Under the pieces are notes generated by a model. That model had not been told where the DNA came from. It was given only the letters and a program-made list of their open reading frames with translations, and did not search any database. From NCBI GenBank assembly GCA_029559475.1, contig JAKQBN010000076.1, positions 1 through 64,000 of the forward strand: a stretch of DNA of 64,000 bases, given 5' to 3'. Of this stretch, positions 1 through 64,000 are shown piece by piece (positions within the stretch are counted from its first letter, which is position 1; each line of letters opens with the position of its first letter). This DNA is from a bacterium (lineage in GTDB: Bacteria; UBA4055). The position numbers and the translations under genes are program-made.

Positions 1-51
1 CTTATCGGGATTAACAGCAAGCAGCTGACTCCTTTAGAGGTTTGTTCGTAA
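1..51 (+). CDS. Possible C-terminal tail of an upstream gene, cut by window start
   Basis: Frame 1 reads openly from the first base to a TAA at 49-51 and would encode the last 16 residues of a protein ending in PLEVCS. It lies on the same strand as the selenium-associated genes that follow, so it could be the end of another gene of that group, but 16 residues are far too few to identify a family. The same bases also take part in a long inverted repeat, so this could instead be part of a structured RNA. Confidence 0.25.
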   Translation, partial: LIGINSKQLTPLEVCS

Positions 52-84
52 ACAGGGACCTAGAAAACATGAGGCTGTCTTGCT
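16..84 (+). other. Long imperfect inverted repeat, possible structured RNA element
   Basis: Bases 16-25 (AGCAAGCAGC) pair with 74-84 (GCTGTCTTGCT) in a ten-pair stem with one bulged T at 78. Inside it, 40-44 and 49-53 form a small stem closed by a TTCG loop, extended by 30-33 pairing with 54-57. There is no T-run after the outer stem, so it is not a simple terminator. It sits about 60 bases upstream of the first selenium-associated gene. No known RNA family is recognised. Confidence 0.3.
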
Positions 85-143
85 ATTACAAATTTAATTA
101 AAAACTTAACGAAATTTAAACAAAAAATAAGTAGGAGAATAAA

Positions 144-353
144 ATGAAAACAGTTGATGCAAGAGGACTTTCATGCCCTCAGCCGGTGATACTTGCAACG
201 CGGGAAATAATAACCGGAGAAAAAGAATTTGAAGTATTGGTTGATAGTGAAGCTTCATACGAGAACGTAACCAGAATACTTGAAAATAAAGGTTTTAAAT
301 TTTCTACGGAAGAAAAGGAAGACCATCAGGTTATTAAAGCTTTATTGATATAA
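144..353 (+). CDS. yedF: TusA/YedF-family sulfur or selenium carrier protein
   Basis: This 69-residue protein has the TusA-fold signature: an N-terminal DARGLSCPQP segment with the CPxP motif at Cys11-Pro14. TusA proteins carry persulfide sulfur on that Cys; the YedF branch is associated with selenium metabolism. The two genes that follow (a cysteine desulfurase and a DUF3343 protein) are the usual companions of YedF, so selenium handling is the likely role. It is shorter than two-domain YedF proteins (about 200 residues) and consists of the TusA domain only. A Shine-Dalgarno AGGAG lies just upstream of the ATG. The family call is firm; the selenium rather than sulfur role is inferred from neighbours. 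Confidence 0.8.
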   Translation: MKTVDARGLSCPQPVILATREIITGEKEFEVLVDSEASYENVTRILENKGFKFSTEEKEDHQVIKALLI

Positions 354-412
354 TCTTTCTTGTTATTGCTAATGTATTTAGTTATACTACACATAAATAG
401 CGGAGAGAAACG

Positions 413-1603
413 ATGAATATAGGATCAAAACTATCTAAAACCAATTTAGTATATTTTGACAACTCGGCAACTTCATTTCCCAAACCTCCTGCCGTTGTAG
501 ATGCGGTTGTTGAATACATGACACAAGCCGGCGGCAATCCGGGCAGATCCGGACACAGACTTGCGGAAGAAGCCGGAGAGATAGTCTTTCTGGCAAGAAA
601 AGCTCTCGCATCTTTCTTCGGTATTAAAAATCCTATGAACGTGGTTTTCGGTCCTAACGCGACAGATGCCGTAAATACAGCTCTCAAGGGAATTCTGAAT
701 AAAGGCGATCACGTTATCACGACGCATTTGGAGCACAATTGCGTAATGAGGCCTCTGAACAGACTTTCCGGGGATGGAATTATCGATATATCAGTTGCAG
801 ACGGAGATGAGATAGGAATAGTCAGTGCAAATGAGATCGGATCTCTATTAAAGCCTTCAACAAAAGTTGTCGTGATCAATCATGTTTCTAATGTGACAGG
901 CGTAATTCAGCCTGTTAGAGAGATCGGTAAAATGTGCCGTTCGAAAGGTGTGATACTTATCGTTGACGGAGCACAGTCTGGCGGAATAGTCCCGGTAAAT
1001 ATTGCAGATGATTTTATAGACATCTTCGCTTTTACGGGACATAAAGCTCTTTACGGCCCTACAGGGACAGGAGGAATGATAATCTCCGATGATTTCGACC
1101 ATAAAATATTAAGAACGCTGAAAGAAGGCGGAACCGGGAGTATATCCGACAAGATCGAACAGCCTGATTTTTTGCCTGACAAACTTGAAAGCGGAACTAT
1201 GAACGTTGCCGGTATTGCAGGTTTATTAAAAGGTATAGAATTTATTAATTCTCTGCCTGAAGGAGTGAACAGTGCGCTTTCCCACAAACTGACGCTTCAA
1301 AAATATTTCATAGAAAAAGCTTCAAAAAAGGTCGAAGGGTTCAAAAGTTATTCTCAGACCGGCTCACCCGGAATAACTTCATTCAGAATGGAAGGATTCA
1401 CTGCTTCCGATATTACACAGCAGCTGTCCGACAGATTCAATATAATGTCAAGGCAGGGGCTTCACTGCGCGCCTTCAGCGCATCAGAAAATAGGGACATA
1501 CCCGGAAGGTACAGTCAGATTCAGCTTCAGCGTATTCAGTACTATCGCCGAAATAGATTATGCTATCGAAGCACTTAAAAAAATTAGGAACAGGAATGCT
1601 TAA
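413..1603 (+). CDS. Selenium-associated cysteine desulfurase (class V aminotransferase family)
   Basis: A 396-residue PLP enzyme that should remove sulfur or selenium from cysteine or selenocysteine and hold it as an enzyme-bound persulfide or perselenide. The N-terminus (FDNSATSFPKP) matches the group of cysteine desulfurases found beside YedF and selD. The PLP lysine is in the segment FTGHKALYG (Lys211), and the active-site Cys is in RQGLHCAPSAH (Cys352). Length is normal for the family. The start codon follows a GGAGAG ribosome site. It overlaps the next gene by 8 bases, which implies translational coupling. It is less likely to be the Fe-S cluster enzyme SufS or IscS because no scaffold genes are nearby. 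Confidence 0.88.
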   Translation: MNIGSKLSKTNLVYFDNSATSFPKPPAVVDAVVEYMTQAGGNPGRSGHRLAEEAGEIVFLARKALASFFGIKNPMNVVFGPNATDAVNTALKGILNKGDHVITTHLEHNCVMRPLNRLSGDGIIDISVADGDEIGIVSANEIGSLLKPSTKVVVINHVSNVTGVIQPVREIGKMCRSKGVILIVDGAQSGGIVPVNIADDFIDIFAFTGHKALYGPTGTGGMIISDDFDHKILRTLKEGGTGSISDKIEQPDFLPDKLESGTMNVAGIAGLLKGIEFINSLPEGVNSALSHKLTLQKYFIEKASKKVEGFKSYSQTGSPGITSFRMEGFTASDITQQLSDRFNIMSRQGLHCAPSAHQKIGTYPEGTVRFSFSVFSTIAEIDYAIEALKKIRNRNA

Positions 1604-1817
1604 TAAAGGAATCATTCTCTTCCACTCATCAAATTACGCAATGTGGGCAGACAATGTTTTAAAAAAGAAAAATATCGATCACAGACTAATACCCGTACCC
1701 CGTGAATTAAGCTCTGACTGCGGTTACTGTATCGAGTTCGAAAACAATTCTGCTGCAGAAGTAACCAAACTTCTCAAAAATGAGAATATTGAATTCGACA
1801 GAATTGAGACTATATAA
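1596..1817 (+). CDS. DUF3343 putative Se/S carrier-like protein
   Basis: A 73-residue protein of the DUF3343 (putative Se/S carrier-like) family, recognisable by the central SSDCGYCIEF segment, which carries two Cys and ends in an aliphatic/aromatic stretch. The start at 1596 was chosen because GGAACAGG lies directly before it, while an ATG at 1560 would add 12 residues deep inside the upstream gene. Proteins of this type are almost always found with the desulfurase and YedF-like genes that precede it here. Its chemistry has not been established for the family; transfer of selenium or sulfur is inferred from context. Confidence 0.8.
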   Translation: MLNKGIILFHSSNYAMWADNVLKKKNIDHRLIPVPRELSSDCGYCIEFENNSAAEVTKLLKNENIEFDRIETI

Positions 1818-1845
1818 AAAAACCGCCTTCCGGCGGTTTTTTTTT
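1815..1845. terminator. Bidirectional rho-independent terminator
   Basis: A perfect 7-pair stem (AACCGCC at 1821-1827 with GGCGGTT at 1832-1838, loop TTCC) is flanked by A6 on the left and T9 on the right. It separates two convergent transcription units and should stop both of them. Confidence 0.93.
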
Positions 1846-3181
1846 ACTTTATAAAGGTATCGAGATAAATGACGGCAGACAATCCCGCAGTCGCTTTAGT
1901 AGTTATCCATGATTCCTCATATTCATATCCTGACCACGGTCCGTCCATATATCTGTAGCTGTAAGTATTTTCATAGCTGAATACGCTCATGCTGAAATCC
2001 ACAGAAAACGATTCGAAAACAAGTCCTGTTCCAAGGGACACACCTACTCCGACAAGCTGTTCCAGATCTGAAACGTCAGTATCCGCTTCATATACGGGAT
2101 TTCCGTACATATCGTCTCCCTGATAATACAGATCATCCTCTCTATCAGCCCATAAGGTCGGATAGTTAAATATACCTAATCTTAAAGGTATAACGACCGC
2201 ATCGGTAATAATCAGATACTCCATACCCAGTCTGAACTGTGTAACATCCTCTTCGGTCGGGCTCATGTAGGTTTCGCCTTCATTTCCGTCTTCGTCTTCC
2301 CATCTGAATTTAGACTTTGCATAGTTCCTTACTTCAAAATCAGCACCTAAAGTAAAATTCTCACCGAATCTGTATGAAGCTCCAAATCCGAACATTACAG
2401 GCATCTCGACGGTACCTGAAAAATACTGCTCATAACTATAACCGTCATTTGATTCGAATTGAGCTTCGTAATCATATGAAAGATCGAACGGTGTCTTCAG
2501 AACAGCGCCAATTTTCAAAGGAACGTTATCCTTTATAGCAGACATATCGAAGATCGCGCCTAAAGTCAGATTAAACCCGCTAAAATCCTTATTCTCTGCT
2601 GTGAAAGTTTCGGAATATGTGTCCCAAACTTCTTCCTGTGTGGATTCTGAAGCTCCAGTCCAGATGTTGCCTGTTGCGCCTAAAGACAGATAAGGAAAAA
2701 CCTGATAACTAGCGCCGATGTTAATTGTATACACTCCGCCTTCAGATTCGTAAATATAACTGTATCTGCTTGCTTCGTTCTCACTCTCGTCCTCCGAAAA
2801 AAAATCAAGCTGTTTCTGCATAGCAGCAGCCAGCACGAGTTTTCTGTCTTTAATATGCAAAGGGTAAGCAACGCTCAGAAAATTCAAATTAGCATGCGTG
2901 TATTTGAAATCGCTGCTGTTTTCATATTCCTGATTATCCGAGTATGTATATTCTTCTCTGTCATGGATCACACCGCCAACGACAGACGCTTCAAAATGCT
3001 CAAGTGCTGTAAGTCCTCCCGGGTTCCAATTTATCGCTGTGGCATCATCAGCGATCCCGATGAAAGCGTTACCCATTCCCGCAGCGCGTGCGCCGGATCC
3101 TGTAATGTTCCAGTCCAGCTCGGCTTTTACGGCATTTATCGATACCGCAAGTATAAATATTGCCAATAATCTTTTCAACAT
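1844..3181 (-). CDS. PorV/UPF0164-type outer-membrane beta-barrel protein
   Basis: A 445-residue exported barrel. The start at 3181 is preferred over one four codons upstream because GGAGGGG sits five bases before it; the protein then begins with a clean signal peptide ending ...NAVKA before ELDW. Directly after, the segments GARAAGMGNAF and IADDATAINWNPGG are the hallmark of the UPF0164/PorV/OMPP1-like family, whose members are FadL-like barrels and, in Bacteroidetes, include the shuttle protein of type IX secretion. The rest alternates aromatic and polar residues as expected for strands and ends in a short aliphatic strand. It lies 18 bases downstream of the CsgG-domain gene and is probably co-transcribed with it. 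No type IX genes are visible here, so a specific transport role is not claimed. Confidence 0.83.
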   Translation of the reverse strand: MLKRLLAIFILAVSINAVKAELDWNITGSGARAAGMGNAFIGIADDATAINWNPGGLTALEHFEASVVGGVIHDREEYTYSDNQEYENSSDFKYTHANLNFLSVAYPLHIKDRKLVLAAAMQKQLDFFSEDESENEASRYSYIYESEGGVYTINIGASYQVFPYLSLGATGNIWTGASESTQEEVWDTYSETFTAENKDFSGFNLTLGAIFDMSAIKDNVPLKIGAVLKTPFDLSYDYEAQFESNDGYSYEQYFSGTVEMPVMFGFGASYRFGENFTLGADFEVRNYAKSKFRWEDEDGNEGETYMSPTEEDVTQFRLGMEYLIITDAVVIPLRLGIFNYPTLWADREDDLYYQGDDMYGNPVYEADTDVSDLEQLVGVGVSLGTGLVFESFSVDFSMSVFSYENTYSYRYMDGPWSGYEYEESWITTKATAGLSAVIYLDTFIK

Positions 3182-3199
3182 ACTCCCCTCCATGATCTT

Positions 3200-4645
3200 T
3201 TATTTAATAACGGCTTTATCTCCTATCTGTATCGCTCCGGGTTTTATTATCTTCGCAATGGACATTTTTTCCTGAACGTTCGTTGTTATAGCCTCACCGA
3301 GAGGCGTTACGTTATATCCGAGTATCTCATTCGTGGAAGGATGTCGGATTTCTTCCCCTTTTCTGTATAATGTAAATCTTGTACCTTTTCTAACACCGAG
3401 ATCCTCGCCAATGTCCAAATATACCTGTTCGGGATCAACTTTTATTATGGATCCTTCATATAAAGGCATGTCGTTGATTATCATTACTGCGATTTTTTCC
3501 ATAGCCCTTTCAAGTTCGTCCTTCTCGGAAACGATCTCATTGGCGGTTATTGTTTCACTTGTCTCGACATCAATAACTCTAACCGATATGTGCATATCAC
3601 CGCCGACTTCGTTCTGCTTGCCCATAATAATAGCCTCGGCACCGATTACTTTTCCGGCGTTTATCGCTGTCTCTTCGTCAACAATACCTGTCATACCCAG
3701 GCTTTGCTCGTTTATGATCTTTTCTAAGAATTCCCTTTCTATAACTTTAAACCTTCTTTTCTTAACCAGATTAGTAATCAGTTTATCCATAATCATGGAT
3801 GAAAGCTCAGCCCCTGAACCTTTCGAATCTATCGGCATAATAGCAACAGCAAGTGGAGAACCGACTCTGGTTATTTTTATCAGATCGGAAGTGAGAGGCA
3901 CATTGGCTTTAGTATTGTTCTGGCTCAACTCCTTCTTTTTTCGCTCAAGCTCATCCATTTCCCGTTGTATCTTCTCTTTTTCTTTTTTTAGAGCAAGAGC
4001 TTCTTTTTCCTGTTTTTCTTTGAGTGCTTTTTCCTGCGCAAGCTTTTCTTTCTCCAGTTTCTCTCTTTCCTTTTTGAGCGCTATAGCTTCCAATTCATTC
4101 TGTTCTTTAAGCTTCTTCTCCTGCTCTTTCTGTTTTAATTCTTCTTCTTTTTTAGCAAGAGCTTCTTTTTCTTTACGCTCTTTTTCTTTTGTTTCCTTTT
4201 CAAGTTTTTCCTGTTCCATAGAAAGCTGTTTTTTCTTTTCTTCAAGCTTTGCAAGTTCTTTTTCTCTGTTCTCATCTGTGTGTGTGATACCCGTCGCGAT
4301 CTTGTTCAAATACTCCTGAGCCCTATCCGATTTTTTGTATGAAAGTGACAGTTCAAGTTCCTGACGCGCATTATCGTATTCTTCGAGCAGATAGTAGCAT
4401 ATGCCTGCTTCCCTGTGTGGAAAATACTCTATGAATTTTGTACCGTATGTTCTTTTTTTCTTCGTGTCTTCGAACTGAAGGGAATACGCACTTTTGAATT
4501 CAACTATAGCTCTGTTGAAATCTCCGACTTTCATGTACTGAAGACCTTTTTCGTAATAATTATAAAATTTATCTTCCGCAGAAATTAAAGGTATACATAA
4601 AACTAAGAATAAGGTAAAAATTAAATATTTTGAAACTTTGATCAC
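3200..4645 (-). CDS. Secreted TPR/coiled-coil protein with CsgG domain and FlgT-like C-terminus
   Basis: A 481-residue envelope protein. It begins at a GTG preceded by GGGGGATATT and carries a signal peptide ending ...IPLISA. Residues about 25-115 look like tetratricopeptide helices, about 120-245 are an extremely Lys/Glu-rich coiled coil, and about 260-385 form a CsgG-like domain (LAVAIMPID, IGAEAIIMGKQNEVGG, VRVIDVETSET), which in other proteins assembles rings at the outer membrane. The last 90 residues resemble the C-terminal domain of flagellar assembly protein FlgT (GVRKGTRFTLYRKGEEIRHP). No flagellar genes are nearby. The pairing with an outer-membrane barrel gene suggests an envelope assembly or export role, which is an inference. 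Confidence 0.75.
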   Translation of the reverse strand: MIKVSKYLIFTLFLVLCIPLISAEDKFYNYYEKGLQYMKVGDFNRAIVEFKSAYSLQFEDTKKKRTYGTKFIEYFPHREAGICYYLLEEYDNARQELELSLSYKKSDRAQEYLNKIATGITHTDENREKELAKLEEKKKQLSMEQEKLEKETKEKERKEKEALAKKEEELKQKEQEKKLKEQNELEAIALKKEREKLEKEKLAQEKALKEKQEKEALALKKEKEKIQREMDELERKKKELSQNNTKANVPLTSDLIKITRVGSPLAVAIMPIDSKGSGAELSSMIMDKLITNLVKKRRFKVIEREFLEKIINEQSLGMTGIVDEETAINAGKVIGAEAIIMGKQNEVGGDMHISVRVIDVETSETITANEIVSEKDELERAMEKIAVMIINDMPLYEGSIIKVDPEQVYLDIGEDLGVRKGTRFTLYRKGEEIRHPSTNEILGYNVTPLGEAITTNVQEKMSIAKIIKPGAIQIGDKAVIK

Positions 4646-4673
4646 AATATCCCCCGTAATAGAGTTTTAAATT

Positions 4674-4702
4674 AATTTAATTTATCATTAATCCAAATGC
4701 AA
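4674..4702 (-). promoter_or_regulatory. Predicted promoter for the CsgG/barrel operon
   Basis: On the minus strand TTGCAT (4702-4697) and TAAATT (4679-4674) are separated by 17 bases and lie about 30 bases upstream of the GTG start at 4645. The same TAAATT -10 form occurs in front of two other genes in the window. Confidence 0.5.
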
Positions 4703-4746
4703 GAAATAAAATAAATATATGATCTCATTAATCATGAGAATTGATA

Positions 4747-6657
4747 TTAGCTTAATCCGGCTTCTTTTAATTTGCTCTTCATGCTGAAGAACGGTGTAAA
4801 TCCAGTTGATGTTAGAAGCATGTTGTCTATATGTTCTTTGTGAACTTCACCTGTTATTATATTTCTCTTCTTTAAATCGTTGAGCGCTGTTATAAGCGAC
4901 TCTCTGATATTCGTATTGCTGTGATATCTGAATTTTACGAATTCTTTCAGATCATCAGGTGTTTCAACATATATTGTAAAGGCCGGTATAGCGTTCATTA
5001 TCACTTCATAATTGCCATTTTCAAGCAGTTTTATAATTACTTTTTTCATTTTATCATTATTTTTGGTTTCTTCTTTAAAGAAAAGTACGCATTTTAACGC
5101 TTCGACCTGAACTTCCCAGTAAGTATCAGATAGCGAATGAAAAATATCTCTTTCTACATTTTCATCATATATACCTATACGTCTGTAGGCTTCTATAACG
5201 TTCCTTTTGACAAATCCCGCGTTCTTTTCCGATAAAAGTTTGCTTAGAAATGGAAGTTTGGTCCTGTCCTGAGTAAGTCCTGCAAGCTTTACTGCGGAAT
5301 TCTTTACTTTCCAGTTCTGTGATATCAGATAATAGCTTGCTCTATATTTTATATAATCGAGATACTCGAGGTTTAGAATTTCATCTGAACTCATTTTTGA
5401 TAGATATGACAATATCTGATTTACTCCCATTTCGGAATATATATTTTTATTTTTTTGAGTCTGGTCATCATTTACTGCAGAATGAGGTATGTTATTCATT
5501 ACATCCGTAATGTAAGAATAAATTTCTTCATTCGCATTGGAAATCACTGCTTTTAGTGCGTTGGCCGACATCATTCTGAGCCTGTCCCTGTTATCGTAAT
5601 ATTCTTTGATCTTTAATGAAAGTTTTTCTCCGGTAACTTTTATTACAAAATCATTCTCTTCGATCATCACTTCTTCATACATAATGTCAGCCGCTCCTGA
5701 ATTCTGCATGCTCAGAGCGTTCATTACCTGATGATCGCCTGATAGGTTCGCCTTGGGAATTATCAGCGAAGGTGTACCGCTCACAGCTATCTCGTTTATC
5801 GTTCCTCCGCCCCTTGTGATTATCAGATCCGCAGCGAAATAATAATCTTTTATATTGTCAGCGTATTCGATGCGGTTATAAAATCGGATCTCACTTTCTT
5901 TTAGAGAATTATATTCAATTCGTTTTATCGTATCGAGTACGCTGTTGTATCCTTCGGTTCCTCTGCCTGTAACATGGATCAGACGCAAATTTTTCATTCC
6001 GTTTAAATATTTCAAACAGTCGACTACCGCTCTGTTAATTGTTCTGGCGCCTTGCGATCCGCCGACAGCGAAAACAACAAAATCGTCATTATTTAGTCCG
6101 AGTTTTTCTCTTGATTCAGCCTTCGATCCCGTAAAAAATTCAGGTCGGACAGGATAACCGACAAATCTGCCTTTACCCGGAAAATCTTTCAGCGAGATCT
6201 TATATGAAACTCCGACTCCGTCACATAAAGGTCCGGCTAATTTAACGAGTTTTCCTGCTTCTGCATTGGCTTCGTGCAGAAACAGCTTCGATCTTGAAAG
6301 TCGCAGCTTTCTTAAGATATATCCTGCGAATATCGGCGGGGCAGAAACATAACCGCCTGAACCAATGATCATGTCCGGCCTGTATGATAAAAGAATAAAA
6401 ACACTTTTAACTGTTCCTGAAAAGATCATTAAGACAAAGACTATCATCGCAATGCTGATTTTTTTATCCGGCATACCGGTCGCGCTAACATATTTCATCC
6501 TGTAACCTTTTGCAGGAACTATCTTCGATTCGATGCCTTTTTTTGTGCCTAGATATAAAAATTCAGCATCAGGTTCATTCTTCCTGATCTGTTCAGCAAT
6601 TGCAAGAGCAGGATAGATATGTCCTCCGGTCCCTCCGCCTGTAAGAATGTATTTCAT
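4747..6657 (-). CDS. murG: MurG glycosyltransferase with C-terminal HEAT-repeat extension
   Basis: MurG adds GlcNAc from UDP-GlcNAc to lipid I to make lipid II on the inner face of the cytoplasmic membrane. Residues 1 to about 385 are a complete MurG: glycine loops GGGTGGHIYPAL and GSGGYVSAP, the third loop GGSQGA, and the donor-binding region RGGGTINEIAVSG followed by GDHQVMNA. Normal MurG proteins end near residue 360-380; this one continues to 636. The extra part contains at least four helical-pair repeats (around WKVKNSAVKLAGL, GFVKRNVIEAYRRIG, WEVQVEALKCVLFF and NIRESLITALNDL), which read as HEAT-like repeats at about 430-600. No frameshift or stop separates the two parts. The gene lies outside any cell-division cluster. 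The MurG call is firm; the tail may serve for protein binding. Confidence 0.92.
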   Translation of the reverse strand: MKYILTGGGTGGHIYPALAIAEQIRKNEPDAEFLYLGTKKGIESKIVPAKGYRMKYVSATGMPDKKISIAMIVFVLMIFSGTVKSVFILLSYRPDMIIGSGGYVSAPPIFAGYILRKLRLSRSKLFLHEANAEAGKLVKLAGPLCDGVGVSYKISLKDFPGKGRFVGYPVRPEFFTGSKAESREKLGLNNDDFVVFAVGGSQGARTINRAVVDCLKYLNGMKNLRLIHVTGRGTEGYNSVLDTIKRIEYNSLKESEIRFYNRIEYADNIKDYYFAADLIITRGGGTINEIAVSGTPSLIIPKANLSGDHQVMNALSMQNSGAADIMYEEVMIEENDFVIKVTGEKLSLKIKEYYDNRDRLRMMSANALKAVISNANEEIYSYITDVMNNIPHSAVNDDQTQKNKNIYSEMGVNQILSYLSKMSSDEILNLEYLDYIKYRASYYLISQNWKVKNSAVKLAGLTQDRTKLPFLSKLLSEKNAGFVKRNVIEAYRRIGIYDENVERDIFHSLSDTYWEVQVEALKCVLFFKEETKNNDKMKKVIIKLLENGNYEVIMNAIPAFTIYVETPDDLKEFVKFRYHSNTNIRESLITALNDLKKRNIITGEVHKEHIDNMLLTSTGFTPFFSMKSKLKEAGLS

Positions 6658-6786
6658 AAATCCACCACCGGTGTTAAGTCTTATGTCAGCCAGAACTACA
6701 CATCAACCAAAGATAAGGATTTATACATGATTTCACAATATTTAAAAAACTGTCTGACAGATTATACCTATTATAACAAAAAATAA

Positions 6787-7353
6787 TTATTGCTTAATCA
6801 GCTCCAGATTCTTCTCAAGCGTTTTTACATGCATGAGTTCGGCCAAAGCTTCTGAGACTATCTTAACACTAAGCCCGGGTATCCACTCCAATTCAATCAT
6901 CTTTTTTATGATTACGATATTCTGCATTCTCGGGTCTGAAAGTTCTTCTTCGAAAACTCTTACTGATTCACCTTTCTTAGCCTTAACTGATTTCTCAAGT
7001 TCATCGAGAGTGGGATACTTGAACTTTCCGAGCCTGTTGCCGATGGTCTGATACTGCGCGTCGTAAAAGATCACTTTCCCGCCTTCAATAAGCATTTCGG
7101 ATGCAGCTCTCGCGCCTTCGAGGCGTTCTAAGGCTATCACGATATTTGCCTTTCCTGAAGGGATCAGAGGCGTATGTATCTTTTTGCCTATCCTGAGATG
7201 AGATATGACGGTTCCGCCTCGTTGCGCTAACCCGTGGGTGTCAACTCCCTTTACATCGTAACCGGCCTTGTGGCAGGCTCTGAGCATTGCTTCTGCTAAA
7301 AGTCCTATTCCCTGACCGCCGACTCCGCACATATAAATATTTAAGTCTTTCAT
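6787..7353 (-). CDS. iorB: Indolepyruvate ferredoxin oxidoreductase, beta subunit
   Basis: A 188-residue gamma-type domain of the 2-oxoacid:acceptor oxidoreductase superfamily. With IorA it should oxidise aryl-pyruvates (from Trp, Phe, Tyr) and CoA to aryl-acetyl-CoA while reducing ferredoxin, or run in reverse. The N-terminal glycine motif CGVGGQGIG, then VDTHGLAQRGG, and ALERLEGAR are typical. Length is normal. Its ATG shares one base with the iorA stop codon, so the two are translationally coupled and made in equal amounts. Confidence 0.9.
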   Translation of the reverse strand: MKDLNIYMCGVGGQGIGLLAEAMLRACHKAGYDVKGVDTHGLAQRGGTVISHLRIGKKIHTPLIPSGKANIVIALERLEGARAASEMLIEGGKVIFYDAQYQTIGNRLGKFKYPTLDELEKSVKAKKGESVRVFEEELSDPRMQNIVIIKKMIELEWIPGLSVKIVSEALAELMHVKTLEKNLELIKQ

Positions 7354-9233
7354 TATCTGGCCTCCTTCTTAAAATCTATCGCGCTTACCGGGCAGGTCGG
7401 TCTGCATGAACCGTCCCCTATGCAAAGGTCTTCGTTGACGGTTATACTCCCGTTTTCGTTCTTTACGAATGAAGGACATCCGAAATCTTCGATACAGGTA
7501 AGATGCCTTTTGCACTTATTCTGATCTATTTCGACATGTTTTTGAACGAACCCTTCCTTTCTTCTCTGCTGCTTCATGAACTTTAGCATGCAGGGATGGC
7601 TGGCAATGACGACCGAGAATCCCTTGTGATCCAGCGATTCCTTAATATATTCAGTCAGTTTGCTCTGCTGGTAAGTATCCACCCTTCTTATGAACTTGAC
7701 GCCGATCGATTCGAGCAGTTTATCGATCGATATCTTCTCGCCGATCTCTCCTGATCCGGCGTGAGGCTGATGCCCAGTCATAGCGGTCGTGCCATTCTCC
7801 ATGATTACGAGCGTAAAATCATGATCGTAAAGAACTGCATTGATGATCGCCGGAAGGCCGGCGTGGAAAAACGTGGAGTCGCCGATAAAAGCTAAGACTT
7901 TCCGCTTTTCGTTGCCTATGGTAAGCCCCGCGGCTGTTCCGTTGGAGTGCCCCATGGATAAAAGCATCTCGCCCATATTGTACGGTTCAAAAAATCCCAG
8001 CGAGTGACAGCCGATATCGCCGACTGTGATCGTTCCTTTCGGCAGTGCCTGCTTTATCGCATGGAATGCTGATCTGTGTCCGCAGCCGGGACACATCTGG
8101 GGTATCCTCGGATTCGCGAATGGCTGGGTTACAGGCTTAATTCCGCTTTCGAACACCTCCGGCCAGTGGCCGGAAAGAATATCCCATGTTCGCTCCGAGG
8201 TTAATTCTCCCATGATGTCATCGTGCGTTTTTCTCGTTAGTATCCTGCATTTTATATTCCTGTCGAAAGCGAGCGACTTTATCTCATACTCCATAATTCT
8301 GTCAAGTTCTTCGATAATTATCACTTCGTCTTTCTCTTTGAGATAATCCGCTATCATTGTCTCAGGCAAGGGGTAACTAAAATTTATCTGTAAAAGATCG
8401 ACTGCATTCCCCGAATTGTCGATGTTTTCCATTACCGATAGAGCAGGCATTGATGACGATATTATACCGAGCTTTTTCCCGTTTATTTCTTCGCAGTCGA
8501 ATGGGGCATAAACCCTGTTGAAAGGAGATCTTTCAGATTCTTTTTTAATTAAATCGAGTTTTTCCATCGCTTTTTTCTTCAGGGGGAAAACCGTTTTTGT
8601 GATAGGCAGATAATGCCCGTTCTTTATATCGAATTCAGACTTGAAGACCTTACTCTCCCCTATCGCACCGAAAGTGATGAGCTCTTTGGCATGACAGACA
8701 TGCGTCGTAAGCCTTAAAATGATCGGCATCTGGTGTTTTTTAGAGAGCTTTGCCGCCTCAAGAAACATTTTATAGGCTTCTGAAGGAGTAGCGGGCTCCA
8801 TGACCGGAATATACGACATTCTCGCAAAGTGGCGGTTGTCCTGCTCGTTCTGACTCGAATTAGCGCCCGGGTCATCACCGAGTATAACAACCAGTCCGCC
8901 TGTCAAGTTCAAGAGACCGAGCTGAACGAGCGAATCGGCGGCGACATTTAAACCGACGGACTTGAAAAATACTACGGACATGTTGCCGTTTATACTCGAG
9001 CCGAAGGCTATTTCCGTCGCCACTTTCTCATTGGTCGCCCACTCGAAATGGAAATCCCTCATTTCTTGAGGAACGCTGTTCAAAGCTTCGGCTATCTCCG
9101 GTGTGGGTGATCCGGGATAACTTGTTATTACTTTAACACCCGCTTCGAGCATCGCTCTCGCAACCGCGTGGTTGCCCATGAATAAACCCTGCCAAGGCTG
9201 TTTATCTGTAAGCTGTTCATAAAATTTCTTCAT
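7353..9233 (-). CDS. iorA: Indolepyruvate ferredoxin oxidoreductase, alpha subunit, with altered Fe-S ligands
   Basis: A 626-residue TPP- and Fe-S-dependent catalytic subunit for ferredoxin-linked oxidation of aryl-pyruvates. The N-terminal pyrimidine-binding domain (VITSYPGSPTPEI) is followed by a transferase domain and a TPP-binding domain with PGCGHRSAF, GDIGCHSLG and GDSTFFHAGLP. The last 53 residues are a bacterial-ferredoxin-like domain, but in each cluster motif the second Cys position is replaced: Cys574, His577, Cys580, Cys586 and Cys604, Asp607, Cys610, Cys614. The start follows AAGGAG. A hairpin terminator of the upstream gene ends only about 20 bases before the start codon. The enzyme call is strong; the state of the clusters is open. 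Confidence 0.9.
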   Translation of the reverse strand: MKKFYEQLTDKQPWQGLFMGNHAVARAMLEAGVKVITSYPGSPTPEIAEALNSVPQEMRDFHFEWATNEKVATEIAFGSSINGNMSVVFFKSVGLNVAADSLVQLGLLNLTGGLVVILGDDPGANSSQNEQDNRHFARMSYIPVMEPATPSEAYKMFLEAAKLSKKHQMPIILRLTTHVCHAKELITFGAIGESKVFKSEFDIKNGHYLPITKTVFPLKKKAMEKLDLIKKESERSPFNRVYAPFDCEEINGKKLGIISSSMPALSVMENIDNSGNAVDLLQINFSYPLPETMIADYLKEKDEVIIIEELDRIMEYEIKSLAFDRNIKCRILTRKTHDDIMGELTSERTWDILSGHWPEVFESGIKPVTQPFANPRIPQMCPGCGHRSAFHAIKQALPKGTITVGDIGCHSLGFFEPYNMGEMLLSMGHSNGTAAGLTIGNEKRKVLAFIGDSTFFHAGLPAIINAVLYDHDFTLVIMENGTTAMTGHQPHAGSGEIGEKISIDKLLESIGVKFIRRVDTYQQSKLTEYIKESLDHKGFSVVIASHPCMLKFMKQQRRKEGFVQKHVEIDQNKCKRHLTCIEDFGCPSFVKNENGSITVNEDLCIGDGSCRPTCPVSAIDFKKEAR

Positions 9234-9252
9234 TGATTCTCCTTTTCAGGTT

Positions 9253-9278
9253 AAAAAAAAGGGCGGCTAACGCCGCCC
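9253..9278 (-). terminator. Rho-independent terminator after the FecR gene
   Basis: Read on the minus strand, GGGCGGC (9278-9272) pairs with GCCGCCC (9267-9261) across a four-base loop and is followed by eight Ts. It ends the kdsA-to-FecR operon. The iorA start codon is only about 20 bases further on, so it may also act as an attenuator for iorAB. Confidence 0.88.
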
Positions 9279-9286
9279 CATCATCT

Positions 9287-10189
9287 TTACCTTTTATTGA
9301 ATCCTTCCCATTCATTAATGAGAATGTTAACATCGGTTTTAGTCTTGTTATATTTCCCATCGCTCCTGATACTGATCATTTCGCCTTTTACGATAGATAT
9401 CCATTCGGAAAGCGTAACTTCATAAGGTCCTGGGATCTCTTTAGGACCTGTAGTCTGTTTTGGCGCGAGGCTTCCGGAGCTTTTCTTCGGCTCGATCTTA
9501 AGTTCGGCCTTCTTCTCTTCTTCCAGATCGACCTCCACCTGACCTTCCATGACCGATATCTCGGTTAGCTTTCCGTCGGCGGTCATTTTATACGCTGTTC
9601 CCAGAACGGCAGCAACAGCTATAGGTGATCTGACTTTAAAATCTTTCTTTTTAGAATCAGCCTTGTTGACATTAGTCCATGATTCCCCGCTGACAAGATA
9701 TCCCTGAAAATTGACCTTGTCTCCTGAAAATTCATATTTGTCGATTATGTATTTTGTGTTTTCGCTCAACCTTACAATGCTTCCGTCCGTAAGCTTAATT
9801 TCGCAGCGGGATTCTTTTCCTGTTAGAAGAGTATCCTTTTCAAATACTTTATCCTCTTCGTCAAGAGAAATAAGCTTCGATCTGTCTTTCGAACTGATCG
9901 TTCCGAGCCTGAAATCAATCTCACCGGCTTCTCTTTTTGACGCTGAAGCAGCCGGTATAGTTTTTTGTGCAGGAGCAGGTTTCGCAGGCTGAGTTTTAGG
10001 CTGAATTACTTCTTTCTTCGTTTGATCTTTTTTTACTTGTTGTTTTTCTGTCTGAGCTATTTTTTTAGCCGGAGCCGTTTTCTCGACAGGTTCTGGCTTT
10101 TTGATATCTTCAGTTTTCAGATCGGGAGCATCGCTTCCGGCGTAACAAAATGAAAAAGCTAAAATTAAGATCATTAATAAATTTTTCAT
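9287..10189 (-). CDS. Exported FecR-domain protein with Lys/Pro-rich linker
   Basis: A 300-residue protein starting at 10189, where GGGGAGGG lies five bases upstream; an ATG six codons earlier lacks such a site. The signal peptide ends ...AFSFCYA. Residues about 25-90 are a low-complexity Lys/Pro/Ala/Gln linker, and about 95-200 form a FecR-like domain (LDEEDKVFEKDTLLTGK, CEIKLTDGSIVRLSENT, SPIAVAAVLGTAYKMTADG). FecR domains in secreted proteins without a TonB receptor or sigma factor nearby usually have structural or peptidoglycan-proximal roles rather than iron signalling, and no sigma factor is present here. It is the last gene of the long minus-strand operon. Confidence 0.75.
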   Translation of the reverse strand: MKNLLMILILAFSFCYAGSDAPDLKTEDIKKPEPVEKTAPAKKIAQTEKQQVKKDQTKKEVIQPKTQPAKPAPAQKTIPAASASKREAGEIDFRLGTISSKDRSKLISLDEEDKVFEKDTLLTGKESRCEIKLTDGSIVRLSENTKYIIDKYEFSGDKVNFQGYLVSGESWTNVNKADSKKKDFKVRSPIAVAAVLGTAYKMTADGKLTEISVMEGQVEVDLEEEKKAELKIEPKKSSGSLAPKQTTGPKEIPGPYEVTLSEWISIVKGEMISIRSDGKYNKTKTDVNILINEWEGFNKR

Positions 10190-10206
10190 ACGGCCCTCCC
10201 CTGTCA

Positions 10207-11418
10207 TTATTTTATCAACGCTGATATTTTATCGATTATCAATTTTGCTATTTCACTTTTATTCATTAGCGGAAATTCTTCAAAACCTGATTTTGAAATA
10301 AAAGTCACTCTGTTGAAGTCTGATCCGAATGCGGGATTTTTTTCATTCGTTTCGTTAAGTATGATCAAATCCAGATTTTTTTCTTTCAGTTTCTTTTTTG
10401 CGTTCAATACCCCTTTATCCGTTTCTAGCGCGAATCCGACAAGTATCTGACCTTTTCTTTTGATCCTGCCGAGTTCTTTTAATATGTCTTTAGTCTTAAG
10501 AAGATCAAGAGTCATATCGTTTTTATTTTTTTTGATCTTTTTATCCGATCTATTCACTGTATAATCAGCTACTGCCGCGGACATTATTACGCAGTCGGCG
10601 TCTTTTGACTCTCTGATGATCTCGTTATACATATCTTCAGAAGAAGAAACATCTGTCCTTCTGATAAAATTACTGCAGACCTCTTCCGTCGGACCGGTTA
10701 CCAGAACGGTTTCCGCTCCGGTGTAAAGCGCTTCTTCAGCCAGCCTGAACCCTGTTTTTCCGCTTGAAAAATTCGAGATATACCTGACCGGATCGATCAT
10801 CTCGACTGTCCTTGATGCGGAGATCAGTATTTTTTTACCTGACAGCTGATCGGTCTTGTTGAGAAAATACAGCGATTCTCTGAATATTTCATCGGGTTCC
10901 GCCATCCTTCCCTTAGCTTTATATCCGCAGGCGAGATCTCCGTATCCCGGATCAATAAAGAATACTCCCTGCTGTCTCAGAATGTCAATGTTTCTCTGCA
11001 CGGCAGGATTTTCATACATTTTTCCGTTCATCGCAGGCGCTATTATCACCTGCTTATCAAAAGCAAGAAGAGCTGTAGATAAAGCGTCGTCCGCTATTCC
11101 GTTAGCGTATTTACCGATTATGTTGGCTGTCGCCGGAGCTATGATAAATATATCAGCCCAGTCCGTCAGAGAAATATGCTCGGTAGACCATTCATTAGAA
11201 TCGGAAAATGTATTGGAATAGACCTTATTTTCTGAAAGCGTTCTGAGAGTAGTCTCTGTAACGAACTCAAGACCGTTCTTCGTGATAACGGTCTTTACGT
11301 TTGCAACGTATTTTTTAAAAAGCCTTATTAGATAGCATGCTTTATACGCCGCTATTCCGCCTGTAATTCCTATAAGGACGTTCTTAGTCTTCAAGCTTTG
11401 TGATATCCTCGTAATCAT
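10207..11418 (-). CDS. coaBC: Bifunctional phosphopantothenoylcysteine decarboxylase/synthetase
   Basis: A 403-residue fusion that makes 4'-phosphopantetheine for coenzyme A. The N-terminal flavin decarboxylase (CoaC) half has GITGGIAAYKA, the catalytic His in EHISLTDWAD, the PAMNGKMYENP substrate clamp and the Cys of DLACGYKAKGRM. The C-terminal CTP-dependent ligase (CoaB) half has GPTEEV, SAAVADY and KIKKNKNDMTLDL. Both halves are complete. The start overlaps the rpoZ end by 35 bases; a TTG at 11394 would give an N-terminus closer to other CoaBC proteins and is an alternative. The order yicC-gmk-rpoZ-coaBC is common in bacteria. Confidence 0.93.
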   Translation of the reverse strand: MITRISQSLKTKNVLIGITGGIAAYKACYLIRLFKKYVANVKTVITKNGLEFVTETTLRTLSENKVYSNTFSDSNEWSTEHISLTDWADIFIIAPATANIIGKYANGIADDALSTALLAFDKQVIIAPAMNGKMYENPAVQRNIDILRQQGVFFIDPGYGDLACGYKAKGRMAEPDEIFRESLYFLNKTDQLSGKKILISASRTVEMIDPVRYISNFSSGKTGFRLAEEALYTGAETVLVTGPTEEVCSNFIRRTDVSSSEDMYNEIIRESKDADCVIMSAAVADYTVNRSDKKIKKNKNDMTLDLLKTKDILKELGRIKRKGQILVGFALETDKGVLNAKKKLKEKNLDLIILNETNEKNPAFGSDFNRVTFISKSGFEEFPLMNKSEIAKLIIDKISALIK

Positions 11419-11716
11419 ATTCCAGTTCGTCGTTCAGCATTTCGTTCATTGAAACTCTGATCGCTTTCGGAAATACCGGAAGATCTCGGTCTATGATCTC
11501 CGCCACGTACTCTTTGTTGTATTCTTTCTCTGTACGTTCGTCAAGGATCGAATTTCTCAGCTTCTCGAACTCTTTGCTGTTCTTTCTTTCGATCTGCCTC
11601 ATCCTGTGGCCGAGAACCATTACCGCTTCGTAAATGTTGGTTGATTTCTCTTCGAACTGCTCCTGGCTGACCTTTCTGTCGTCCCTGTCATTAATGATCT
11701 CGAACTTTTTTTCCAT
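11384..11716 (-). CDS. rpoZ: RNA polymerase omega subunit, Bacteroidetes-like
   Basis: A 110-residue protein lying between gmk and coaBC, the usual place of rpoZ. The core segment NIYEAVMVLGHRMRQI corresponds to the conserved omega helix that contacts the beta' subunit, and the C-terminal part with PKAIRVSMNEMLNDELEY matches the longer omega found in Bacteroidetes and relatives (lysine/proline then a short Met/Glu-rich helix). It assists folding and assembly of RNA polymerase and in many bacteria carries one ppGpp site. Sequence conservation is modest, so context contributes much of the confidence. Confidence 0.8.
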   Translation of the reverse strand: MEKKFEIINDRDDRKVSQEQFEEKSTNIYEAVMVLGHRMRQIERKNSKEFEKLRNSILDERTEKEYNKEYVAEIIDRDLPVFPKAIRVSMNEMLNDELEYDYEDITKLED

Positions 11717-11733
11717 TGTTACCCTTTCTTTTT

Positions 11734-12306
11734 TTATTTTATTATTTTATTCTCTCTGAGAACCTCTTTTAACTCATTGAACGCCGCATCCAGCGAACCG
11801 TTCATTATATTATACGAATATTCTTTCATTTTTTCCATTTCAATTTTAGCGAATTTCAGACGGTTTTCTATAACTTCAGCCGTGTCCGTGCCTCTTTTTA
11901 TGAGTCTTTCTTTTAAAACTTCTAGCGACGGAGGATATATGAAAATCATGATAACGTCTTCAGGATACTGATGTTTTATGTCTATCCCGCCCTGAACATC
12001 AACATCGAAAAGCACATTTTTTCCTTCTTTAAGAGCATCGTCCACGTATTCTTTTAATGTCCCGTAGATGTTCCCGTAAACCTTTTTATACTCGACGAAT
12101 TCTCCCGATGCGATTTTTCTTTCAAATTCATCTTTTGATAAAAAGAAATACTCGATACCGTGCTTTTCTGTACCCCTCGGAGCTCTGGTCGTGGCAGATA
12201 TCGAGAATTCAAGTTCAGGATGTTCCTTTCTGAGCATATTGATAAGAGTAGTTTTTCCTGATCCTGAAGGTGCGGAAAATATTACAAGACGCCCTCTATT
12301 CGACAT
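11734..12306 (-). CDS. gmk: Guanylate kinase
   Basis: A 190-residue enzyme phosphorylating GMP to GDP with ATP. It has the P-loop SAPSGSGKTTL, the GMP-binding segments SATTRAPRGTEKHG and YFFLSKDEF, the GNIYGT segment, and the FDVDVQGG motif followed by the lid region (RLIKRGTDTAEVIENRL). Length is typical. The start overlaps the yicC end by 11 bases. Confidence 0.96.
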   Translation of the reverse strand: MSNRGRLVIFSAPSGSGKTTLINMLRKEHPELEFSISATTRAPRGTEKHGIEYFFLSKDEFERKIASGEFVEYKKVYGNIYGTLKEYVDDALKEGKNVLFDVDVQGGIDIKHQYPEDVIMIFIYPPSLEVLKERLIKRGTDTAEVIENRLKFAKIEMEKMKEYSYNIMNGSLDAAFNELKEVLRENKIIK

Positions 12307-13171
12307 TCTGAACCTGCTCTCTGATAATTTCTATAAGCTCTTTCATACGGACGGAAAGATGAGAAATTTCTGTCATGTTCGTTTTCGCGGATATCGTACT
12401 AGCCTCCCTGTGCATTTCCTGACTGATGTTGTTCAATATCTTGCCTACGGCTCTGTCTTCGCCCAGCGTGGAATTGAAAAGACCAATATGCGACTGAAGC
12501 CTGGTGATCTCCTCTGAAATATCTACTTTATCGCATATAAGAACCAGTTCCTGCTCAAGTCTGTCTTTATTAAAAGCGTCAGTATTTGAGTATTTACCTA
12601 CTCTCTCAAGTAATTTATCGAATTGTATTTTTGCGGCTCCCGAAGCGAGTTCCGATGTCTGAATTACGATCTTTTCGAGTTCATTTATCCTGATGTTAAG
12701 ATCATCCAGTATGTTTTTCCCTTCCTTTTCCCTATATGAGATCATGTCTGAAAGAGCTTTCTCGAAACAGACTGAAACTTTTTGAACTGTATCTTCATTG
12801 TCTCTTTCATCAGTCTGATCTAGCACATCCGAAAACCTCATTATCATGTTCAGATCGATCTCCCCCTTGATTCCTGTTTCGCTTTGAAGCATTTCGAGAG
12901 ATTCTTTATATGCTTTAGCTGCACCGGTATCGAATTTTTTGATGTTTTCAGCTCCAGGCTTAGCGTTAACGTTCACAAATACGGTCAGACTTCCCCTGTT
13001 CAGAATATTCTTAAGCCTGTCCCTGAGCTTTAGTTCGAGCTCGTTCAAAAATGAAGGCATTCTAAAACCTATTTCAAGAAATCTGTGGTTCACGCTTTTT
13101 ATTTCAACCTGTATATCGTGATTTTCGGATGAGACCGAGCCTTTACCGTAACCTGTCATTGATCTGAGCAA
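12296..13171 (-). CDS. yicC: YicC-family endoribonuclease
   Basis: A 291-residue protein of the YicC family (YloC in Firmicutes), RNases with a role in RNA turnover. The diagnostic N-terminus RSMTGYGKG and the C-terminal REASTISAKTNMTEISHLSVRMKELIEIIREQVQNVE-type tail are present, here described by its parts EMHREASTISAKTN and KELIEIIREQVQN. The start is taken as TTG at 13171 because AGGGGG lies five bases upstream and the encoded Met-Leu-Arg-Ser-Met-Thr-Gly matches the family; a GTG at 13198 would lie inside lptC. Classic partner of gmk. Confidence 0.92.
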   Translation of the reverse strand: MLRSMTGYGKGSVSSENHDIQVEIKSVNHRFLEIGFRMPSFLNELELKLRDRLKNILNRGSLTVFVNVNAKPGAENIKKFDTGAAKAYKESLEMLQSETGIKGEIDLNMIMRFSDVLDQTDERDNEDTVQKVSVCFEKALSDMISYREKEGKNILDDLNIRINELEKIVIQTSELASGAAKIQFDKLLERVGKYSNTDAFNKDRLEQELVLICDKVDISEEITRLQSHIGLFNSTLGEDRAVGKILNNISQEMHREASTISAKTNMTEISHLSVRMKELIEIIREQVQNVE

Positions 13172-13181
13172 AACATCCCCC

Positions 13182-13766
13182 TTATTTAATCTTTTCACTA
13201 CCCTCGATGAAGGTTTTTCCGCGAGGTCGTGTTATTTCATATGAATAAAACTTGTCATCTGTTATGAAACCGCTGCCGTAAAGAGTATCTCTGTTGTCCT
13301 TTATCATCACGACATCGCATTCGCTCGATATTTGAGCCAGTTTCCTGTTCCATACAAGAGTGTCTGTAAAAAGCGTATAGCCTTTTGTGGATCTGAAAAC
13401 CACGCTGTCGATAGCCGTAAATACTTCGCTGAGATCATTTATCGTTCCCTTTACGCTTTCGAGTTTTCCGGTATTTTTATTTTTCTCGAAAAATTCAATT
13501 ACAAGTCCGGAATCGATCCTGCTGACTGAATATTTAGAATTGCCTATATTTTCACGAACTACATATCCGCCTTTAAATTTCGCACGCAGATCGTTTTCGC
13601 TTGTAATATTAACATCCATATCCCAGATCACATTGTCAGGAATAACATCATATTCCGAAGATCCTGTCGAAACGACTTTAGTGTTCTTCTCTTTTTCGCA
13701 GGAAAGCGTGGTGATCAACGCTGATATGAGCATGTTAGTCAAGATAAGTTTTTTTAGCTTCTTCAA
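13182..13766 (-). CDS. lptC: LptC-like LPS transport protein
   Basis: A 194-residue membrane-anchored periplasmic protein. A basic N-terminus (KKLKK), a hydrophobic stretch and a Cys at residue 23 (TTLSC) suggest either a single transmembrane anchor or an atypical lipoprotein site. The remainder is a beta-jellyroll with the LptC pattern (WDMDVNITSENDLRAKFKGG, GTINDLSEVFTAIDSVVF, FTDTLVWNRKLAQISSE, LYGSGFITDDKFYSYEI). LptC links the LptBFG exporter to the periplasmic bridge that carries LPS. It starts at a TTG inside kdsC (32-base overlap). Its position after kdsA-kdsC, in the usual LPS order, supports the call. Confidence 0.82.
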   Translation of the reverse strand: MKKLKKLILTNMLISALITTLSCEKEKNTKVVSTGSSEYDVIPDNVIWDMDVNITSENDLRAKFKGGYVVRENIGNSKYSVSRIDSGLVIEFFEKNKNTGKLESVKGTINDLSEVFTAIDSVVFRSTKGYTLFTDTLVWNRKLAQISSECDVVMIKDNRDTLYGSGFITDDKFYSYEITRPRGKTFIEGSEKIK

Positions 13767-14244
13767 ATTTATCGTCTCTTTTTAGAATAAATTCCAGAAA
13801 TTCTCTTACAGCGCCATTTCCGGCTTTCGAGGCTGTCACAAAATCGGCTCTTTCTTTAATCTCAGGCGCGGCGTCTGAAGGAGCGCCTTTTAAACCGGCA
13901 TATTTCATGGCTGACCAGTCGAACCAGTCATCACCGAAATAAGCGATTTCGTCATCACTGAGAGAGTAGCTCTGTTTAATCTCAGCATATGCGCCTGCTT
14001 TATTGACATTCCCGACGAATACGTCTGTTATTCCCAATACTTCAGCTCTTTTGTAGACAATTTCGCCGTATCCTCCTGATATTATCGCGAATTTTATACC
14101 GAGCGCCGGACAGACATGCTTCAAAAAAAATCCGTCTTTAACGCAGAACGGTTTGATCAGCTCTCCACTGGAGCTGTAATACACTTTTCCGTCGGTCAGA
14201 GCACCGTCAACATCAAGAATCACCAGTTTTATTTGTTTCTGCAT
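13735..14244 (-). CDS. kdsC: 3-deoxy-D-manno-octulosonate 8-phosphate phosphatase
   Basis: A 169-residue HAD-superfamily phosphatase that dephosphorylates Kdo-8-P in the synthesis of the LPS inner core sugar Kdo. Motif I is LDVDGALTDG with the nucleophile Asp11 and the acid/base Asp13; motif II is ISGG; motif III is FGDDWFDWSAM. The C-terminal GNGAVREF is the segment that inserts into the neighbouring active site in KdsC tetramers. It lacks a cap domain, as expected. It is four bases downstream of kdsA. Confidence 0.92.
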   Translation of the reverse strand: MQKQIKLVILDVDGALTDGKVYYSSSGELIKPFCVKDGFFLKHVCPALGIKFAIISGGYGEIVYKRAEVLGITDVFVGNVNKAGAYAEIKQSYSLSDDEIAYFGDDWFDWSAMKYAGLKGAPSDAAPEIKERADFVTASKAGNGAVREFLEFILKRDDKFEEAKKTYLD

Positions 14245-14248
14245 AATT

Positions 14249-15073
14249 TTATAGCACTTTTTTTATTTTTTTTATCTTTGTCATAAGTTCGTCCATCTTT
14301 TCTAAAGGGAGCATCGATTTTGAATCTGAAAGCGCATGAACCGGATCTGGATGCGTCTCAATAAAAAGTCCGTCAACACATCCTGTAGCTACTGACGCGC
14401 AAGCCATCTGTATTGCAAATTCAGGCTGTCCGCCCGAAACACTTCCCTCCGCCGCCGGTTTCTGAAGCGAATGAGTAACGTCATATACAACAGGATGTCC
14501 GAAAGCTTTCATCTCCATAAAGTTCCTGAAATCGACAACAAGATTGTTATAGCCGAAAGTCGTTCCCCTTTCCGTAAGCATGATCTTATTATTTCCCGCA
14601 GAGACCGCTTTATCCGCGGCGAATTTCATTTCTTTCGGCGACGCGAACTGACCTTTTTTAATATTAACGATCTTACCTGTCTTTGCTGCAGCGATAATAA
14701 TATCGGTCTGCCTGCATAAAAACGCGGGTATCTGAACTATGTCTACTGTCCTGCCGGCGATCTCGGCCTCAACCGCGCTGTGAACGTCTGTCAGGATGTA
14801 AAAACCGAACTCTTTTTTAATCTGGGCAAGTATTTTTAAGCCTTTAACAATACCCGGACCGACATAAGAATCTACGCTCGATCTGTTGGCTTTCGCATAT
14901 GAAGATTTAAATATTATATCGCATTTGTGCTTTTTTGAAAGTTTGTGCAGCTTTTCGGCGGTCTTAAATGTGATGTCTTCTGATTCGATCACGCAGGGTC
15001 CGGCTATGTAAAAAAGTCCTGCCTTTTTCCCGAAAATTATATTGTCTATCCTGCTTGTTTCCTTTTTAATCAT
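14249..15073 (-). CDS. kdsA: Kdo-8-phosphate synthase, metal-dependent type
   Basis: A 274-residue enzyme condensing phosphoenolpyruvate with arabinose 5-phosphate to Kdo-8-phosphate. The motifs IAGPCVIES, KSSYAKANRSS, TDVHSAVEAE, LTERGTTFGY and DVTHSLQKP are all present. Cys27 in AGPCVIE corresponds to the metal-ligand Cys of Aquifex-type KdsA; E. coli has Asn there, so this should be a metal-dependent enzyme. The start at 15073 was preferred over 15085 because ATGAGGAAATAT places a GAGG site at the right distance. First gene of the minus-strand operon running to the FecR gene. Confidence 0.95.
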   Translation of the reverse strand: MIKKETSRIDNIIFGKKAGLFYIAGPCVIESEDITFKTAEKLHKLSKKHKCDIIFKSSYAKANRSSVDSYVGPGIVKGLKILAQIKKEFGFYILTDVHSAVEAEIAGRTVDIVQIPAFLCRQTDIIIAAAKTGKIVNIKKGQFASPKEMKFAADKAVSAGNNKIMLTERGTTFGYNNLVVDFRNFMEMKAFGHPVVYDVTHSLQKPAAEGSVSGGQPEFAIQMACASVATGCVDGLFIETHPDPVHALSDSKSMLPLEKMDELMTKIKKIKKVL

Positions 15074-15247
15074 ATATTTCCTCATTAAGTGACAGCATTT
15101 TTTTATTTCAGTTTAAGGAATTTGAAAGATAAACTAAATATATCTATATTTCAATAAAAATAAAACGCGCGATCAGTCTTTTTTGTTTACAAAAGGGTAA
15201 AAAATGATTACTTTATTAATGTTTTTATAAAAAGTGAGAACAGAAAA

Positions 15248-18037
15248 ATGAACATGTTCTTCAAATTTGATGAAAATAATATTTCCAAGATTATACTTAA
15301 ATTTTCGTTCGTTCTGGTAACGATGATGGCACTTACTCTCGTCGCAATTTACACACCAAAATATTATTTCGAATATAAAAAGAATATTGACGCAACAAAA
15401 GGCCATATAAACAAACTGTTCGAGGACAGGATCAGATTCGAAGTAAACCAGATCGTTGAAAACATCAGCTACAGAACTTCTGTTCATGAAAAATATCTTC
15501 TTTTAGAAACAGACAGTGAGGTTCTAAAGCTTTTTGAACATATATGCTGCACACAAAAACTTGGATATTTTAATGAATCAGATAAAAAAAGCAGCTTTAT
15601 TAAAATTCTGAAAAATTACAAAATCACTGACCCTCTGAAATATTATTTCATTGCAGACAGCAAATTTCTCCTCATAAGATCAGACAGCCTTTTTCTTATT
15701 AAAGAAGGCGATTTTACGGAATATTTCCCGTCAGAAAAGTTATCATTTGAAACCGGAAATAATACACCAAAAGACAATACGCTTCATTTTATATTCAATG
15801 AGTTACTGAATAACGGAGAAAATAATATTCAGACAAAATATTCTGAAAATTATAAAATTCACTATGGCGCTATAATACCTAAATCTTATTTCAGTAGACA
15901 GATCGAGGATATTATAAATAAGGAGATCACATTAAGTAATGTCCGCGGTTCGCAGGAATACATTTTTGTTTATAAACTGATAAATGCCGCGGGCGGAAAA
16001 GATTTCGCTAAAATGATTATCAATCCGAACAGACCTGACCTGATTGGTGAAAATATTGATGATGACTATACTGATCCTGCGGGGTTTAAATTCAGACAGG
16101 AATTTATGCGACAGATAAATGAGAACGGCGAAGCTCTGGTTAAATATTTATACAAAAATCCGGAAACTGGAACTAACGATCTTAAAACATCGTATTTCAA
16201 GCTTCATTCCGGACTTCAGTGGATCGTTGCACAGGGATATTACGACAGCCAGGTTGCAAAAATAGTTGCCGCAGATGAAAAAAGATACAGGAACGACTTT
16301 ATTGTCAGGGTCGCCATGATCGTATTCCTCGTTATAATTTTTCTAACGTTCTATTACATGATATTTAAAAAGTTCTCAGACAGGATACAGGCTACGATAA
16401 TAAAGTACAGATCAGATCTAGAGGATAAGAACAGGCTCTTAGTGAAAGAAAAGGAAAACGCAGAACAGGCAAGCTATGAGAAATCAAGATTTCTAGCCAA
16501 TATGAGCCACGAAATAAGAACTCCCATGAATTCAATATACGGAATGGCTAATATCCTCCGTGAAACCGAACTGACCAGAGAGCAGCATGAAATTCTCGAT
16601 ACGATCAAATCTTCTTCTGATATTCTGGTAAGAATACTCAATGACATCCTCGATCTTTCAAAAATAGAATCAGGCTCTATAACAATTGAGAATACCGATT
16701 TTGATCTTATTGACCTGGTAAAGACCGTTGCAAGACCTTTTGAAATGAAGCTGAAAAACAGCAGCGTAAAATTCATCCTTGAATTTATTCCGGCCGAATT
16801 TTACAAGTATTACCTGGGTGATTCTCTCAAGATCGGGCAGGTTTTAAACAATCTGCTCGGAAACGCCGTAAAATTTACACAGGAAGGTTTTGTAAAGTTA
16901 TCAGTTTACATATCAAATGAAAATGAATCTGAAGCTTTAATTAACTTTTGCGTTTCGGATTCTGGGATCGGGATCCCGGAACAATCTCTGGAAAAAATAT
17001 TCGAGAGATTCTCACAGGCTGATATAAGCACAACACGCAAATTCGGCGGTACAGGCCTGGGACTGACGATCAGCAAAAAACTGGTAGAAATACTTGGCGG
17101 CGAGCTTAAAGTCATTTCGAAATTGAATCAGGGCAGCAGTTTCAGCTTTGATCTCTTATTAAAAAAAGTTTCTGAAAATAAAGTACAAATAACAAAACAT
17201 ATAAGCGACGATGAGATAAGTAAAAAACTAAAAAAGATAAACATACTTGTAGCTGAGGATAATCCTCTTAATCAGAAATACATTTCCGCGCTTTTCACAA
17301 AAAGATCAGCTAATTTTAAAATAGTGGGAAACGGTTATCAGGTTCTTGATGAACTTAAGAAAAACAGTTATGACATCATCCTCATGGACGGACAAATGCC
17401 TGAGCTTGACGGCATCAGCACAGCATTGGCTATCAGGAACAGCGGTTCCCCTTTCAGTTCAATACCGATCATCGCGCTGACAGCTTCAGCGCTTTTAGAC
17501 GATAAAATAAAATTCCTGAACGCAGGAATGAACGACTATCTCTCAAAACCGATCGATCAGACCCAGCTGTTCAGCACAATTTTCAAGTATTGCTTTGAAG
17601 AAAGCATTGTCCGGAAAGATTCAGCAGGAACAGACAGCCGGACATCTTCCGGCGTAAATACAACCTTTAAAATCCTCGATTATGATGATTTTATTACAAA
17701 ATCAAAGTCTTTCGGAAAGACAGCATTTACAGACATTCTTGAACTTTTATTAAAAGAAGTTCCTAAAAAAGTAAAAGCCATTGAAGCAGCTTATGAAAGA
17801 AACGACCTGGAAAGTTTAAAATTTGAGGCTCACAGCCTTAAAGGAGTAGTTCTGAATTTCAGCGCACCCGGATTTACAGCGCTCGCTGTTGAACTTGACA
17901 GACTGATCAGCGAAAAAAATTATGAGGACTCGGTACGGACTTTCGCGGAACTTAAAGAAATGTCGGCTGATTATCTTAATGAAATATCAAAAATGATCTC
18001 AATTTTTACGCCGGATTTTAATAATAATAACTTATAA
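15248..18037 (+). CDS. Membrane hybrid sensor histidine kinase with receiver and Hpt domains
   Basis: A 929-residue phosphorelay kinase. A transmembrane segment at about 17-37 and another at about 350-375 enclose a 310-residue extracytoplasmic sensor whose membrane-proximal end ([17 protein letters not shown]) resembles Cache-type domains. A short coiled coil leads to the HisKA box [14 protein letters not shown] (His421), an HATPase with N, G1 (SDSGIGIP) and G2 (GTGLGLTIS) boxes, a receiver with Asp714 in [12 protein letters not shown], and a C-terminal Hpt domain with His862 in AHSLKG. All phosphotransfer residues are intact, so a His-Asp-His relay is possible. No response regulator is adjacent; the gene stands alone between divergent kdsA and gapA. 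Confidence 0.93.
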
Positions 18038-18046
18038 ATATTATTC

Positions 18047-18076
18047 TTGACTTAACAAGGTATAAAATCTTAATTT
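18047..18076 (+). promoter_or_regulatory. Predicted promoter of gapA
   Basis: TTGACT at 18047-18052 and TAATTT at 18071-18076 (18-base spacer; TTAATT one base earlier gives 17) lie about 40 bases upstream of the ATG. The 5' half TTGACTTAAC resembles the TTGACTTTAAC found before frr and before the DUF4838 gene. Confidence 0.55.
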
Positions 18077-18095
18077 TGCATGATGAGATAAATAA

Positions 18096-19124
<1,029 letters not shown>

Positions 19125-19141
19125 TTTCTAGTTTTACATTT

Positions 19142-19173
19142 AAGGGCAGAGTCCGGTCTCTGCCCTTTTTTTT
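19142..19173 (+). terminator. Rho-independent terminator of gapA
   Basis: A ten-pair stem (19142-19151 with 19158-19167, core GGGCAGAG/CTCTGCCC, loop TCCGGT) is followed by a run of eight Ts. It lies 18 bases after the gapA stop. Confidence 0.93.
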
Positions 19174-19193
19174 GTGTTTAAAAGACGGTTGTA

Positions 19194-20120
19194 ATGAATA
19201 AAATCACGCTATACACTTTCGCGATCCTGCCTAACCTGTTCTGGTCTTTGACATTTATATGGTATAAAGTCATCCTTGAATATCTCGGACCTGTCTCCAT
19301 CATTTTCTTCAGGCTCATCATCGCATCATCGATCCTCATATTTATCACTAAAGTTTTTTACAAGACTCAGGAAAAACTTGTATTTAAAGACTATAGAAAT
19401 CTTTTCATTCTGGCATTTTTCGAACCGTTCATTTACTTTCTCGGTGAATCCTACGGTATGCTCTACGTTTCATCGACGATAGCGTCTGTTATTATTTCAA
19501 TGATCCCTGTTCTGACTCCGGTAATTGCCTTTAAAATTCTGAATGAGAAGCTGAATATTTTCAACATCCTCGGACTTCTTATCTCATTCGCGGGTGTTCT
19601 TGTTATTCTTGTCAACCCGAGCGCTTCTGCCGACTTTACATTAAAAGGCATAATGCTGCTTCTTGTAGCTGTGATCGGTGCAGTAAGCTATGGAGTGACC
19701 GTTAAAAAAATGTCAGCGGATTATTCGTCGCTTACAATAGCGAAATATCAGAGCATATTCGGCAGCTTTCTGTTCCTTCCTCTATTCTTAATTCTCGAGT
19801 ATAATTCCTCTATAACAAATATATCAGAATCTTATAATAAAGGAACAATTTTTACTATGCTCATTACTCTTTTCAGCATGTCTTTCTTCGCTTCCGTTCT
19901 TGCTTTCGTACTCATCTTAAAACCGATAAAAATCCTGGGGATTTCCAAAACTAATGTATTTACTAATCTGATCCCCGTTTTTACTGCTGTGATCGCTTAT
20001 TTCTTTCTCGATGAACATTTTGATACAAAGAAAATAATAGGGATGATACTCGTTATTTCCGGTATTATTCTGTCTCAAATGAAAGGCCTGTTTAAAAAGA
20101 AATCACTTCAGATAATGTAA
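19194..20120 (+). CDS. EamA-family (DMT superfamily) transporter
   Basis: A 308-residue inner-membrane protein with about ten transmembrane helices in two repeats. Each half has the EamA pattern: PNLFWSLTFIWYK and FFRLIIASSIL in the first, GAVSYGVTVKKMS and NVFTNLIPVFTAVIAYFFLDE in the second. Such proteins export or import metabolites such as amino acids; the substrate cannot be told from sequence. The start is 20 bases after the gapA terminator, which leaves little room for its own promoter, so partial readthrough may feed it. The ribosome site is weak. Confidence 0.85.
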   Translation: MNKITLYTFAILPNLFWSLTFIWYKVILEYLGPVSIIFFRLIIASSILIFITKVFYKTQEKLVFKDYRNLFILAFFEPFIYFLGESYGMLYVSSTIASVIISMIPVLTPVIAFKILNEKLNIFNILGLLISFAGVLVILVNPSASADFTLKGIMLLLVAVIGAVSYGVTVKKMSADYSSLTIAKYQSIFGSFLFLPLFLILEYNSSITNISESYNKGTIFTMLITLFSMSFFASVLAFVLILKPIKILGISKTNVFTNLIPVFTAVIAYFFLDEHFDTKKIIGMILVISGIILSQMKGLFKKKSLQIM

Positions 20121-20181
20121 TTTCTGTGTTGTATATAATACTTTTCATCCTTATTATTCAGTTTTTCGTCGGAATTTGCGA

Positions 20182-20213
20182 CCGGAAGTATCAATAATGT
20201 CTTATAATTCCGG
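20182..20213 (+). promoter_or_regulatory. Inverted repeat overlapping a -10 box ahead of the sensor operon
   Basis: CCGGAA (20182-20187) and TTCCGG (20208-20213) form a 6-base inverted repeat with 20 bases between, and the right arm overlaps a consensus TATAAT at 20203-20208. A TTGCGA lies at 20176-20181 but 21 bases away, too far for a normal promoter, which may indicate activator dependence. Location just before the propeller/kinase/regulator operon makes it a candidate operator. Confidence 0.35.
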
Positions 20214-20239
20214 TGTGAAGATTAAAAACGGGAAATCAA

Positions 20240-21484
20240 ATGTATATATTTGAAGAAATACAGGAAGAAAATCAGGAACCGGAGAAATATGCATGCGGGA
20301 AACAGTTCTACATCCGGACGGGTACAGATAATTCATTAGTGAATAATAAAAAGATCCCAAAGTATCTTTTTAATGATCAATTCGAACATCAGGCCGGATT
20401 AAAGAAAATATTTGAAAGTATATTATCGGTTTTAGTACTAATGTTTATTGTCGGCTGTACTAATGAAAGTCCCGAGCCCGCAAAGATAGATGTAACTGTT
20501 AATTCCAGCTTTAGTACGCCGGAAGAACTCAATTTAAGAAAAATATTTTTCCTAGACAGTTCTTCAGTTAAAAATCCTATTAACATAGTTTTTGATTCTG
20601 ATAGAAATCTGTATATTCAAAGCTATAATTCGCCGTCAGTTAAAGTTTTTAATGAAAACGGAGAATTTATAAAAGATTTTAATACTGTTATAGAAAATTC
20701 AAAGATTTCTTCGGTTAATATTATAAATGACACCATTTTTTTTACATATCCTAAAGAAAAAAAAGTTTTAAGATACAAAAAAGACGGATCATTTGTGTCC
20801 GAAACCGCATCTAAAAGCGAGATATTAAGACTGGAAACGATTGGCGACAACAGAATGATTGGGACATTCAAGAACAGTATGATAAGTAAACAGGATCTTT
20901 TTTTTAGCATAAAACTTAAGATAGTTGATAGCGCATTCAGACAGATTAGTCTTATAAGCTCATTCTCAGGAACATATTACAGCAGTGAGATAGATTATGA
21001 GATCGAGACCTTCCCGTTCGCGGTAGATGAATCCAGCGAAGTCATATACATAGGCTTTGACTCGGATTCTGAATATAATATTTACTGCTACAGCTACGAT
21101 ATGAAACTGCTGAGGATTATTAAGAACGATATTCCACCTGTTCGATTTACAGAAAAGGAAATAGAATCAAGAAAACAGACAGCTCACAAGTTTAGAATAC
21201 CATTTATAAAATCAGAAAAGAAAATTTTTATCGAATCGATGACAATGGGTTTTGAAGGTGATCTTTATGTAAGAAGAGCGGCCGATGCAGGTATCTACGG
21301 AATTGATAATGCTGTGTTTGATGTTTTCGATGCGAACGGAAGAAATAAACGATCTTTCTTTATTAAAAATGCCTCAAGAAGTTCTTCTGTAATTTTTAAT
21401 GAAAAAATTATATATGTAACAGATCCTATAAGATCGGAAATTTCAGCTTACGAAATTCCTAGTTCAAAGGGAGGTGCAAAATGA
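20240..21484 (+). CDS. Six-bladed beta-propeller lipoprotein with unusual N-terminal extension
   Basis: A 414-residue protein. A hydrophobic stretch ending in MFIVGCTNES has a good lipobox (Cys73), after which the sequence reads as a six-bladed propeller of the NHL-like kind common in Bacteroidetes (INIVFDSDRNLYIQS, VKVFNENGEFIKDF, LYVRRAADAGIYG, FDVFDANGRNKRSF). From the ATG at 20240 there are about 54 polar residues before the signal-like helix, and no ATG, GTG or TTG in frame directly precedes that helix. Either translation starts at an unusual codon or the extension is real. The stop overlaps the next gene (ATGA), so it is expressed with the kinase and could be its sensory partner. Confidence 0.7.
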   Translation: MYIFEEIQEENQEPEKYACGKQFYIRTGTDNSLVNNKKIPKYLFNDQFEHQAGLKKIFESILSVLVLMFIVGCTNESPEPAKIDVTVNSSFSTPEELNLRKIFFLDSSSVKNPINIVFDSDRNLYIQSYNSPSVKVFNENGEFIKDFNTVIENSKISSVNIINDTIFFTYPKEKKVLRYKKDGSFVSETASKSEILRLETIGDNRMIGTFKNSMISKQDLFFSIKLKIVDSAFRQISLISSFSGTYYSSEIDYEIETFPFAVDESSEVIYIGFDSDSEYNIYCYSYDMKLLRIIKNDIPPVRFTEKEIESRKQTAHKFRIPFIKSEKKIFIESMTMGFEGDLYVRRAADAGIYGIDNAVFDVFDANGRNKRSFFIKNASRSSSVIFNEKIIYVTDPIRSEISAYEIPSSKGGAK

Positions 21485-23241
21485 AAGTAAAGATATTTGT
21501 TCTTTGCACACTCTTATGCCTGACTGGTCTCAGCGCAGAAAGCATATACAGATTTTCATATAAAATAAATTTTATAGACGATATATTAAAGACGGCAAAA
21601 GGCAATGAAAAGGTTGACGCTCTTCTTGAGTCCGCAGGATATTATATGACAGAATTCGGTGACATGCATAAAGGCATAGCTTATCTTCTTGAAGCGAGAG
21701 ACCTTGCTACTGAGTTGAAGTATACAGAAGGATTGCTCAGATCATACAGTGCATTGGGAGATATATATTTAATCTCGGAAGACCACACATCGGCACTTGA
21801 TTATTTCTCAAAAATGGCGGCAGTGCTTAAGGGTTCAGGCAGGGTCAGAGAATATGCAGAAGTCCTTATAAAAATGGCGGATGTGGCTCACAATTCAAAG
21901 AATTTCGACCAGTCGCTTTCTTTTTCGGACAGCGCTACTTTTTACGCTCAAAAAACCGGTTACGAGGCACTGCTTACAAGATCATATTATTTTTCCAGTC
22001 TTGCATGGCGGGGAAAATTCGATTATATGAAAGCTCTTGAATATACGCAAAAATCGATGGATATGGCTGTCAAACAGGAAATGAAATGGTTTCTAGGTAA
22101 CTGTTACAATGCTACCGGGGATCTCAATGAGATGATGGGCAATTTCGATATAGCTTTTGATAATTATAAAAAAGCAGCGCAGTTCTATGAAGAATATAAT
22201 CTGTCTGACGGAATGGCAGTAGTATATTTTAATCTCGCTTCAATGTATAAAGTCAACGGCGATTATAATAAGGCACTTGAGTATTTGAACCTCAGCCTCA
22301 AAATATCACAGGACATTAAGAATGATTCTATGATCAAGGATAATTATCTTGGTCTTTTCGGCCTGTATAATCTGCTGAAGGATTTTAAGAACGCGAACAA
22401 GTATTATATGCTTCTGAATTCATTTACATCACAAAGAGATTCTTTGAATATACCTCTTTCGAAGATCGAGATAGATTATGAGATCTCAAAAAAAGATGTT
22501 GAAAAGGAAATTCTCGGGCTCAAGCTTGACGAGGAGAGACATATGCGGTACATCTACGCCGCAATATTCGTTCTGCTTCTGTCCGTCACATACTTTTTAT
22601 TTTATCGAAAACTTAAACAGAAGAAGATAAATGAGCTGAAGCTGGAGGAAAGAAGGATAAGCGCAGAATTGTCATCGCTTCAGTCGAAGATCAATCCGCA
22701 TTTTCTTTTCAATGCGATCAGTTCTATAACCGAGCTCATAAACATTGATCCTGCCTCGGCCAAAAAGATGCTTCAGAATATTTCAGGACTGTTGAGATAT
22801 ACCTTAAGAACTTCAAAGAACGATTTCGTACAGCTTGATGAAGAGATCCTTATGATCAGAAAATATCTTGAAATAGAGAAGATCAGGTTCGGTAAAAGGC
22901 TTGATTACGTTATAGATGTGCCTGATAATCTTTCGAATATGCTCATACCTCCTCTTCTGATACAGCCTTTGGCTGAGAACAGCATAAAGCACGGCCTTTC
23001 GAACAGGCTTGACGGCGGCAAAGTGTCGATAACAGCTTACGAGAATATGCCGGGAAGGGTTACTATCACAGTTGAAGACAACGGCGTTTCTAAAGAAGAA
23101 GGAAGCAAACCAGAAGGGAACGGTATAGGATTGTCAAGCGTTAAAGAAAGGCTGCAGCTGGTTTATAAAAAAGATTACAGCTTCAGGATCGAAAAAGAGA
23201 ACGGTTACAAGGTTATCATAGTAATTCCAAAAAAAATATAG
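21481..23241 (+). CDS. TPR-containing LytS-type sensor histidine kinase
   Basis: A 586-residue kinase. After a signal peptide (LLCLTGLSAES) there are about six tetratricopeptide repeats in the periplasm (for example YSALGDIYLISEDHTSALDYFSKM and NATGDLNEMMGNFDIAFDNY), one transmembrane helix at about 355-375, a short coiled coil, and a His_kinase (PF06580-type) domain with LQSKINPHFLFNAI (His407), PLLIQPLAENSIKHG and GNGIGLSSVKERL. This layout is typical of two-component systems paired with LytTR regulators. A strong GGGAGG ribosome site precedes the ATG and the start overlaps the propeller gene by four bases. Confidence 0.92.
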   Translation: MKVKIFVLCTLLCLTGLSAESIYRFSYKINFIDDILKTAKGNEKVDALLESAGYYMTEFGDMHKGIAYLLEARDLATELKYTEGLLRSYSALGDIYLISEDHTSALDYFSKMAAVLKGSGRVREYAEVLIKMADVAHNSKNFDQSLSFSDSATFYAQKTGYEALLTRSYYFSSLAWRGKFDYMKALEYTQKSMDMAVKQEMKWFLGNCYNATGDLNEMMGNFDIAFDNYKKAAQFYEEYNLSDGMAVVYFNLASMYKVNGDYNKALEYLNLSLKISQDIKNDSMIKDNYLGLFGLYNLLKDFKNANKYYMLLNSFTSQRDSLNIPLSKIEIDYEISKKDVEKEILGLKLDEERHMRYIYAAIFVLLLSVTYFLFYRKLKQKKINELKLEERRISAELSSLQSKINPHFLFNAISSITELINIDPASAKKMLQNISGLLRYTLRTSKNDFVQLDEEILMIRKYLEIEKIRFGKRLDYVIDVPDNLSNMLIPPLLIQPLAENSIKHGLSNRLDGGKVSITAYENMPGRVTITVEDNGVSKEEGSKPEGNGIGLSSVKERLQLVYKKDYSFRIEKENGYKVIIVIPKKI

Positions 23242-23249
23242 GTGTAAAA

Positions 23250-23999
23250 ATGTTCTATAAAACAATACTTGTGGAAGACGAGGAACTGTCAAGGCTCGGA
23301 CTGAAGAAAAAACTTGAGCAGTTCGATGAGATCGATGTAATAGATATGGCCGAGAACGGTATTGAAGCCGTTGAGAAGATAAATAAGCTGAAGCCTGATC
23401 TGATATTTCTCGATATTCAGATGCCGGGAATGAACGGATTCGAAGTTCTTCAGAACCTTGAATATATGCCGATAGTGATATTTACAACAGCATTCGATGA
23501 ATATGCTCTCAAGGCTTTTGAAACTAACTCTATCGATTATCTGCTTAAGCCTATAGAGGAAGAAAGACTTGCCAAGGCGATGGAGAAGCTGAAAAAGTTC
23601 ACAACTCAGGAAAAATGCGATTACGACAGCAAGATAACATCTCTGTTAAGCGAGCTTACGAATAAACAGGATAAACTCTCAAGGATCCATATTAAGATCG
23701 GGGATGAAGTTCTGTTCGTAAATACGAACGATATATTCTTTTTCAAAGCCGATAACAAATATACTTCGATCTGCACTTTCGACGATGAATATATCATTAA
23801 TGATACACTTGCTTCGCTCGAAGAAAAGCTTCCGGTTAATTTTATCAGAATTCACAGGGGTTTTATTATCAATATGGATCATCTCAATAAGCTTAAAAAA
23901 TGGTTCGGCGGTAAGTACGTGGCTGTGATGAAAGATAAAAAGAAAACGGAAATCCCTGTGAGCAGGAATTCAAAAGATAAACTTTTCCCGGAATCATAG
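23250..23999 (+). CDS. LytTR-family response regulator
   Basis: A 249-residue transcription regulator. The receiver (ILVEDEELSRLGL, phosphoacceptor Asp55 in FLDIQMPGMNG, Thr in FTTAFDEYALKAF, Lys in YLLKPI) is joined to a C-terminal LytTR DNA-binding domain (DIFFFKADNKYTSI, FIRIHRGFIINMDHLNKL, IPVSRNSKDKL). It lies eight bases after the kinase gene and is its evident partner. Targets are unknown; the inverted repeat upstream of the propeller gene would fit autoregulation, though LytTR sites are usually direct repeats. Confidence 0.94.
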   Translation: MFYKTILVEDEELSRLGLKKKLEQFDEIDVIDMAENGIEAVEKINKLKPDLIFLDIQMPGMNGFEVLQNLEYMPIVIFTTAFDEYALKAFETNSIDYLLKPIEEERLAKAMEKLKKFTTQEKCDYDSKITSLLSELTNKQDKLSRIHIKIGDEVLFVNTNDIFFFKADNKYTSICTFDDEYIINDTLASLEEKLPVNFIRIHRGFIINMDHLNKLKKWFGGKYVAVMKDKKKTEIPVSRNSKDKLFPES

Positions 24000-24002
24000 A
24001 AA

Positions 24003-26225
24003 TCAGCTTTTTTTCATGCTGAGGCCTACACGGCCCTTATCTTTATCGATCGATACAACGGTAACATCTACGATATCGCCTACTTTGACGACATCAAGAG
24101 GATTTTTTACAAATCTGTCCGCTAGTTGCGAAACATGAACGAGCGCATCCTGTTTAATGCCTATATCAACGAATGCACCGAAATCAACAATATTTCTGAC
24201 AGTTCCTTTAAGTTTCATGCCGATGCTAAGATCTTCGGTCTTGAGAACATCGCTTCGCAGGATCGGCTTTGACATATCCTCCCTCGGGTCTCGACCCGGT
24301 TTCTGCAGGTTTTCCAGAATATCGGTTAGCGTAGGAAGTCCGATCCCTATTTTATCTGCAAGCTCTTTATCAGGCTTGATATTTTTGAATATTTCTTTTG
24401 TTTCAGGTTTATTTATATCTGTAGCCTGTAGTTTATATTCGGCAAGCAGTTTATCCACTGCGGAATAGCTCTCAGGATGAATAGCTGTATTATCGAGAGG
24501 ATTTGTTCCGTTGTTGATCTTCAAAAATCCCGCGCTCTGTTCAAAAGCTTTCGCGGACATGCCTGTGATCTTCTTCAGTTCTGCTCTGCTTTTGAAACTT
24601 CCGTGACTGTTTCTAAGGCCTATAACCTTATCGGCTGATCTTTTATTCAGTCCCGACACGCGGCACAATAAGAACGATGAAGCGGTATTAATGTCAACTC
24701 CGACATGATTGACCACCGATTCGACAACTGTTTCGAGTTTTGAAGCCAGCACTTTCTGATTGACATCGTGCTGATATAATCCTACGCCGATAGCCTTGGG
24801 ATCTATCTTGACTAGCTCGGCAAGCGGATCAAGCACTCTGCGGGCAATTGAAATATTGCCTCTCTGCGCAGCTTCAAGATCCGGAAATTCTTCCTGAGCG
24901 ATCGCTGAAGCCGAATAAACGGATGCGCCGGCTTCACTTACCAGCAGATATCTGCATTCAAGCTGATCCGCTTTGATCATATCCGCGACAATAGCCTCGG
25001 TCTCCCTTCCCGCGGTGCCGTTGCCAATAGCTATTATCTTCACTTTATATTCTCTGATGGTTCTTAGCATCGTTTCTAAGGCTTCAGCAGTTCTGCTTTT
25101 GGGCGGATGCGGATATATCGTATTGCCGTAAAGATATTGACCTGTGGGATCAATAACAGCGATTTTGCATCCCGATACGAAACCGGGATCAATGCCCATA
25201 ATTACGTTATTCTGTAACGGCGGCTGAAGCAGCAGCTGACGCAGGTTGGCCGCGAACACTTCGACAGCATGAAGTTCAGCTTTTTCTGTCAGTCCGTTCC
25301 GAACTTCTCTTTCAAGCGAAGGGAACAGAAGTCTTTTCCAGCTGTCCTTTATAATATTTTCAATGATCTCGTTAAAGTAAGACCGATCAGTCTTAAAAAA
25401 TATCCTTCTTAATTCATTATTTATAAATTCCTGATCGTAATCGAGGCTGACTTTCAAAATCCCCTCGTCCTCTCCCCTGTTAACGGCGAGTACCTGATGA
25501 GGTTTAATAGCCCTGACTGACATTTTAAAATCGTGATAGATCTGATAAACATCTTTAGCGGTTTTATCTGACTGCTGAGAGTAACTTGCGCTTTTCTGAG
25601 GCTCATCTTCATCTGCCGAAATTTTCTTTACTTTCTCTTTTACTTTGGCGGAAATGACAGTACTTGTATTCAGCAGGTATTCGCGGCAGTATTTACGGAC
25701 AGAAGCATCCTCGGATATCATTTCAGCGAGAATATCCATGGCACCGTTCAAAGCTGATTCAATATCATTCACTCCCTTTTCGGCATTGATGTAGGAACTG
25801 CACTCAGAATCGAAATCACCTGTAAATCTTGGATTATTTTGAATGAACAGAGCTAGCGGCTCAAGCCCTTTTTCTTTAGCTGCTGAAGCACGGGTCTTCT
25901 TTTTAGGCTTGTACGGCAGATAAATATCTTCAAGCTCGGTAAGCGAGAGACAGTCTTCGATCTTTTTAGACAGTTCCGGAGTCATTTTACCCAATTCGGT
26001 GATGGTATTAATAACAGTCACCTTGCGCTCGTTCAGAGATTTTAAATATCCGGCCCGTTCATCAATGAGCCTGAGCTGATTTTCATCAAGCCCCCCTGTC
26101 ATTTCCTTCCTGTATCGCGCGATGAACGGAATCGTTGCGTCTTCAGAGAGCAGACCCAGCACAGTTGATACAGAATTCTCCGGCCAGTTATTTTCCCTTG
26201 CGATGATCTTGATTATATCGTTCAT
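24003..26225 (-). CDS. tex: Tex-family S1 RNA-binding protein
   Basis: A 740-residue cytoplasmic protein of the Tex/YhgF family, linked to transcription and RNA handling. It has the N-terminal Tex domain (TIPFIARYRKEMTGGLDE), a YqgF/RNase H-like domain (MGIDPGFVSGCKIAVIDP), helix-hairpin-helix repeats (SGLNKRSADKVIGLRN), and an S1 domain at the C-terminus (GTVRNIVDFGAFVDIG). Length is normal. It converges with the LytTR regulator with only three bases between the stops and no visible hairpin. Confidence 0.95.
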   Translation of the reverse strand: MNDIIKIIARENNWPENSVSTVLGLLSEDATIPFIARYRKEMTGGLDENQLRLIDERAGYLKSLNERKVTVINTITELGKMTPELSKKIEDCLSLTELEDIYLPYKPKKKTRASAAKEKGLEPLALFIQNNPRFTGDFDSECSSYINAEKGVNDIESALNGAMDILAEMISEDASVRKYCREYLLNTSTVISAKVKEKVKKISADEDEPQKSASYSQQSDKTAKDVYQIYHDFKMSVRAIKPHQVLAVNRGEDEGILKVSLDYDQEFINNELRRIFFKTDRSYFNEIIENIIKDSWKRLLFPSLEREVRNGLTEKAELHAVEVFAANLRQLLLQPPLQNNVIMGIDPGFVSGCKIAVIDPTGQYLYGNTIYPHPPKSRTAEALETMLRTIREYKVKIIAIGNGTAGRETEAIVADMIKADQLECRYLLVSEAGASVYSASAIAQEEFPDLEAAQRGNISIARRVLDPLAELVKIDPKAIGVGLYQHDVNQKVLASKLETVVESVVNHVGVDINTASSFLLCRVSGLNKRSADKVIGLRNSHGSFKSRAELKKITGMSAKAFEQSAGFLKINNGTNPLDNTAIHPESYSAVDKLLAEYKLQATDINKPETKEIFKNIKPDKELADKIGIGLPTLTDILENLQKPGRDPREDMSKPILRSDVLKTEDLSIGMKLKGTVRNIVDFGAFVDIGIKQDALVHVSQLADRFVKNPLDVVKVGDIVDVTVVSIDKDKGRVGLSMKKS

Positions 26226-26275
26226 AAACCTTCCGATTTTAAAGGATGTAATATATAAATATTATAGTTGAATAG

Positions 26276-26872
26276 CTATGGTTTTATTTTCCCGACTTTC
26301 CAGTAAAGCATGAAAGGCATCGGTACGATCTCTTTACCTTTATAACCTAATTTCCTCAGTTCGCTTTTTAATATAAATCCGTGCTTCTCCGAACTTATAG
26401 ATACCGATTTGTAACCGTATTTTTCAAGAAGGTTTCTGAATGGTCTGTAAATGTCGCTGTCAAGAATTACTTCGTGCATAAGCTCATAATTCAGGGTTTT
26501 ACCTTTCTTTTTGACATGAGACTGCCATTTTTTTGATTTGTTGAAAGTGTCGATGTAATTTCTTACGACATCCGGAAATTCTAAAGGATAACCGATGTCG
26601 GCTGATGTTAGATCAATATCGATATTGCAGTCTGCGATCCTCCAGAGAGTATCCATATAAAATATTTCATGACTGAGAGCTTCGGACTTATAGCCTAATG
26701 AATAGTGCAGATATCTGAAGACGCTGTCAGTATCGTTCTTCCTGAAACTCAGTATTCTAAACATAGTCGAATCTGAATATTTGAGAGAATATTCGTTTGC
26801 CGAATGAGTTACCGTTATTTCAGCGCTCATTGCTATAAATACAAGTGATATTAGGCATACGACAAGTTTCAT
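26276..26872 (-). CDS. Secreted protein of unknown function
   Basis: A 198-residue protein with a signal peptide (LVFIAMSAEI). The mature part is about 180 residues, rich in aromatic and charged residues, with no recognised motif; it has one notable Cys (ADCNIDIDL) and predicted mixed alpha/beta content. Its ATG shares one base with the stop codon of the prolyl oligopeptidase gene, so the two are translationally coupled. I do not recognise the family. Confidence 0.7.
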   Translation of the reverse strand: MKLVVCLISLVFIAMSAEITVTHSANEYSLKYSDSTMFRILSFRKNDTDSVFRYLHYSLGYKSEALSHEIFYMDTLWRIADCNIDIDLTSADIGYPLEFPDVVRNYIDTFNKSKKWQSHVKKKGKTLNYELMHEVILDSDIYRPFRNLLEKYGYKSVSISSEKHGFILKSELRKLGYKGKEIVPMPFMLYWKVGKIKP

Positions 26873-28920
26873 CAGAACTCCATTCCGACTTGATCCATCA
26901 GAAATGCCATCTTATCGGCACTCTGACCTGCGAGAATTGACAACTGAGTTCCTCCGCCGTGACCGGACGACTGCTGAACCTGCAGAAGAATAGGATCATC
27001 CGATGCGTTAGCATCCCTCAACGCCGCTACAAATTTTCGGGCATGATACGGATCAACCCGTGCATCGTTTATACCCGCTGTCACGATGATCGCCGGATAT
27101 TTAGTTCCCGGCCTGACATTCTGATAAGGTGAATATTTTAAGATATATTTGAATTGCTCTTCCACTTCTGAACTTCCGTATTCTTCTTTCCAAATGTTCG
27201 CAAGCATTGACTTGTGGTATCTGATCATATCTAGAAGAGGAACGCCGCAATAGAGAGCTTTCATAAGATCCGGTCTCTGCGTTATCATTGCGCCGATAAG
27301 AAGTCCGCCATTGCTTCCGCCGGTCATTACAAGCTTGTCACGGCAGGTGTAACAGTTAGCGATCATCCATTCTGCGGCGGCTATGTAATCGTCAAATACA
27401 TTCTGTTTCTTTTCGAACATACCGGCTTTGTGCCATTCTTCACCGTATTCTCCCCCGCCGCGCAGGTTGGGGACAGCTATTATTCCGCCTGCTTCGAGCC
27501 AGATCGCGTAGGCTGAACTGAAAGTCGGCGTGATCGAGATATTGAATCCGCCGTAGGCATACATGAAGCAAGGCGTGTTTTTGTCCGGCTTCGATCCTTT
27601 TTTCTTTATTATGAACATAGATACTTTTGTTCCGTCTTTTGAATCATACCACACCTGTTCAGTTTCGAAATCAAGAAACTTGAAATCAAGCCTCGGCATA
27701 AAAAATTGCGTTGCTCTCTCGGTCATATAATCGTATTTATAAATACTCGACGGCTGAGTGAATGAGGAAAACCACAACCAGATATCTGAATTCTTTTGTC
27801 TTCCCCATATACCTGCCGATCCGACGTCGGGTAAACATACATCTTTAATATAATTTCCGTTCATGTCATAGATCTGTATAAGCGAACAGGCATTCTTCAG
27901 ATAAGTGACATAAAGCTGACCGTTGATAATTTTAAAATCTTCGAGATAATACTCTTTTTCCGGGATTAATATCTTCCATCTGTTCTGATCATAATCGTTT
28001 ATCGCATCAGCTAAGTATATTTTTCCGTTAGGAGAATCTTTATTCGTGCGTATGAAGATCTTATCGCCGAAAAACTCAGCCTGATATTCAGCATCGAAAT
28101 CCCCTGTAAGAGTTTTGAAATCTGTTCCCTGAAGCTCTTTAAAATAAATGCTGTTCTTATAGAATTGACCTTTATGAAGCAGTAGATATTTCCCGTCTTC
28201 AGTAACTTGAATCGAATACCAGTTCTCTTTAACTTTCTCATCAAAATACAGCTTTTTATCTTCGCTTTTATCCGTGCCTAATTTATGATAGTAAACAGCC
28301 GGCCAGTAAAACTCCTCGCCTTCAGGCACTTCACCCTTAAGAGGTTTGCAGGAATAGTAGAATCCGCTTCCGTCAGGCATCCAGTCGCTTATATACTGCA
28401 TCCATCCGCAAACCGAATCGGAAAGAACTTTTCTGCTTTCGATCTCCATCACTTCAAGCACAGGATCTTCATTTCCGCCCTTTGATACACCGTAAACAAG
28501 ATATTTGCCGTCTCTCGATGCGACATAGTAGTGCAGAGTCTCATCCTGAGCCCATTTATTCGGATTAAGAAGTTCTTCAAGCTCAGAGCTTTCGTTTTTC
28601 TGAGTATAAAGAATCCATTTTTCGTCATCTGCGCTTTTTTTATACTGTAAGACCCTTTCGCCTTTGAGAACTTTTTGCGGAATGCTCATTTCATCAATTT
28701 TCATAAAATTAATGAGCCTGTCTTTTATTTTATTTCTGAATGGAATTTTAGATATAAAGCTGTCTGTAAAGTCATTCTGGGCTTTGTCCCATGCGGTCAC
28801 TTCAGGATCGCTGCTGTTTTCAAGCCAGCGATACTTATCTTTTAACTCAACTCCGTGGACCACATCGGTGACTTCCATTATTTTTGTTTCCGGATAATTG
28901 TATTTCACTTTGCTCTCCAT
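26872..28920 (-). CDS. Prolyl oligopeptidase (family S9A)
   Basis: A 682-residue serine peptidase that cleaves short peptides after proline. An N-terminal segment (DKYRWLENSSDPEV) and a seven-bladed propeller are followed by an alpha/beta-hydrolase domain with GGGEYGEEWHKAG, the nucleophile elbow GGSNGGLL (Ser536), NDARVDP (Asp619) and SSGHGGG (His654). All three catalytic residues are present. No signal peptide is visible, so it should act in the cytoplasm on peptides that have been taken in, though some relatives are periplasmic. It follows the cyclase-like gene by six bases and is likely co-transcribed. Confidence 0.94.
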   Translation of the reverse strand: MESKVKYNYPETKIMEVTDVVHGVELKDKYRWLENSSDPEVTAWDKAQNDFTDSFISKIPFRNKIKDRLINFMKIDEMSIPQKVLKGERVLQYKKSADDEKWILYTQKNESSELEELLNPNKWAQDETLHYYVASRDGKYLVYGVSKGGNEDPVLEVMEIESRKVLSDSVCGWMQYISDWMPDGSGFYYSCKPLKGEVPEGEEFYWPAVYYHKLGTDKSEDKKLYFDEKVKENWYSIQVTEDGKYLLLHKGQFYKNSIYFKELQGTDFKTLTGDFDAEYQAEFFGDKIFIRTNKDSPNGKIYLADAINDYDQNRWKILIPEKEYYLEDFKIINGQLYVTYLKNACSLIQIYDMNGNYIKDVCLPDVGSAGIWGRQKNSDIWLWFSSFTQPSSIYKYDYMTERATQFFMPRLDFKFLDFETEQVWYDSKDGTKVSMFIIKKKGSKPDKNTPCFMYAYGGFNISITPTFSSAYAIWLEAGGIIAVPNLRGGGEYGEEWHKAGMFEKKQNVFDDYIAAAEWMIANCYTCRDKLVMTGGSNGGLLIGAMITQRPDLMKALYCGVPLLDMIRYHKSMLANIWKEEYGSSEVEEQFKYILKYSPYQNVRPGTKYPAIIVTAGINDARVDPYHARKFVAALRDANASDDPILLQVQQSSGHGGGTQLSILAGQSADKMAFLMDQVGMEF

Positions 28921-28926
28921 TTTGTT

Positions 28927-31900
28927 TTATAGCTTTTTTCCGAAGAATTCTTCGACAGTGCTTATTTTATTAATCTGTTCGAGCTTTCTGTCTGATTTTT
29001 TTATACTCTGAGCCCAATATTTATCTCCCGTTATAGCGTACAGTTCCTTTTCGATCCTCTGAACAAAAGGATAAAGTATCATCTTCAGAGCATACTTTTT
29101 GGCTGTTTTAAGCATTTGAACATCTTTGTAATGCTTTCCCAAAGCGTAGTAAGCCTTGCTTATAAGCCCGAAATTAATCTGAAGTTTTTCCAGATCAGAA
29201 AGCCGCTTCTCAAGCTTTGGAACATCCGATCTTACTCCTGTAAGCACTCCGAGAATTTCAATGTTAGCCTCGTTTGAAAACCTCATCCCGGGTCTCTGAG
29301 GGAATTTATGCCAGCCTGAAAATATATCTCTCATCTTTTTCATAGTTTTCGCATCATTTTCAACTATAGCCTGATGAGCTAAGAGTCCTCCCATTTCCAT
29401 ATAGCATTTTGATGTTCCGAATTTAAGAAATTTCTTAGCTTTTTTTTCTGCCTCGACAAGATCATTAGGATCTCTTCCGCCGTAAAGATAGCGTGCAGTA
29501 TGCATTCCTGCCAGAAGATCGGTAATAGGTTTTTTTATAACATCTTCGCACAGACCAAGTGCAAGCTTATAGGATCCTGAAGCAGATGTAACAAAAACCA
29601 TCCTCGATTTTGTATAGGGCACCTCTACGGGATGAGCTATATTCATGCCGTAATATAAACCTTCAAGATAAGTCCGCAGCGATTTCTTTACATAACCGGC
29701 AGTCATATAGAAGCTTGCAAGATTCGTAGAGATCAGCGGAAGTTCGGCTATTTTCTGATAGTCTTTAAGAAGTTTAACAGCGCGTTCAGAATATTTGAGG
29801 GATTTTTTCATGAAACTGCAGTTAAGATCCTGATAAGCCATATTCGAATATACGATTGCGTAATCGTTCAGTATTGTAAAAAGCTTTTCGGGATCTTCGG
29901 TCTTTATTTGCATCATCTCATCAAGAAGATGTTTTGATGTTTCCATATCATCTCTGTGATTTGCTATAGTGTTCTTTAATGATAAAAGGTTCATTTTCAG
30001 ACGATCGGGCAATATCGGTTCCATTTGCAGCAGTATTTTCATTCCCTCTTTTTCCATATCAGTATTTCCGATAATAAAGAAGGCATACCAGACAAAATCT
30101 ATATAGAATTCAGCTATATCGTTACTTTCGAAACTGTTTTTAATTTCATTTAGTAACTTTAGAGCATCCGACTGTTTAGTGGAATATGCGCACGTGATAG
30201 CTTTGTACCATTTATAATACTTATCTTCACCTTTTTTTTCGCGATATTTTTCAAGTATCTCTTTTGGTTCTTTATATTCTGTGTAGAAAATCACTTTTGC
30301 AAGATGCAGCAGAAGTCTCTCATTATTTTCCCAGTCTGTGATCTTGAGCGAGATTTCTTCCACTATTTTAGTCATTCCTGCGCCGATTTTTATGCCTGAA
30401 GATTCTGAGAACAGCTCTATAAAATCATAGGCTCTGGAATAATTGTTTTTGCTTTTAATAAATTCGAAGCACTTCTGCAGAATATTTCTCAGGGTATCCT
30501 GATCCCTCGTGTTTTTATATTTCTTCACAAGTTTATAACCAAGATCGAGCGTTCTTTCATCACCTGCAAGGAACAACATCAGGAAAGCTTTATACAGCCG
30601 TTTAAAATCCTTGGTTTTTGATCTTATTATGGCTTCAGCGATCCTGATCCTGAAGAAATCTATCTTCTTCTTGAGAAGCCTTTCGTAAATGATCTCTCTT
30701 ATGATCGTATTTGAAAATTCGATCTCATCTTTTACCGAAGACATTCTTACAAGTCCTTCATTCTCAGCCTTAAATATAATATCCCGGAAAACTTCTTCCT
30801 TTATCTTAACAACATCTTTCAGAACTCCGTGATCGAATACATCACCGTAAACAGAACCTCCGTCAACGAACTCCGGACCTTTTCCCGGGATCGCCTGAAG
30901 CTTCATAAGAATTACTTCCTGAAGCGAATACGGTACTTCTCCGGATCTTTCGATATCTTTTGTGATGTAAGGCAGAATGCCTGTCACAAATAGCGGATTT
31001 CCCTTAGTCGTTTTTTGAAGCTCTCTGCTCGCTTTTAGGGAAATGCTGAGACCGGAAACCATTCTGGTAATAAGCTGTATTTCCTTTGCATCGAAAGGTT
31101 TAAGGTCTATAACCATTGATTCGTAGTATGAAAGCGGAGTGATGCTGATCTTCTCTCTGCCTATCGTTGTGGCTATAAAATTCACGAAGGGATTTCCCTC
31201 ATTGATCATTCTGTGGAAAAGAAAGAGGCTCCTTTCATCGGCAAAATGGAGATCGTCTATATAGATCAGCGTCGGTTCGAAAATTGCCTTGAATTTCTGA
31301 AAAATATCTGCTGCCGATGATTTCTGCAGATCGCTCAGGCTTCTGAAAAGATAATTGTCCGTATCTTCTCCGTAAACTCCTTTGAACCTTATAAGATTCT
31401 TATAACCGAGAGCCTGAACTATATGTTCTGCCAGAACGGTTTTTCCCATACCGGAAGGACCGTTGATCAGAACGAAAGCTCTTCTGTCACCTTTAAAAAA
31501 ATCAAGCGTGGCTTTTGTTTCCTCAGCCCTGCCTATAAAAAGGTTCTTTTTATCTTGTATTACGCCTGTTATTTCGAAAACTTCCCTCTCACCGACGCCT
31601 TTGAATTCCTTTATTCCTGCAGATCTGCTCTTAAGGATCGTTTTTGATGAAGCTGCGAATGAACTGTCCGAGTAAATTTTGTACGGTTCCGCTTTAGCCG
31701 CGATCCTGGCTGCGAGATTGACATTCGATCCGAGGAAAGTGAATTCCCATCTTTTCTCATTTCCGATTATTCCGCAATAGCCGCGCTGGAGTGTGCCTCC
31801 GATCTGAACAGGTATCTCCAATAATTCAGCTTTTTTTGAAAATTTGGAAAGCAAGTCGTACATTTTCACAGGCGCATCACTTGAATACGCAGGTGATCCT

Positions 31901-32553
31901 GCTGATAAAAGTATCATCCAGCCCTTATCAAGGTATTCGATCTTGTTGATATAGACAGATGCCTTTTTAGCTTCAACAGCAAGTGTGCCTAACAACGGCA
32001 GTATCTTTTCGACTGAATATTTTTCGTCGATATGGATAAAGAATATCGGGACTGCTCTTAATTCGCCTCTGAAGCTGCTTTTGTAGATATCATATATTTC
32101 CGCTGGGAAGGGATCGTATTTGATATTCTCTTTTTTTAGCTTATTCGGAGCGTAGCAGAAACACGAAGCATTTTCAGAATTAATTACGCAGGGTATAAAT
32201 GATTTATTGAACATTTCAGTCTTTATTGACAGATTTTTATCGATCGTCTGCTCTTTTATTATCTTGTCTGACATGTTCTGAACGGCCTTAACTTTATTTT
32301 TATCAACAGCAACGAACAAAGCATCACCGGCAAAAGAGATCACATCTCCGCCTTCCGCATACACTGAATCTATTATCGGATTGAATACCATATTGATCAG
32401 ATCACCGATCTTTTCCGCGCCGTAAGAACTTTCGCTTATAAATTTGTCGCACAGGGGCGTGAATCCTGAAATATCCAGGAACATGAACTGGTTATTTTTA
32501 TAATATTTGGGATCACTTACATATTTCGGAAGAGCACTGTCCTTTATCGACAT
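28927..32553 (-). CDS. Tandem class III cyclase domains fused to an ATPase and TPR array (soluble adenylyl cyclase-like)
   Basis: A 1208-residue cytoplasmic protein. The start at 32553 has AAGGGG upstream; an earlier in-frame start 29 codons before lacks one. Two class III nucleotidyl cyclase domains come first: C1 with both metal-binding Asp (Asp27 in FLDISGFTPL and Asp77 in SFAGDALF) and C2 with GYCGIIGN and the Asn/Arg pair in NVNLAARIA, so one composite active site could be intact. Then follow an AAA-type ATPase with Walker A NGPSGMGKT and Walker B IYIDDLHFAD, and about 600 residues of helical repeats. This order is that of mammalian soluble adenylyl cyclase ADCY10. The Lys of ADCY10 that binds bicarbonate (in ILKFAGD) is Ser here. 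Cyclic AMP synthesis is inferred. Confidence 0.85.
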   Translation of the reverse strand: MSIKDSALPKYVSDPKYYKNNQFMFLDISGFTPLCDKFISESSYGAEKIGDLINMVFNPIIDSVYAEGGDVISFAGDALFVAVDKNKVKAVQNMSDKIIKEQTIDKNLSIKTEMFNKSFIPCVINSENASCFCYAPNKLKKENIKYDPFPAEIYDIYKSSFRGELRAVPIFFIHIDEKYSVEKILPLLGTLAVEAKKASVYINKIEYLDKGWMILLSAGSPAYSSDAPVKMYDLLSKFSKKAELLEIPVQIGGTLQRGYCGIIGNEKRWEFTFLGSNVNLAARIAAKAEPYKIYSDSSFAASSKTILKSRSAGIKEFKGVGEREVFEITGVIQDKKNLFIGRAEETKATLDFFKGDRRAFVLINGPSGMGKTVLAEHIVQALGYKNLIRFKGVYGEDTDNYLFRSLSDLQKSSAADIFQKFKAIFEPTLIYIDDLHFADERSLFLFHRMINEGNPFVNFIATTIGREKISITPLSYYESMVIDLKPFDAKEIQLITRMVSGLSISLKASRELQKTTKGNPLFVTGILPYITKDIERSGEVPYSLQEVILMKLQAIPGKGPEFVDGGSVYGDVFDHGVLKDVVKIKEEVFRDIIFKAENEGLVRMSSVKDEIEFSNTIIREIIYERLLKKKIDFFRIRIAEAIIRSKTKDFKRLYKAFLMLFLAGDERTLDLGYKLVKKYKNTRDQDTLRNILQKCFEFIKSKNNYSRAYDFIELFSESSGIKIGAGMTKIVEEISLKITDWENNERLLLHLAKVIFYTEYKEPKEILEKYREKKGEDKYYKWYKAITCAYSTKQSDALKLLNEIKNSFESNDIAEFYIDFVWYAFFIIGNTDMEKEGMKILLQMEPILPDRLKMNLLSLKNTIANHRDDMETSKHLLDEMMQIKTEDPEKLFTILNDYAIVYSNMAYQDLNCSFMKKSLKYSERAVKLLKDYQKIAELPLISTNLASFYMTAGYVKKSLRTYLEGLYYGMNIAHPVEVPYTKSRMVFVTSASGSYKLALGLCEDVIKKPITDLLAGMHTARYLYGGRDPNDLVEAEKKAKKFLKFGTSKCYMEMGGLLAHQAIVENDAKTMKKMRDIFSGWHKFPQRPGMRFSNEANIEILGVLTGVRSDVPKLEKRLSDLEKLQINFGLISKAYYALGKHYKDVQMLKTAKKYALKMILYPFVQRIEKELYAITGDKYWAQSIKKSDRKLEQINKISTVEEFFGKKL

Positions 32554-32632
32554 TATAAACCCCTTGATCATAATCGACTTTTTATGTAACAGTTTAAAAT
32601 AATGATTTAAATTCTTAAAAACAAATAATAAT

Positions 32633-32661
32633 TTGCGCAATATAATATTTATAGCTATATT
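32633..32661 (+). promoter_or_regulatory. Predicted promoter of the MATE transporter gene
   Basis: TTGCGC (32633-32638) and TATATT (32656-32661) are 17 bases apart and lie about 30 bases upstream of the ATG at 32694. The intergenic region of 140 bases also has to hold the promoter of the divergent cyclase-like gene. Confidence 0.5.
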
Positions 32662-32693
32662 CAGACGAATTTAAATCAGGAACGAAGCATTTA

Positions 32694-34082
32694 ATGGCAA
32701 AAAAAACAGATCTGACACAGGGACCCGTAGGAAAAAACATAACTCATCAGGCGTTGGGAATGATGGTGGGCATGTTGAGCATGGTCGGGTATAACCTTAT
32801 CGATACTTTTTTTGTCGGCCGTCTCGGAACGGCACAGTTAGCCGCAATGAGCTTCACTTTCCCTGTAACAATGGCGGCGAACAGCATAGCCCTGGGACTG
32901 GGTGTGGGCGGAGCGGCAGTGATCTCAAGAGCTGTGGGAAGCAAAAATCACGATGAAGTAAAAAGGCTTACAACGAACAGTATTTACCTTGGCTTTATAA
33001 TAGTTGCCGCGATCATGGTGATCGGATTTACCACAATGGATCTTGTATTTACTTCGCTCGGCGCTAAAGGCGAAATCCTTGTTATGATAAAAAAATATAT
33101 GACTGTCTGGTACTGGGGAATGCCCTTTGTCGTTATCCCCATGATCGGTTTTAACGCTATAAGAGCTGCCGGGAACACTCTTCTTCCCAGTATGGTCATG
33201 ATGACTTCAATGATCCTGAACGCAGTGCTTGATCCGCTGATGATCTTCGGTATAGGATTCTTCCCGCGTATGGAGCTTGAAGGAGCTGCTCTGGCAACTG
33301 TCTTTGCAAGAATGACATCTTTTACCGCGGCACTTTATTTATTAAATTATAAATTTCACATGCTTTCGATCGTAAAACCGAAGATCGCCGAATTATACAA
33401 TTCCTGGAAAAGAGTGCTGTTCATCGGATTTCCGGCTATCTTGAACCAGTTCATACCGCAGATCTCGATGGGCGTGGCTACAAGGATCATTTCCGATTAC
33501 GGTAAAGAAGCCGTCGCAGGATTTGGTGTCGCTACAAGGATAGAGATGATAGCGGTCGGGCCGCTGATCTCATTTGCGAATACTATGATCGCATATACAG
33601 GGCAGAATCTCGGAGCTAAAAGGATAGACAGGATCGAGGACGGAATAAAATTCGTGAACAAAGCCTCGCTGATCATAGGTGCTGTCATGTTCGTTTTGTT
33701 CGCATTGTTCGGAAAGTATGCCTCACTTATCTTCAACGATGATCCTACGGTAGTAGATATTTCTTATCTTTATCTAGCTGTTGTGTCGGTCAGCTATGGT
33801 GTAATGGGGATCAGCATGTCAGCTTCAGCAACATTCAGCGCACTTCATAAACCTTACAGCTCGATCATGATAAATATAATCAGAATGATCGTGATATTTA
33901 TTCCGCTGATCCTGATCGGAAATTATTCATTTCAGCTTCCCGGAATAATCGCAGGAATCACTATTTCGATATTCCTCGGAACAATAATTTCTGTTATATG
34001 GCTGAAAAAAACCATAGAGCAGTTTAAAGTTCATCCTGATTTCAGTAATACGGAACCGGTGCCCGTTGAGGAATCTATCTAA
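32694..34082 (+). CDS. MATE-family multidrug/cation efflux transporter
   Basis: A 462-residue inner-membrane protein with about twelve transmembrane helices. The MATE signatures are clear: LTQGPVGKNI near the N-terminus, NLIDTFFVGRLGTAQLAA, GLGVGGAAVISRAVGSKN and the repeat-related ATRIEMIAVGPLISFANTMIAY. Members export drugs or metabolites by sodium or proton antiport; the substrate is unknown. The stop codon overlaps that of the convergent fhs gene by three bases. Confidence 0.93.
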   Translation: MAKKTDLTQGPVGKNITHQALGMMVGMLSMVGYNLIDTFFVGRLGTAQLAAMSFTFPVTMAANSIALGLGVGGAAVISRAVGSKNHDEVKRLTTNSIYLGFIIVAAIMVIGFTTMDLVFTSLGAKGEILVMIKKYMTVWYWGMPFVVIPMIGFNAIRAAGNTLLPSMVMMTSMILNAVLDPLMIFGIGFFPRMELEGAALATVFARMTSFTAALYLLNYKFHMLSIVKPKIAELYNSWKRVLFIGFPAILNQFIPQISMGVATRIISDYGKEAVAGFGVATRIEMIAVGPLISFANTMIAYTGQNLGAKRIDRIEDGIKFVNKASLIIGAVMFVLFALFGKYASLIFNDDPTVVDISYLYLAVVSVSYGVMGISMSASATFSALHKPYSSIMINIIRMIVIFIPLILIGNYSFQLPGIIAGITISIFLGTIISVIWLKKTIEQFKVHPDFSNTEPVPVEESI

Positions 34083-35749
34083 AACAATCCTTCTATATTG
34101 CCGTCATTGTCTATGTCAATATTATAAGCTGAAGGTTCGTCCGGCAGCCCCGGCATACGCATGATCTCACCCGTGATGGGCACAAGGAACCCTGCACCGG
34201 ATGATATCTTAATCTCTCTTACTGTAACCACGAAATCCTTTGGTCTGCCGAGAAGTTCGGGATCATCAGAAAGTGATTTCTGCGTTTTTGCTATGCATAC
34301 AGGAAGTTTATCAAGCCCGAGTTTGATTATTCTTTTTATGTCGTTTTTAGCCTGCGCGGTATAATCAATTGCTTCGGCACCGTAAATGGTTTTAGCTATC
34401 TTTTCGATCTTCTTTTCAATCGGCCATTCCCATTCGTAAAGAGGAATGAATTTTCTGTTGCATGTTTCGGCCATAAAGCTGACCTTTTTTGCGAGATCAA
34501 TGCCGCCCTCTCCACCTTTTTCCCATACATCTGCAACTGCAACGGTTACATTTTTACTTTCGACGAATTCTTTTATGATCTTGACTTCCTCGTCAGTATC
34601 AGAATAGAATCTGTTGATGGCTACAACAGGGCATATTCCGAAGACTTTCATATTCTCGATATGCTTTTCAATATTCTCGAGTCCTTTTTTAAGCGCTTCG
34701 ATATTTTCGGTTTTGAGTTCCTTAAGCTTTGCGCCGCCGTGAAATTTCAGTGCTCTGACGGTAGCTACAAGAACAACTGCAGAAGGATTAAGACCTGCTG
34801 TTCTGCATTTGATATCGAAGAATTTCTCAGCACCGAGATCGAATCCGAATCCCGCTTCTGTTACTACATAATCTGACAGCGTCAGACCCATTCTTGTGGC
34901 TATAATTGAATTCGTGCCCTGAGCTATATTCGCGAACGGCCCGCCGTGGATTATTGCGGGACATCCGCCGATCATCTGAACGAGATTAGGATTAATTGCG
35001 TCCTTTAAAAGTGCGGCCATAGCTCCTTCAGCTTTCATGTCCCTTACAAAAACAGGTTTTTTGTCATGAGAATAGCCAATGAATATATTTCCGAGCTTTT
35101 TTTTAAGATCCGAAAGATCATTACTTAAGCATAATATTGCCATCACCTCTGAAGCTGCGGTAATATCAAACCCGGTTTCTCTAGGGATGCTGTTCTTCTG
35201 CCCGCCTAATCCGATCACAATATCTCTCAGGGATCTGTCGTTCATATCCATAACTCTGCGCCAGCTTATCGTTCTTGCATCCAGATTTAGTTTACTGTTT
35301 TTTATCTGAAGCTCGTTATCTATCAAAGCGGCCAGAAGATTGTTCGCTTTTTCCACAGCTGAAATATCGCCTGTGAAATGCAGATTTATATCTTCCATAG
35401 GTAAAACCTGTGCATAACCGCCGCCTGCCGCTCCGCCTTTTACGCCGAAGACAGGTCCGAGTGAAGGCTCTCTAAGTACGACCGTGGTTTTCTTTCCGAT
35501 CAGGTTGAGCGCCTGGCTGAGACCGATTGAGATCGTGGTCTTTCCTTCTCCCGCCGGTGTGGGAGTTATAGCTGAAACAAGTATAAGCTTAGATTTCTGC
35601 ACTTTTTCAAGATCAATTAATTTCAGAGGCAGCTTAGCTTTATATTTGCCGTAATATTCAAGATCGCTTTCGTCTATCCCGAGTTTCTTTGCTATATCAG
35701 AAATATGTTCAATTTTTGCGGAACGTGCTATCTCAACATCGTTGGGCAT
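34079..35749 (-). CDS. fhs: Formate-tetrahydrofolate ligase
   Basis: A 556-residue enzyme joining formate to tetrahydrofolate with ATP, giving 10-formyl-THF. The ATP site ITPTPAGEGKTT, the segment REPSLGPVFGVKGGAAGGGYAQ in parts (REPSLGP, KGGAAGGG), and FANIAQGTNSI are typical. In anaerobes it feeds one-carbon metabolism, amino-acid fermentation or the Wood-Ljungdahl methyl branch; no folD or other branch genes are present in the window. A GGAGG site precedes the ATG. It is 12 bases downstream of the methyltransferase gene and probably shares its transcript. Confidence 0.96.
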   Translation of the reverse strand: MPNDVEIARSAKIEHISDIAKKLGIDESDLEYYGKYKAKLPLKLIDLEKVQKSKLILVSAITPTPAGEGKTTISIGLSQALNLIGKKTTVVLREPSLGPVFGVKGGAAGGGYAQVLPMEDINLHFTGDISAVEKANNLLAALIDNELQIKNSKLNLDARTISWRRVMDMNDRSLRDIVIGLGGQKNSIPRETGFDITAASEVMAILCLSNDLSDLKKKLGNIFIGYSHDKKPVFVRDMKAEGAMAALLKDAINPNLVQMIGGCPAIIHGGPFANIAQGTNSIIATRMGLTLSDYVVTEAGFGFDLGAEKFFDIKCRTAGLNPSAVVLVATVRALKFHGGAKLKELKTENIEALKKGLENIEKHIENMKVFGICPVVAINRFYSDTDEEVKIIKEFVESKNVTVAVADVWEKGGEGGIDLAKKVSFMAETCNRKFIPLYEWEWPIEKKIEKIAKTIYGAEAIDYTAQAKNDIKRIIKLGLDKLPVCIAKTQKSLSDDPELLGRPKDFVVTVREIKISSGAGFLVPITGEIMRMPGLPDEPSAYNIDIDNDGNIEGLF

Positions 35750-35761
35750 GATTATCCTCCG

Positions 35762-36724
35762 TTACTTTAGTTTTAGAATGTAAACTTTATGAATTTTCTT
35801 ATCTCTGAACCCGTCAGGTATCGTTTTGTGGCTGATATCCTCTATAATGAACTTTCCGTTCAGCTCTTCATCCATCTTGAACTTTCTTGAATTGGTGCTG
35901 AACATTATTATGCTTTCATTTCCTCTCAGCAGCTTTGATGCTGAAAGTATCAGATCCGGATGATCCCTGTTCACATCGAACATCTCCTCCATCTTCTTTG
36001 ATCTTGAAATTGTCGGAGGATCTATAATAATAATATCGTATCTTTCTTTTCTTTCTGATGCCTGTCTGAGATATTTTGAGCAGTCTTCACGTATGATCTT
36101 ATTCTGAGCAAGATCAAATCCGTTCAGGATCATATTTTCGCGTGCCCAGTCTGAATATGTGTTTGACATATCAACGCTAACGGTTCCTGAAGATCCGGCT
36201 TTTGCGCAGTAAAGCGAAAATGATGCCGTGTAGCTGTATAAATTCAAAACAGCTTTCCCTGATGCCTGCTTAGCGATAAATTCCCTTGCAGGTCTGTGGT
36301 CTAAAAACAGTCCGCTGTCCAGATAGTCTTTAAGATTTATATAAAAGGATATTCCGTTCTCTCTTACGGTGAAGAAATCACGGCTGTCAGACAGTTTCTC
36401 ATACTGCTCAAGCAGTGCTCTTTTCTTTCTGACCTTCCAGAATACTTCATTGATCTTAATTCCGAAAATGGTGCTTAAACCGGTCTCAATTATTTCTTTA
36501 AGCGCAGTAGGAACATCTTCCGATTCGTCATTTGAATAATACTGAACAAGAAATTTTCCCGCATAATGATCTATCGAGAATTGAAATTCAGGAATATCCC
36601 TGTCGTAAACTCTGAAACAGTCGCTTTCAGTTTTCTTTGCCTGTTTTTTGAAATGCTTATAATTTTTAACTATCCTGTTGATTAAAGGATGGTCATAGGT
36701 ATTTATTATATCCGGAATTCTCAT
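35762..36724 (-). CDS. RlmK-like class I SAM-dependent rRNA methyltransferase
   Basis: A 320-residue protein resembling the C-terminal (RlmK) half of RlmKL, which methylates a guanosine of 23S rRNA, and related to RlmI. An N-terminal RNA-binding-like part precedes the catalytic domain: DSGLFLDHRPAR, the SAM loop LNLYSYTASFSLYCAKAG, VDMSNTYSDWARENM, and the catalytic DPPTISRSKKM. All key segments are intact. The THUMP and RlmL parts are absent, so it is a free-standing enzyme. The exact target base cannot be set from sequence alone. Confidence 0.82.
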   Translation of the reverse strand: MRIPDIINTYDHPLINRIVKNYKHFKKQAKKTESDCFRVYDRDIPEFQFSIDHYAGKFLVQYYSNDESEDVPTALKEIIETGLSTIFGIKINEVFWKVRKKRALLEQYEKLSDSRDFFTVRENGISFYINLKDYLDSGLFLDHRPAREFIAKQASGKAVLNLYSYTASFSLYCAKAGSSGTVSVDMSNTYSDWARENMILNGFDLAQNKIIREDCSKYLRQASERKERYDIIIIDPPTISRSKKMEEMFDVNRDHPDLILSASKLLRGNESIIMFSTNSRKFKMDEELNGKFIIEDISHKTIPDGFRDKKIHKVYILKLK

Positions 36725-36764
36725 TTCTGATCAGATTATCCTGCGCCTGTTTATTCTTTAGTTT

Positions 36765-36793
36765 ATTATAAGTGTTTTTTTTGTCAAAAGCAA
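36765..36793 (-). promoter_or_regulatory. Predicted promoter of the methyltransferase-fhs unit
   Basis: On the minus strand TTGCTT (36793-36788) and a consensus TATAAT (36770-36765) have a 17-base spacer and lie 40 bases upstream of the start at 36724. Confidence 0.65.
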
Positions 36794-36817
36794 AATTATT
36801 AATTGTTCAATAAAGTG

Positions 36818-36846
36818 TTGCGTTTTTGTTATTAAAAATCTATAAT
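36818..36846 (+). promoter_or_regulatory. Predicted promoter of mtnA-ogt
   Basis: TTGCGT (36818-36823) and TATAAT (36841-36846) with a 17-base spacer. Transcription would begin near 36853, which excludes the in-frame ATG at 36826 as the start of the following gene and supports the CTG at 36883. Confidence 0.68.
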
Positions 36847-36882
36847 ATAAGACTTATTATTGTTAACAGAAGGAGACAGCAT

Positions 36883-37923
36883 CTGAAGTTTGATGGAAAG
36901 AAATATCATTCTATATGGTATGATAGAGATAAAGTTTATATTATTGATCAGCGATCCCTGCCTGAAAAATTCGTAATAGAAAAGATAAGAACTTCAAAAG
37001 AAATGATCGCCGCCATTACCGACATGCATCTTCGCGGCGCGCCTTTGATAGGGGTCGCGGGAGCTTACGGCACATTTTTCGCTTATAGGGAATCCTTTTC
37101 AAAACCCGAACCTGAAGAATATTATGAAAATATGATCAGCAAGCTGAGAAACTGCAGGCCTACAGCAGTAAACCTTTCATGGGGAGTTCAAAAGATTGAT
37201 GGTCTGATCAAAATGGGACTTGAGCTTGACAGAGTGCTGGCCGCGGTCAAAACGCTCGAAAGAAATGAGATCGAATGCTGTAAAAGAATAGGCGCGAACG
37301 GAGTAGCACTGATAAGAGAAATATTCAACGTAACCGGCAGAACGGTAAATATAATGACGCACTGTAACGCAGGATGGCTCGCTACGGTAAATTACGGAAC
37401 AGCATCGGCTCCTGTGTTCAGAGCGAGAGACGAAGAAATAAACATTCACGTATGGGTAAGCGAAACGAGACCGAGAAATCAGGGCGGGAAGCTCACAGCC
37501 TGGGAATATTTTCATGAGAACATCAGCCACACAGTAGTATCTGACAGTTCCTGCGGTCATCTTATGCAGAATAAAATGGTCGATCTCGTGATAGTCGGCG
37601 CCGACAGGATCGCGAAGAACGGTGATACGGCCAACAAGATAGGAACTTATTTAAAAGCCCTGGCTGCAAAATATAACAATATACCCTTTTACATAGCCGC
37701 GCCTGTTTCTACAATCGATTTTTCAATAAAGAGCGGTCGGGACATTCCGATCGAGGAAAGAGATGAAAATGAACTCAAATATATGAACGAGGCTCCATTG
37801 ATACACGAGCTTTCTCCAGCGCTCAATTATGCTTTCGACATCACTCCTGCAGAACTGATAACCGGATTCATCACTGAAAAAGGGATATTTAAACCGGCTG
37901 AACTCTTGAGACTTACTTTATGA
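36883..37923 (+). CDS. mtnA: S-methyl-5-thioribose-1-phosphate isomerase, CTG start
   Basis: A 346-residue enzyme of the methionine salvage pathway, isomerising methylthioribose 1-phosphate to methylthioribulose 1-phosphate. The motifs DMHLRGAPLIGVAGAYG, NIMTHCNAGWLA (catalytic Cys), WVSETRPRNQGG and VIVGADRIAKNGDTANKIGT (catalytic Asp) are complete. The best start is a CTG: AGAAGGAGAC lies seven bases upstream, the predicted promoter is just before, and the encoded protein begins as in other MtnA proteins. Because mtnB, mtnK or mtnN are not visible, and because the family includes ribose-1-phosphate isomerase relatives, the substrate is likely but not certain. The end overlaps ogt by four bases. 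Confidence 0.9.
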   Translation: MKFDGKKYHSIWYDRDKVYIIDQRSLPEKFVIEKIRTSKEMIAAITDMHLRGAPLIGVAGAYGTFFAYRESFSKPEPEEYYENMISKLRNCRPTAVNLSWGVQKIDGLIKMGLELDRVLAAVKTLERNEIECCKRIGANGVALIREIFNVTGRTVNIMTHCNAGWLATVNYGTASAPVFRARDEEINIHVWVSETRPRNQGGKLTAWEYFHENISHTVVSDSSCGHLMQNKMVDLVIVGADRIAKNGDTANKIGTYLKALAAKYNNIPFYIAAPVSTIDFSIKSGRDIPIEERDENELKYMNEAPLIHELSPALNYAFDITPAELITGFITEKGIFKPAELLRLTL

Positions 37924-38459
37924 AAAAGATCAAACTACCTTCAAACAGAATCATCATCGGCTCGACAGAGACGCGTTTCGGATGGCTTTCATTTACTGTT
38001 ACTCCGAAAGGTTTAAAGGAGTGCAGGTTTATGTTCGGAACAAAAAAACTTGCCGAAGAAGCGATAGTTTCATCATTAGACATTAAAGAACCATTAACTG
38101 ATGATCCTTTGTCAGTTCCCTGGTCAGAATTATTCAGATCGTATTTCGAAGGAAAGATAAAATCCTTCGACAAAGTGCCTGTTGATTCAGACGGCTGGAG
38201 CGATTTTCAGAAAAAGGTTTACAACACTGTAAAAAGTATCCCCTACGGTAAAACAGCATCTTACGGCGCGGTAGCTTCTTTTCTTGGTAATGAAAAAGCT
38301 TCGAGAGCCGTCGGAAACGCTCTTAAGAACAATCCGGTTGCACCGGTCATTCCATGCCACAGGGTAATTTCCTCGGACAAGGATCTGTGCGGATTCTCCG
38401 CATCCGGCGGAATAGAGCTCAAATTAAAGATGCTCGAACTCGAAAAAGATAATTCCTGA
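37920..38459 (+). CDS. ogt: Methylated-DNA-protein cysteine methyltransferase
   Basis: A 179-residue suicide DNA-repair protein that takes the methyl group from O6-methylguanine. The active site is VIPCHRVIS (Cys146), preceded by the helix-turn-helix part with SIPYGKTASYGAVA and SRAVGNALKNNP and followed by GIELKLKMLELE. A short N-terminal domain is present. It overlaps mtnA by ATGA, which suggests translation coupling. Confidence 0.95.
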   Translation: MKKIKLPSNRIIIGSTETRFGWLSFTVTPKGLKECRFMFGTKKLAEEAIVSSLDIKEPLTDDPLSVPWSELFRSYFEGKIKSFDKVPVDSDGWSDFQKKVYNTVKSIPYGKTASYGAVASFLGNEKASRAVGNALKNNPVAPVIPCHRVISSDKDLCGFSASGGIELKLKMLELEKDNS

Positions 38460-38477
38460 TTTTTTATTTTTTTTGTA

Positions 38478-38505
38478 TTGCTTTGTATTTTTTTTACATT
38501 ATAAT
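38478..38505 (+). promoter_or_regulatory. Predicted promoter of a small membrane-protein gene
   Basis: TTGCTT (38478-38483) and TATAAT (38500-38505) with a 16-base spacer, in a T-rich stretch, about 25 bases upstream of the ATG at 38531. Confidence 0.55.
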
Positions 38506-38530
38506 ATACTTAATAAAATACGGATAAACA

Positions 38531-38821
38531 ATGATTCACCCTTTTTTGAAAGTGATATTTTATCTGGTGCTTATAGTAGGACTTTACGCCTGCATTATAT
38601 TATATTTCTCAAAGGATGAAGAACCCGAATTCAACCCGAAAGTGCTTGATGTTCTGACCAGCATAACCGTAGATTCACGGACTGTAATAATTTCTAAACC
38701 CGACACTCTCGTAGTTATTACAAAATCCGAAGAAAAAGACAATCCCGAATATTCAAACGATCCGGAAGTAAGATTTATAACCGGCGATAAAATAATTATA
38801 AAAGAAAAAAGCAGCCGTTAA
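38531..38821 (+). CDS. Small single-pass membrane protein of unknown function
   Basis: A 96-residue protein with one transmembrane helix at about residues 7-26 (KVIFYLVLIVGLYACIIL), followed by an acidic linker and a short beta-rich, charged tail that is probably extracytoplasmic. It has its own predicted promoter and a terminator that overlaps its stop codon, so it is expressed as a single gene. No family was recognised. It converges with the four-gene membrane cassette. Confidence 0.6.
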   Translation: MIHPFLKVIFYLVLIVGLYACIILYFSKDEEPEFNPKVLDVLTSITVDSRTVIISKPDTLVVITKSEEKDNPEYSNDPEVRFITGDKIIIKEKSSR

Positions 38822-38830
38822 GCTGCTTTT
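38805..38830. terminator. Bidirectional terminator between convergent units
   Basis: AAAAGCAGC (38807-38815) pairs with GCTGCTTTT (38822-38830) around a six-base loop. On the minus strand the stem is followed by a T-run (A-run at 38805-38810), ending the four-gene membrane cassette; on the plus strand the Ts are in the stem and only four follow. Confidence 0.82.
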
Positions 38831-38836
38831 AGTTGT

Positions 38837-39589
38837 TTAAATAAAATCTTCTTCCGCTGTCTTATCATCCTTTTTAAAAAATCTGAAATAAATGATCAAA
38901 AATATTATTACAGCTAATGTGCAGACGAGTGACTGAACCGGATGATCTACAAGAAGAAGTGCTCTGTCTATGAAAAGAGAAACCCTTCCCATAACAGTCG
39001 AACCGAAAGCAGCGCCGAAGAAGATCATTAAAACGACAATACCGGTCCTTGCTGTTTTGCCAAGCAGTCCTTTATGCGGTTTCGAGAAGAAGAAATATAT
39101 GAGCGCTGCGAAGGTACCGAATACCAGAACGATCCATTTTGTTGTTTCAAAGAACGATCCCTTATCTAGATCTGTCATTATACTTGTACTCTGAAGCATA
39201 ATATTCTGTATCGCGATCGGAATGTAGTATCCGGCCATATATCCGAACAGAAATGCGAAATAGTAGTTGGCCACCCATGCTTTCTTTCGTGAAAAACGGA
39301 AAAACATAGTTAAAGCGAGCAGAAACCAGAGAATATTTGTAATATCCGACATATGAAATTCTACGAACATATCGTTTACAGGCATAATAAAGAACGGGTC
39401 GATAATATACTCCCAGGAAAGTATCCATCCGTATCCAAGAGATACTCCAATAAAGATGTTTTCACCGATTTTATATAGCGGGTTGTCTCTGTAAAGGAAG
39501 GACATTATCATAATCGTTGCAAGAACCGGTACCCATGTCACAAAGACATCGTTCAGAAAAATATTATCAAGAACAGCTTTTAAGTCCAT
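38837..39589 (-). CDS. Multi-pass membrane protein, last gene of the four-gene cassette
   Basis: A 250-residue integral membrane protein with about seven hydrophobic helices (for example FVTWVPVLATIMIMSFLY, IVLVFGTFAALIYFFF and SLVCTLAVIIFLIIYF) and a charged cytoplasmic tail. It starts two bases after the stop of the upstream gene with an AGAGG site. No transporter or enzyme motif is recognised. The conserved-looking GRVSLFIDRA segment before the last helix may be functional. It is likely a partner of the other membrane protein in this cassette, since both have similar size and helix number. Confidence 0.72.
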   Translation of the reverse strand: MDLKAVLDNIFLNDVFVTWVPVLATIMIMSFLYRDNPLYKIGENIFIGVSLGYGWILSWEYIIDPFFIMPVNDMFVEFHMSDITNILWFLLALTMFFRFSRKKAWVANYYFAFLFGYMAGYYIPIAIQNIMLQSTSIMTDLDKGSFFETTKWIVLVFGTFAALIYFFFSKPHKGLLGKTARTGIVVLMIFFGAAFGSTVMGRVSLFIDRALLLVDHPVQSLVCTLAVIIFLIIYFRFFKKDDKTAEEDFI

Positions 39590-39591
39590 AT

Positions 39592-40428
39592 TTAACCTCT
39601 CTTCCTTTTGTCCATATAATAGACAATGTTTCCGACTATTACAAAACCGAAAATAACCAGATGGGAGAATGTAAGTGATGACATCCCTTTTGTCGCGCTT
39701 CCGTAGTAGTTCCTTTCGTATTTATCACTGACAAGCCTTTCGTATTCAGCTGCCCCTCTTAACCCGTTCGCCATACCTGTTATTTGTCCTGTCTGCAGAT
39801 ACGGAACGAAATCAGGTCCCATTACACCTGTTACAGCGATACCGAATTTATAATTGAACCTTATCTGCATATCAACGTGAGTAAAATGGTATGCGGATCC
39901 GGAAAGTCCGATCATATATTTAATATCCCTCAGAGTTTCCACACCCTCAAATATTTTACCTTCTTTCTTATACGTTCCTTTAAAATCAACATCCATGTTG
40001 AAGATCCTGATGTCAGCTGCGATCGGGACATACTCCATATTTATATAATGAATACCCTCCCTTGCCCAGTTGAATTCTTCCATGGCTGTGATATTCTTTA
40101 CGCTTTCTTTACCTAGATTGATTCCGTTGATAGAAGCGTAGTAAATGAACACTTTTACTTTTTTCTTCAGACAGTGCTTGAAAAAAGCCTCGAACATCGG
40201 CAGAAGCTCCGCTTTTGAACTCGGATCGAAAGCCCAGTCGATAAAAACCGCGTCTCCTTCGTTTAATCCTTCTATCTCATCGAAGATCTGCTTCGTTTCT
40301 TTTGTGGGAGATACCGGGAATATAAGAAAATCGAATCCTGGCAGAAGGGGTATTATAATTGATAAAAACACCAGCAGATATATTATCCTTCTGTCTATCT
40401 TCTTAAGTTTTTCCAGAATTTTTTTCAT
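39592..40428 (-). CDS. Membrane-anchored alpha/beta-domain protein of the cassette
   Basis: A 278-residue protein with transmembrane helices at about 16-36 and 250-270 and a 210-residue domain between them. The domain reads as alternating strands and helices (GDAVFIDWAFDPS, KVKVFIYYASINGIN, YMIGLSGSAYHF) and ends in FGIAVTGVMGPDFVPYLQTG and GLRGAAEYERL. That last stretch is similar in layout to the end of the alpha/beta domain of the first gene of the cassette, so the two may be distant relatives. TAAGGAAA ribosome site. Function unknown. Confidence 0.7.
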   Translation of the reverse strand: MKKILEKLKKIDRRIIYLLVFLSIIIPLLPGFDFLIFPVSPTKETKQIFDEIEGLNEGDAVFIDWAFDPSSKAELLPMFEAFFKHCLKKKVKVFIYYASINGINLGKESVKNITAMEEFNWAREGIHYINMEYVPIAADIRIFNMDVDFKGTYKKEGKIFEGVETLRDIKYMIGLSGSAYHFTHVDMQIRFNYKFGIAVTGVMGPDFVPYLQTGQITGMANGLRGAAEYERLVSDKYERNYYGSATKGMSSLTFSHLVIFGFVIVGNIVYYMDKRKRG

Positions 40429-40450
40429 TGTGAATTTCCTTAAGTTTTAA

Positions 40451-41065
40451 TTATTCTGACAGGTGGGATCTTTCTAGTCCGAAAAAGATCCTTATCATCA
40501 TTGTTATAGAACCGAGATAGCCGCCGAAAATGATGGCTCTTCTTCCAGCGCTTGAAGGAGAATCCATTATCCATTCGCCTATAACCGGTATCTGAGACCA
40601 TATCTCGCCTCCGAGAGGTATCTTGCTGAGCATAACGATTATCGAAGCGACAAGCAGCACTCCCGACTCGACCGATTTCGCCTTGAATGACCTGTATGCA
40701 GCGGATGCAATGTAAAAAGCGAGAAGGGAGAAAACGGTAGCCTGGAACGGTACGTAAACGTTCATGAACATCGAGCTGAAAGGAGTTCCTGAAGAAGTTC
40801 CGCTGATAACACCTAAGAAGATCATTAGAAAGATCATGGCGACACGCAGTATCGCATAATATCTTTCGTTATTGTATTTTATCTTGTAATAATTCTGTCG
40901 GGCTACGGAATATACACCAACAGCTACACCCACTACTCCGGCTATCTTTAATCCGTTCGCAAAGAAAAGCTTCTGGTTCTCCTGGAACATCCCCGCAATA
41001 AAGAATTCGCCGTACCACAGGATCCCCGTTATGATCCCCAGCAGTATTGGTATTTCTTTTTTCAT
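40451..41065 (-). CDS. Six-helix membrane protein of the cassette
   Basis: A 204-residue integral membrane protein with six predicted transmembrane helices (starting with IPILLGIITGILWYGEFF and ending with FGGYLGSITMMIRIFFG). A loop TSSGTPFSSMFMNVYVPFQ and another with GEIWSQIPVIGEWIMDSPSS contain most of the polar residues. It is preceded by AAAAGGA and lies 29 bases after the first gene of the cassette. No known family was recognised. Confidence 0.7.
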   Translation of the reverse strand: MKKEIPILLGIITGILWYGEFFIAGMFQENQKLFFANGLKIAGVVGVAVGVYSVARQNYYKIKYNNERYYAILRVAMIFLMIFLGVISGTSSGTPFSSMFMNVYVPFQATVFSLLAFYIASAAYRSFKAKSVESGVLLVASIIVMLSKIPLGGEIWSQIPVIGEWIMDSPSSAGRRAIIFGGYLGSITMMIRIFFGLERSHLSE

Positions 41066-41094
41066 ATTATATTATTCCTTTTTCTAATTCTTTA

Positions 41095-42945
41095 TTAGTA
41101 AGTACTTAACAGATCGGATATTACCGTCCAGTCGGAATTTATAGTAAGCAGTATGGTTCCTAAAAGGAAAAGCGCTCCGAATATTACTTTACCGTAATCC
41201 GATAGCTTAAGGTTCGAAAGAACCTGAGCATCCCTGGATAGATATGCCGCCGCAGCGTACAACTCTTCCCCGATCAAAGTATAATCGCATGAAGTTATGA
41301 AGAAAGGAAGCTGAGTTGCTTCTGTTGTACCTGCCACTTGAATAGCTCCGGCTGCGAATCCGGCTTCTGATATTAGAAGCGATTCAGCCGCGTAGTATCC
41401 GAAGTGTAGTGCTGTAGCAGGTTTTTTCCTTGCGATCAGTCCCGAAAGACCCGCGGCATAAGCGAACTGGTCGCTTACCATAAAGAAACAGTTGTCTTTT
41501 TTATGATCTTCAGGATACCCGGCGTCCAGAAATCCTGATGAAATCATTTCTTCTGCTATCTGAAGTACAACAGGATCGTAAGCGGGGTAAATTATCTCAG
41601 CCTTGAATTCTGCCACTTTCTTCGCAACGCTTCTTAATATAAGCATACTTGCGATGGTCTGCGGGCTGGAAAATCCTCCCAATCCTGAATCGTAAATGAT
41701 AGGTTTGCCCATCTCGGTAGCCCTTCCTACAGCATCATCTATCGCATCAAGCCCCGGTATCCTTCTTATATAAATAGAATCTCTTTTCTTTTTTACTGTC
41801 GTGAATACATAGAAGAATAGTCCGAAAAAAAACAGCGATGCGATTAATATATTCAAACGGTATTTTCTAATTCCTTTTTCGACTTCGAACCTGAAATAGA
41901 CTTTGAACTTTGAATTAAGATCGTTATAAAATTTTGCCCTGAGCAGATATTTAAGATATGCTTCTGTATCAGAGCTTTTTGTATATAGCTTATGGATCAG
42001 TGTGCTGTTAACGTCATACTGGCCCGGTGACTGCATAAATCCTGAAATTACGGTTGTCAGCCTTGAAATTTCGGCGGACTTAAGCTTGTCTATGTTGACC
42101 TTTCTTGCTTCGATCCACTTATTGTAAAGCTTTTTTTCAAGATCTCTGTCGCCTGCAAGAGCCGCTGCCTCCTTTTTCGCATAAAGAGTATCGATATCGT
42201 CAGTTATCTTTTTTGCGAATTCAGCTTCTTTCTTGTCCACTTCAGCTGCAAGTCTGTCAGAAATATCCTGAAGTTTATTCTTTACGTTATCTTCGATGTA
42301 AAGAAAGTAGACCCTTTTATCAGTTACCCTCGTTATCTCGTTGTAAACAGAGGTAAGCATCTCGTCGAAGGCGATGCTGTACCTTCTGATATTTTTGAAT
42401 ACCGGTCTTAGTGCTGATACCGATGAGGATATCTGATCGTTGTTCTCTCTGACAAGAATTTCTTCCAAAACTTTTATCCTGTCGAAATCAAGCTTGTCAA
42501 GATAACCTATCAGAGCAGGATTCTTCTGGTTTCCTTCGAGCTCGGCGTTCACTCTCTCAAGGTCAGCGCTGAGAATGTTCATCAGCGTTTCTGATGTTTC
42601 CATTCCGAGAATGCTCTCATAGTGTTCTTTTAGGACCGTCAGATCCTCTTTGTTCGATTCGTTCGGATCTTTACCTGCATTAAAATAATTTTCCGCGTAT
42701 GCGGTGATCCTCGGAAGAAGGATCTCATAATCCCTCGTTACATCCCATGAGTTGTATATGGCCATAAAATCTTCCGCCGCCTGCTTACAGAGCTTTTCCT
42801 CTTCGGAAAGTTCCGGAACATCATGAGCGGCCGCGACAGTGTCTGCAGCTGCGACTAATGAACCAGCCGTGGTTTCTGCGGTAGTGTCCTGGGCATATAG
42901 AACCGCTGAGAAAAGGATCGCGAGAATGACAAGAAACCGTTTCAT
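41095..42945 (-). CDS. Exported coiled-coil protein with anchored DUF6754-like domain, first gene of the cassette
   Basis: A 616-residue protein. The start at 42945 has AAAAGG upstream. A signal peptide (LFSAVLYA) is followed by an Ala/Thr-rich stretch, a long helical region to about residue 360, a transmembrane helix at 365-383, an alpha/beta domain at about 395-575 and a last transmembrane helix at about 584-604. The domain has striking segments: MGKPIIYDSGLGGFSS, FFMVSDQFAYAAGLSG, GYYAAESLLISEAGF and SCDYTLIGEELYAAAAYLSRD. From memory these match the DUF6754 domain; that was not checked. It heads a four-gene membrane operon and is probably the core of that complex. Confidence 0.75.
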   Translation of the reverse strand: MKRFLVILAILFSAVLYAQDTTAETTAGSLVAAADTVAAAHDVPELSEEEKLCKQAAEDFMAIYNSWDVTRDYEILLPRITAYAENYFNAGKDPNESNKEDLTVLKEHYESILGMETSETLMNILSADLERVNAELEGNQKNPALIGYLDKLDFDRIKVLEEILVRENNDQISSSVSALRPVFKNIRRYSIAFDEMLTSVYNEITRVTDKRVYFLYIEDNVKNKLQDISDRLAAEVDKKEAEFAKKITDDIDTLYAKKEAAALAGDRDLEKKLYNKWIEARKVNIDKLKSAEISRLTTVISGFMQSPGQYDVNSTLIHKLYTKSSDTEAYLKYLLRAKFYNDLNSKFKVYFRFEVEKGIRKYRLNILIASLFFFGLFFYVFTTVKKKRDSIYIRRIPGLDAIDDAVGRATEMGKPIIYDSGLGGFSSPQTIASMLILRSVAKKVAEFKAEIIYPAYDPVVLQIAEEMISSGFLDAGYPEDHKKDNCFFMVSDQFAYAAGLSGLIARKKPATALHFGYYAAESLLISEAGFAAGAIQVAGTTEATQLPFFITSCDYTLIGEELYAAAAYLSRDAQVLSNLKLSDYGKVIFGALFLLGTILLTINSDWTVISDLLSTY

Positions 42946-43081
42946 AAGCACCTTTTCATTTATTTAGAATTATTTTACTGAACGATTTTAGCATTTCTTC
43001 TGCTCTTTTTTTGAAACAGTTTGCTATATAAATAATTATATCGCGAAAATCAACCTCAAATATTAAATTCTGAAGGTTCGC

Positions 43082-43110
43082 TTGACTTTAACGTATTTTA
43101 AAATTAAATT
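43082..43110 (+). promoter_or_regulatory. Predicted promoter of the DUF4838 gene
   Basis: TTGACT (43082-43087) and TAAATT (43105-43110) are 17 bases apart and about 25 bases upstream of the start at 43136. The sequence TTGACTTTAAC is shared exactly with the promoter of frr. Confidence 0.62.
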
Positions 43111-43135
43111 CTTTTGATTGAAAAGCGGAGCCTAT

Positions 43136-46054
43136 ATGAAAAAAATTGTAATTCTCCTGATTTTCTGCGCCTTTACATTAATTAACGCAACTTTACCAAA
43201 AACGTATGATTGCGTCAAAACGTCAGAGCAGATGACTGTTGACGGTAAAGCTTTGGAACTAAGCTGGAGTGCAGCTCAGTGGACAGATTATTTTATTGAC
43301 ATAGAAGGTGATTATAAGCCTCTTCCCTATTACAAAACCAGGGTCAAGATGCTCTGGGATGATGAATATTTGTATTTTTATGCGGAAATGGAAGAAGATC
43401 ATATCTGGGCATATCTGTCGGAAAGGGACGCGGTGATCTACCATGACAATGACTTTGAAATATTTATCGATCCCGACAACGATACTTTCAATTATTACGA
43501 ACTTGAATTTAACGCTTTAGGAACGCTATGGGATCTTATGCTGACTAAGCCCTACAAAGATAACGGACAGGCTGTCGATGCATGGGATGTCAGAGGTATT
43601 AAATACGCGATCGATCTAAATGGCACTCTCAACGACCCGTCAGATAAAGATGAAGGATGGAAAATTGAAGTCGCCATTCCGTGGTCCGCTCTTGAGGAAT
43701 GCGCGAGACACAACGGAGCACCCTATCCCGGCGAAGAATGGAAGATCAATTTCTCAAGAGTCGAATGGGATACTGACATTATTGGAGGGAAATACATAAA
43801 AAAGACCGGTCATCCGGAGCATAACTGGGTCTGGTCTCCCCAGGGTGAAATTGCAATGCATATACCTCAAAGATGGGGGAGCGTAAAATTTGTTTATCCT
43901 TTAAGTCTTGTGAGCAAAGGCGGAAGCGCATATTCCATCGTTATCCCGAAAAAAGCATCAAGGGAAGAGATCCGGGCATCCAAGCTGCTAAAAGATTATA
44001 TAAAAAAAGTAACTGACTGCGACCTTCCGGTCTCAGTTTCGGACAAACCTGCCAAAGGAAAATCAATAATGATTTCCAAGTCTGATAGCATTTCCGAAGC
44101 GGACGGATTCTTAGTCAGAACCGATAATGAGAACATCATAATCGAGGGCGGAGATGATAAAGGATGCATTTACGGGGTCTGCGAGTTTCTGGAGCGGTTC
44201 GCCGGGATAAAATATTACAGCCCCGACTATGTATTGATCCCGAAAAATATGGACATCGGACTTCCCTGTATCAATATTTCAGGTTCGTCGCCTAACACTT
44301 ACAGAAACGTTCACGGAACATTTACCGAGAATCAGGATTACAAGGATTTCAGACGCCTTGATGACATCAGAGATGCTTTCGCTGACAATTATTACGTTCA
44401 TACTTTCAACAAACTTGTTCCGTGGCAGACATATTTTAAAGATCATCCGGAATATTTCTGTTATATGAACGGAAAAAGGATAATAGACCAGCTCTGCCTT
44501 ACAAATCCTGATGTTCTCAAAATAACTGTCGAAAAACTAAAGAAGGAAATGAAACGGCAGCCCGATCATAAAGTTTGGTCTGTAAGCCAGAATGATAATT
44601 TTTCATACTGTCAGTGCGATAAGTGTAAAAAGATCATAGAAGAGGAAAAAAGCCCCGCCGGACCGCTGATCAGATTCGTGAATAAAGTCGCGGAAAAATT
44701 TCCTGATAAAACCATTTCCACACTAGCTTATGAATGGAGTAGAAAAGCGCCTGAAACAACAAAACCTCGGGATAATGTTCAGGTGATGCTCTGCACTATA
44801 GAGCTTAATAGAAGCAGATCCATTGAGACAGATCCCGGCAGCGCGTCTTTTCTTACCGATATAGATGAGTGGAGAAAGATCTGCGATTATATTTACCTTT
44901 GGGATTATACCGTCGATTTTGCGCATCATTACTGCCCGTTCCCTAATCTACATGTTCTTCAGCCTAACATTCGGCTTTTTGTAAGTAAAGGAGTTAAAGA
45001 GCATTTCCAGCAGTCGAACACAGCGACCGGACACGAATTTTCGGAATTAAAATCATATCTCCTTTCAAAACTGTTATGGGATCCGGATTCAGACGCAAAA
45101 AAAATAATTGATGAATTCATCGACGGTTACTATGGAAAAGCCGCACCGTGGATCAGAAGATACATTTATCATCTTCAGGACGAAGTGATTAAGACAGGTG
45201 AACGGCTAGATATTTACGGTCCGCCTACAAATTATAAAAATACTTTCCTTTCAGCTCAGAACATCTCTGACTATAATTATTATTTCGATGAGGCTGAAAA
45301 AGCATCGGCGGAAGATACTGTAAAACTTCTTCATGTGCGTACAGCCAGAATGCAGCTTCAGTACGCGATGATGGAGATCGGAAAAAGCGATATGTTCGGA
45401 ACCCGCGGCTGGTACGTCGAAAAAAACGGCGACTTTACTCCGGATGAAAAAATGATGAACGCTCTCAATTCATTCGAGAGAACGGCAATCGAAGCCGGCT
45501 GTAAATATGTTAATGAATCCTGCCTTTCCGTTGAAGAATACTGCGCATCCACAAAAAGATTTATCAATATGCAGGTCAAAGATAATCTCGCTTTCAGAAA
45601 GAAGGTTAAGGCGGATCCGCTGCCGGCTCAAAAATATAGTGGCGGAGACCTTGCTCTACTCACGAACGGCGTAAGGGGAGCTAACGATTTCAGAGTTCAC
45701 TGGCTTGGTTGGGAGGCTCAGGACTGTTCGCTTACGCTCGATCTGGATATGATAACTCCTGCTTCCAGGATCGAAATTTCGACACTCTGGGACCCGACAA
45801 GCTGGATCTTCCATCCTCTTTCGATCTCATGTTCGGTATCTGATGACGGCTTCAGCTACAGATTTATTGATAAGCATTCAGTCGTTACGGATCAGAAAGA
45901 GGATAGCGTGAACAGAACATTCGCTTTCAACACTCCGGCTCAGAAGTTCAGATATATCAGATTTGAAATAAAAGGTACGATACACAATTACGACTGGCAT
46001 GCATCTGCAGGAGGGGATTCGTGGTTCTTCGTCGATGAGATCGTAGTAAAATAA
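43136..46054 (+). CDS. Secreted CBM9 / DUF4838 multi-domain glycan-acting protein
   Basis: A 972-residue exported protein. The start at 43136 has GGAG six bases upstream. After the signal peptide (FCAFTLINA), residues about 15-270 form a CBM9-like carbohydrate-binding domain (VKMLWDDEYLYFYAEME, NDFEIFIDPDND, GWKIEVAIPWSAL). About 275-370 resemble the accessory domain of family 20 hexosaminidases (KKASREEIRASKLLKDYI, CIYGVCEFLERFAG), and about 410-700 form the DUF4838 barrel (WSVSQNDNFSYCQCDKC). The C-terminal 150 residues read as a discoidin-like (F5/8 type C) sandwich. The proteins of this kind are thought to act on alpha-linked uronic or hexosamine polymers; no sugar can be assigned here. 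Confidence 0.85.
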   Translation: MKKIVILLIFCAFTLINATLPKTYDCVKTSEQMTVDGKALELSWSAAQWTDYFIDIEGDYKPLPYYKTRVKMLWDDEYLYFYAEMEEDHIWAYLSERDAVIYHDNDFEIFIDPDNDTFNYYELEFNALGTLWDLMLTKPYKDNGQAVDAWDVRGIKYAIDLNGTLNDPSDKDEGWKIEVAIPWSALEECARHNGAPYPGEEWKINFSRVEWDTDIIGGKYIKKTGHPEHNWVWSPQGEIAMHIPQRWGSVKFVYPLSLVSKGGSAYSIVIPKKASREEIRASKLLKDYIKKVTDCDLPVSVSDKPAKGKSIMISKSDSISEADGFLVRTDNENIIIEGGDDKGCIYGVCEFLERFAGIKYYSPDYVLIPKNMDIGLPCINISGSSPNTYRNVHGTFTENQDYKDFRRLDDIRDAFADNYYVHTFNKLVPWQTYFKDHPEYFCYMNGKRIIDQLCLTNPDVLKITVEKLKKEMKRQPDHKVWSVSQNDNFSYCQCDKCKKIIEEEKSPAGPLIRFVNKVAEKFPDKTISTLAYEWSRKAPETTKPRDNVQVMLCTIELNRSRSIETDPGSASFLTDIDEWRKICDYIYLWDYTVDFAHHYCPFPNLHVLQPNIRLFVSKGVKEHFQQSNTATGHEFSELKSYLLSKLLWDPDSDAKKIIDEFIDGYYGKAAPWIRRYIYHLQDEVIKTGERLDIYGPPTNYKNTFLSAQNISDYNYYFDEAEKASAEDTVKLLHVRTARMQLQYAMMEIGKSDMFGTRGWYVEKNGDFTPDEKMMNALNSFERTAIEAGCKYVNESCLSVEEYCASTKRFINMQVKDNLAFRKKVKADPLPAQKYSGGDLALLTNGVRGANDFRVHWLGWEAQDCSLTLDLDMITPASRIEISTLWDPTSWIFHPLSISCSVSDDGFSYRFIDKHSVVTDQKEDSVNRTFAFNTPAQKFRYIRFEIKGTIHNYDWHASAGGDSWFFVDEIVVK

Positions 46055-46062
46055 TTATCAGA

Positions 46063-46671
46063 TCACTTAAGTTCGGTTTTCTTTTTTTCCTGCCTCTCGG
46101 CTATCTCAGGGTAAAGCTCTTTCAGGCAGTCCGGGCAAAGAGAATGAGAAAACTTTGCGTCTGACCTGTCAGATATATATTTTTCAACTTCGGACCAGTA
46201 ACCTTTATCGTCCCGTACTTTTTTACATGAAGAACAGATAGGTAAAAGTCCCTGAAGGGTTTTAAGTTCGCTCCTCAGGCTGTTGATTACTGTCTCAAGC
46301 TTGAGAAGTTTGGTGATGTCTCTAAGTTCTTCGACGATATATTTCAGATCACCGTTATTTTCAAAAACCGGTGTTGCGGTTATCTCCTCGAATATTTCTT
46401 TTCCGTCGTAAATATGTTTATGCACAGTCCTAACAAATACCTTTGTCTCGATACATTCTCTGAGAGGACAGATTTCGCCGTAATCAGAACAACATCTTTC
46501 CCTTCCGTGAGTGAGCGAATAGCATTTTACGTTAGTTGTATTATCAGTTTTCAAAAGCTCCGAGGCTTTCTTATTCATCGAAAGCACACGATAGTCTTTA
46601 TCGATCACTAAAACAGAAAACGACAGATTATCATATACATTGCATCCTATTTTATCACGTTCGCAGGTCAT
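46063..46671 (-). CDS. PAS-domain protein with C-terminal Cys-rich segment
   Basis: A 202-residue cytoplasmic protein. One PAS domain (FSVLVIDKDYRVLSMNKKA, TATPVFENNGDLKYIVEELRD) contains an insert rich in Cys (KCYSLTHGRERCCSD, CPLRECIET). A short coiled coil leads to a C-terminal segment PICSSCKKVRDDKGYW and SHSLCPDCLKELYPE with two CxxC pairs, likely a zinc site. This tail is common on sensor proteins of anaerobes. There is no kinase, cyclase or DNA-binding part, so it must signal through a partner. The PAS Cys may bind a metal or heme, or react to redox state. Confidence 0.78.
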   Translation of the reverse strand: MTCERDKIGCNVYDNLSFSVLVIDKDYRVLSMNKKASELLKTDNTTNVKCYSLTHGRERCCSDYGEICPLRECIETKVFVRTVHKHIYDGKEIFEEITATPVFENNGDLKYIVEELRDITKLLKLETVINSLRSELKTLQGLLPICSSCKKVRDDKGYWSEVEKYISDRSDAKFSHSLCPDCLKELYPEIAERQEKKKTELK

Positions 46672-46741
46672 AAAAGCCTCCGTTTGTTAATTATAATATA
46701 AAGAAATATTCTGCCGGAAAAAACAATAATCTATTAATACT

Positions 46742-49198
46742 TCATTTCAGCTTGATGTTCAGACTGCTTTGCTTGAACTTGTAAAAATCGCATAAAGTCG
46801 TTAGGAACAAGTTCAGATCGAATTTTTCTCCGTAGAATATTTCAATTCTGCCTTCAGGAATATTTATCAGAACTTTAGAGAACTGTTTCTTTTTCAGTCC
46901 GTCTTTAGAAACTTGAGCTTCATATATTCCTTCCCCGATCCTGACAACGGTGGACTTGATATGAAATTTACTAATAAAGGAATTATCGATATTTTTATCG
47001 GAAGGAACTGAAATAATGACCTTATTTTCGGTTTTCGATATGATATGCCCGTACCCCTGTGCGTTTTTCTCGAAATCAACTATGAATTTATCAGTTGGTA
47101 TTATGCCCTTTATTACCTCTGCATGCTCAGAATCGCACGAAAATATTACGGTATCGCGCCCCAGAAGATGTTCATTCTCAAATCGGCTCCTGCTATTAAA
47201 TCTTAAGAACCTTTTTACATGATCCGATCCTGAACCGAGAGTTCTGTACAACGCGGACGAAAATACCGCCCCGAGATATTTATCGCTCAATCCGCAGCAT
47301 TTATCACTTAAAAATACCGGCATTTCCAGATCAACACCGCTGTTAAAATCCGCCTGATTCTTCTTCAGTTCTTCAACAGAAAGATTTTTTCCCCTTTTAA
47401 ATTCCATTACCGCTTCGCGTTGATCATTAGTAATGCAGGCTCCGCATGAATTGCACTTCGAATTTAAGTTTTTGATCCTGCTGCATGTTGATATGCCTTC
47501 GAATTTTTTTGATCTTTCCTGTGCTAATGAAAGAAATTCCTTCTTAATATTTGAGTTGAAGTGTGAATAGTTTAAATTGTTGTTCAGAAATGCGTCCGTA
47601 TCGGGCTCAAGTACTTTAAGGTTACTGCACAGACTATCATAGAATTTCTTATCTATAGAATCGTAATACAAAGAACATGTTTCATTTAACGTTTTCTGAA
47701 CGGCATCATAGAATTCAGCCGAACCGTTCCTTAATAGGATCTGAGATACAAAGTATTCATAGACCGAACCTGCTTTTCTGAACTCGAACCCTGCGGAAAC
47801 AATCATTTTCGAGACTCTCTCTATGATATTCTGCATTATGCCGATATTGTAAGCTCTTTCGTATCCGATCGGAGTACCGGGAAATCTTACAAGAGGCGTC
47901 AGTGAAAATACTATCCTGGGCGGTCTGGGTCTTGACTGTAATTGAAATTTAATAAATTCAAGCAGTTCGTTCAGTTCTTTATAATCTTCTTCATTTTCCA
48001 GACCTGTACCTATCAGGAAAATTTTAAGGGTTCTGACAGGAGATTTCAGTATAGATGACAGGCTTTGTTCAAGTTCATTTTTGTCAAGATCCTTGGAAAG
48101 ATAATTCCTGAGCCGTTCCGATATCCCTTCCAGCCCGCATGTAATGCTGGTCTTCCCGGCGAACTGAAGCAGTTTAAGGAACTCGCTTCTTATTGAAAGC
48201 ACATCGAACCTCTGGCTTTTTAATGAAACGATCCTGAAATTTTTATGTAGCTCACCGATTATCTCTTCGATCCCGGAATGGGCGTTGAAATTGAAACTGA
48301 AAATGCCCGCTTCGCTCGAACCGTTCAGTTTTTTTAACTCCGAACCGGCTTTGATCACATCATCTTTCATTATCTCACTGTAAGGTTTAGTTCTGAAACT
48401 TTCGTTGCAGAAAGAGCAGAACCATTGGCAGCCTCTGCTTATAACGATGTTCGCTGAATCGGGATCATCTTTGAAAAGCAGCGGAACGCCTGAAGGCTGG
48501 ATCATCTCTTTGTAATTAACCGAAATAGTACTCTTGACCCCGCTTTCGCCTGATAACGGCGTTACAACCGGAAATTCTTTAAATAATTCCGCTGTGATGA
48601 CTGACTTCTTCGATCCTGATCTTTTCAGCTCCTTAATCTTTGAAAAGAATCTGACTATATCCTCCGGATCGTCGCCGGTATAAACTATATCAACAGGCGA
48701 TCTTTCGTGCATAAGAAAATGACTGTTCGCGCTGTTCGATCCGCCGAGGACAATAAGAGGCTGATCCTCCATCAATATCCTTGTTGAATGATCTGTTTCT
48801 ATCCCGCTTTCGCGCAGAAGAGTTTCGATATTGAGAAATTCCTGAACGAGCGAATTCGATACTGCGATCACGTCGAATTCAGCAGTTTCTACCTTAGTTT
48901 TAACCGGCAATAATAACGGTATATTATTTTTTCTGAACAGTTCAAGGTCGGAAAGCGGAGGAAGATAACACATATCCGCAAATGCGCCATGAATACCTGT
49001 TATGAGCCTGTATAACAGCGGATGAGTGAATGACTGAGATGTATCTCTGTAAGTTGACAGCCTGCAGATAAGGACTTTCAGATCAGAATTGAAAAAATCT
49101 TCACCATCCAGCGTATTGAATTCCTTACCGCTGTAATAAATGCCGTTCTGCGGCAGTCTGTGCGACAATTTTTCAAATATGCTCTCATAATTTTTCAT
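46742..49198 (-). CDS. Large radical SAM protein of unknown function
   Basis: An 818-residue protein. Residues about 100-190 resemble the ligand-binding (B12-like) fold that precedes many radical SAM domains (VETAEFDVIAVSNSL, PLIVLGGSNSANSH, VDIVYTGDDPEDI), but I do not see the cobalamin DxHxxG motif. The SAM cluster motif is RGCQWFCSFCNES (Cys257, Cys261, Cys264; CX3CX2C). A second Cys group, KCNSCGAC, lies near residue 590 and could bind an extra cluster. Its C-terminal 200 residues are not recognised. It resembles YgiQ-like and B12-binding radical SAM proteins. It stands alone on the minus strand. Confidence 0.78.
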   Translation of the reverse strand: MKNYESIFEKLSHRLPQNGIYYSGKEFNTLDGEDFFNSDLKVLICRLSTYRDTSQSFTHPLLYRLITGIHGAFADMCYLPPLSDLELFRKNNIPLLLPVKTKVETAEFDVIAVSNSLVQEFLNIETLLRESGIETDHSTRILMEDQPLIVLGGSNSANSHFLMHERSPVDIVYTGDDPEDIVRFFSKIKELKRSGSKKSVITAELFKEFPVVTPLSGESGVKSTISVNYKEMIQPSGVPLLFKDDPDSANIVISRGCQWFCSFCNESFRTKPYSEIMKDDVIKAGSELKKLNGSSEAGIFSFNFNAHSGIEEIIGELHKNFRIVSLKSQRFDVLSIRSEFLKLLQFAGKTSITCGLEGISERLRNYLSKDLDKNELEQSLSSILKSPVRTLKIFLIGTGLENEEDYKELNELLEFIKFQLQSRPRPPRIVFSLTPLVRFPGTPIGYERAYNIGIMQNIIERVSKMIVSAGFEFRKAGSVYEYFVSQILLRNGSAEFYDAVQKTLNETCSLYYDSIDKKFYDSLCSNLKVLEPDTDAFLNNNLNYSHFNSNIKKEFLSLAQERSKKFEGISTCSRIKNLNSKCNSCGACITNDQREAVMEFKRGKNLSVEELKKNQADFNSGVDLEMPVFLSDKCCGLSDKYLGAVFSSALYRTLGSGSDHVKRFLRFNSRSRFENEHLLGRDTVIFSCDSEHAEVIKGIIPTDKFIVDFEKNAQGYGHIISKTENKVIISVPSDKNIDNSFISKFHIKSTVVRIGEGIYEAQVSKDGLKKKQFSKVLINIPEGRIEIFYGEKFDLNLFLTTLCDFYKFKQSSLNIKLK

Positions 49199-49310
49199 AA
49201 GCGTAAAAGTATTGATAAAAATTGTTAAAAGCGATAAAATAATGAAAAAAAAACTTTATTTAAAGAACTGACTTAACTATATTCTAAATGTGAATAAATG
49301 AGGAGTACTG

Positions 49311-51041
49311 ATGCATTATCTGAGCGAAGAACATGTTTTTATTTTTCTGGTGCAGCTTTTCGTAGTATTAACGGCGGCAAAAATACTGGGCAGCCTGTTT
49401 CATAAAAAGGGAATGCCTTCCCTTGCCGGCGAGATCATAGCCGGTATAATTCTGGGACCAACGATATTCGGCAGGTTCTTTCCTCACCTTCATTCAGAAC
49501 TTTTTCCGTCAGATCTTATTCAGCAGAATATGCTTGAAACAGTATCATGGATAGGGCTTTTATATCTTCTTCTTGTCACCGGTTTTGAAGTTCATTTATC
49601 AAGCGCGTTAAAGAACGGAAGCAAAGCTTTCGTGATCGCTCTGATCGGCATATTAGTGCCTTTCGTCATAACATTTTTATCTTTCTACTGGCAGCCCGAC
49701 ATGGCTAGATATATGGGTCCAGAAACTGATAAACTTTCGTTCACGGTATTTCTTTCTATAGCCGCATCTATAGGAGCCCTCGCCGTTATAGCAAGAGTTC
49801 TGCACGATCTCGAAATAATTAAATCCGATCTCGGTTTCTTGACTTTATCGGTTTTTATAGTGAACGATCTTATAGGCTGGCTGCTTTTTGCGGTTTATAT
49901 CGGATTTGTTTCTCAGAAAGGCAATCCTGACCTGTCGCCCGTTTTTCAGACGATGGGTCTGGCTCTTCTGTTCGGCGCATTCAGTCTGACCATAGGCAGC
50001 AGACTGGTAGGCGCGGCGACAAAAAGACTGTATAAAATGGATCTTCCCCAGCCGGCTACAATAGTGACTTTTATTTCTCTAATTGCAATCGTATGCGGCG
50101 CTGCAACGCAGTGGATCGGTGTGCACGCGATCATCGGATTCTTTTTCGCCGGTATAATGGCAGGGAACGCAAATGAGATATCTGAAAGAACAAGAGAGAT
50201 CATTTCACAGATGGTCCATTCAGTATTCGTGCCTGTCTTCTTTGCCTCGATCGCATTAAAGGTTGATTTTATTAAAAATATCGATATTTATATTACAATT
50301 CTTTTCACGGTGATCGCTATCTCCGGTAAATTCGCCGGAGCTTGGATAGGAGCAAGAATGATCAAAGTTCCGAAAGACGATGCTCTGTCCCTTGGAATAG
50401 CTTTCATTACGGGGGGAGCGATGGAGATCATACTCGGTCTTCTTGCTCTTGAACTGGGAATAATTTCCGAGATCACTTATGTGGCCATCGTTTTTGGAGC
50501 CGTACTTTCTTCCGTACTCGTCGGACCACTGCTTTCGATCTCGATAAAAAGCAGAGACAGCTTTCTTATCGGTTCCTATCTTCACAGAGAAAGTATCATT
50601 ACGGAATTGAAAGGCAACAATAAAAACGCAGTTATTTCTGAGTTGTGTTCGAAAATATCACCCGTCCTGAAAAATATTTCATGCTCGGACATTCAGAAAG
50701 CGGTTTACGAAAGAGAAGAGCTGATGGGTACCGGAATGGAAAAAGGGCTTGCGGTACCGCACGGAAGATTAGATAAACTTGATAAACCTGTAATAGCTTT
50801 CGGCAGATCTTATGGAGGGGTCGACTGGGATTCCGCCGACGGTTCGCCAGCGCATTTCATATTCATGATACTTCTGCCGCAAAAAGATGAGAACAAACAG
50901 GTTCAGATACTAGCGAGCATAGCCAGAACCCTATCGCAGCCTGAATATCAGAGCTTCCTTCTCCAGACTTCTGACCATGAAAGAATTTATCAGTCATTGA
51001 AAAAGAGACTAAAGGAAAATTCTCCTAAAAGAAAGAAATGA
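49311..51041 (+). CDS. Kef-type cation/proton antiporter fused to a PTS EIIA domain
   Basis: A 576-residue protein. Residues 1 to about 415 form a CPA2-type Na+/H+ or K+/H+ antiporter of about twelve helices (GMPSLAGEIIAGIILGP, SWIGLLYLLLVTGFEV, ASIGALAVIARVLHDL). From about 425 a fructose/nitrogen-type EIIA domain follows, with the phosphorylated His484 in GLAVPHGRLD. It is therefore an ion transporter that could respond to PTS phosphorylation or act as an independent sensor of that pathway; no EI or HPr genes are seen in the window. The stop overlaps the acyltransferase start by four bases. Confidence 0.9.
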   Translation: MHYLSEEHVFIFLVQLFVVLTAAKILGSLFHKKGMPSLAGEIIAGIILGPTIFGRFFPHLHSELFPSDLIQQNMLETVSWIGLLYLLLVTGFEVHLSSALKNGSKAFVIALIGILVPFVITFLSFYWQPDMARYMGPETDKLSFTVFLSIAASIGALAVIARVLHDLEIIKSDLGFLTLSVFIVNDLIGWLLFAVYIGFVSQKGNPDLSPVFQTMGLALLFGAFSLTIGSRLVGAATKRLYKMDLPQPATIVTFISLIAIVCGAATQWIGVHAIIGFFFAGIMAGNANEISERTREIISQMVHSVFVPVFFASIALKVDFIKNIDIYITILFTVIAISGKFAGAWIGARMIKVPKDDALSLGIAFITGGAMEIILGLLALELGIISEITYVAIVFGAVLSSVLVGPLLSISIKSRDSFLIGSYLHRESIITELKGNNKNAVISELCSKISPVLKNISCSDIQKAVYEREELMGTGMEKGLAVPHGRLDKLDKPVIAFGRSYGGVDWDSADGSPAHFIFMILLPQKDENKQVQILASIARTLSQPEYQSFLLQTSDHERIYQSLKKRLKENSPKRKK

Positions 51042-52027
51042 AAACTGAAAACGCACGTCTGGGATACGTAGATTTTATCAAAGGTTTCGGCATAATACTT
51101 GTCGTTATAGGTCATGCAACCATCCCCCGTTCGGAATGGATATATTCTTTCCATGTACCGCTTTTTTTCTTTATTTCCGGCTATGTTAATAAAGAAAGAA
51201 CCTTTTTTGAAAATTTAAGATCGAAGCTAAGCAGTATTTATTTCCCGTTCGTTATCTTTAATATTCTGACATGGATCTTCTTTTTCATAATAACCTTGTT
51301 AAAAGGCGATATTACAAACAGCAGCAACAAAGTAAACCTCTTCAGGACGATAATCGGTTTTGAAAACAGCGTTCCGCAGAACGGTCCTCTCTGGTTCCTT
51401 CTTTGTCTGTTCACAGTTTCAATCATCTACAGTATTTTATGCATTTTAAAAAATGAGTATCTAAAATTCCTTTTAGTTGTATGCGTCGGAACGGGTGGTT
51501 ATTTTTTATCTGAACTTTATACTGATCTTCCATTCAAAATCGAAACCGCGATGGTAATGCTGTTCTTTTTTTATACCGGAAGTATTATTTCTAAAACAGG
51601 AATTTCAGCAAAAATCGATAATATTCCATTGATCCACGTACTCAACATTTCATTTGCTTTGAGCTTTCTGCACTATCTGCTGAATGCTTGGAATATAAGT
51701 TCTTCAGGAATAGAAAGAGTGAGCGTGCTTGAAAACCGCTACGGAACCGTTCTGCTTTTCTTTCTGTCTGCTTTTGCAGCTGTTTCGTACATTTTTATTC
51801 TTTCGAAAAAGATCGATAATATTAGATCAATTAACTTTCTCGGTGAAAATTCTTTACTGATCCTTTGCTTTCATTACCCTGTCTTGCAGTATATTGAAAG
51901 GATACATCCCGCATTTCTTTCAGATAATTTCTTTCTCGATTTTATATCCTCCGGCCTGACAATTGCTTTATGCATACCGCTTATATATTTGTCAAAGACC
52001 GTTTTTCGCTTGATTTTGAAACAATAA
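51038..52027 (+). CDS. Membrane acyltransferase family 3 protein
   Basis: A 329-residue integral membrane protein with about ten helices, beginning YVDFIKGFGIILVVIGHA and YSFHVPLFFFISGYV, the signature of acyltransferase 3 proteins (conserved His after VVIG). They transfer acetyl or other acyl groups to cell-surface carbohydrates. It shares an ATGA with the antiporter gene, yet no glycan genes are adjacent, so the acceptor is unknown. Confidence 0.88.
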   Translation: MKTENARLGYVDFIKGFGIILVVIGHATIPRSEWIYSFHVPLFFFISGYVNKERTFFENLRSKLSSIYFPFVIFNILTWIFFFIITLLKGDITNSSNKVNLFRTIIGFENSVPQNGPLWFLLCLFTVSIIYSILCILKNEYLKFLLVVCVGTGGYFLSELYTDLPFKIETAMVMLFFFYTGSIISKTGISAKIDNIPLIHVLNISFALSFLHYLLNAWNISSSGIERVSVLENRYGTVLLFFLSAFAAVSYIFILSKKIDNIRSINFLGENSLLILCFHYPVLQYIERIHPAFLSDNFFLDFISSGLTIALCIPLIYLSKTVFRLILKQ

Positions 52028-52072
52028 ATAGATATATTTTTTCATTATTTACAATAAAAAAGGAGCTGTGAA

Positions 52073-53182
52073 ATGGGACTGATGGATAAGATAATCAACA
52101 AGGCAAAAGCGGAATTTATCGACATAATCGAGTGGCTCGATCAGACGGATAATACCCTCGCCTACAGATTCGAAAGGTATCAGAACGAGATCAAGAACGG
52201 TGCTAAACTAACTGTGAGAGAAGGCCAGATGGCTGTTTTTGTAAACGAAGGACAAATAGCCGACGTTTTCAAACCCGGAATGTACACTCTGACTACCGAA
52301 AATCTTCCTATACTGGCTACATTGAAAGGATGGAAATACGGATTCAACAGCCCTTTTAAAGCCGAAGTCTATTTTTTAAGCACGCGAAATATTACAGATC
52401 AGAAATGGGGCACTAAAAACGCAATAATGCTTTCCGACGACAGATTCGGAATGATAGAGATCAGGGCTTACGGAACTTACGTGATGAGAGTAAAAGACGG
52501 ACCGGTTTTTATCAGAGAGATCGTCGGAACTGACGGGAACTTTACCGCAGAAAAGATCAACGAGCAGCTGAAAAGCCTTATCGTCGCAAGATTCACTGAC
52601 GCTGTCGGCGAGGCGAAGATACCTATCGAAAAATACGCGGCGGACATAAATGAAACTTCCGAAACGGTCTTTAAAATAATATCGCCCGAATTCGATAAAT
52701 ACGGTATTGAAGTAACAAAATTCATCATTGAAAATATTTCAATGCCGGACGAGATCAAAAAAGAGATCTTCGAGCTTTCAAGGCTGGACAAAATCGACCT
52801 CGATAAACTTACCAAGCTGAAAACAGCTAAAGCGATCGAAGTTGCCGCAGCTAACCCGAACGGGACGGCCGGAGCAGGGATGGGAATGGGAATGGGATTC
52901 GCGATGGCAAATCAGATGGGTCAGTCGATGGCTGCCAATCAGGCAAGACCGGCATCAGCTCCGCCGCCGGTACCTCCCGCACTTCAGTTCTTTATAGTTT
53001 TCAACGGAGCTCAGGACGGACCCCACGACATGAACGGTCTGAAAAACCTTGTTTTACAGAATAAATTGAACAGGGACACCCTCGTCTGGCGTGAGGGAAT
53101 GAGCTCGTGGACTGCGGCGAAAGACGTTCCTGAACTGAATTCTGTTCTGGGAAGTGTTCCTCCGCCTATACCGGGAATGTAA
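52073..53182 (+). CDS. SPFH-domain protein with C-terminal GYF_2 domain (YdjI-like)
   Basis: A 369-residue protein. Residues 1 to about 265 form the SPFH/Band 7-like domain of the YdjI or virion-core family (NGAKLTVREGQMAVFV, GMYTLTTENLPILATLKGW). A Gly/Met-rich linker (GAGMGMGMGFAMANQMG) and a Pro-rich piece are followed by a GYF_2 domain (FFIVFNGAQDGPHDMNGL, LVWREGMSSWTAAKDVPEL) and the tail PPPIPGM. There is no membrane helix, so it probably forms a membrane-associated scaffold. It is joined, with no gap, to the zinc-ribbon membrane protein that follows. Confidence 0.88.
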   Translation: MGLMDKIINKAKAEFIDIIEWLDQTDNTLAYRFERYQNEIKNGAKLTVREGQMAVFVNEGQIADVFKPGMYTLTTENLPILATLKGWKYGFNSPFKAEVYFLSTRNITDQKWGTKNAIMLSDDRFGMIEIRAYGTYVMRVKDGPVFIREIVGTDGNFTAEKINEQLKSLIVARFTDAVGEAKIPIEKYAADINETSETVFKIISPEFDKYGIEVTKFIIENISMPDEIKKEIFELSRLDKIDLDKLTKLKTAKAIEVAAANPNGTAGAGMGMGMGFAMANQMGQSMAANQARPASAPPPVPPALQFFIVFNGAQDGPHDMNGLKNLVLQNKLNRDTLVWREGMSSWTAAKDVPELNSVLGSVPPPIPGM

Positions 53183-54295
53183 ATGGAAAACACGGAATCA
53201 GACAATAATTCGAGCAGCATGTTCGCATGTACCAACTGCGGCGCTGAACTTAAATATAAACCCGGCACTACAACAATAAAATGCGAGTATTGCGATACCG
53301 TAAATGAAATACCGCAGCTGAAAACCGAGATCGAAGAGCTTGATTTCAACTCGTATCTTGATAAGAAGTCGGAATCAGGCGATACAATGAGCGTTCATGT
53401 AGTCAAATGCAGTCAGTGCGGCGCTTCATCGACCGTCGATCCGAAGATACGATCGGAGTACTGTCCATACTGCTCCGCGCCCCTGATTATCAGCTCAGCG
53501 ACAGATGAATTTATGCTGCAGCCGAAATACCTGCTCCCCTTTAAGATCGACAAAAATGAAGCAATGAAAATATTTAACGTCTGGGTGAACAAACTCTGGT
53601 TCGCTCCCGACAACCTGAAAAAAGCGAGTCTGAATTTCGATCATTTTAAAGGCGTTTATATACCTTACTGGACTTACGATTCCGATACTGAATCATTCTA
53701 TACAGGACAGCGCGGAACTTATTATTATGTAACTCAGAGCTACACAGCGAACGTAAACGGCAAAGCTGTTGTAAAGACAAGACAGGTCAGGAAAACCCGA
53801 TGGGAATCGGTGTCCGGACAGGTTTCAAGGCAGTTTGATGATGTTCTCACAGTTGCTTCTAAATCTCTTCCTGATGAATATATCTATGCTCTTGAACCCT
53901 GGGATCTGAAAAATCTCGTCGCCTTCGATTCAAAATATCTGAGCGGATTCGTCACGGAAAAATATCAGACGGATTTTAAAGAATGTTTTGTAAAAGCCAA
54001 AGAAAGGATGGATGAGATCATCAGAAGCGATGTCAGAAACGACATAGGCGGCGATGAACAAAGGATACTTCAGCTTGATACTGATTTTAAAGACATTACT
54101 TTCAAGCACATTCTTCTTCCTGTTTATGTAAGCGCGTACAAATACGAAACAAAACTTTTCAGATTCCTCATAAACGCAAGAACAGGCGAGGTTCAGGGGG
54201 AAAGACCTTTGAGCTGGACGAAGATCATATTGGCGATAAGCGCCGCTGCCGCTGCGGTCGCGGTAATTGTCTGGATAGCCAATGTAATGAGATGA
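53183..54295 (+). CDS. Zinc-ribbon membrane protein, partner of the SPFH protein
   Basis: A 370-residue protein. It has two Cys4 zinc ribbons at the N-terminus (CTNCGAEL/CEYC at about 13-37 and CSQCGASS/CPYC at about 75-98), then a conserved globular region (LLPFKIDKNEAMKIFNVW, GVYIPYWTYDSDTESFYTGQRG in parts) and a transmembrane helix at the C-terminus (ILAISAAAAAVAVIVWIAN). The ATG follows the SPFH stop codon without a gap. Proteins of this kind are often beside SPFH proteins and may tie them to the membrane. A function in DNA replication, sometimes given to relatives by name, is not supported. Confidence 0.82.
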   Translation: MENTESDNNSSSMFACTNCGAELKYKPGTTTIKCEYCDTVNEIPQLKTEIEELDFNSYLDKKSESGDTMSVHVVKCSQCGASSTVDPKIRSEYCPYCSAPLIISSATDEFMLQPKYLLPFKIDKNEAMKIFNVWVNKLWFAPDNLKKASLNFDHFKGVYIPYWTYDSDTESFYTGQRGTYYYVTQSYTANVNGKAVVKTRQVRKTRWESVSGQVSRQFDDVLTVASKSLPDEYIYALEPWDLKNLVAFDSKYLSGFVTEKYQTDFKECFVKAKERMDEIIRSDVRNDIGGDEQRILQLDTDFKDITFKHILLPVYVSAYKYETKLFRFLINARTGEVQGERPLSWTKIILAISAAAAAVAVIVWIANVMR

Positions 54296-54303
54296 TATAT
54301 ATA

Positions 54304-54332
54304 TTGACTTTAACAGGTTGGTATCTTAAATT
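54304..54332 (+). promoter_or_regulatory. Predicted promoter of frr-argS
   Basis: TTGACT (54304-54309) and TAAATT (54327-54332) are 17 bases apart, 37 bases upstream of the ATG of frr. It has the same TTGACTTTAAC start as the DUF4838 promoter. Confidence 0.62.
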
Positions 54333-54368
54333 TTCAATAAAACTATAATTAATTAAGGGAGCGGACCG

Positions 54369-54944
54369 ATGACAGTAAATGAAAATGATAAAGTGAAACC
54401 GATTACGCTTAAATGCGAAGACAAGATGGTAAAAGCTATTGAACATCTTAAGCACGAATTCGAAAGGATCAAGGCGGGAAAAGCAAACGCGCACACTCTC
54501 GATCCTGTAAAAGTTGAATCCTATGGAGCTCTTGTTCCTCTGAACCAGGTCGCAAATATAGCTATACCTGAACCGAGAACGATCGTTGTTACTCCCTGGG
54601 ACAAAACTCAGATAAAAAACATCGAAAAAGGCATTATAAATGCGAATCTGGGATTTAATCCTATAAGCGACGGGAATGTCGTAAGAATTCAGATACCGGC
54701 CCTTACAGAAGAAATCAGAAAGGATCTTGTAAAAAATGTAAAAAAAGAAGGCGAAAATTCGAAGATCACGATCAGGAACAGCAGAAAAGATGCCAATTCA
54801 GAGCTTGATAAGCTGACAAAAGAACACGTAAGCGAGAACATTGTTGATATTGAAAAAGATCACGTTCAGAAAATGACCGACAAATACATCAAGGACGTTG
54901 ATACTCTTATTGCTGCCAAGGAAAAAGAAATCATGACCATATAA
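54369..54944 (+). CDS. frr: Ribosome recycling factor
   Basis: A 191-residue protein that with EF-G splits the ribosome after termination. It has the two-domain form with RIKAGKANAHTLDPVKVESYG near the start (in parts GKANAHTLDPV), PLNQVANIAIPEPRTI, and the C-terminal helix bundle (KDANSELDKL). Length is normal. The start follows AAGGGAG. Confidence 0.96.
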   Translation: MTVNENDKVKPITLKCEDKMVKAIEHLKHEFERIKAGKANAHTLDPVKVESYGALVPLNQVANIAIPEPRTIVVTPWDKTQIKNIEKGIINANLGFNPISDGNVVRIQIPALTEEIRKDLVKNVKKEGENSKITIRNSRKDANSELDKLTKEHVSENIVDIEKDHVQKMTDKYIKDVDTLIAAKEKEIMTI

Positions 54945-54956
54945 TCAGTGAATTAA

Positions 54957-56657
54957 ATGAATATATTTCAGAGTCTGATAATTAAAAAAGTAACCGGCGC
55001 CTATCCTGCCCTGAAGGAACTTGTAGGCGCCGCACTTTTTGAGAACCCGAAAAATCCTGAGTTTGGAGATACCGCTCTTCCTTGCTTCAGATTTTCATCA
55101 GTATTAAAAAAATCCCCTGCAGCTGTTGCAGAAGAACTCAGAAATCTTTTTGAAGAAGACGACAGCTTTGAGTCGGTTACCAATATAAACGGCTACCTCA
55201 ATTTTAAATACCGAAAAGAACGCTACATTGAATATGTGTGCGGCTCTTTCGAAAAAAACACGCTTTTTAATGATATAAAAAGCTATGGCGGCGGAAAAAC
55301 TGTCGTTATCGATTATTCGCATCCGAACGTCGCGAAGAACATGGGTATCCATAACCTCAGATCGACTATCATAGGTCAGTCGATATATAACATTCATGAA
55401 TTTCTCGGGTTTAAAGCGGTCGGAGTAAATCATCTGGGGGACTGGGGTACTCAGTTCGGAAAACTTATGTGGGCGCTTGAAGAATGGTCCTCGTACGAAG
55501 AAGTTGAGAATAAGGGGATCTTATTCCTGAACGAGATCTACGTGCGGTTTCATAATGAGGCGGAAATAAAACCCGAACTTGAAGAAAAAGCGCGTGAATG
55601 GTTCAAAAAGCTGGAAGATAATGATGAGCCGGCTTTAAAATGGTGGAAGCTTTTTATAAAAGTATCGATGGATGCATACAACGATATTTACAGAAGGCTG
55701 AACATTAAATTCGATCATATTACCGGAGAATCTTTTTATATAAAATTTCTGGATGATACAGTAAACAGACTGGATGAACGGGGACTGACAGAATTTAGCG
55801 AAGGAGCGCTTGTAGTTAAATTTGATGATAGTGAAAATATGCCCCCCTGCCTCTTAAAGAAATCGGATGGGGCCACTCTTTACGCGACCAGAGATATTGC
55901 GGCGGCTATGTACCGGCTGATTGAGTTCAAACCGAACCGGGTTCTTTATGTGACGGATGTGGCGCAGGAACTTCATTTCGCGCAGGTTTTCAAAGTAATG
56001 GAGATGTACGATCCGACAAATAAGGACATTTTCAGGCATATTAAATTCGGCAGACTTAGTTTTCCGAACGTTCAGATGTCGACAAGAAAAGGCAACATCG
56101 TACCTTTAAGCGAGGTTCTTGACAGAGCAAGGGATAAAGTTCTTGATATAATCGAAGAAAGGAACGCCGATATTCCCGATAAACTTCAGACTGCCGATAA
56201 GATCGGTATCGGAGCTGTTATCTTTAACGACCTGTCTGTATCCAGGATCAAAAATATTGAATTCGACTGGGACAAGACGCTTTCATTCGAAGGCGAAACC
56301 GGACCGCATGTCCAGTATTCTTATGTAAGGATCATGAACATTCTTGAAAAAACAGGATCTTTTGATACTATTGCTGATCTTTCGCTTATTAAAGATGAAT
56401 TTTCTTATGATCTGATCAAACTTCTGGAGCAGTTCGAACCGAAAGTTAAGCAGGCATGCGAAGAATATGAACCTTCTGTTATAGCGAATTATTTAATAGA
56501 ATTATCGAAATCTTTCAACAGATTCTATCAGAATAACCGTGTAGTAGGGGAAGAAGTTAAAACCATGCAGTCGAGAGCTTATCTTATAAATATCCTCGGT
56601 ACCGTTTACGGAAAATGCATGGATCTTTTAGGAATACCGAAAATCGATAAAATGTAG
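54957..56657 (+). CDS. argS: Arginyl-tRNA synthetase with altered HIGH motif
   Basis: A 566-residue class I synthetase charging tRNA-Arg. Present are the additional N-terminal domain (ENPKNPEFGDTALPC), the catalytic domain with NHLGDWGTQFGKL, the SDGATLYATRDIAAAMYR segment, the KMSKS-like MSTRKGNIV, and a C-terminal anticodon domain ending in LMDLLGIPK-like CMDLLGIP. In place of the class I HIGH signature (HVGHLRST in most ArgS) the sequence reads NMGIHNLRST, residues 128-137. Other catalytic segments look intact, so it may form a lineage variant rather than a broken gene. It follows frr by 12 bases. Confidence 0.95.
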   Translation: MNIFQSLIIKKVTGAYPALKELVGAALFENPKNPEFGDTALPCFRFSSVLKKSPAAVAEELRNLFEEDDSFESVTNINGYLNFKYRKERYIEYVCGSFEKNTLFNDIKSYGGGKTVVIDYSHPNVAKNMGIHNLRSTIIGQSIYNIHEFLGFKAVGVNHLGDWGTQFGKLMWALEEWSSYEEVENKGILFLNEIYVRFHNEAEIKPELEEKAREWFKKLEDNDEPALKWWKLFIKVSMDAYNDIYRRLNIKFDHITGESFYIKFLDDTVNRLDERGLTEFSEGALVVKFDDSENMPPCLLKKSDGATLYATRDIAAAMYRLIEFKPNRVLYVTDVAQELHFAQVFKVMEMYDPTNKDIFRHIKFGRLSFPNVQMSTRKGNIVPLSEVLDRARDKVLDIIEERNADIPDKLQTADKIGIGAVIFNDLSVSRIKNIEFDWDKTLSFEGETGPHVQYSYVRIMNILEKTGSFDTIADLSLIKDEFSYDLIKLLEQFEPKVKQACEEYEPSVIANYLIELSKSFNRFYQNNRVVGEEVKTMQSRAYLINILGTVYGKCMDLLGIPKIDKM

Positions 56658-56665
56658 GATTTATC

Positions 56666-59600
56666 TTGGAAACAGATGAACTTAAGAACATAGACAACAA
56701 ATACAGAGTGATCAGAAAACTGGGTAAAGGCGGATCAAGCACGGTTTACCTTGTCGAGGATTACAACGGAAGCCGGATGGCCCTCAAGCTGCTCAACAGG
56801 CATTCGACCCAGAAAAAGATCCAGAGGCTGAAAAATGAATTCAGGCTTATGTGTTCTCTAAACCATAAGAATATAGCCAAAGTTTATGATTTCGGCTATG
56901 ATCCCGATCTGGGAAACTACTATTTTACTCTCGAGTACATACCCGACGGAAATTACATCACTTTCAATCAGCTTTATAATTCAAAAGAGATGAAGCTGGA
57001 ATCGTTCTTTCAGCTTTTAAGCGGTCTCAGCTATCTGCACTCGAACAATTTCATTCACTACGACATATCACCCAACAACGTGCTGGTCAAAAAAGAATTC
57101 GACGGATTTACTGTAAAGATCACAGACTTCGGACTTACTACCCAGTTCGATACTCCGAATTTTAATTATGCCGGCACTCTTAACTATATGTCGCCGGAAA
57201 TGATTAAGGGATTAAGCACGATCGATTCAAGAAGCGATCTTTTTTCCGCCGGTCTTATTCTTGCCAATCTTTTAAATTCAGAATTCGTATATACTCCTTC
57301 ATCAACGATCCATGAATATTTCGATAAAAGAGTAAAATTCGATGAAACGATCCTGAATGATAAGATAAACAAGATCGATGATCATGACTTTAAGGTATTT
57401 ATACGGAAACTTCTAGATGTTGAACCGGTAGCGAGATATAAATCCGCCAATGAAGCTATAGAAGCTATGAATCAGATCTTCCATAAAGAATTCGATGTAA
57501 TATCATTTTACGATACGAAATCTACTTTCTCAGATACCACGGTTTTCAGGGAGAATGAGTACAGAACTATACTTTCGGTTTTCAATTCGTCAAAAGAAAA
57601 AACCGGTAAAAAATCATTTCTGGTTATTTCCGGCGAATCCGGTTCAGGTAAAAAAAAGCTCATAGATGAATTCAAGATACACTGCCAGCTGACTAATCAC
57701 GACTTCTACAAAATCAACTTTCTTGAAAAACCAGAATCCGATAATCTTGAACCGTTCAAGAATCTCATAATGTCAGTCGGAAAAATTATAAGGAAGGGCC
57801 AGGCAGATACTTTTTTAATAGATAAACTTTTCTACAATTGCGATAATATTAAGCCGGATGAAATACCGGAAGTTCTGAAAGCAGCGAAAGACTTTCTAAC
57901 GGACCTTTCACCGAATAATATGCTGGTAGTCGCTTTGAATAATATCGAATATGCCGATAAATACTCTATCGACTTCTTAAATTTCATTATCACGAATATC
58001 TACAAAGACATCAATCTTTTTTTGATCATGACCGTGAATCCGAGAAAGATCAAATCTAACCGTAAAGCCTTATATTCTCTTCTTAACGCGCAGAACATTG
58101 AAAGATCTGTTATAAATGTTCCGAACCTGAACCTTGAGCAGATCAAAAAAATCGTAAACACATATTTTTACAACCTTAAAGATGTGCCTGAGCAGTTTTA
58201 TTCAAAGCTCCAGAACGTTACGGGGAACAGCATCAGGAGACTTATAGAGATATTAAAGCTTTTGTATGCCAACAATATTATAATCAGAACATACAGCGGA
58301 TATTCTTATCAGGCTTCAGCCGGCTATGATAACCTTCTAAACGAATTTATCAGCGGCGAGATAGATTTTAATCCTGAAGAGCTTACTTCAGAAGAACTGG
58401 CTGTTTTGAAGACTCTTTCCGTTTCTCTTGTTGCTCTTTCTTACGAAAATATCGGAGCGATCACAGAACTCGGAACAGCTGTAATCAAAGAAACTGTAGA
58501 CAGGCTGTACGAAGATTATTTCATCAAATCCCAGGGTGAGAATCCTGTATGTTTTTCGATAACTGAGGACATTCTTAAACGAATGATACTTAAAGCCTCT
58601 AACGAAGATGAGCTCAAGCATTACCACCGGAAAATATCTTCTCTTGTGTTAAATGATATAGACCAGAAAGATACAACAAGGCGAATTTATAGATTCATAC
58701 ATAATCTTGCCGGTCACAGCGGTCCAAATTCTGATCTTCACGATAAGATCGAGATCGTAAAGAACGGTTTACTGAAATCAAGGGATATACCGAACCTTAT
58801 AGAGCTGTATCAAACGCTTGTTTATAAAGTGTCTGTTCCTGACAGGATCAGACTGAAGCTCTTATACGAAATTATCTATCTGATCTTCAAGCACATCGTT
58901 CCCGAATCCAATCAGCATTTCATAGAAGAGTATCATAGCATACTTTCGAAATTTCCAAATCCAGAATCGTTCAGTTTTGAAACGGACATGGTAAATGTGA
59001 TCAATCTTAATTTCGCCGAAAACTTCAAGCTTGGTAAAGAAATAGTCGAGAGGAACAGATCTCAGCTGGAAGATAAAACAAGACGCCCGGTCATAATCGA
59101 CATCATGGTTTATGTGATGCATCAGTCCTACAACCATAACGGCGAATACGATTACCTCGATGAGTTGTTAAAATATACAGCCGGGGTACCTGGGCTCAAA
59201 ACAGTGAACGTATATCTGACAATGTACGACCTTTACAACAGAAAATCGTCTATGTTCGAAAGCGATCACAAAAAGTATGAGCAGCTTCTTATGGAATCTT
59301 TTAATACTTTGAAGAATTCAGACGACAAGGTCTATGCAGCCAGAGCTTTCCTGATAATGTGCTTCTACTATGAGAAAAGAGATTATTCCGAGAATATTGA
59401 ACGGTTCTTTCAGAAGGCTTTCGAATTCTGCGAAGAGAACAGATTCCCCGTATTTCTTTTCTTTACAAGAAATGCCTATTCAGCTTATCTCGAAAAACAT
59501 AATATGCTCAGAAAAGCCGTAGACGAAGCTAACAAAGCCTTTATATTCGACGTGAATTACAGCTTTCTTTTTAGTATAATCAGCCTTATCGAACACAGAT

Positions 59601-60427
59601 CGCAGATCAGGATCAAACTCGAAGATCCGATACAGGAAATAATAAACGATCTTGTCATGCTGATCAATATCGAGACAGGTATTAGAAGCAGCATTTCTAA
59701 AGTCTACCAGAACATAATAACACTCTATCACGAGGCTGGTAAATTTAACGACAAAATGGAATATCTTACTTCCTATATAATTTCCATGAACAATACCAGA
59801 CGCGGTGAAAATACGGAAAGCCTGACGTTCTACATCAGATCCCTTCTTAAAAATTATACGATCAATGAGATATTCGATTATACAAAACAGTATTTCGGTG
59901 AGATGGGAATAACTGAAGACCGATTTCTTGAAATTATTTACTCTACAAGAGAGGAAATGCAGAAAGAACAGGGCATAAAGGATGAAGCTCTCACGAACGA
60001 TATGCTTATAGATAGTATTAACAGGATTACTGACGGAAAAGAAGTTAATTTCGACAAAATTTACGAACTGATGGAAAACTACGACAAGAACGCTCCTTTG
60101 TTCAACAGGATAAACCTGTTCATGTCTCTTCATTTTAATAAAGATTACTCCAATACTGTAAACAAGCTTATGCAGGATATCGTAATGCTTTACGGAAAAG
60201 GCTACTCGAATACAGCTCAGAAATACTGTACAGCACTTGCAAAATATCTTTTCTACATTAAACAGGATAATAATTCGTTCCTTCTTTTCACTAAACTGTC
60301 GCTTAAGATCAACGGCGAGATCTTCGCCAATTCTCCACAGAACATTAAGAACTCTATTATAAAAGATGAAGATATCAAGCTGCTCAAGGAGATCGTGAAC
60401 AATCTAAAAATGCGCTTCAAGAAATGA
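56666..60427 (+). CDS. Ser/Thr protein kinase fused to degenerate ATPase and TPR array
   Basis: A 1253-residue cytoplasmic protein starting at TTG with AGGAT upstream. Residues 12-275 are a eukaryotic-type kinase: GKGGSSTVYLVE, Lys41 in MALKLL, HYDISPNNVL (Asp133) and ITDFGL (Asp154); all catalytic residues are present. Residues about 300-560 form an AAA-like domain, but its Walker A reads GESGSGKK (Lys330 instead of Ser/Thr) and the Walker B-like segment is LVVALNNIEYAD (Asn for Asp), so it is probably not an ATPase. The remaining 650 residues are helical repeats. Kinase-ATPase-TPR proteins occur in many bacteria. It overlaps the amidase gene by four bases. Confidence 0.87.
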   Translation: METDELKNIDNKYRVIRKLGKGGSSTVYLVEDYNGSRMALKLLNRHSTQKKIQRLKNEFRLMCSLNHKNIAKVYDFGYDPDLGNYYFTLEYIPDGNYITFNQLYNSKEMKLESFFQLLSGLSYLHSNNFIHYDISPNNVLVKKEFDGFTVKITDFGLTTQFDTPNFNYAGTLNYMSPEMIKGLSTIDSRSDLFSAGLILANLLNSEFVYTPSSTIHEYFDKRVKFDETILNDKINKIDDHDFKVFIRKLLDVEPVARYKSANEAIEAMNQIFHKEFDVISFYDTKSTFSDTTVFRENEYRTILSVFNSSKEKTGKKSFLVISGESGSGKKKLIDEFKIHCQLTNHDFYKINFLEKPESDNLEPFKNLIMSVGKIIRKGQADTFLIDKLFYNCDNIKPDEIPEVLKAAKDFLTDLSPNNMLVVALNNIEYADKYSIDFLNFIITNIYKDINLFLIMTVNPRKIKSNRKALYSLLNAQNIERSVINVPNLNLEQIKKIVNTYFYNLKDVPEQFYSKLQNVTGNSIRRLIEILKLLYANNIIIRTYSGYSYQASAGYDNLLNEFISGEIDFNPEELTSEELAVLKTLSVSLVALSYENIGAITELGTAVIKETVDRLYEDYFIKSQGENPVCFSITEDILKRMILKASNEDELKHYHRKISSLVLNDIDQKDTTRRIYRFIHNLAGHSGPNSDLHDKIEIVKNGLLKSRDIPNLIELYQTLVYKVSVPDRIRLKLLYEIIYLIFKHIVPESNQHFIEEYHSILSKFPNPESFSFETDMVNVINLNFAENFKLGKEIVERNRSQLEDKTRRPVIIDIMVYVMHQSYNHNGEYDYLDELLKYTAGVPGLKTVNVYLTMYDLYNRKSSMFESDHKKYEQLLMESFNTLKNSDDKVYAARAFLIMCFYYEKRDYSENIERFFQKAFEFCEENRFPVFLFFTRNAYSAYLEKHNMLRKAVDEANKAFIFDVNYSFLFSIISLIEHRSQIRIKLEDPIQEIINDLVMLINIETGIRSSISKVYQNIITLYHEAGKFNDKMEYLTSYIISMNNTRRGENTESLTFYIRSLLKNYTINEIFDYTKQYFGEMGITEDRFLEIIYSTREEMQKEQGIKDEALTNDMLIDSINRITDGKEVNFDKIYELMENYDKNAPLFNRINLFMSLHFNKDYSNTVNKLMQDIVMLYGKGYSNTAQKYCTALAKYLFYIKQDNNSFLLFTKLSLKINGEIFANSPQNIKNSIIKDEDIKLLKEIVNNLKMRFKK

Positions 60428-60873
60428 CAGATAGAAAGATAGATACGATCGTAATTCACTGCAGCGCAACCGAATTCGGTAACAGACATTTATTCGCTCG
60501 ATGGCATAAAAAGCTGGGATGGGACGATGTCGGGTATCATTTCATTATAACTAATTCGTACCCGACAAAAAGATCATGGTACGAAAAAAAGCCTGATTTC
60601 AAATCTGACGGCAAGATTGAAAAAGGCAGGCCTGCAGATATAGCAGGCGCCCATGTCAGGCTTCATAATGAAAACACTATAGGAATATGCCTTGTCGGAG
60701 ACAGGACATTTACTTCCAAGCAGTTCCTGTCATTAAAAAAAGTTATTGCTTCATTGCGCAGAAAATTTAAGATCAGTTCCATAAAAGGCCACTATGAATT
60801 TGATACGGGTGCGGAACAGGGAAAAACCTGTCCGAACATTGATATGGACTGGCTAAGAAAATTATTATCCTGA
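60424..60873 (+). CDS. T7-lysozyme-like N-acetylmuramoyl-L-alanine amidase
   Basis: A 149-residue zinc amidase that cuts the bond between MurNAc and L-Ala in peptidoglycan. The zinc ligands are visible as His12 in IVIHCSATEF, His123 in KGHYEF and Cys136 in KTCPNID; Tyr38 in GYHFII and Lys134 correspond to the catalytic residues of T7 lysozyme. There is no signal peptide, so it would need a holin, another route, or would act on cytoplasmic muropeptides. It overlaps the kinase gene by ATGA and could be regulated with it. The only phage-like gene in the window. Confidence 0.9.
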   Translation: MTDRKIDTIVIHCSATEFGNRHLFARWHKKLGWDDVGYHFIITNSYPTKRSWYEKKPDFKSDGKIEKGRPADIAGAHVRLHNENTIGICLVGDRTFTSKQFLSLKKVIASLRRKFKISSIKGHYEFDTGAEQGKTCPNIDMDWLRKLLS

Positions 60874-61569
60874 AATAAAGTCAATAAATTCATTTATCTT
60901 GAAAGCATCCGAGACATTAAAACCGCCTGACGATATTCTTCTTAATTCTGTCAGATAAGCATACGTACCCAGTTTTGTTCCAATATCGTCCGCAAGGCTT
61001 CTTATATATGTTCCTTTTGAGCAGCTTATTCTGAGCCGCACCGAACCTGAATTCACATCAAGAACATCTATTGAATTAATAGTGATCTTTCTCGGTTCTC
61101 GTTCGATCTCAATGCCCTTCCTTGCGAGATTATAAAGCTTCTTTCCTCCGACTTTTAAAGCTGAGAACATCGGCGGCATCTGAAGCTGCTCGCCTGTAAA
61201 ATTCGAAACTGTCTCGATGATCTCTTTTTCATTCGCTTTTTTATCTGATGAAGCTATAATATTTCCTGTTTTATCGAACGAATCCGTTCTTTCGCCCAGT
61301 TTAAGGTCTGCTTCGTATATCTTATCGGAGCCCATAAACTCATCCTGGATTTTAGTGGCTTTTCCGGTAAGAATCAGCAAAAGTCCCGTGGCGAAAGGAT
61401 CAAGAGTACCTGCGTGACCGATCTTTTTAATTTTTAGAACATTACGGAGTCTTGCTACGACATCGAAACTTGTCCAACCCGGTTCCTTGTCAACAAGAAT
61501 TACAGCCCCTTCAGGTCCGATATCGGGCACACAGGAACAACGGTTTATTATCAGTAAATCATTTACCAT
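60865..61569 (-). CDS. truB: tRNA pseudouridine(55) synthase
   Basis: A 234-residue enzyme making pseudouridine 55 in the T-loop of tRNA. The catalytic Asp57 is in HAGTLDPFATG; GWTSFDVVARLR, KIYEADLKLG-type IYEADLKLG, and SCSKGTYIRSLADDIG follow. The C-terminal PUA domain is absent, as in short TruB proteins. The start lies within nrnA (11-base overlap). Its 3' end overlaps the convergent amidase gene by 9 bases. Confidence 0.95.
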   Translation of the reverse strand: MVNDLLIINRCSCVPDIGPEGAVILVDKEPGWTSFDVVARLRNVLKIKKIGHAGTLDPFATGLLLILTGKATKIQDEFMGSDKIYEADLKLGERTDSFDKTGNIIASSDKKANEKEIIETVSNFTGEQLQMPPMFSALKVGGKKLYNLARKGIEIEREPRKITINSIDVLDVNSGSVRLRISCSKGTYIRSLADDIGTKLGTYAYLTELRRISSGGFNVSDAFKINEFIDFISG

Positions 61570-62542
61570 AGTATTTCAGACAATCTTCGCGGAGGTCTTT
61601 TAGAAGCGTGTTCCTGAGCTTATCGAAAGAACCGTAGAACTTTATACCCGCGGCGTTTTTATGCCCTCCTCCATTCCACTTAGCGGCAAAATCGCTGACG
61701 TTGAATCCGCCTTTCGATCTGATGCTTATTTTATAAAAATCCTCGCCGTTCTTTCTTACAAAAAGGGATACTCCGGCTTCTGATATCGAATTGAGGATCA
61801 TAAGAACCGGCTCGTTCTCGTAAAGCGGATTTACTGTCTGATCATTATACGCCAGAGCTATTCTCTCGTTTCTGAAAAGCTCGATCTTGGACGCGATCTC
61901 GCTCACTTTTATTGTTTCTTCATAATCCAGTCTCAAAAATATACGGTCAGTTATATCGGTAAGATCAGATCCGCAGGCAATGAATTCCTGTACTGAGCTG
62001 AGAACCTTCGAGTCCGTATTTTCAAACCTGAGTCCGCCGGTATCAGAAAGAACTCCGCTTAAAAGAGCATCTGAGATCTGTTTTGTTATACTGAATCCGT
62101 TCTCTTTCAGCACTCTGTAAACAAGCTGCGAAGCTGATGCGGATGAGCTGTCAACATAATTGAGAGTACCGAACATCTCATTGGTCGGGTGATGGTCGAT
62201 GTTTATTATTAATGCATCATCAGCTATAATATTTCTGACTTTTCCGACTCTTTCGGATGTAGCCGTATCGAGGATTATAATATTCTTATATTTTTTGTTT
62301 TTCAGTTCATCAGAATACTGTACGAACGCCCCTTTATCTCCGCCGAGAAGAAAAACATATCTTTCAACGATCTTATCGTCATTTACTATCACCGCCTGTT
62401 TACCGGAGTTCTTCAGTGCCAGATACATGCCTATGCTTGCTCCTATGTTATCACCGTCCGGAGCATGATGTGCGGCAATGAGAAAATCGTTATTCTCCTT
62501 CAGAAATCTGCCGATCAGACTTATTACATTTTTAGTGTCCAT
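61559..62542 (-). CDS. nrnA: NrnA-type DHH phosphoesterase (nanoRNase/pAp phosphatase)
   Basis: A 327-residue enzyme of the DHH/DHHA1 family that degrades short RNAs and 3'-phosphoadenosine 5'-phosphate. The motifs AHHAPDGDNIG, LDTATSERVG, INIDHHPTN and the DHHA1 motif WNGGGHKNAAG are complete. It sits in the usual order infB-rbfA-nrnA-truB. Its start is 20 bases beyond the terminator-like hairpin that follows rbfA. Confidence 0.93.
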   Translation of the reverse strand: MDTKNVISLIGRFLKENNDFLIAAHHAPDGDNIGASIGMYLALKNSGKQAVIVNDDKIVERYVFLLGGDKGAFVQYSDELKNKKYKNIIILDTATSERVGKVRNIIADDALIINIDHHPTNEMFGTLNYVDSSSASASQLVYRVLKENGFSITKQISDALLSGVLSDTGGLRFENTDSKVLSSVQEFIACGSDLTDITDRIFLRLDYEETIKVSEIASKIELFRNERIALAYNDQTVNPLYENEPVLMILNSISEAGVSLFVRKNGEDFYKISIRSKGGFNVSDFAAKWNGGGHKNAAGIKFYGSFDKLRNTLLKDLREDCLKYYGK

Positions 62543-62561
62543 TTATATATTCACTCCCAAA

Positions 62562-62583
62562 GAAAAAGCGACCTAAGTCGCTT
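62562..62583 (-). terminator. Terminator-like hairpin overlapping the rbfA stop
   Basis: On the minus strand AGCGAC pairs with GTCGCT over the loop TTAG (62582-62567) and is followed by TTTTTC. It overlaps the stop codon of rbfA and lies directly before nrnA. It could stop most transcripts or attenuate nrnA-truB. Confidence 0.72.
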
Positions 62584-62935
62584 CTTCATCCTTTTTTATC
62601 GAGTTAAGCAGCTGTTCAATACGGAATACGTTGTCGAGAGTATCATCGTAGAAGAACCTCAGCTCCGGAACTATCCTGAGATCGATATACTTGGAGATCT
62701 TCATCCTTATAGCTTTATTATTTATCCTGAAAAGCCTGTCGATCTCCTCGATCTCTTCTTTTTTGTTCCTTAACGACGTATAATATATGTTCGCTACAGA
62801 TAAGTCCGGACTCATCTTTATATGATCTACCGAAGCGAATTTCAGTTCTTCTACGTTTAGATCGGTAAAAATTATTTTCGAAATAGCCTTTTTCATCTCA
62901 GATGATATACGGCTCATCCTCTTTGAATCGGTCAT
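62573..62935 (-). CDS. rbfA: Ribosome-binding factor A
   Basis: A 120-residue KH-fold protein that helps 16S rRNA processing and 30S maturation. It has MSRISSEMKKAISKII near the start, KMSPDLSVANIYYTS in the centre, and RIVPELRFFYDDTLDN at the C-terminus, all typical. It begins two bases after the infB stop. Confidence 0.94.
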   Translation of the reverse strand: MTDSKRMSRISSEMKKAISKIIFTDLNVEELKFASVDHIKMSPDLSVANIYYTSLRNKKEEIEEIDRLFRINNKAIRMKISKYIDLRIVPELRFFYDDTLDNVFRIEQLLNSIKKDEEAT

Positions 62936-62937
62936 GC

Positions 62938-64000
62938 TTACAGCTTCCTCTGCGTTTCTTTATATTCGAATACCTCTATCAGATCCTGTTCTTTAAAATC
63001 GTTAAAGTTCTCTATTCCTATACCGCACTCGAACCCAGATGAAACTTCTTTTGCGTCGTCTTTCATCCTTTTCAGCGATGTAAGTTTGCCCTGATAAACT
63101 TCGATACCGTCCCTTATCACTTTCAGCATGGCATTCCTAATAACCTTTCCTGTCTGAACATAGCAGCCGGCAATAGCTCCCATCTTCGGAACTCTGAAAA
63201 TCGCTCTGACCTCAGCCGTTCCAAGAAGCTCTTCTGTAATGAGCGGTTTGAGCATACCTTCCAGAGCGCTCTTCACGTCTTCGAAAAGATCGTAAATTAT
63301 GCTGTATATCCTTATCTCCACCTTTTTCTGCTGCGCAAGGTCTTTAGCTTTTATGTTCGGTCTTACGTGGAATCCGAGTATGATGGCATGCGAAGCTTCG
63401 GCGAGAAGTACGTCACCTTCAGTGATCGCGCCTACACCCTTCGATAGTATTTTTACTCCTACTTCGCTGTTAGCTACTTTCATCAGCGTATCACTTATAG
63501 CCTCGACTGAACCGTCGGCATCCCCTTTTATTATAAGATTTAATGTCTGGATCTCGCCAAGCTTGATCTGTTCCGAAACATTATCAAGATTTATTATGCT
63601 TACTTTGTGCTGAGACTGAGCTCTGTTTATCTGCTCTCTTCTTCCAGCTATCATTTTAGCTTTCTGCTCGTTGTCGACCACTACGAACGAGTCACCTGCG
63701 TTGGGAGAGCCTGAAAAGCCTAGCACCAGCACTGGATACGCCGGTTTAGCCTCGAAAACGTTTTCTCTCCTTTCGTTCAGCATCGCTCTTACTTTTCCGT
63801 AAGTCTGTCCGCATACGAAAGTATCGCCGACCTTAAGAGTACCCTTGTCGACAAGGATCGTTGATACTGCTCCGAAACCTTTATCAAGCTTGGATTCTAT
63901 TACTGTACCTATTGCCTGGCAGAAAGGATTTGCCTTAAGTTCAAGCATATCTGCTTCGAGAAGAATTGCATCAAGCAGCTCTTCTATTCCTAGGCCTGTC
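62938..64000 (-). CDS. infB: Translation initiation factor IF-2, C-terminal part (cut by window end)
   Basis: The reading frame runs off the right edge of the window, so the N-terminal domains and the GTP-binding motifs are outside it. The visible 353 residues begin in the middle of the conserved segment TGLGIEELLDAI then LEADMLELKANP, followed by domains II to IV: GTVIESKLDKGFGAVSTILV in parts (GTVIESKLDKG), GDADGSVEAISD, VGAITEGDVLLAEAS, and the fMet-tRNA-binding C-domain ending in SSGFECGIGIENFNDFKEQD in parts (GFECGIGIENF). It brings initiator tRNA to the 30S subunit. It is first in the visible block infB-rbfA-nrnA-truB. Confidence 0.97.
   Translation of the reverse strand, partial: TGLGIEELLDAILLEADMLELKANPFCQAIGTVIESKLDKGFGAVSTILVDKGTLKVGDTFVCGQTYGKVRAMLNERRENVFEAKPAYPVLVLGFSGSPNAGDSFVVVDNEQKAKMIAGRREQINRAQSQHKVSIINLDNVSEQIKLGEIQTLNLIIKGDADGSVEAISDTLMKVANSEVGVKILSKGVGAITEGDVLLAEASHAIILGFHVRPNIKAKDLAQQKKVEIRIYSIIYDLFEDVKSALEGMLKPLITEELLGTAEVRAIFRVPKMGAIAGCYVQTGKVIRNAMLKVIRDGIEVYQGKLTSLKRMKDDAKEVSSGFECGIGIENFNDFKEQDLIEVFEYKETQRKL

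Follow-up and report, generated by a model that had tools for sequence, protein, structure and literature searches.

We find that a membrane module of four genes, which we call P1 to P4, recurs in distant bacterial genomes, and comparison of sequences shows this conserved module together with a near-obligate, shared pair of predicted cytosolic partners, a MutL-domain ATPase and a barrel-sandwich hybrid protein (MutL and BSH in the following). We regard it as close to certain that this is a conserved bacterial system that has gone undescribed. As to what the system does, we infer from the sequences that P1-P4 and MutL/BSH may together form an ATP-driven membrane complex with exchangeable modules, probably a transporter, a reading that we favour while giving it somewhat less than an even chance.

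The four genes and their proteins

The module was analysed in a window (the whole stretch of DNA under study, 64,000 nucleotides) whose nearest named records are genomes of Candidatus Delongbacteria. Its features are as follows.

41095-42945, minus strand: P1, open reading frame of 616 aa from ATG; exported N-terminal part, transmembrane segment (TM), DUF6754 domain and a second TM (predicted)
41875..42945, minus strand: exported N-terminal part of P1 (residues 1 to ~365), coiled-coil-like
41128..41868, minus strand: DUF6754 domain of P1 (residues 360-606), from the Pfam match
40451-41065, minus strand: P2, open reading frame of 204 aa; six-helix membrane protein, from family hydropathy
39592-40428, minus strand: P3, open reading frame of 278 aa; TM, predicted extracytoplasmic Rossmann-like alpha/beta domain (residues ~40-240), TM
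38837-39589, minus strand: P4, open reading frame of 250 aa; multi-pass membrane protein (5-7 helices)
38830-38807, minus strand: terminator-like hairpin 3' of P4, 10 pairs and a T-rich tail

An earlier, sequence-only reading of this DNA had described four tightly spaced minus-strand genes, and the open reading frames bear this out in position and spacing: all four genes are co-directional, with intergenic gaps of 29 (P1/P2), 22 (P2/P3) and 2 bases (P3/P4). An in-frame GTG at 42951 offers P1 an alternative start, which would give 618 aa. The strong minus-strand terminator of that reading is present as the hairpin listed above, but the hairpin scores on the plus strand as well, so we take it to be bidirectional and to lie between converging genes.

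All four proteins had been described as lacking any known family motif, which holds for P2, P3 and P4 and fails for P1. Residues 360-606 of P1 belong to the Pfam family PF20539 (DUF6754), with a profile score well above the gathering score (4e-91, 305.2 bits, cut-off 27); the family is named in Pfam and given no function there. The conserved motifs of the domain are GRATEMG, DQF, ESL..E.G, GAIQ.AGT, QLPFF and CDYTLIGEE. For P2, P3 and P4 of the window nothing scores over the cut-off in Pfam or NCBIfam, and scans of 30 diverse relatives of each reveal no Pfam family in common. Sequence profile searches of the PDB with P1-P4 returned nothing of note, P2-P4 matching no PDB chain. Three of the four membrane subunits are thus nameless as families, and the fourth is without a recorded function.

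The exported N-terminal part of P1 comes in more than one type. When these regions are clustered, 20 Delongbacteria sequences fall in one cluster and 83 others in another, and the coiled-coil type is specific to the window's phylum within our sample. Most other lineages carry in its place weakly FN3/Ig-like repeats in varying number (an fn3 match of 22.7 bits lies just below the cut-off of 25); the window-type, coiled-coil N-terminal part gave no fn3 or Ig match.

Turning to the multi-pass subunits, the average hydropathy of 73 family sequences supports the six helices that had been assigned to P2. P4 had been called a seven-helix protein; it is indeed multi-pass, with five strong segments in its family-average hydropathy. 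Conserved charged residues within helices number none in P2 and one in P4, so the two proteins display no clear translocation path. A motif search across P1-P4 found no CxxC and no [ST]GAT flavin site, the sole conserved Cys being in P1. We also considered P2 and P4 as paralogues of each other and rejected this (profile-comparison probability 2%).

The distribution of positive charge gives a prediction of which face of the membrane the two soluble domains occupy. Among 122 relatives of P1, the counts of Lys plus Arg before and after the helix are 1.78 and 4.54 for TM1 and 2.19 and 0.89 for TM2. Under the positive-inside rule, this pattern predicts a cytosolic DUF6754 domain with the N-terminal part lying outside. 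The same four flanks in 113 relatives of P3 give 3.39, 1.67, 1.83 and 4.02, from which the P3 domain is predicted to be extracytoplasmic. The sequence-only reading had seen similar ends in the soluble domains of P1 and P3 and had proposed two diverged copies of one fold. The similar ends are real, as short motifs, and the common fold finds no support in profile comparison: the profile-profile probability is 0.8-1.2%, and the score of 18.7 sits within the range of column-shuffled controls (11.4-22.6). Paralogy of P1 and P3 is accordingly unsupported at the level of sequence, where all three profile comparisons stay within controls and the likeness in short windows came from the TM helices; the opposite predicted membrane faces of the two domains likewise argue against simple duplicates, although a remote common fold may still link them. 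An AlphaFold model of P3 (pLDDT 70.8, pTM 0.74) is Rossmann-like. Foldseek returned no match to this model at E<=0.001, and its best structural match, transhydrogenase domain III at VIA Z 9.1, is tied with RecJ and TON_0340; since these belong to unrelated families, the domain is assignable as Rossmann-like and to nothing narrower. The model of the P1 domain, built from a shallow alignment of 10 sequences, reached a pLDDT of 44.5 and was not used.

Conservation of the module and its cytosolic partners

How widely is this arrangement kept? In a sample of 386 genomes from 324 genera, in which about 100 P1 neighbourhoods were read, DUF6754 is found in 109 genomes, 91 genera and 67 families, with up to six copies per genome. 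It is present in 13/13 genomes of the window's family and in 0/14 well-known control genomes. Subunit profiles applied to the ~100 neighbourhoods place 109 of the 124 P1 genes in the strict order P1-P2-P3-P4, an arrangement far beyond chance, and many of the P1 genes outside this order come from fragmented loci or the edges of contigs. P3 occurs in 110/386 genomes, a list nearly identical to that for DUF6754, the differences being three extra weak P3 matches in family f93 and two DUF6754 genomes without P3. The four genes are therefore what the sequence-only reading had supposed, a dedicated set that stays together in distant genomes, and P2-P4 show no match to known transporters. The P1-P4 proteins presumably also associate physically in one complex. 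Collections of phages, plasmids and viral contigs hold no match to the set, which thus looks chromosomal rather than mobile.

Upstream of P1 in distant genomes, and co-directional with it, we find genes for a small protein (~95-130 aa), a MutL-domain protein and the BSH protein. The MutL partner (~600 aa) is a member of the GlmL-like ASKHA ATPase family, with a PF13941 domain at 6e-130, and its nucleotide-binding motifs DCGSTTTKA, GVDIGGATTD and GSGG are conserved in 26 sequences; against the GlmL equivalog NF040745 it scores 234.9 bits, below the cut-off of 475. The BSH protein (~375 aa) is encoded after MutL and often directly before P1. Its barrel is matched by RnfC_N in 18/23 members and by Biotin_lipoyl in 9/23, the RnfC_N matches being weak (best 9e-6; one member scores 17.4 bits where the cut-off is 25.6), and its C-terminus is KOW-like by weak NusG/Spt5 matches. 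A motif search of the BSH proteins found no conserved Cys, no CxxC and the biotin motif AMKM in 0/23. MutL and BSH adjoin the module in 27 loci, on its downstream side in 3 of them, with spacings often of -4 to +30 bases and often with 4-base overlaps.

The association also holds across whole genomes. BSH is present in 104/109 genomes with DUF6754 and in 0/277 of the others (one-sided Fisher p ~5e-89). Five DUF6754 genomes are without BSH and 3 of the 31 checked are without MutL; some of these absences may be assembly gaps. In the window's genome the partners are encoded on another contig, where BSH lies at C40:6865-7980 (E=3.6e-154) and immediately follows MutL, whose gene is truncated at the contig boundary so that its C-terminal part is what the contig retains. 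Because this genome carries both BSH and MutL, the window's cassette belongs to the larger system even though the partners are not adjacent to it. The earlier reading had missed both DUF6754 and these partners encoded elsewhere in the genome.

Now we consider genomes that hold more than one module. In 45 genomes with at least two modules, all outside the window's family, we count 134 DUF6754 copies against 46 full-length BSH; genomes holding two to six modules keep one full-length BSH. In a tree of 107 concatenated modules, the copies of a genome are monophyletic in only 2/20 genomes, and for 37/47 module copies the nearest relative lies in another genome, from which we conclude that the copies are mostly ancient paralogues. 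P3 is in addition duplicated on its own at two loci (L115, with four copies, and L114). Over the same 27 operons the median identity is 64% for MutL, 53% for the P1 domain, 49% for BSH, 42% for P2 and P4 and 37% for P3; an extracytoplasmic location, rather than diversity of substrates, may account for the low value of P3.

Possible modes of action

Drawing our intuition from these patterns, we can sketch how an ATP-powered transporter of this kind would work. Its cytosolic half would consist of the MutL ATPase, the BSH adaptor and, in many genomes, the small protein. P3 would present a variable ligand-binding domain on the outside, as an exchangeable outer subunit, P2 and P4 would form the path through the membrane, and the conserved P1 domain would transmit the conformational change. 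MutL would dock through BSH and, by binding and hydrolysing ATP, drive or reset the cycle, so that exchangeable membrane units would share a common energiser in a layout (not an ancestry) like that of ECF transporters. As judged from the sequences, the natural role left for MutL would be to drive conformational change in the membrane module, or to regulate the module, in an ATP-dependent way. Against the transporter reading stand the lack of a clear translocation path in P2 and P4 and, partial associations aside, the absence of any substrate-linked gene that recurs beside the modules. It is possible, if on balance doubtful, that such assemblies constitute a new class of ATP-driven membrane complex, with an ASKHA-type (GlmL-like) ATPase, a barrel-sandwich adaptor and exchangeable four-subunit modules, spread over roughly one in four of the families sampled.

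The same patterns admit other explanations. If the complex served sensing or signalling, P3 and the variable exported part of P1 would detect an external cue and the cytosolic P1 domain would signal to MutL-BSH, whose own targets would be cytosolic, with no transport involved. We think this somewhat unlikely: exported domains that vary in P1 and P3 against a strongly conserved cytosolic P1 domain, several ancient modules converging on one MutL-BSH pair, and the lack of a clear translocation path in P2 and P4 are what one would expect of it, yet the operon shows no recurrent association with an output domain (kinase, cyclase, DNA-binding), and two conserved multi-pass subunits exceed the needs of a simple sensor. 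A machine for envelope biogenesis or export, moving a polymer, lipid or protein while the FN3/Ig-like repeats of P1 contact the cell surface, would suit the varying number of these weakly FN3/Ig-like repeats as well as the chromosomal, widespread nature of the system and the lack of matches among phages, plasmids and viral contigs. Against it, the neighbourhoods show no recurring gene for the cell wall, a secretion substrate or a glycosyltransferase, and we judge this explanation unlikely.

Two further explanations start from the cytosolic pair. GlmL/Or-4 (MutL, PF13941) acts as an accessory to B12-dependent glutamate mutase and in ornithine degradation, which raises the question of whether MutL-BSH is a membrane-anchored chaperone or reactivase that services a cofactor enzyme or a lipoyl-type carrier, with P1-P4 anchoring it or delivering the cofactor. 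The GlmL-like character of MutL (235 bits to NF040745), the resemblance of BSH to biotin/lipoyl and RnfC/NqrA barrels, and the presence of a glycine-cleavage P-protein-like gene upstream in 6 loci and of a lipoate ligase gene downstream in 4 would fit such a role. But glutamate mutase E (PF06368) scores over the cut-off in 0/31 DUF6754 genomes checked, so that glutamate mutase does not account for this MutL, lysine aminomutase is found in 3/31, and the glycine-cleavage and lipoate links are confined to a few lineages, all of which makes the proposal quite unlikely in our estimate. A redox- or decarboxylation-driven ion pump akin to Rnf/NQR or to the biotin-dependent Na+ pumps is very improbable. 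It is suggested by the weak RnfC_N barrel matches next to multi-pass membrane subunits and is strongly weakened by the motif searches, which found neither a conserved Cys, CxxC or AMKM in BSH nor [ST]GAT or CxxC in P1-P4.

Comparison with known systems

The transporter reading sets the system beside several known ones, each of which it resembles in part. Like GlmL, the operon MutL has the MutL domain (PF13941) with intact nucleotide-binding motifs; unlike GlmL (~455 aa), it is ~600 aa long, falls far below the equivalog cut-off and is linked to membrane genes. The BSH protein has, by profile, a barrel similar to that of RnfC/NqrA and is likewise encoded alongside genes for a membrane complex; it differs from them in lacking Fe-S and flavin motifs and any conserved Cys, in the weakness of its RnfC_N matches, and from the biotin-dependent Na+ pumps in the absence of the AMKM biotinylation motif. 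ECF transporters consist of a pair of ABC ATPases, EcfT and an S component. One common cytosolic energiser with several exchangeable membrane units is a layout that our system may share with them, by analogy in copy-number pattern only. The ATPase here is ASKHA-type rather than ABC, the membrane proteins are unrelated and transport is at present a prediction; P2-P4 match no ECF family, and no ABC ATPase recurs within the operon.

To our knowledge, the Pfam description of DUF6754 does not extend to the obligate partners P2-P4 or to the MutL-BSH pair. Our literature search, whose coverage left out most subscription journals, found no paper naming DUF6754 or PF20539 and no described system for DUF6754 or for MutL-like or GlmL-like membrane genes. 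The main text of PMC10849945, which catalogues unknown families of uncultivated taxa on a large scale, makes no mention of DUF6754.

The strict gene order, the near-perfect co-occurrence of the partners and the presence of up to six copies per genome point to an important role in many uncultured bacteria. If MutL-BSH energises the module, ATP would be coupled to membrane work in a new manner, and, if the transporter reading is right, this would be a class of primary transport distinct from the ABC, P-type and rotary ATPases. The seven-gene operons are small enough to serve as units for expression and structural studies. In genomes that lack glutamate mutase, some GlmL-like genes form part of a membrane system.

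Genes flanking the cassette in the window

The four-gene minus-strand membrane cassette (P1 to P4) is bordered in the window by the following plus-strand genes:

43118-46054, plus strand: exported protein of 978 aa, divergent neighbour of P1
38531-38821, plus strand: 96-aa ORF with a single N-terminal hydrophobic segment

Judged by eye, the 978-aa protein looks like a carbohydrate-active enzyme. The 96-aa ORF, for which no family match over the cut-off was found, converges with P4, and a shared terminator-like hairpin lies where they meet.

Neighbours of the operon across loci

In 10 of the gene neighbourhoods (L-numbers), the operon is directly adjoined by a same-strand gene, upstream in 9 of them; its product, about 140-150 aa in length, contains two hydrophobic segments:

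L121, 3709-4128
L120, 6359-6862
L103, 11182-11625
seven other loci

This protein, which lacked a Pfam match in both members tested, is a possible further subunit. Elsewhere we find a glycine-cleavage P-protein-like gene upstream in six loci (L054, L095, L101, L105, L131, L132) and a lipoate-protein-ligase gene downstream in four (L044, L119, L131, L132); these may point to a connection with lipoyl or glycine metabolism. The second module type of Delongbacteria (L060, L062, L065, L081, L083) is preceded by genes for a TPP-dependent 2-oxoacid oxidoreductase pair and by a DAP-epimerase-like gene.

MutL-BSH fusions and a lysine 5,6-aminomutase-type protein

Besides the stand-alone pair of MutL (a GlmL-like ASKHA ATPase) and BSH (a barrel-sandwich hybrid protein), the window's genome encodes single-protein fusions of the two, about 940-980 aa long, and also a lysine 5,6-aminomutase-type protein:

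L145, 6263-9199, and L146, 3443-6262 (contigs C10 and C62): MutL-BSH fusions
contig C79 of the same genome (G000), 36177-37700: lysine 5,6-aminomutase-type gene, PF09043 match

The genes around the fusions gave no clear functional pointer; several other genomes encode similar fusions. The aminomutase-type protein (PF09043, 903 bits) is rare in relatives of this genome.
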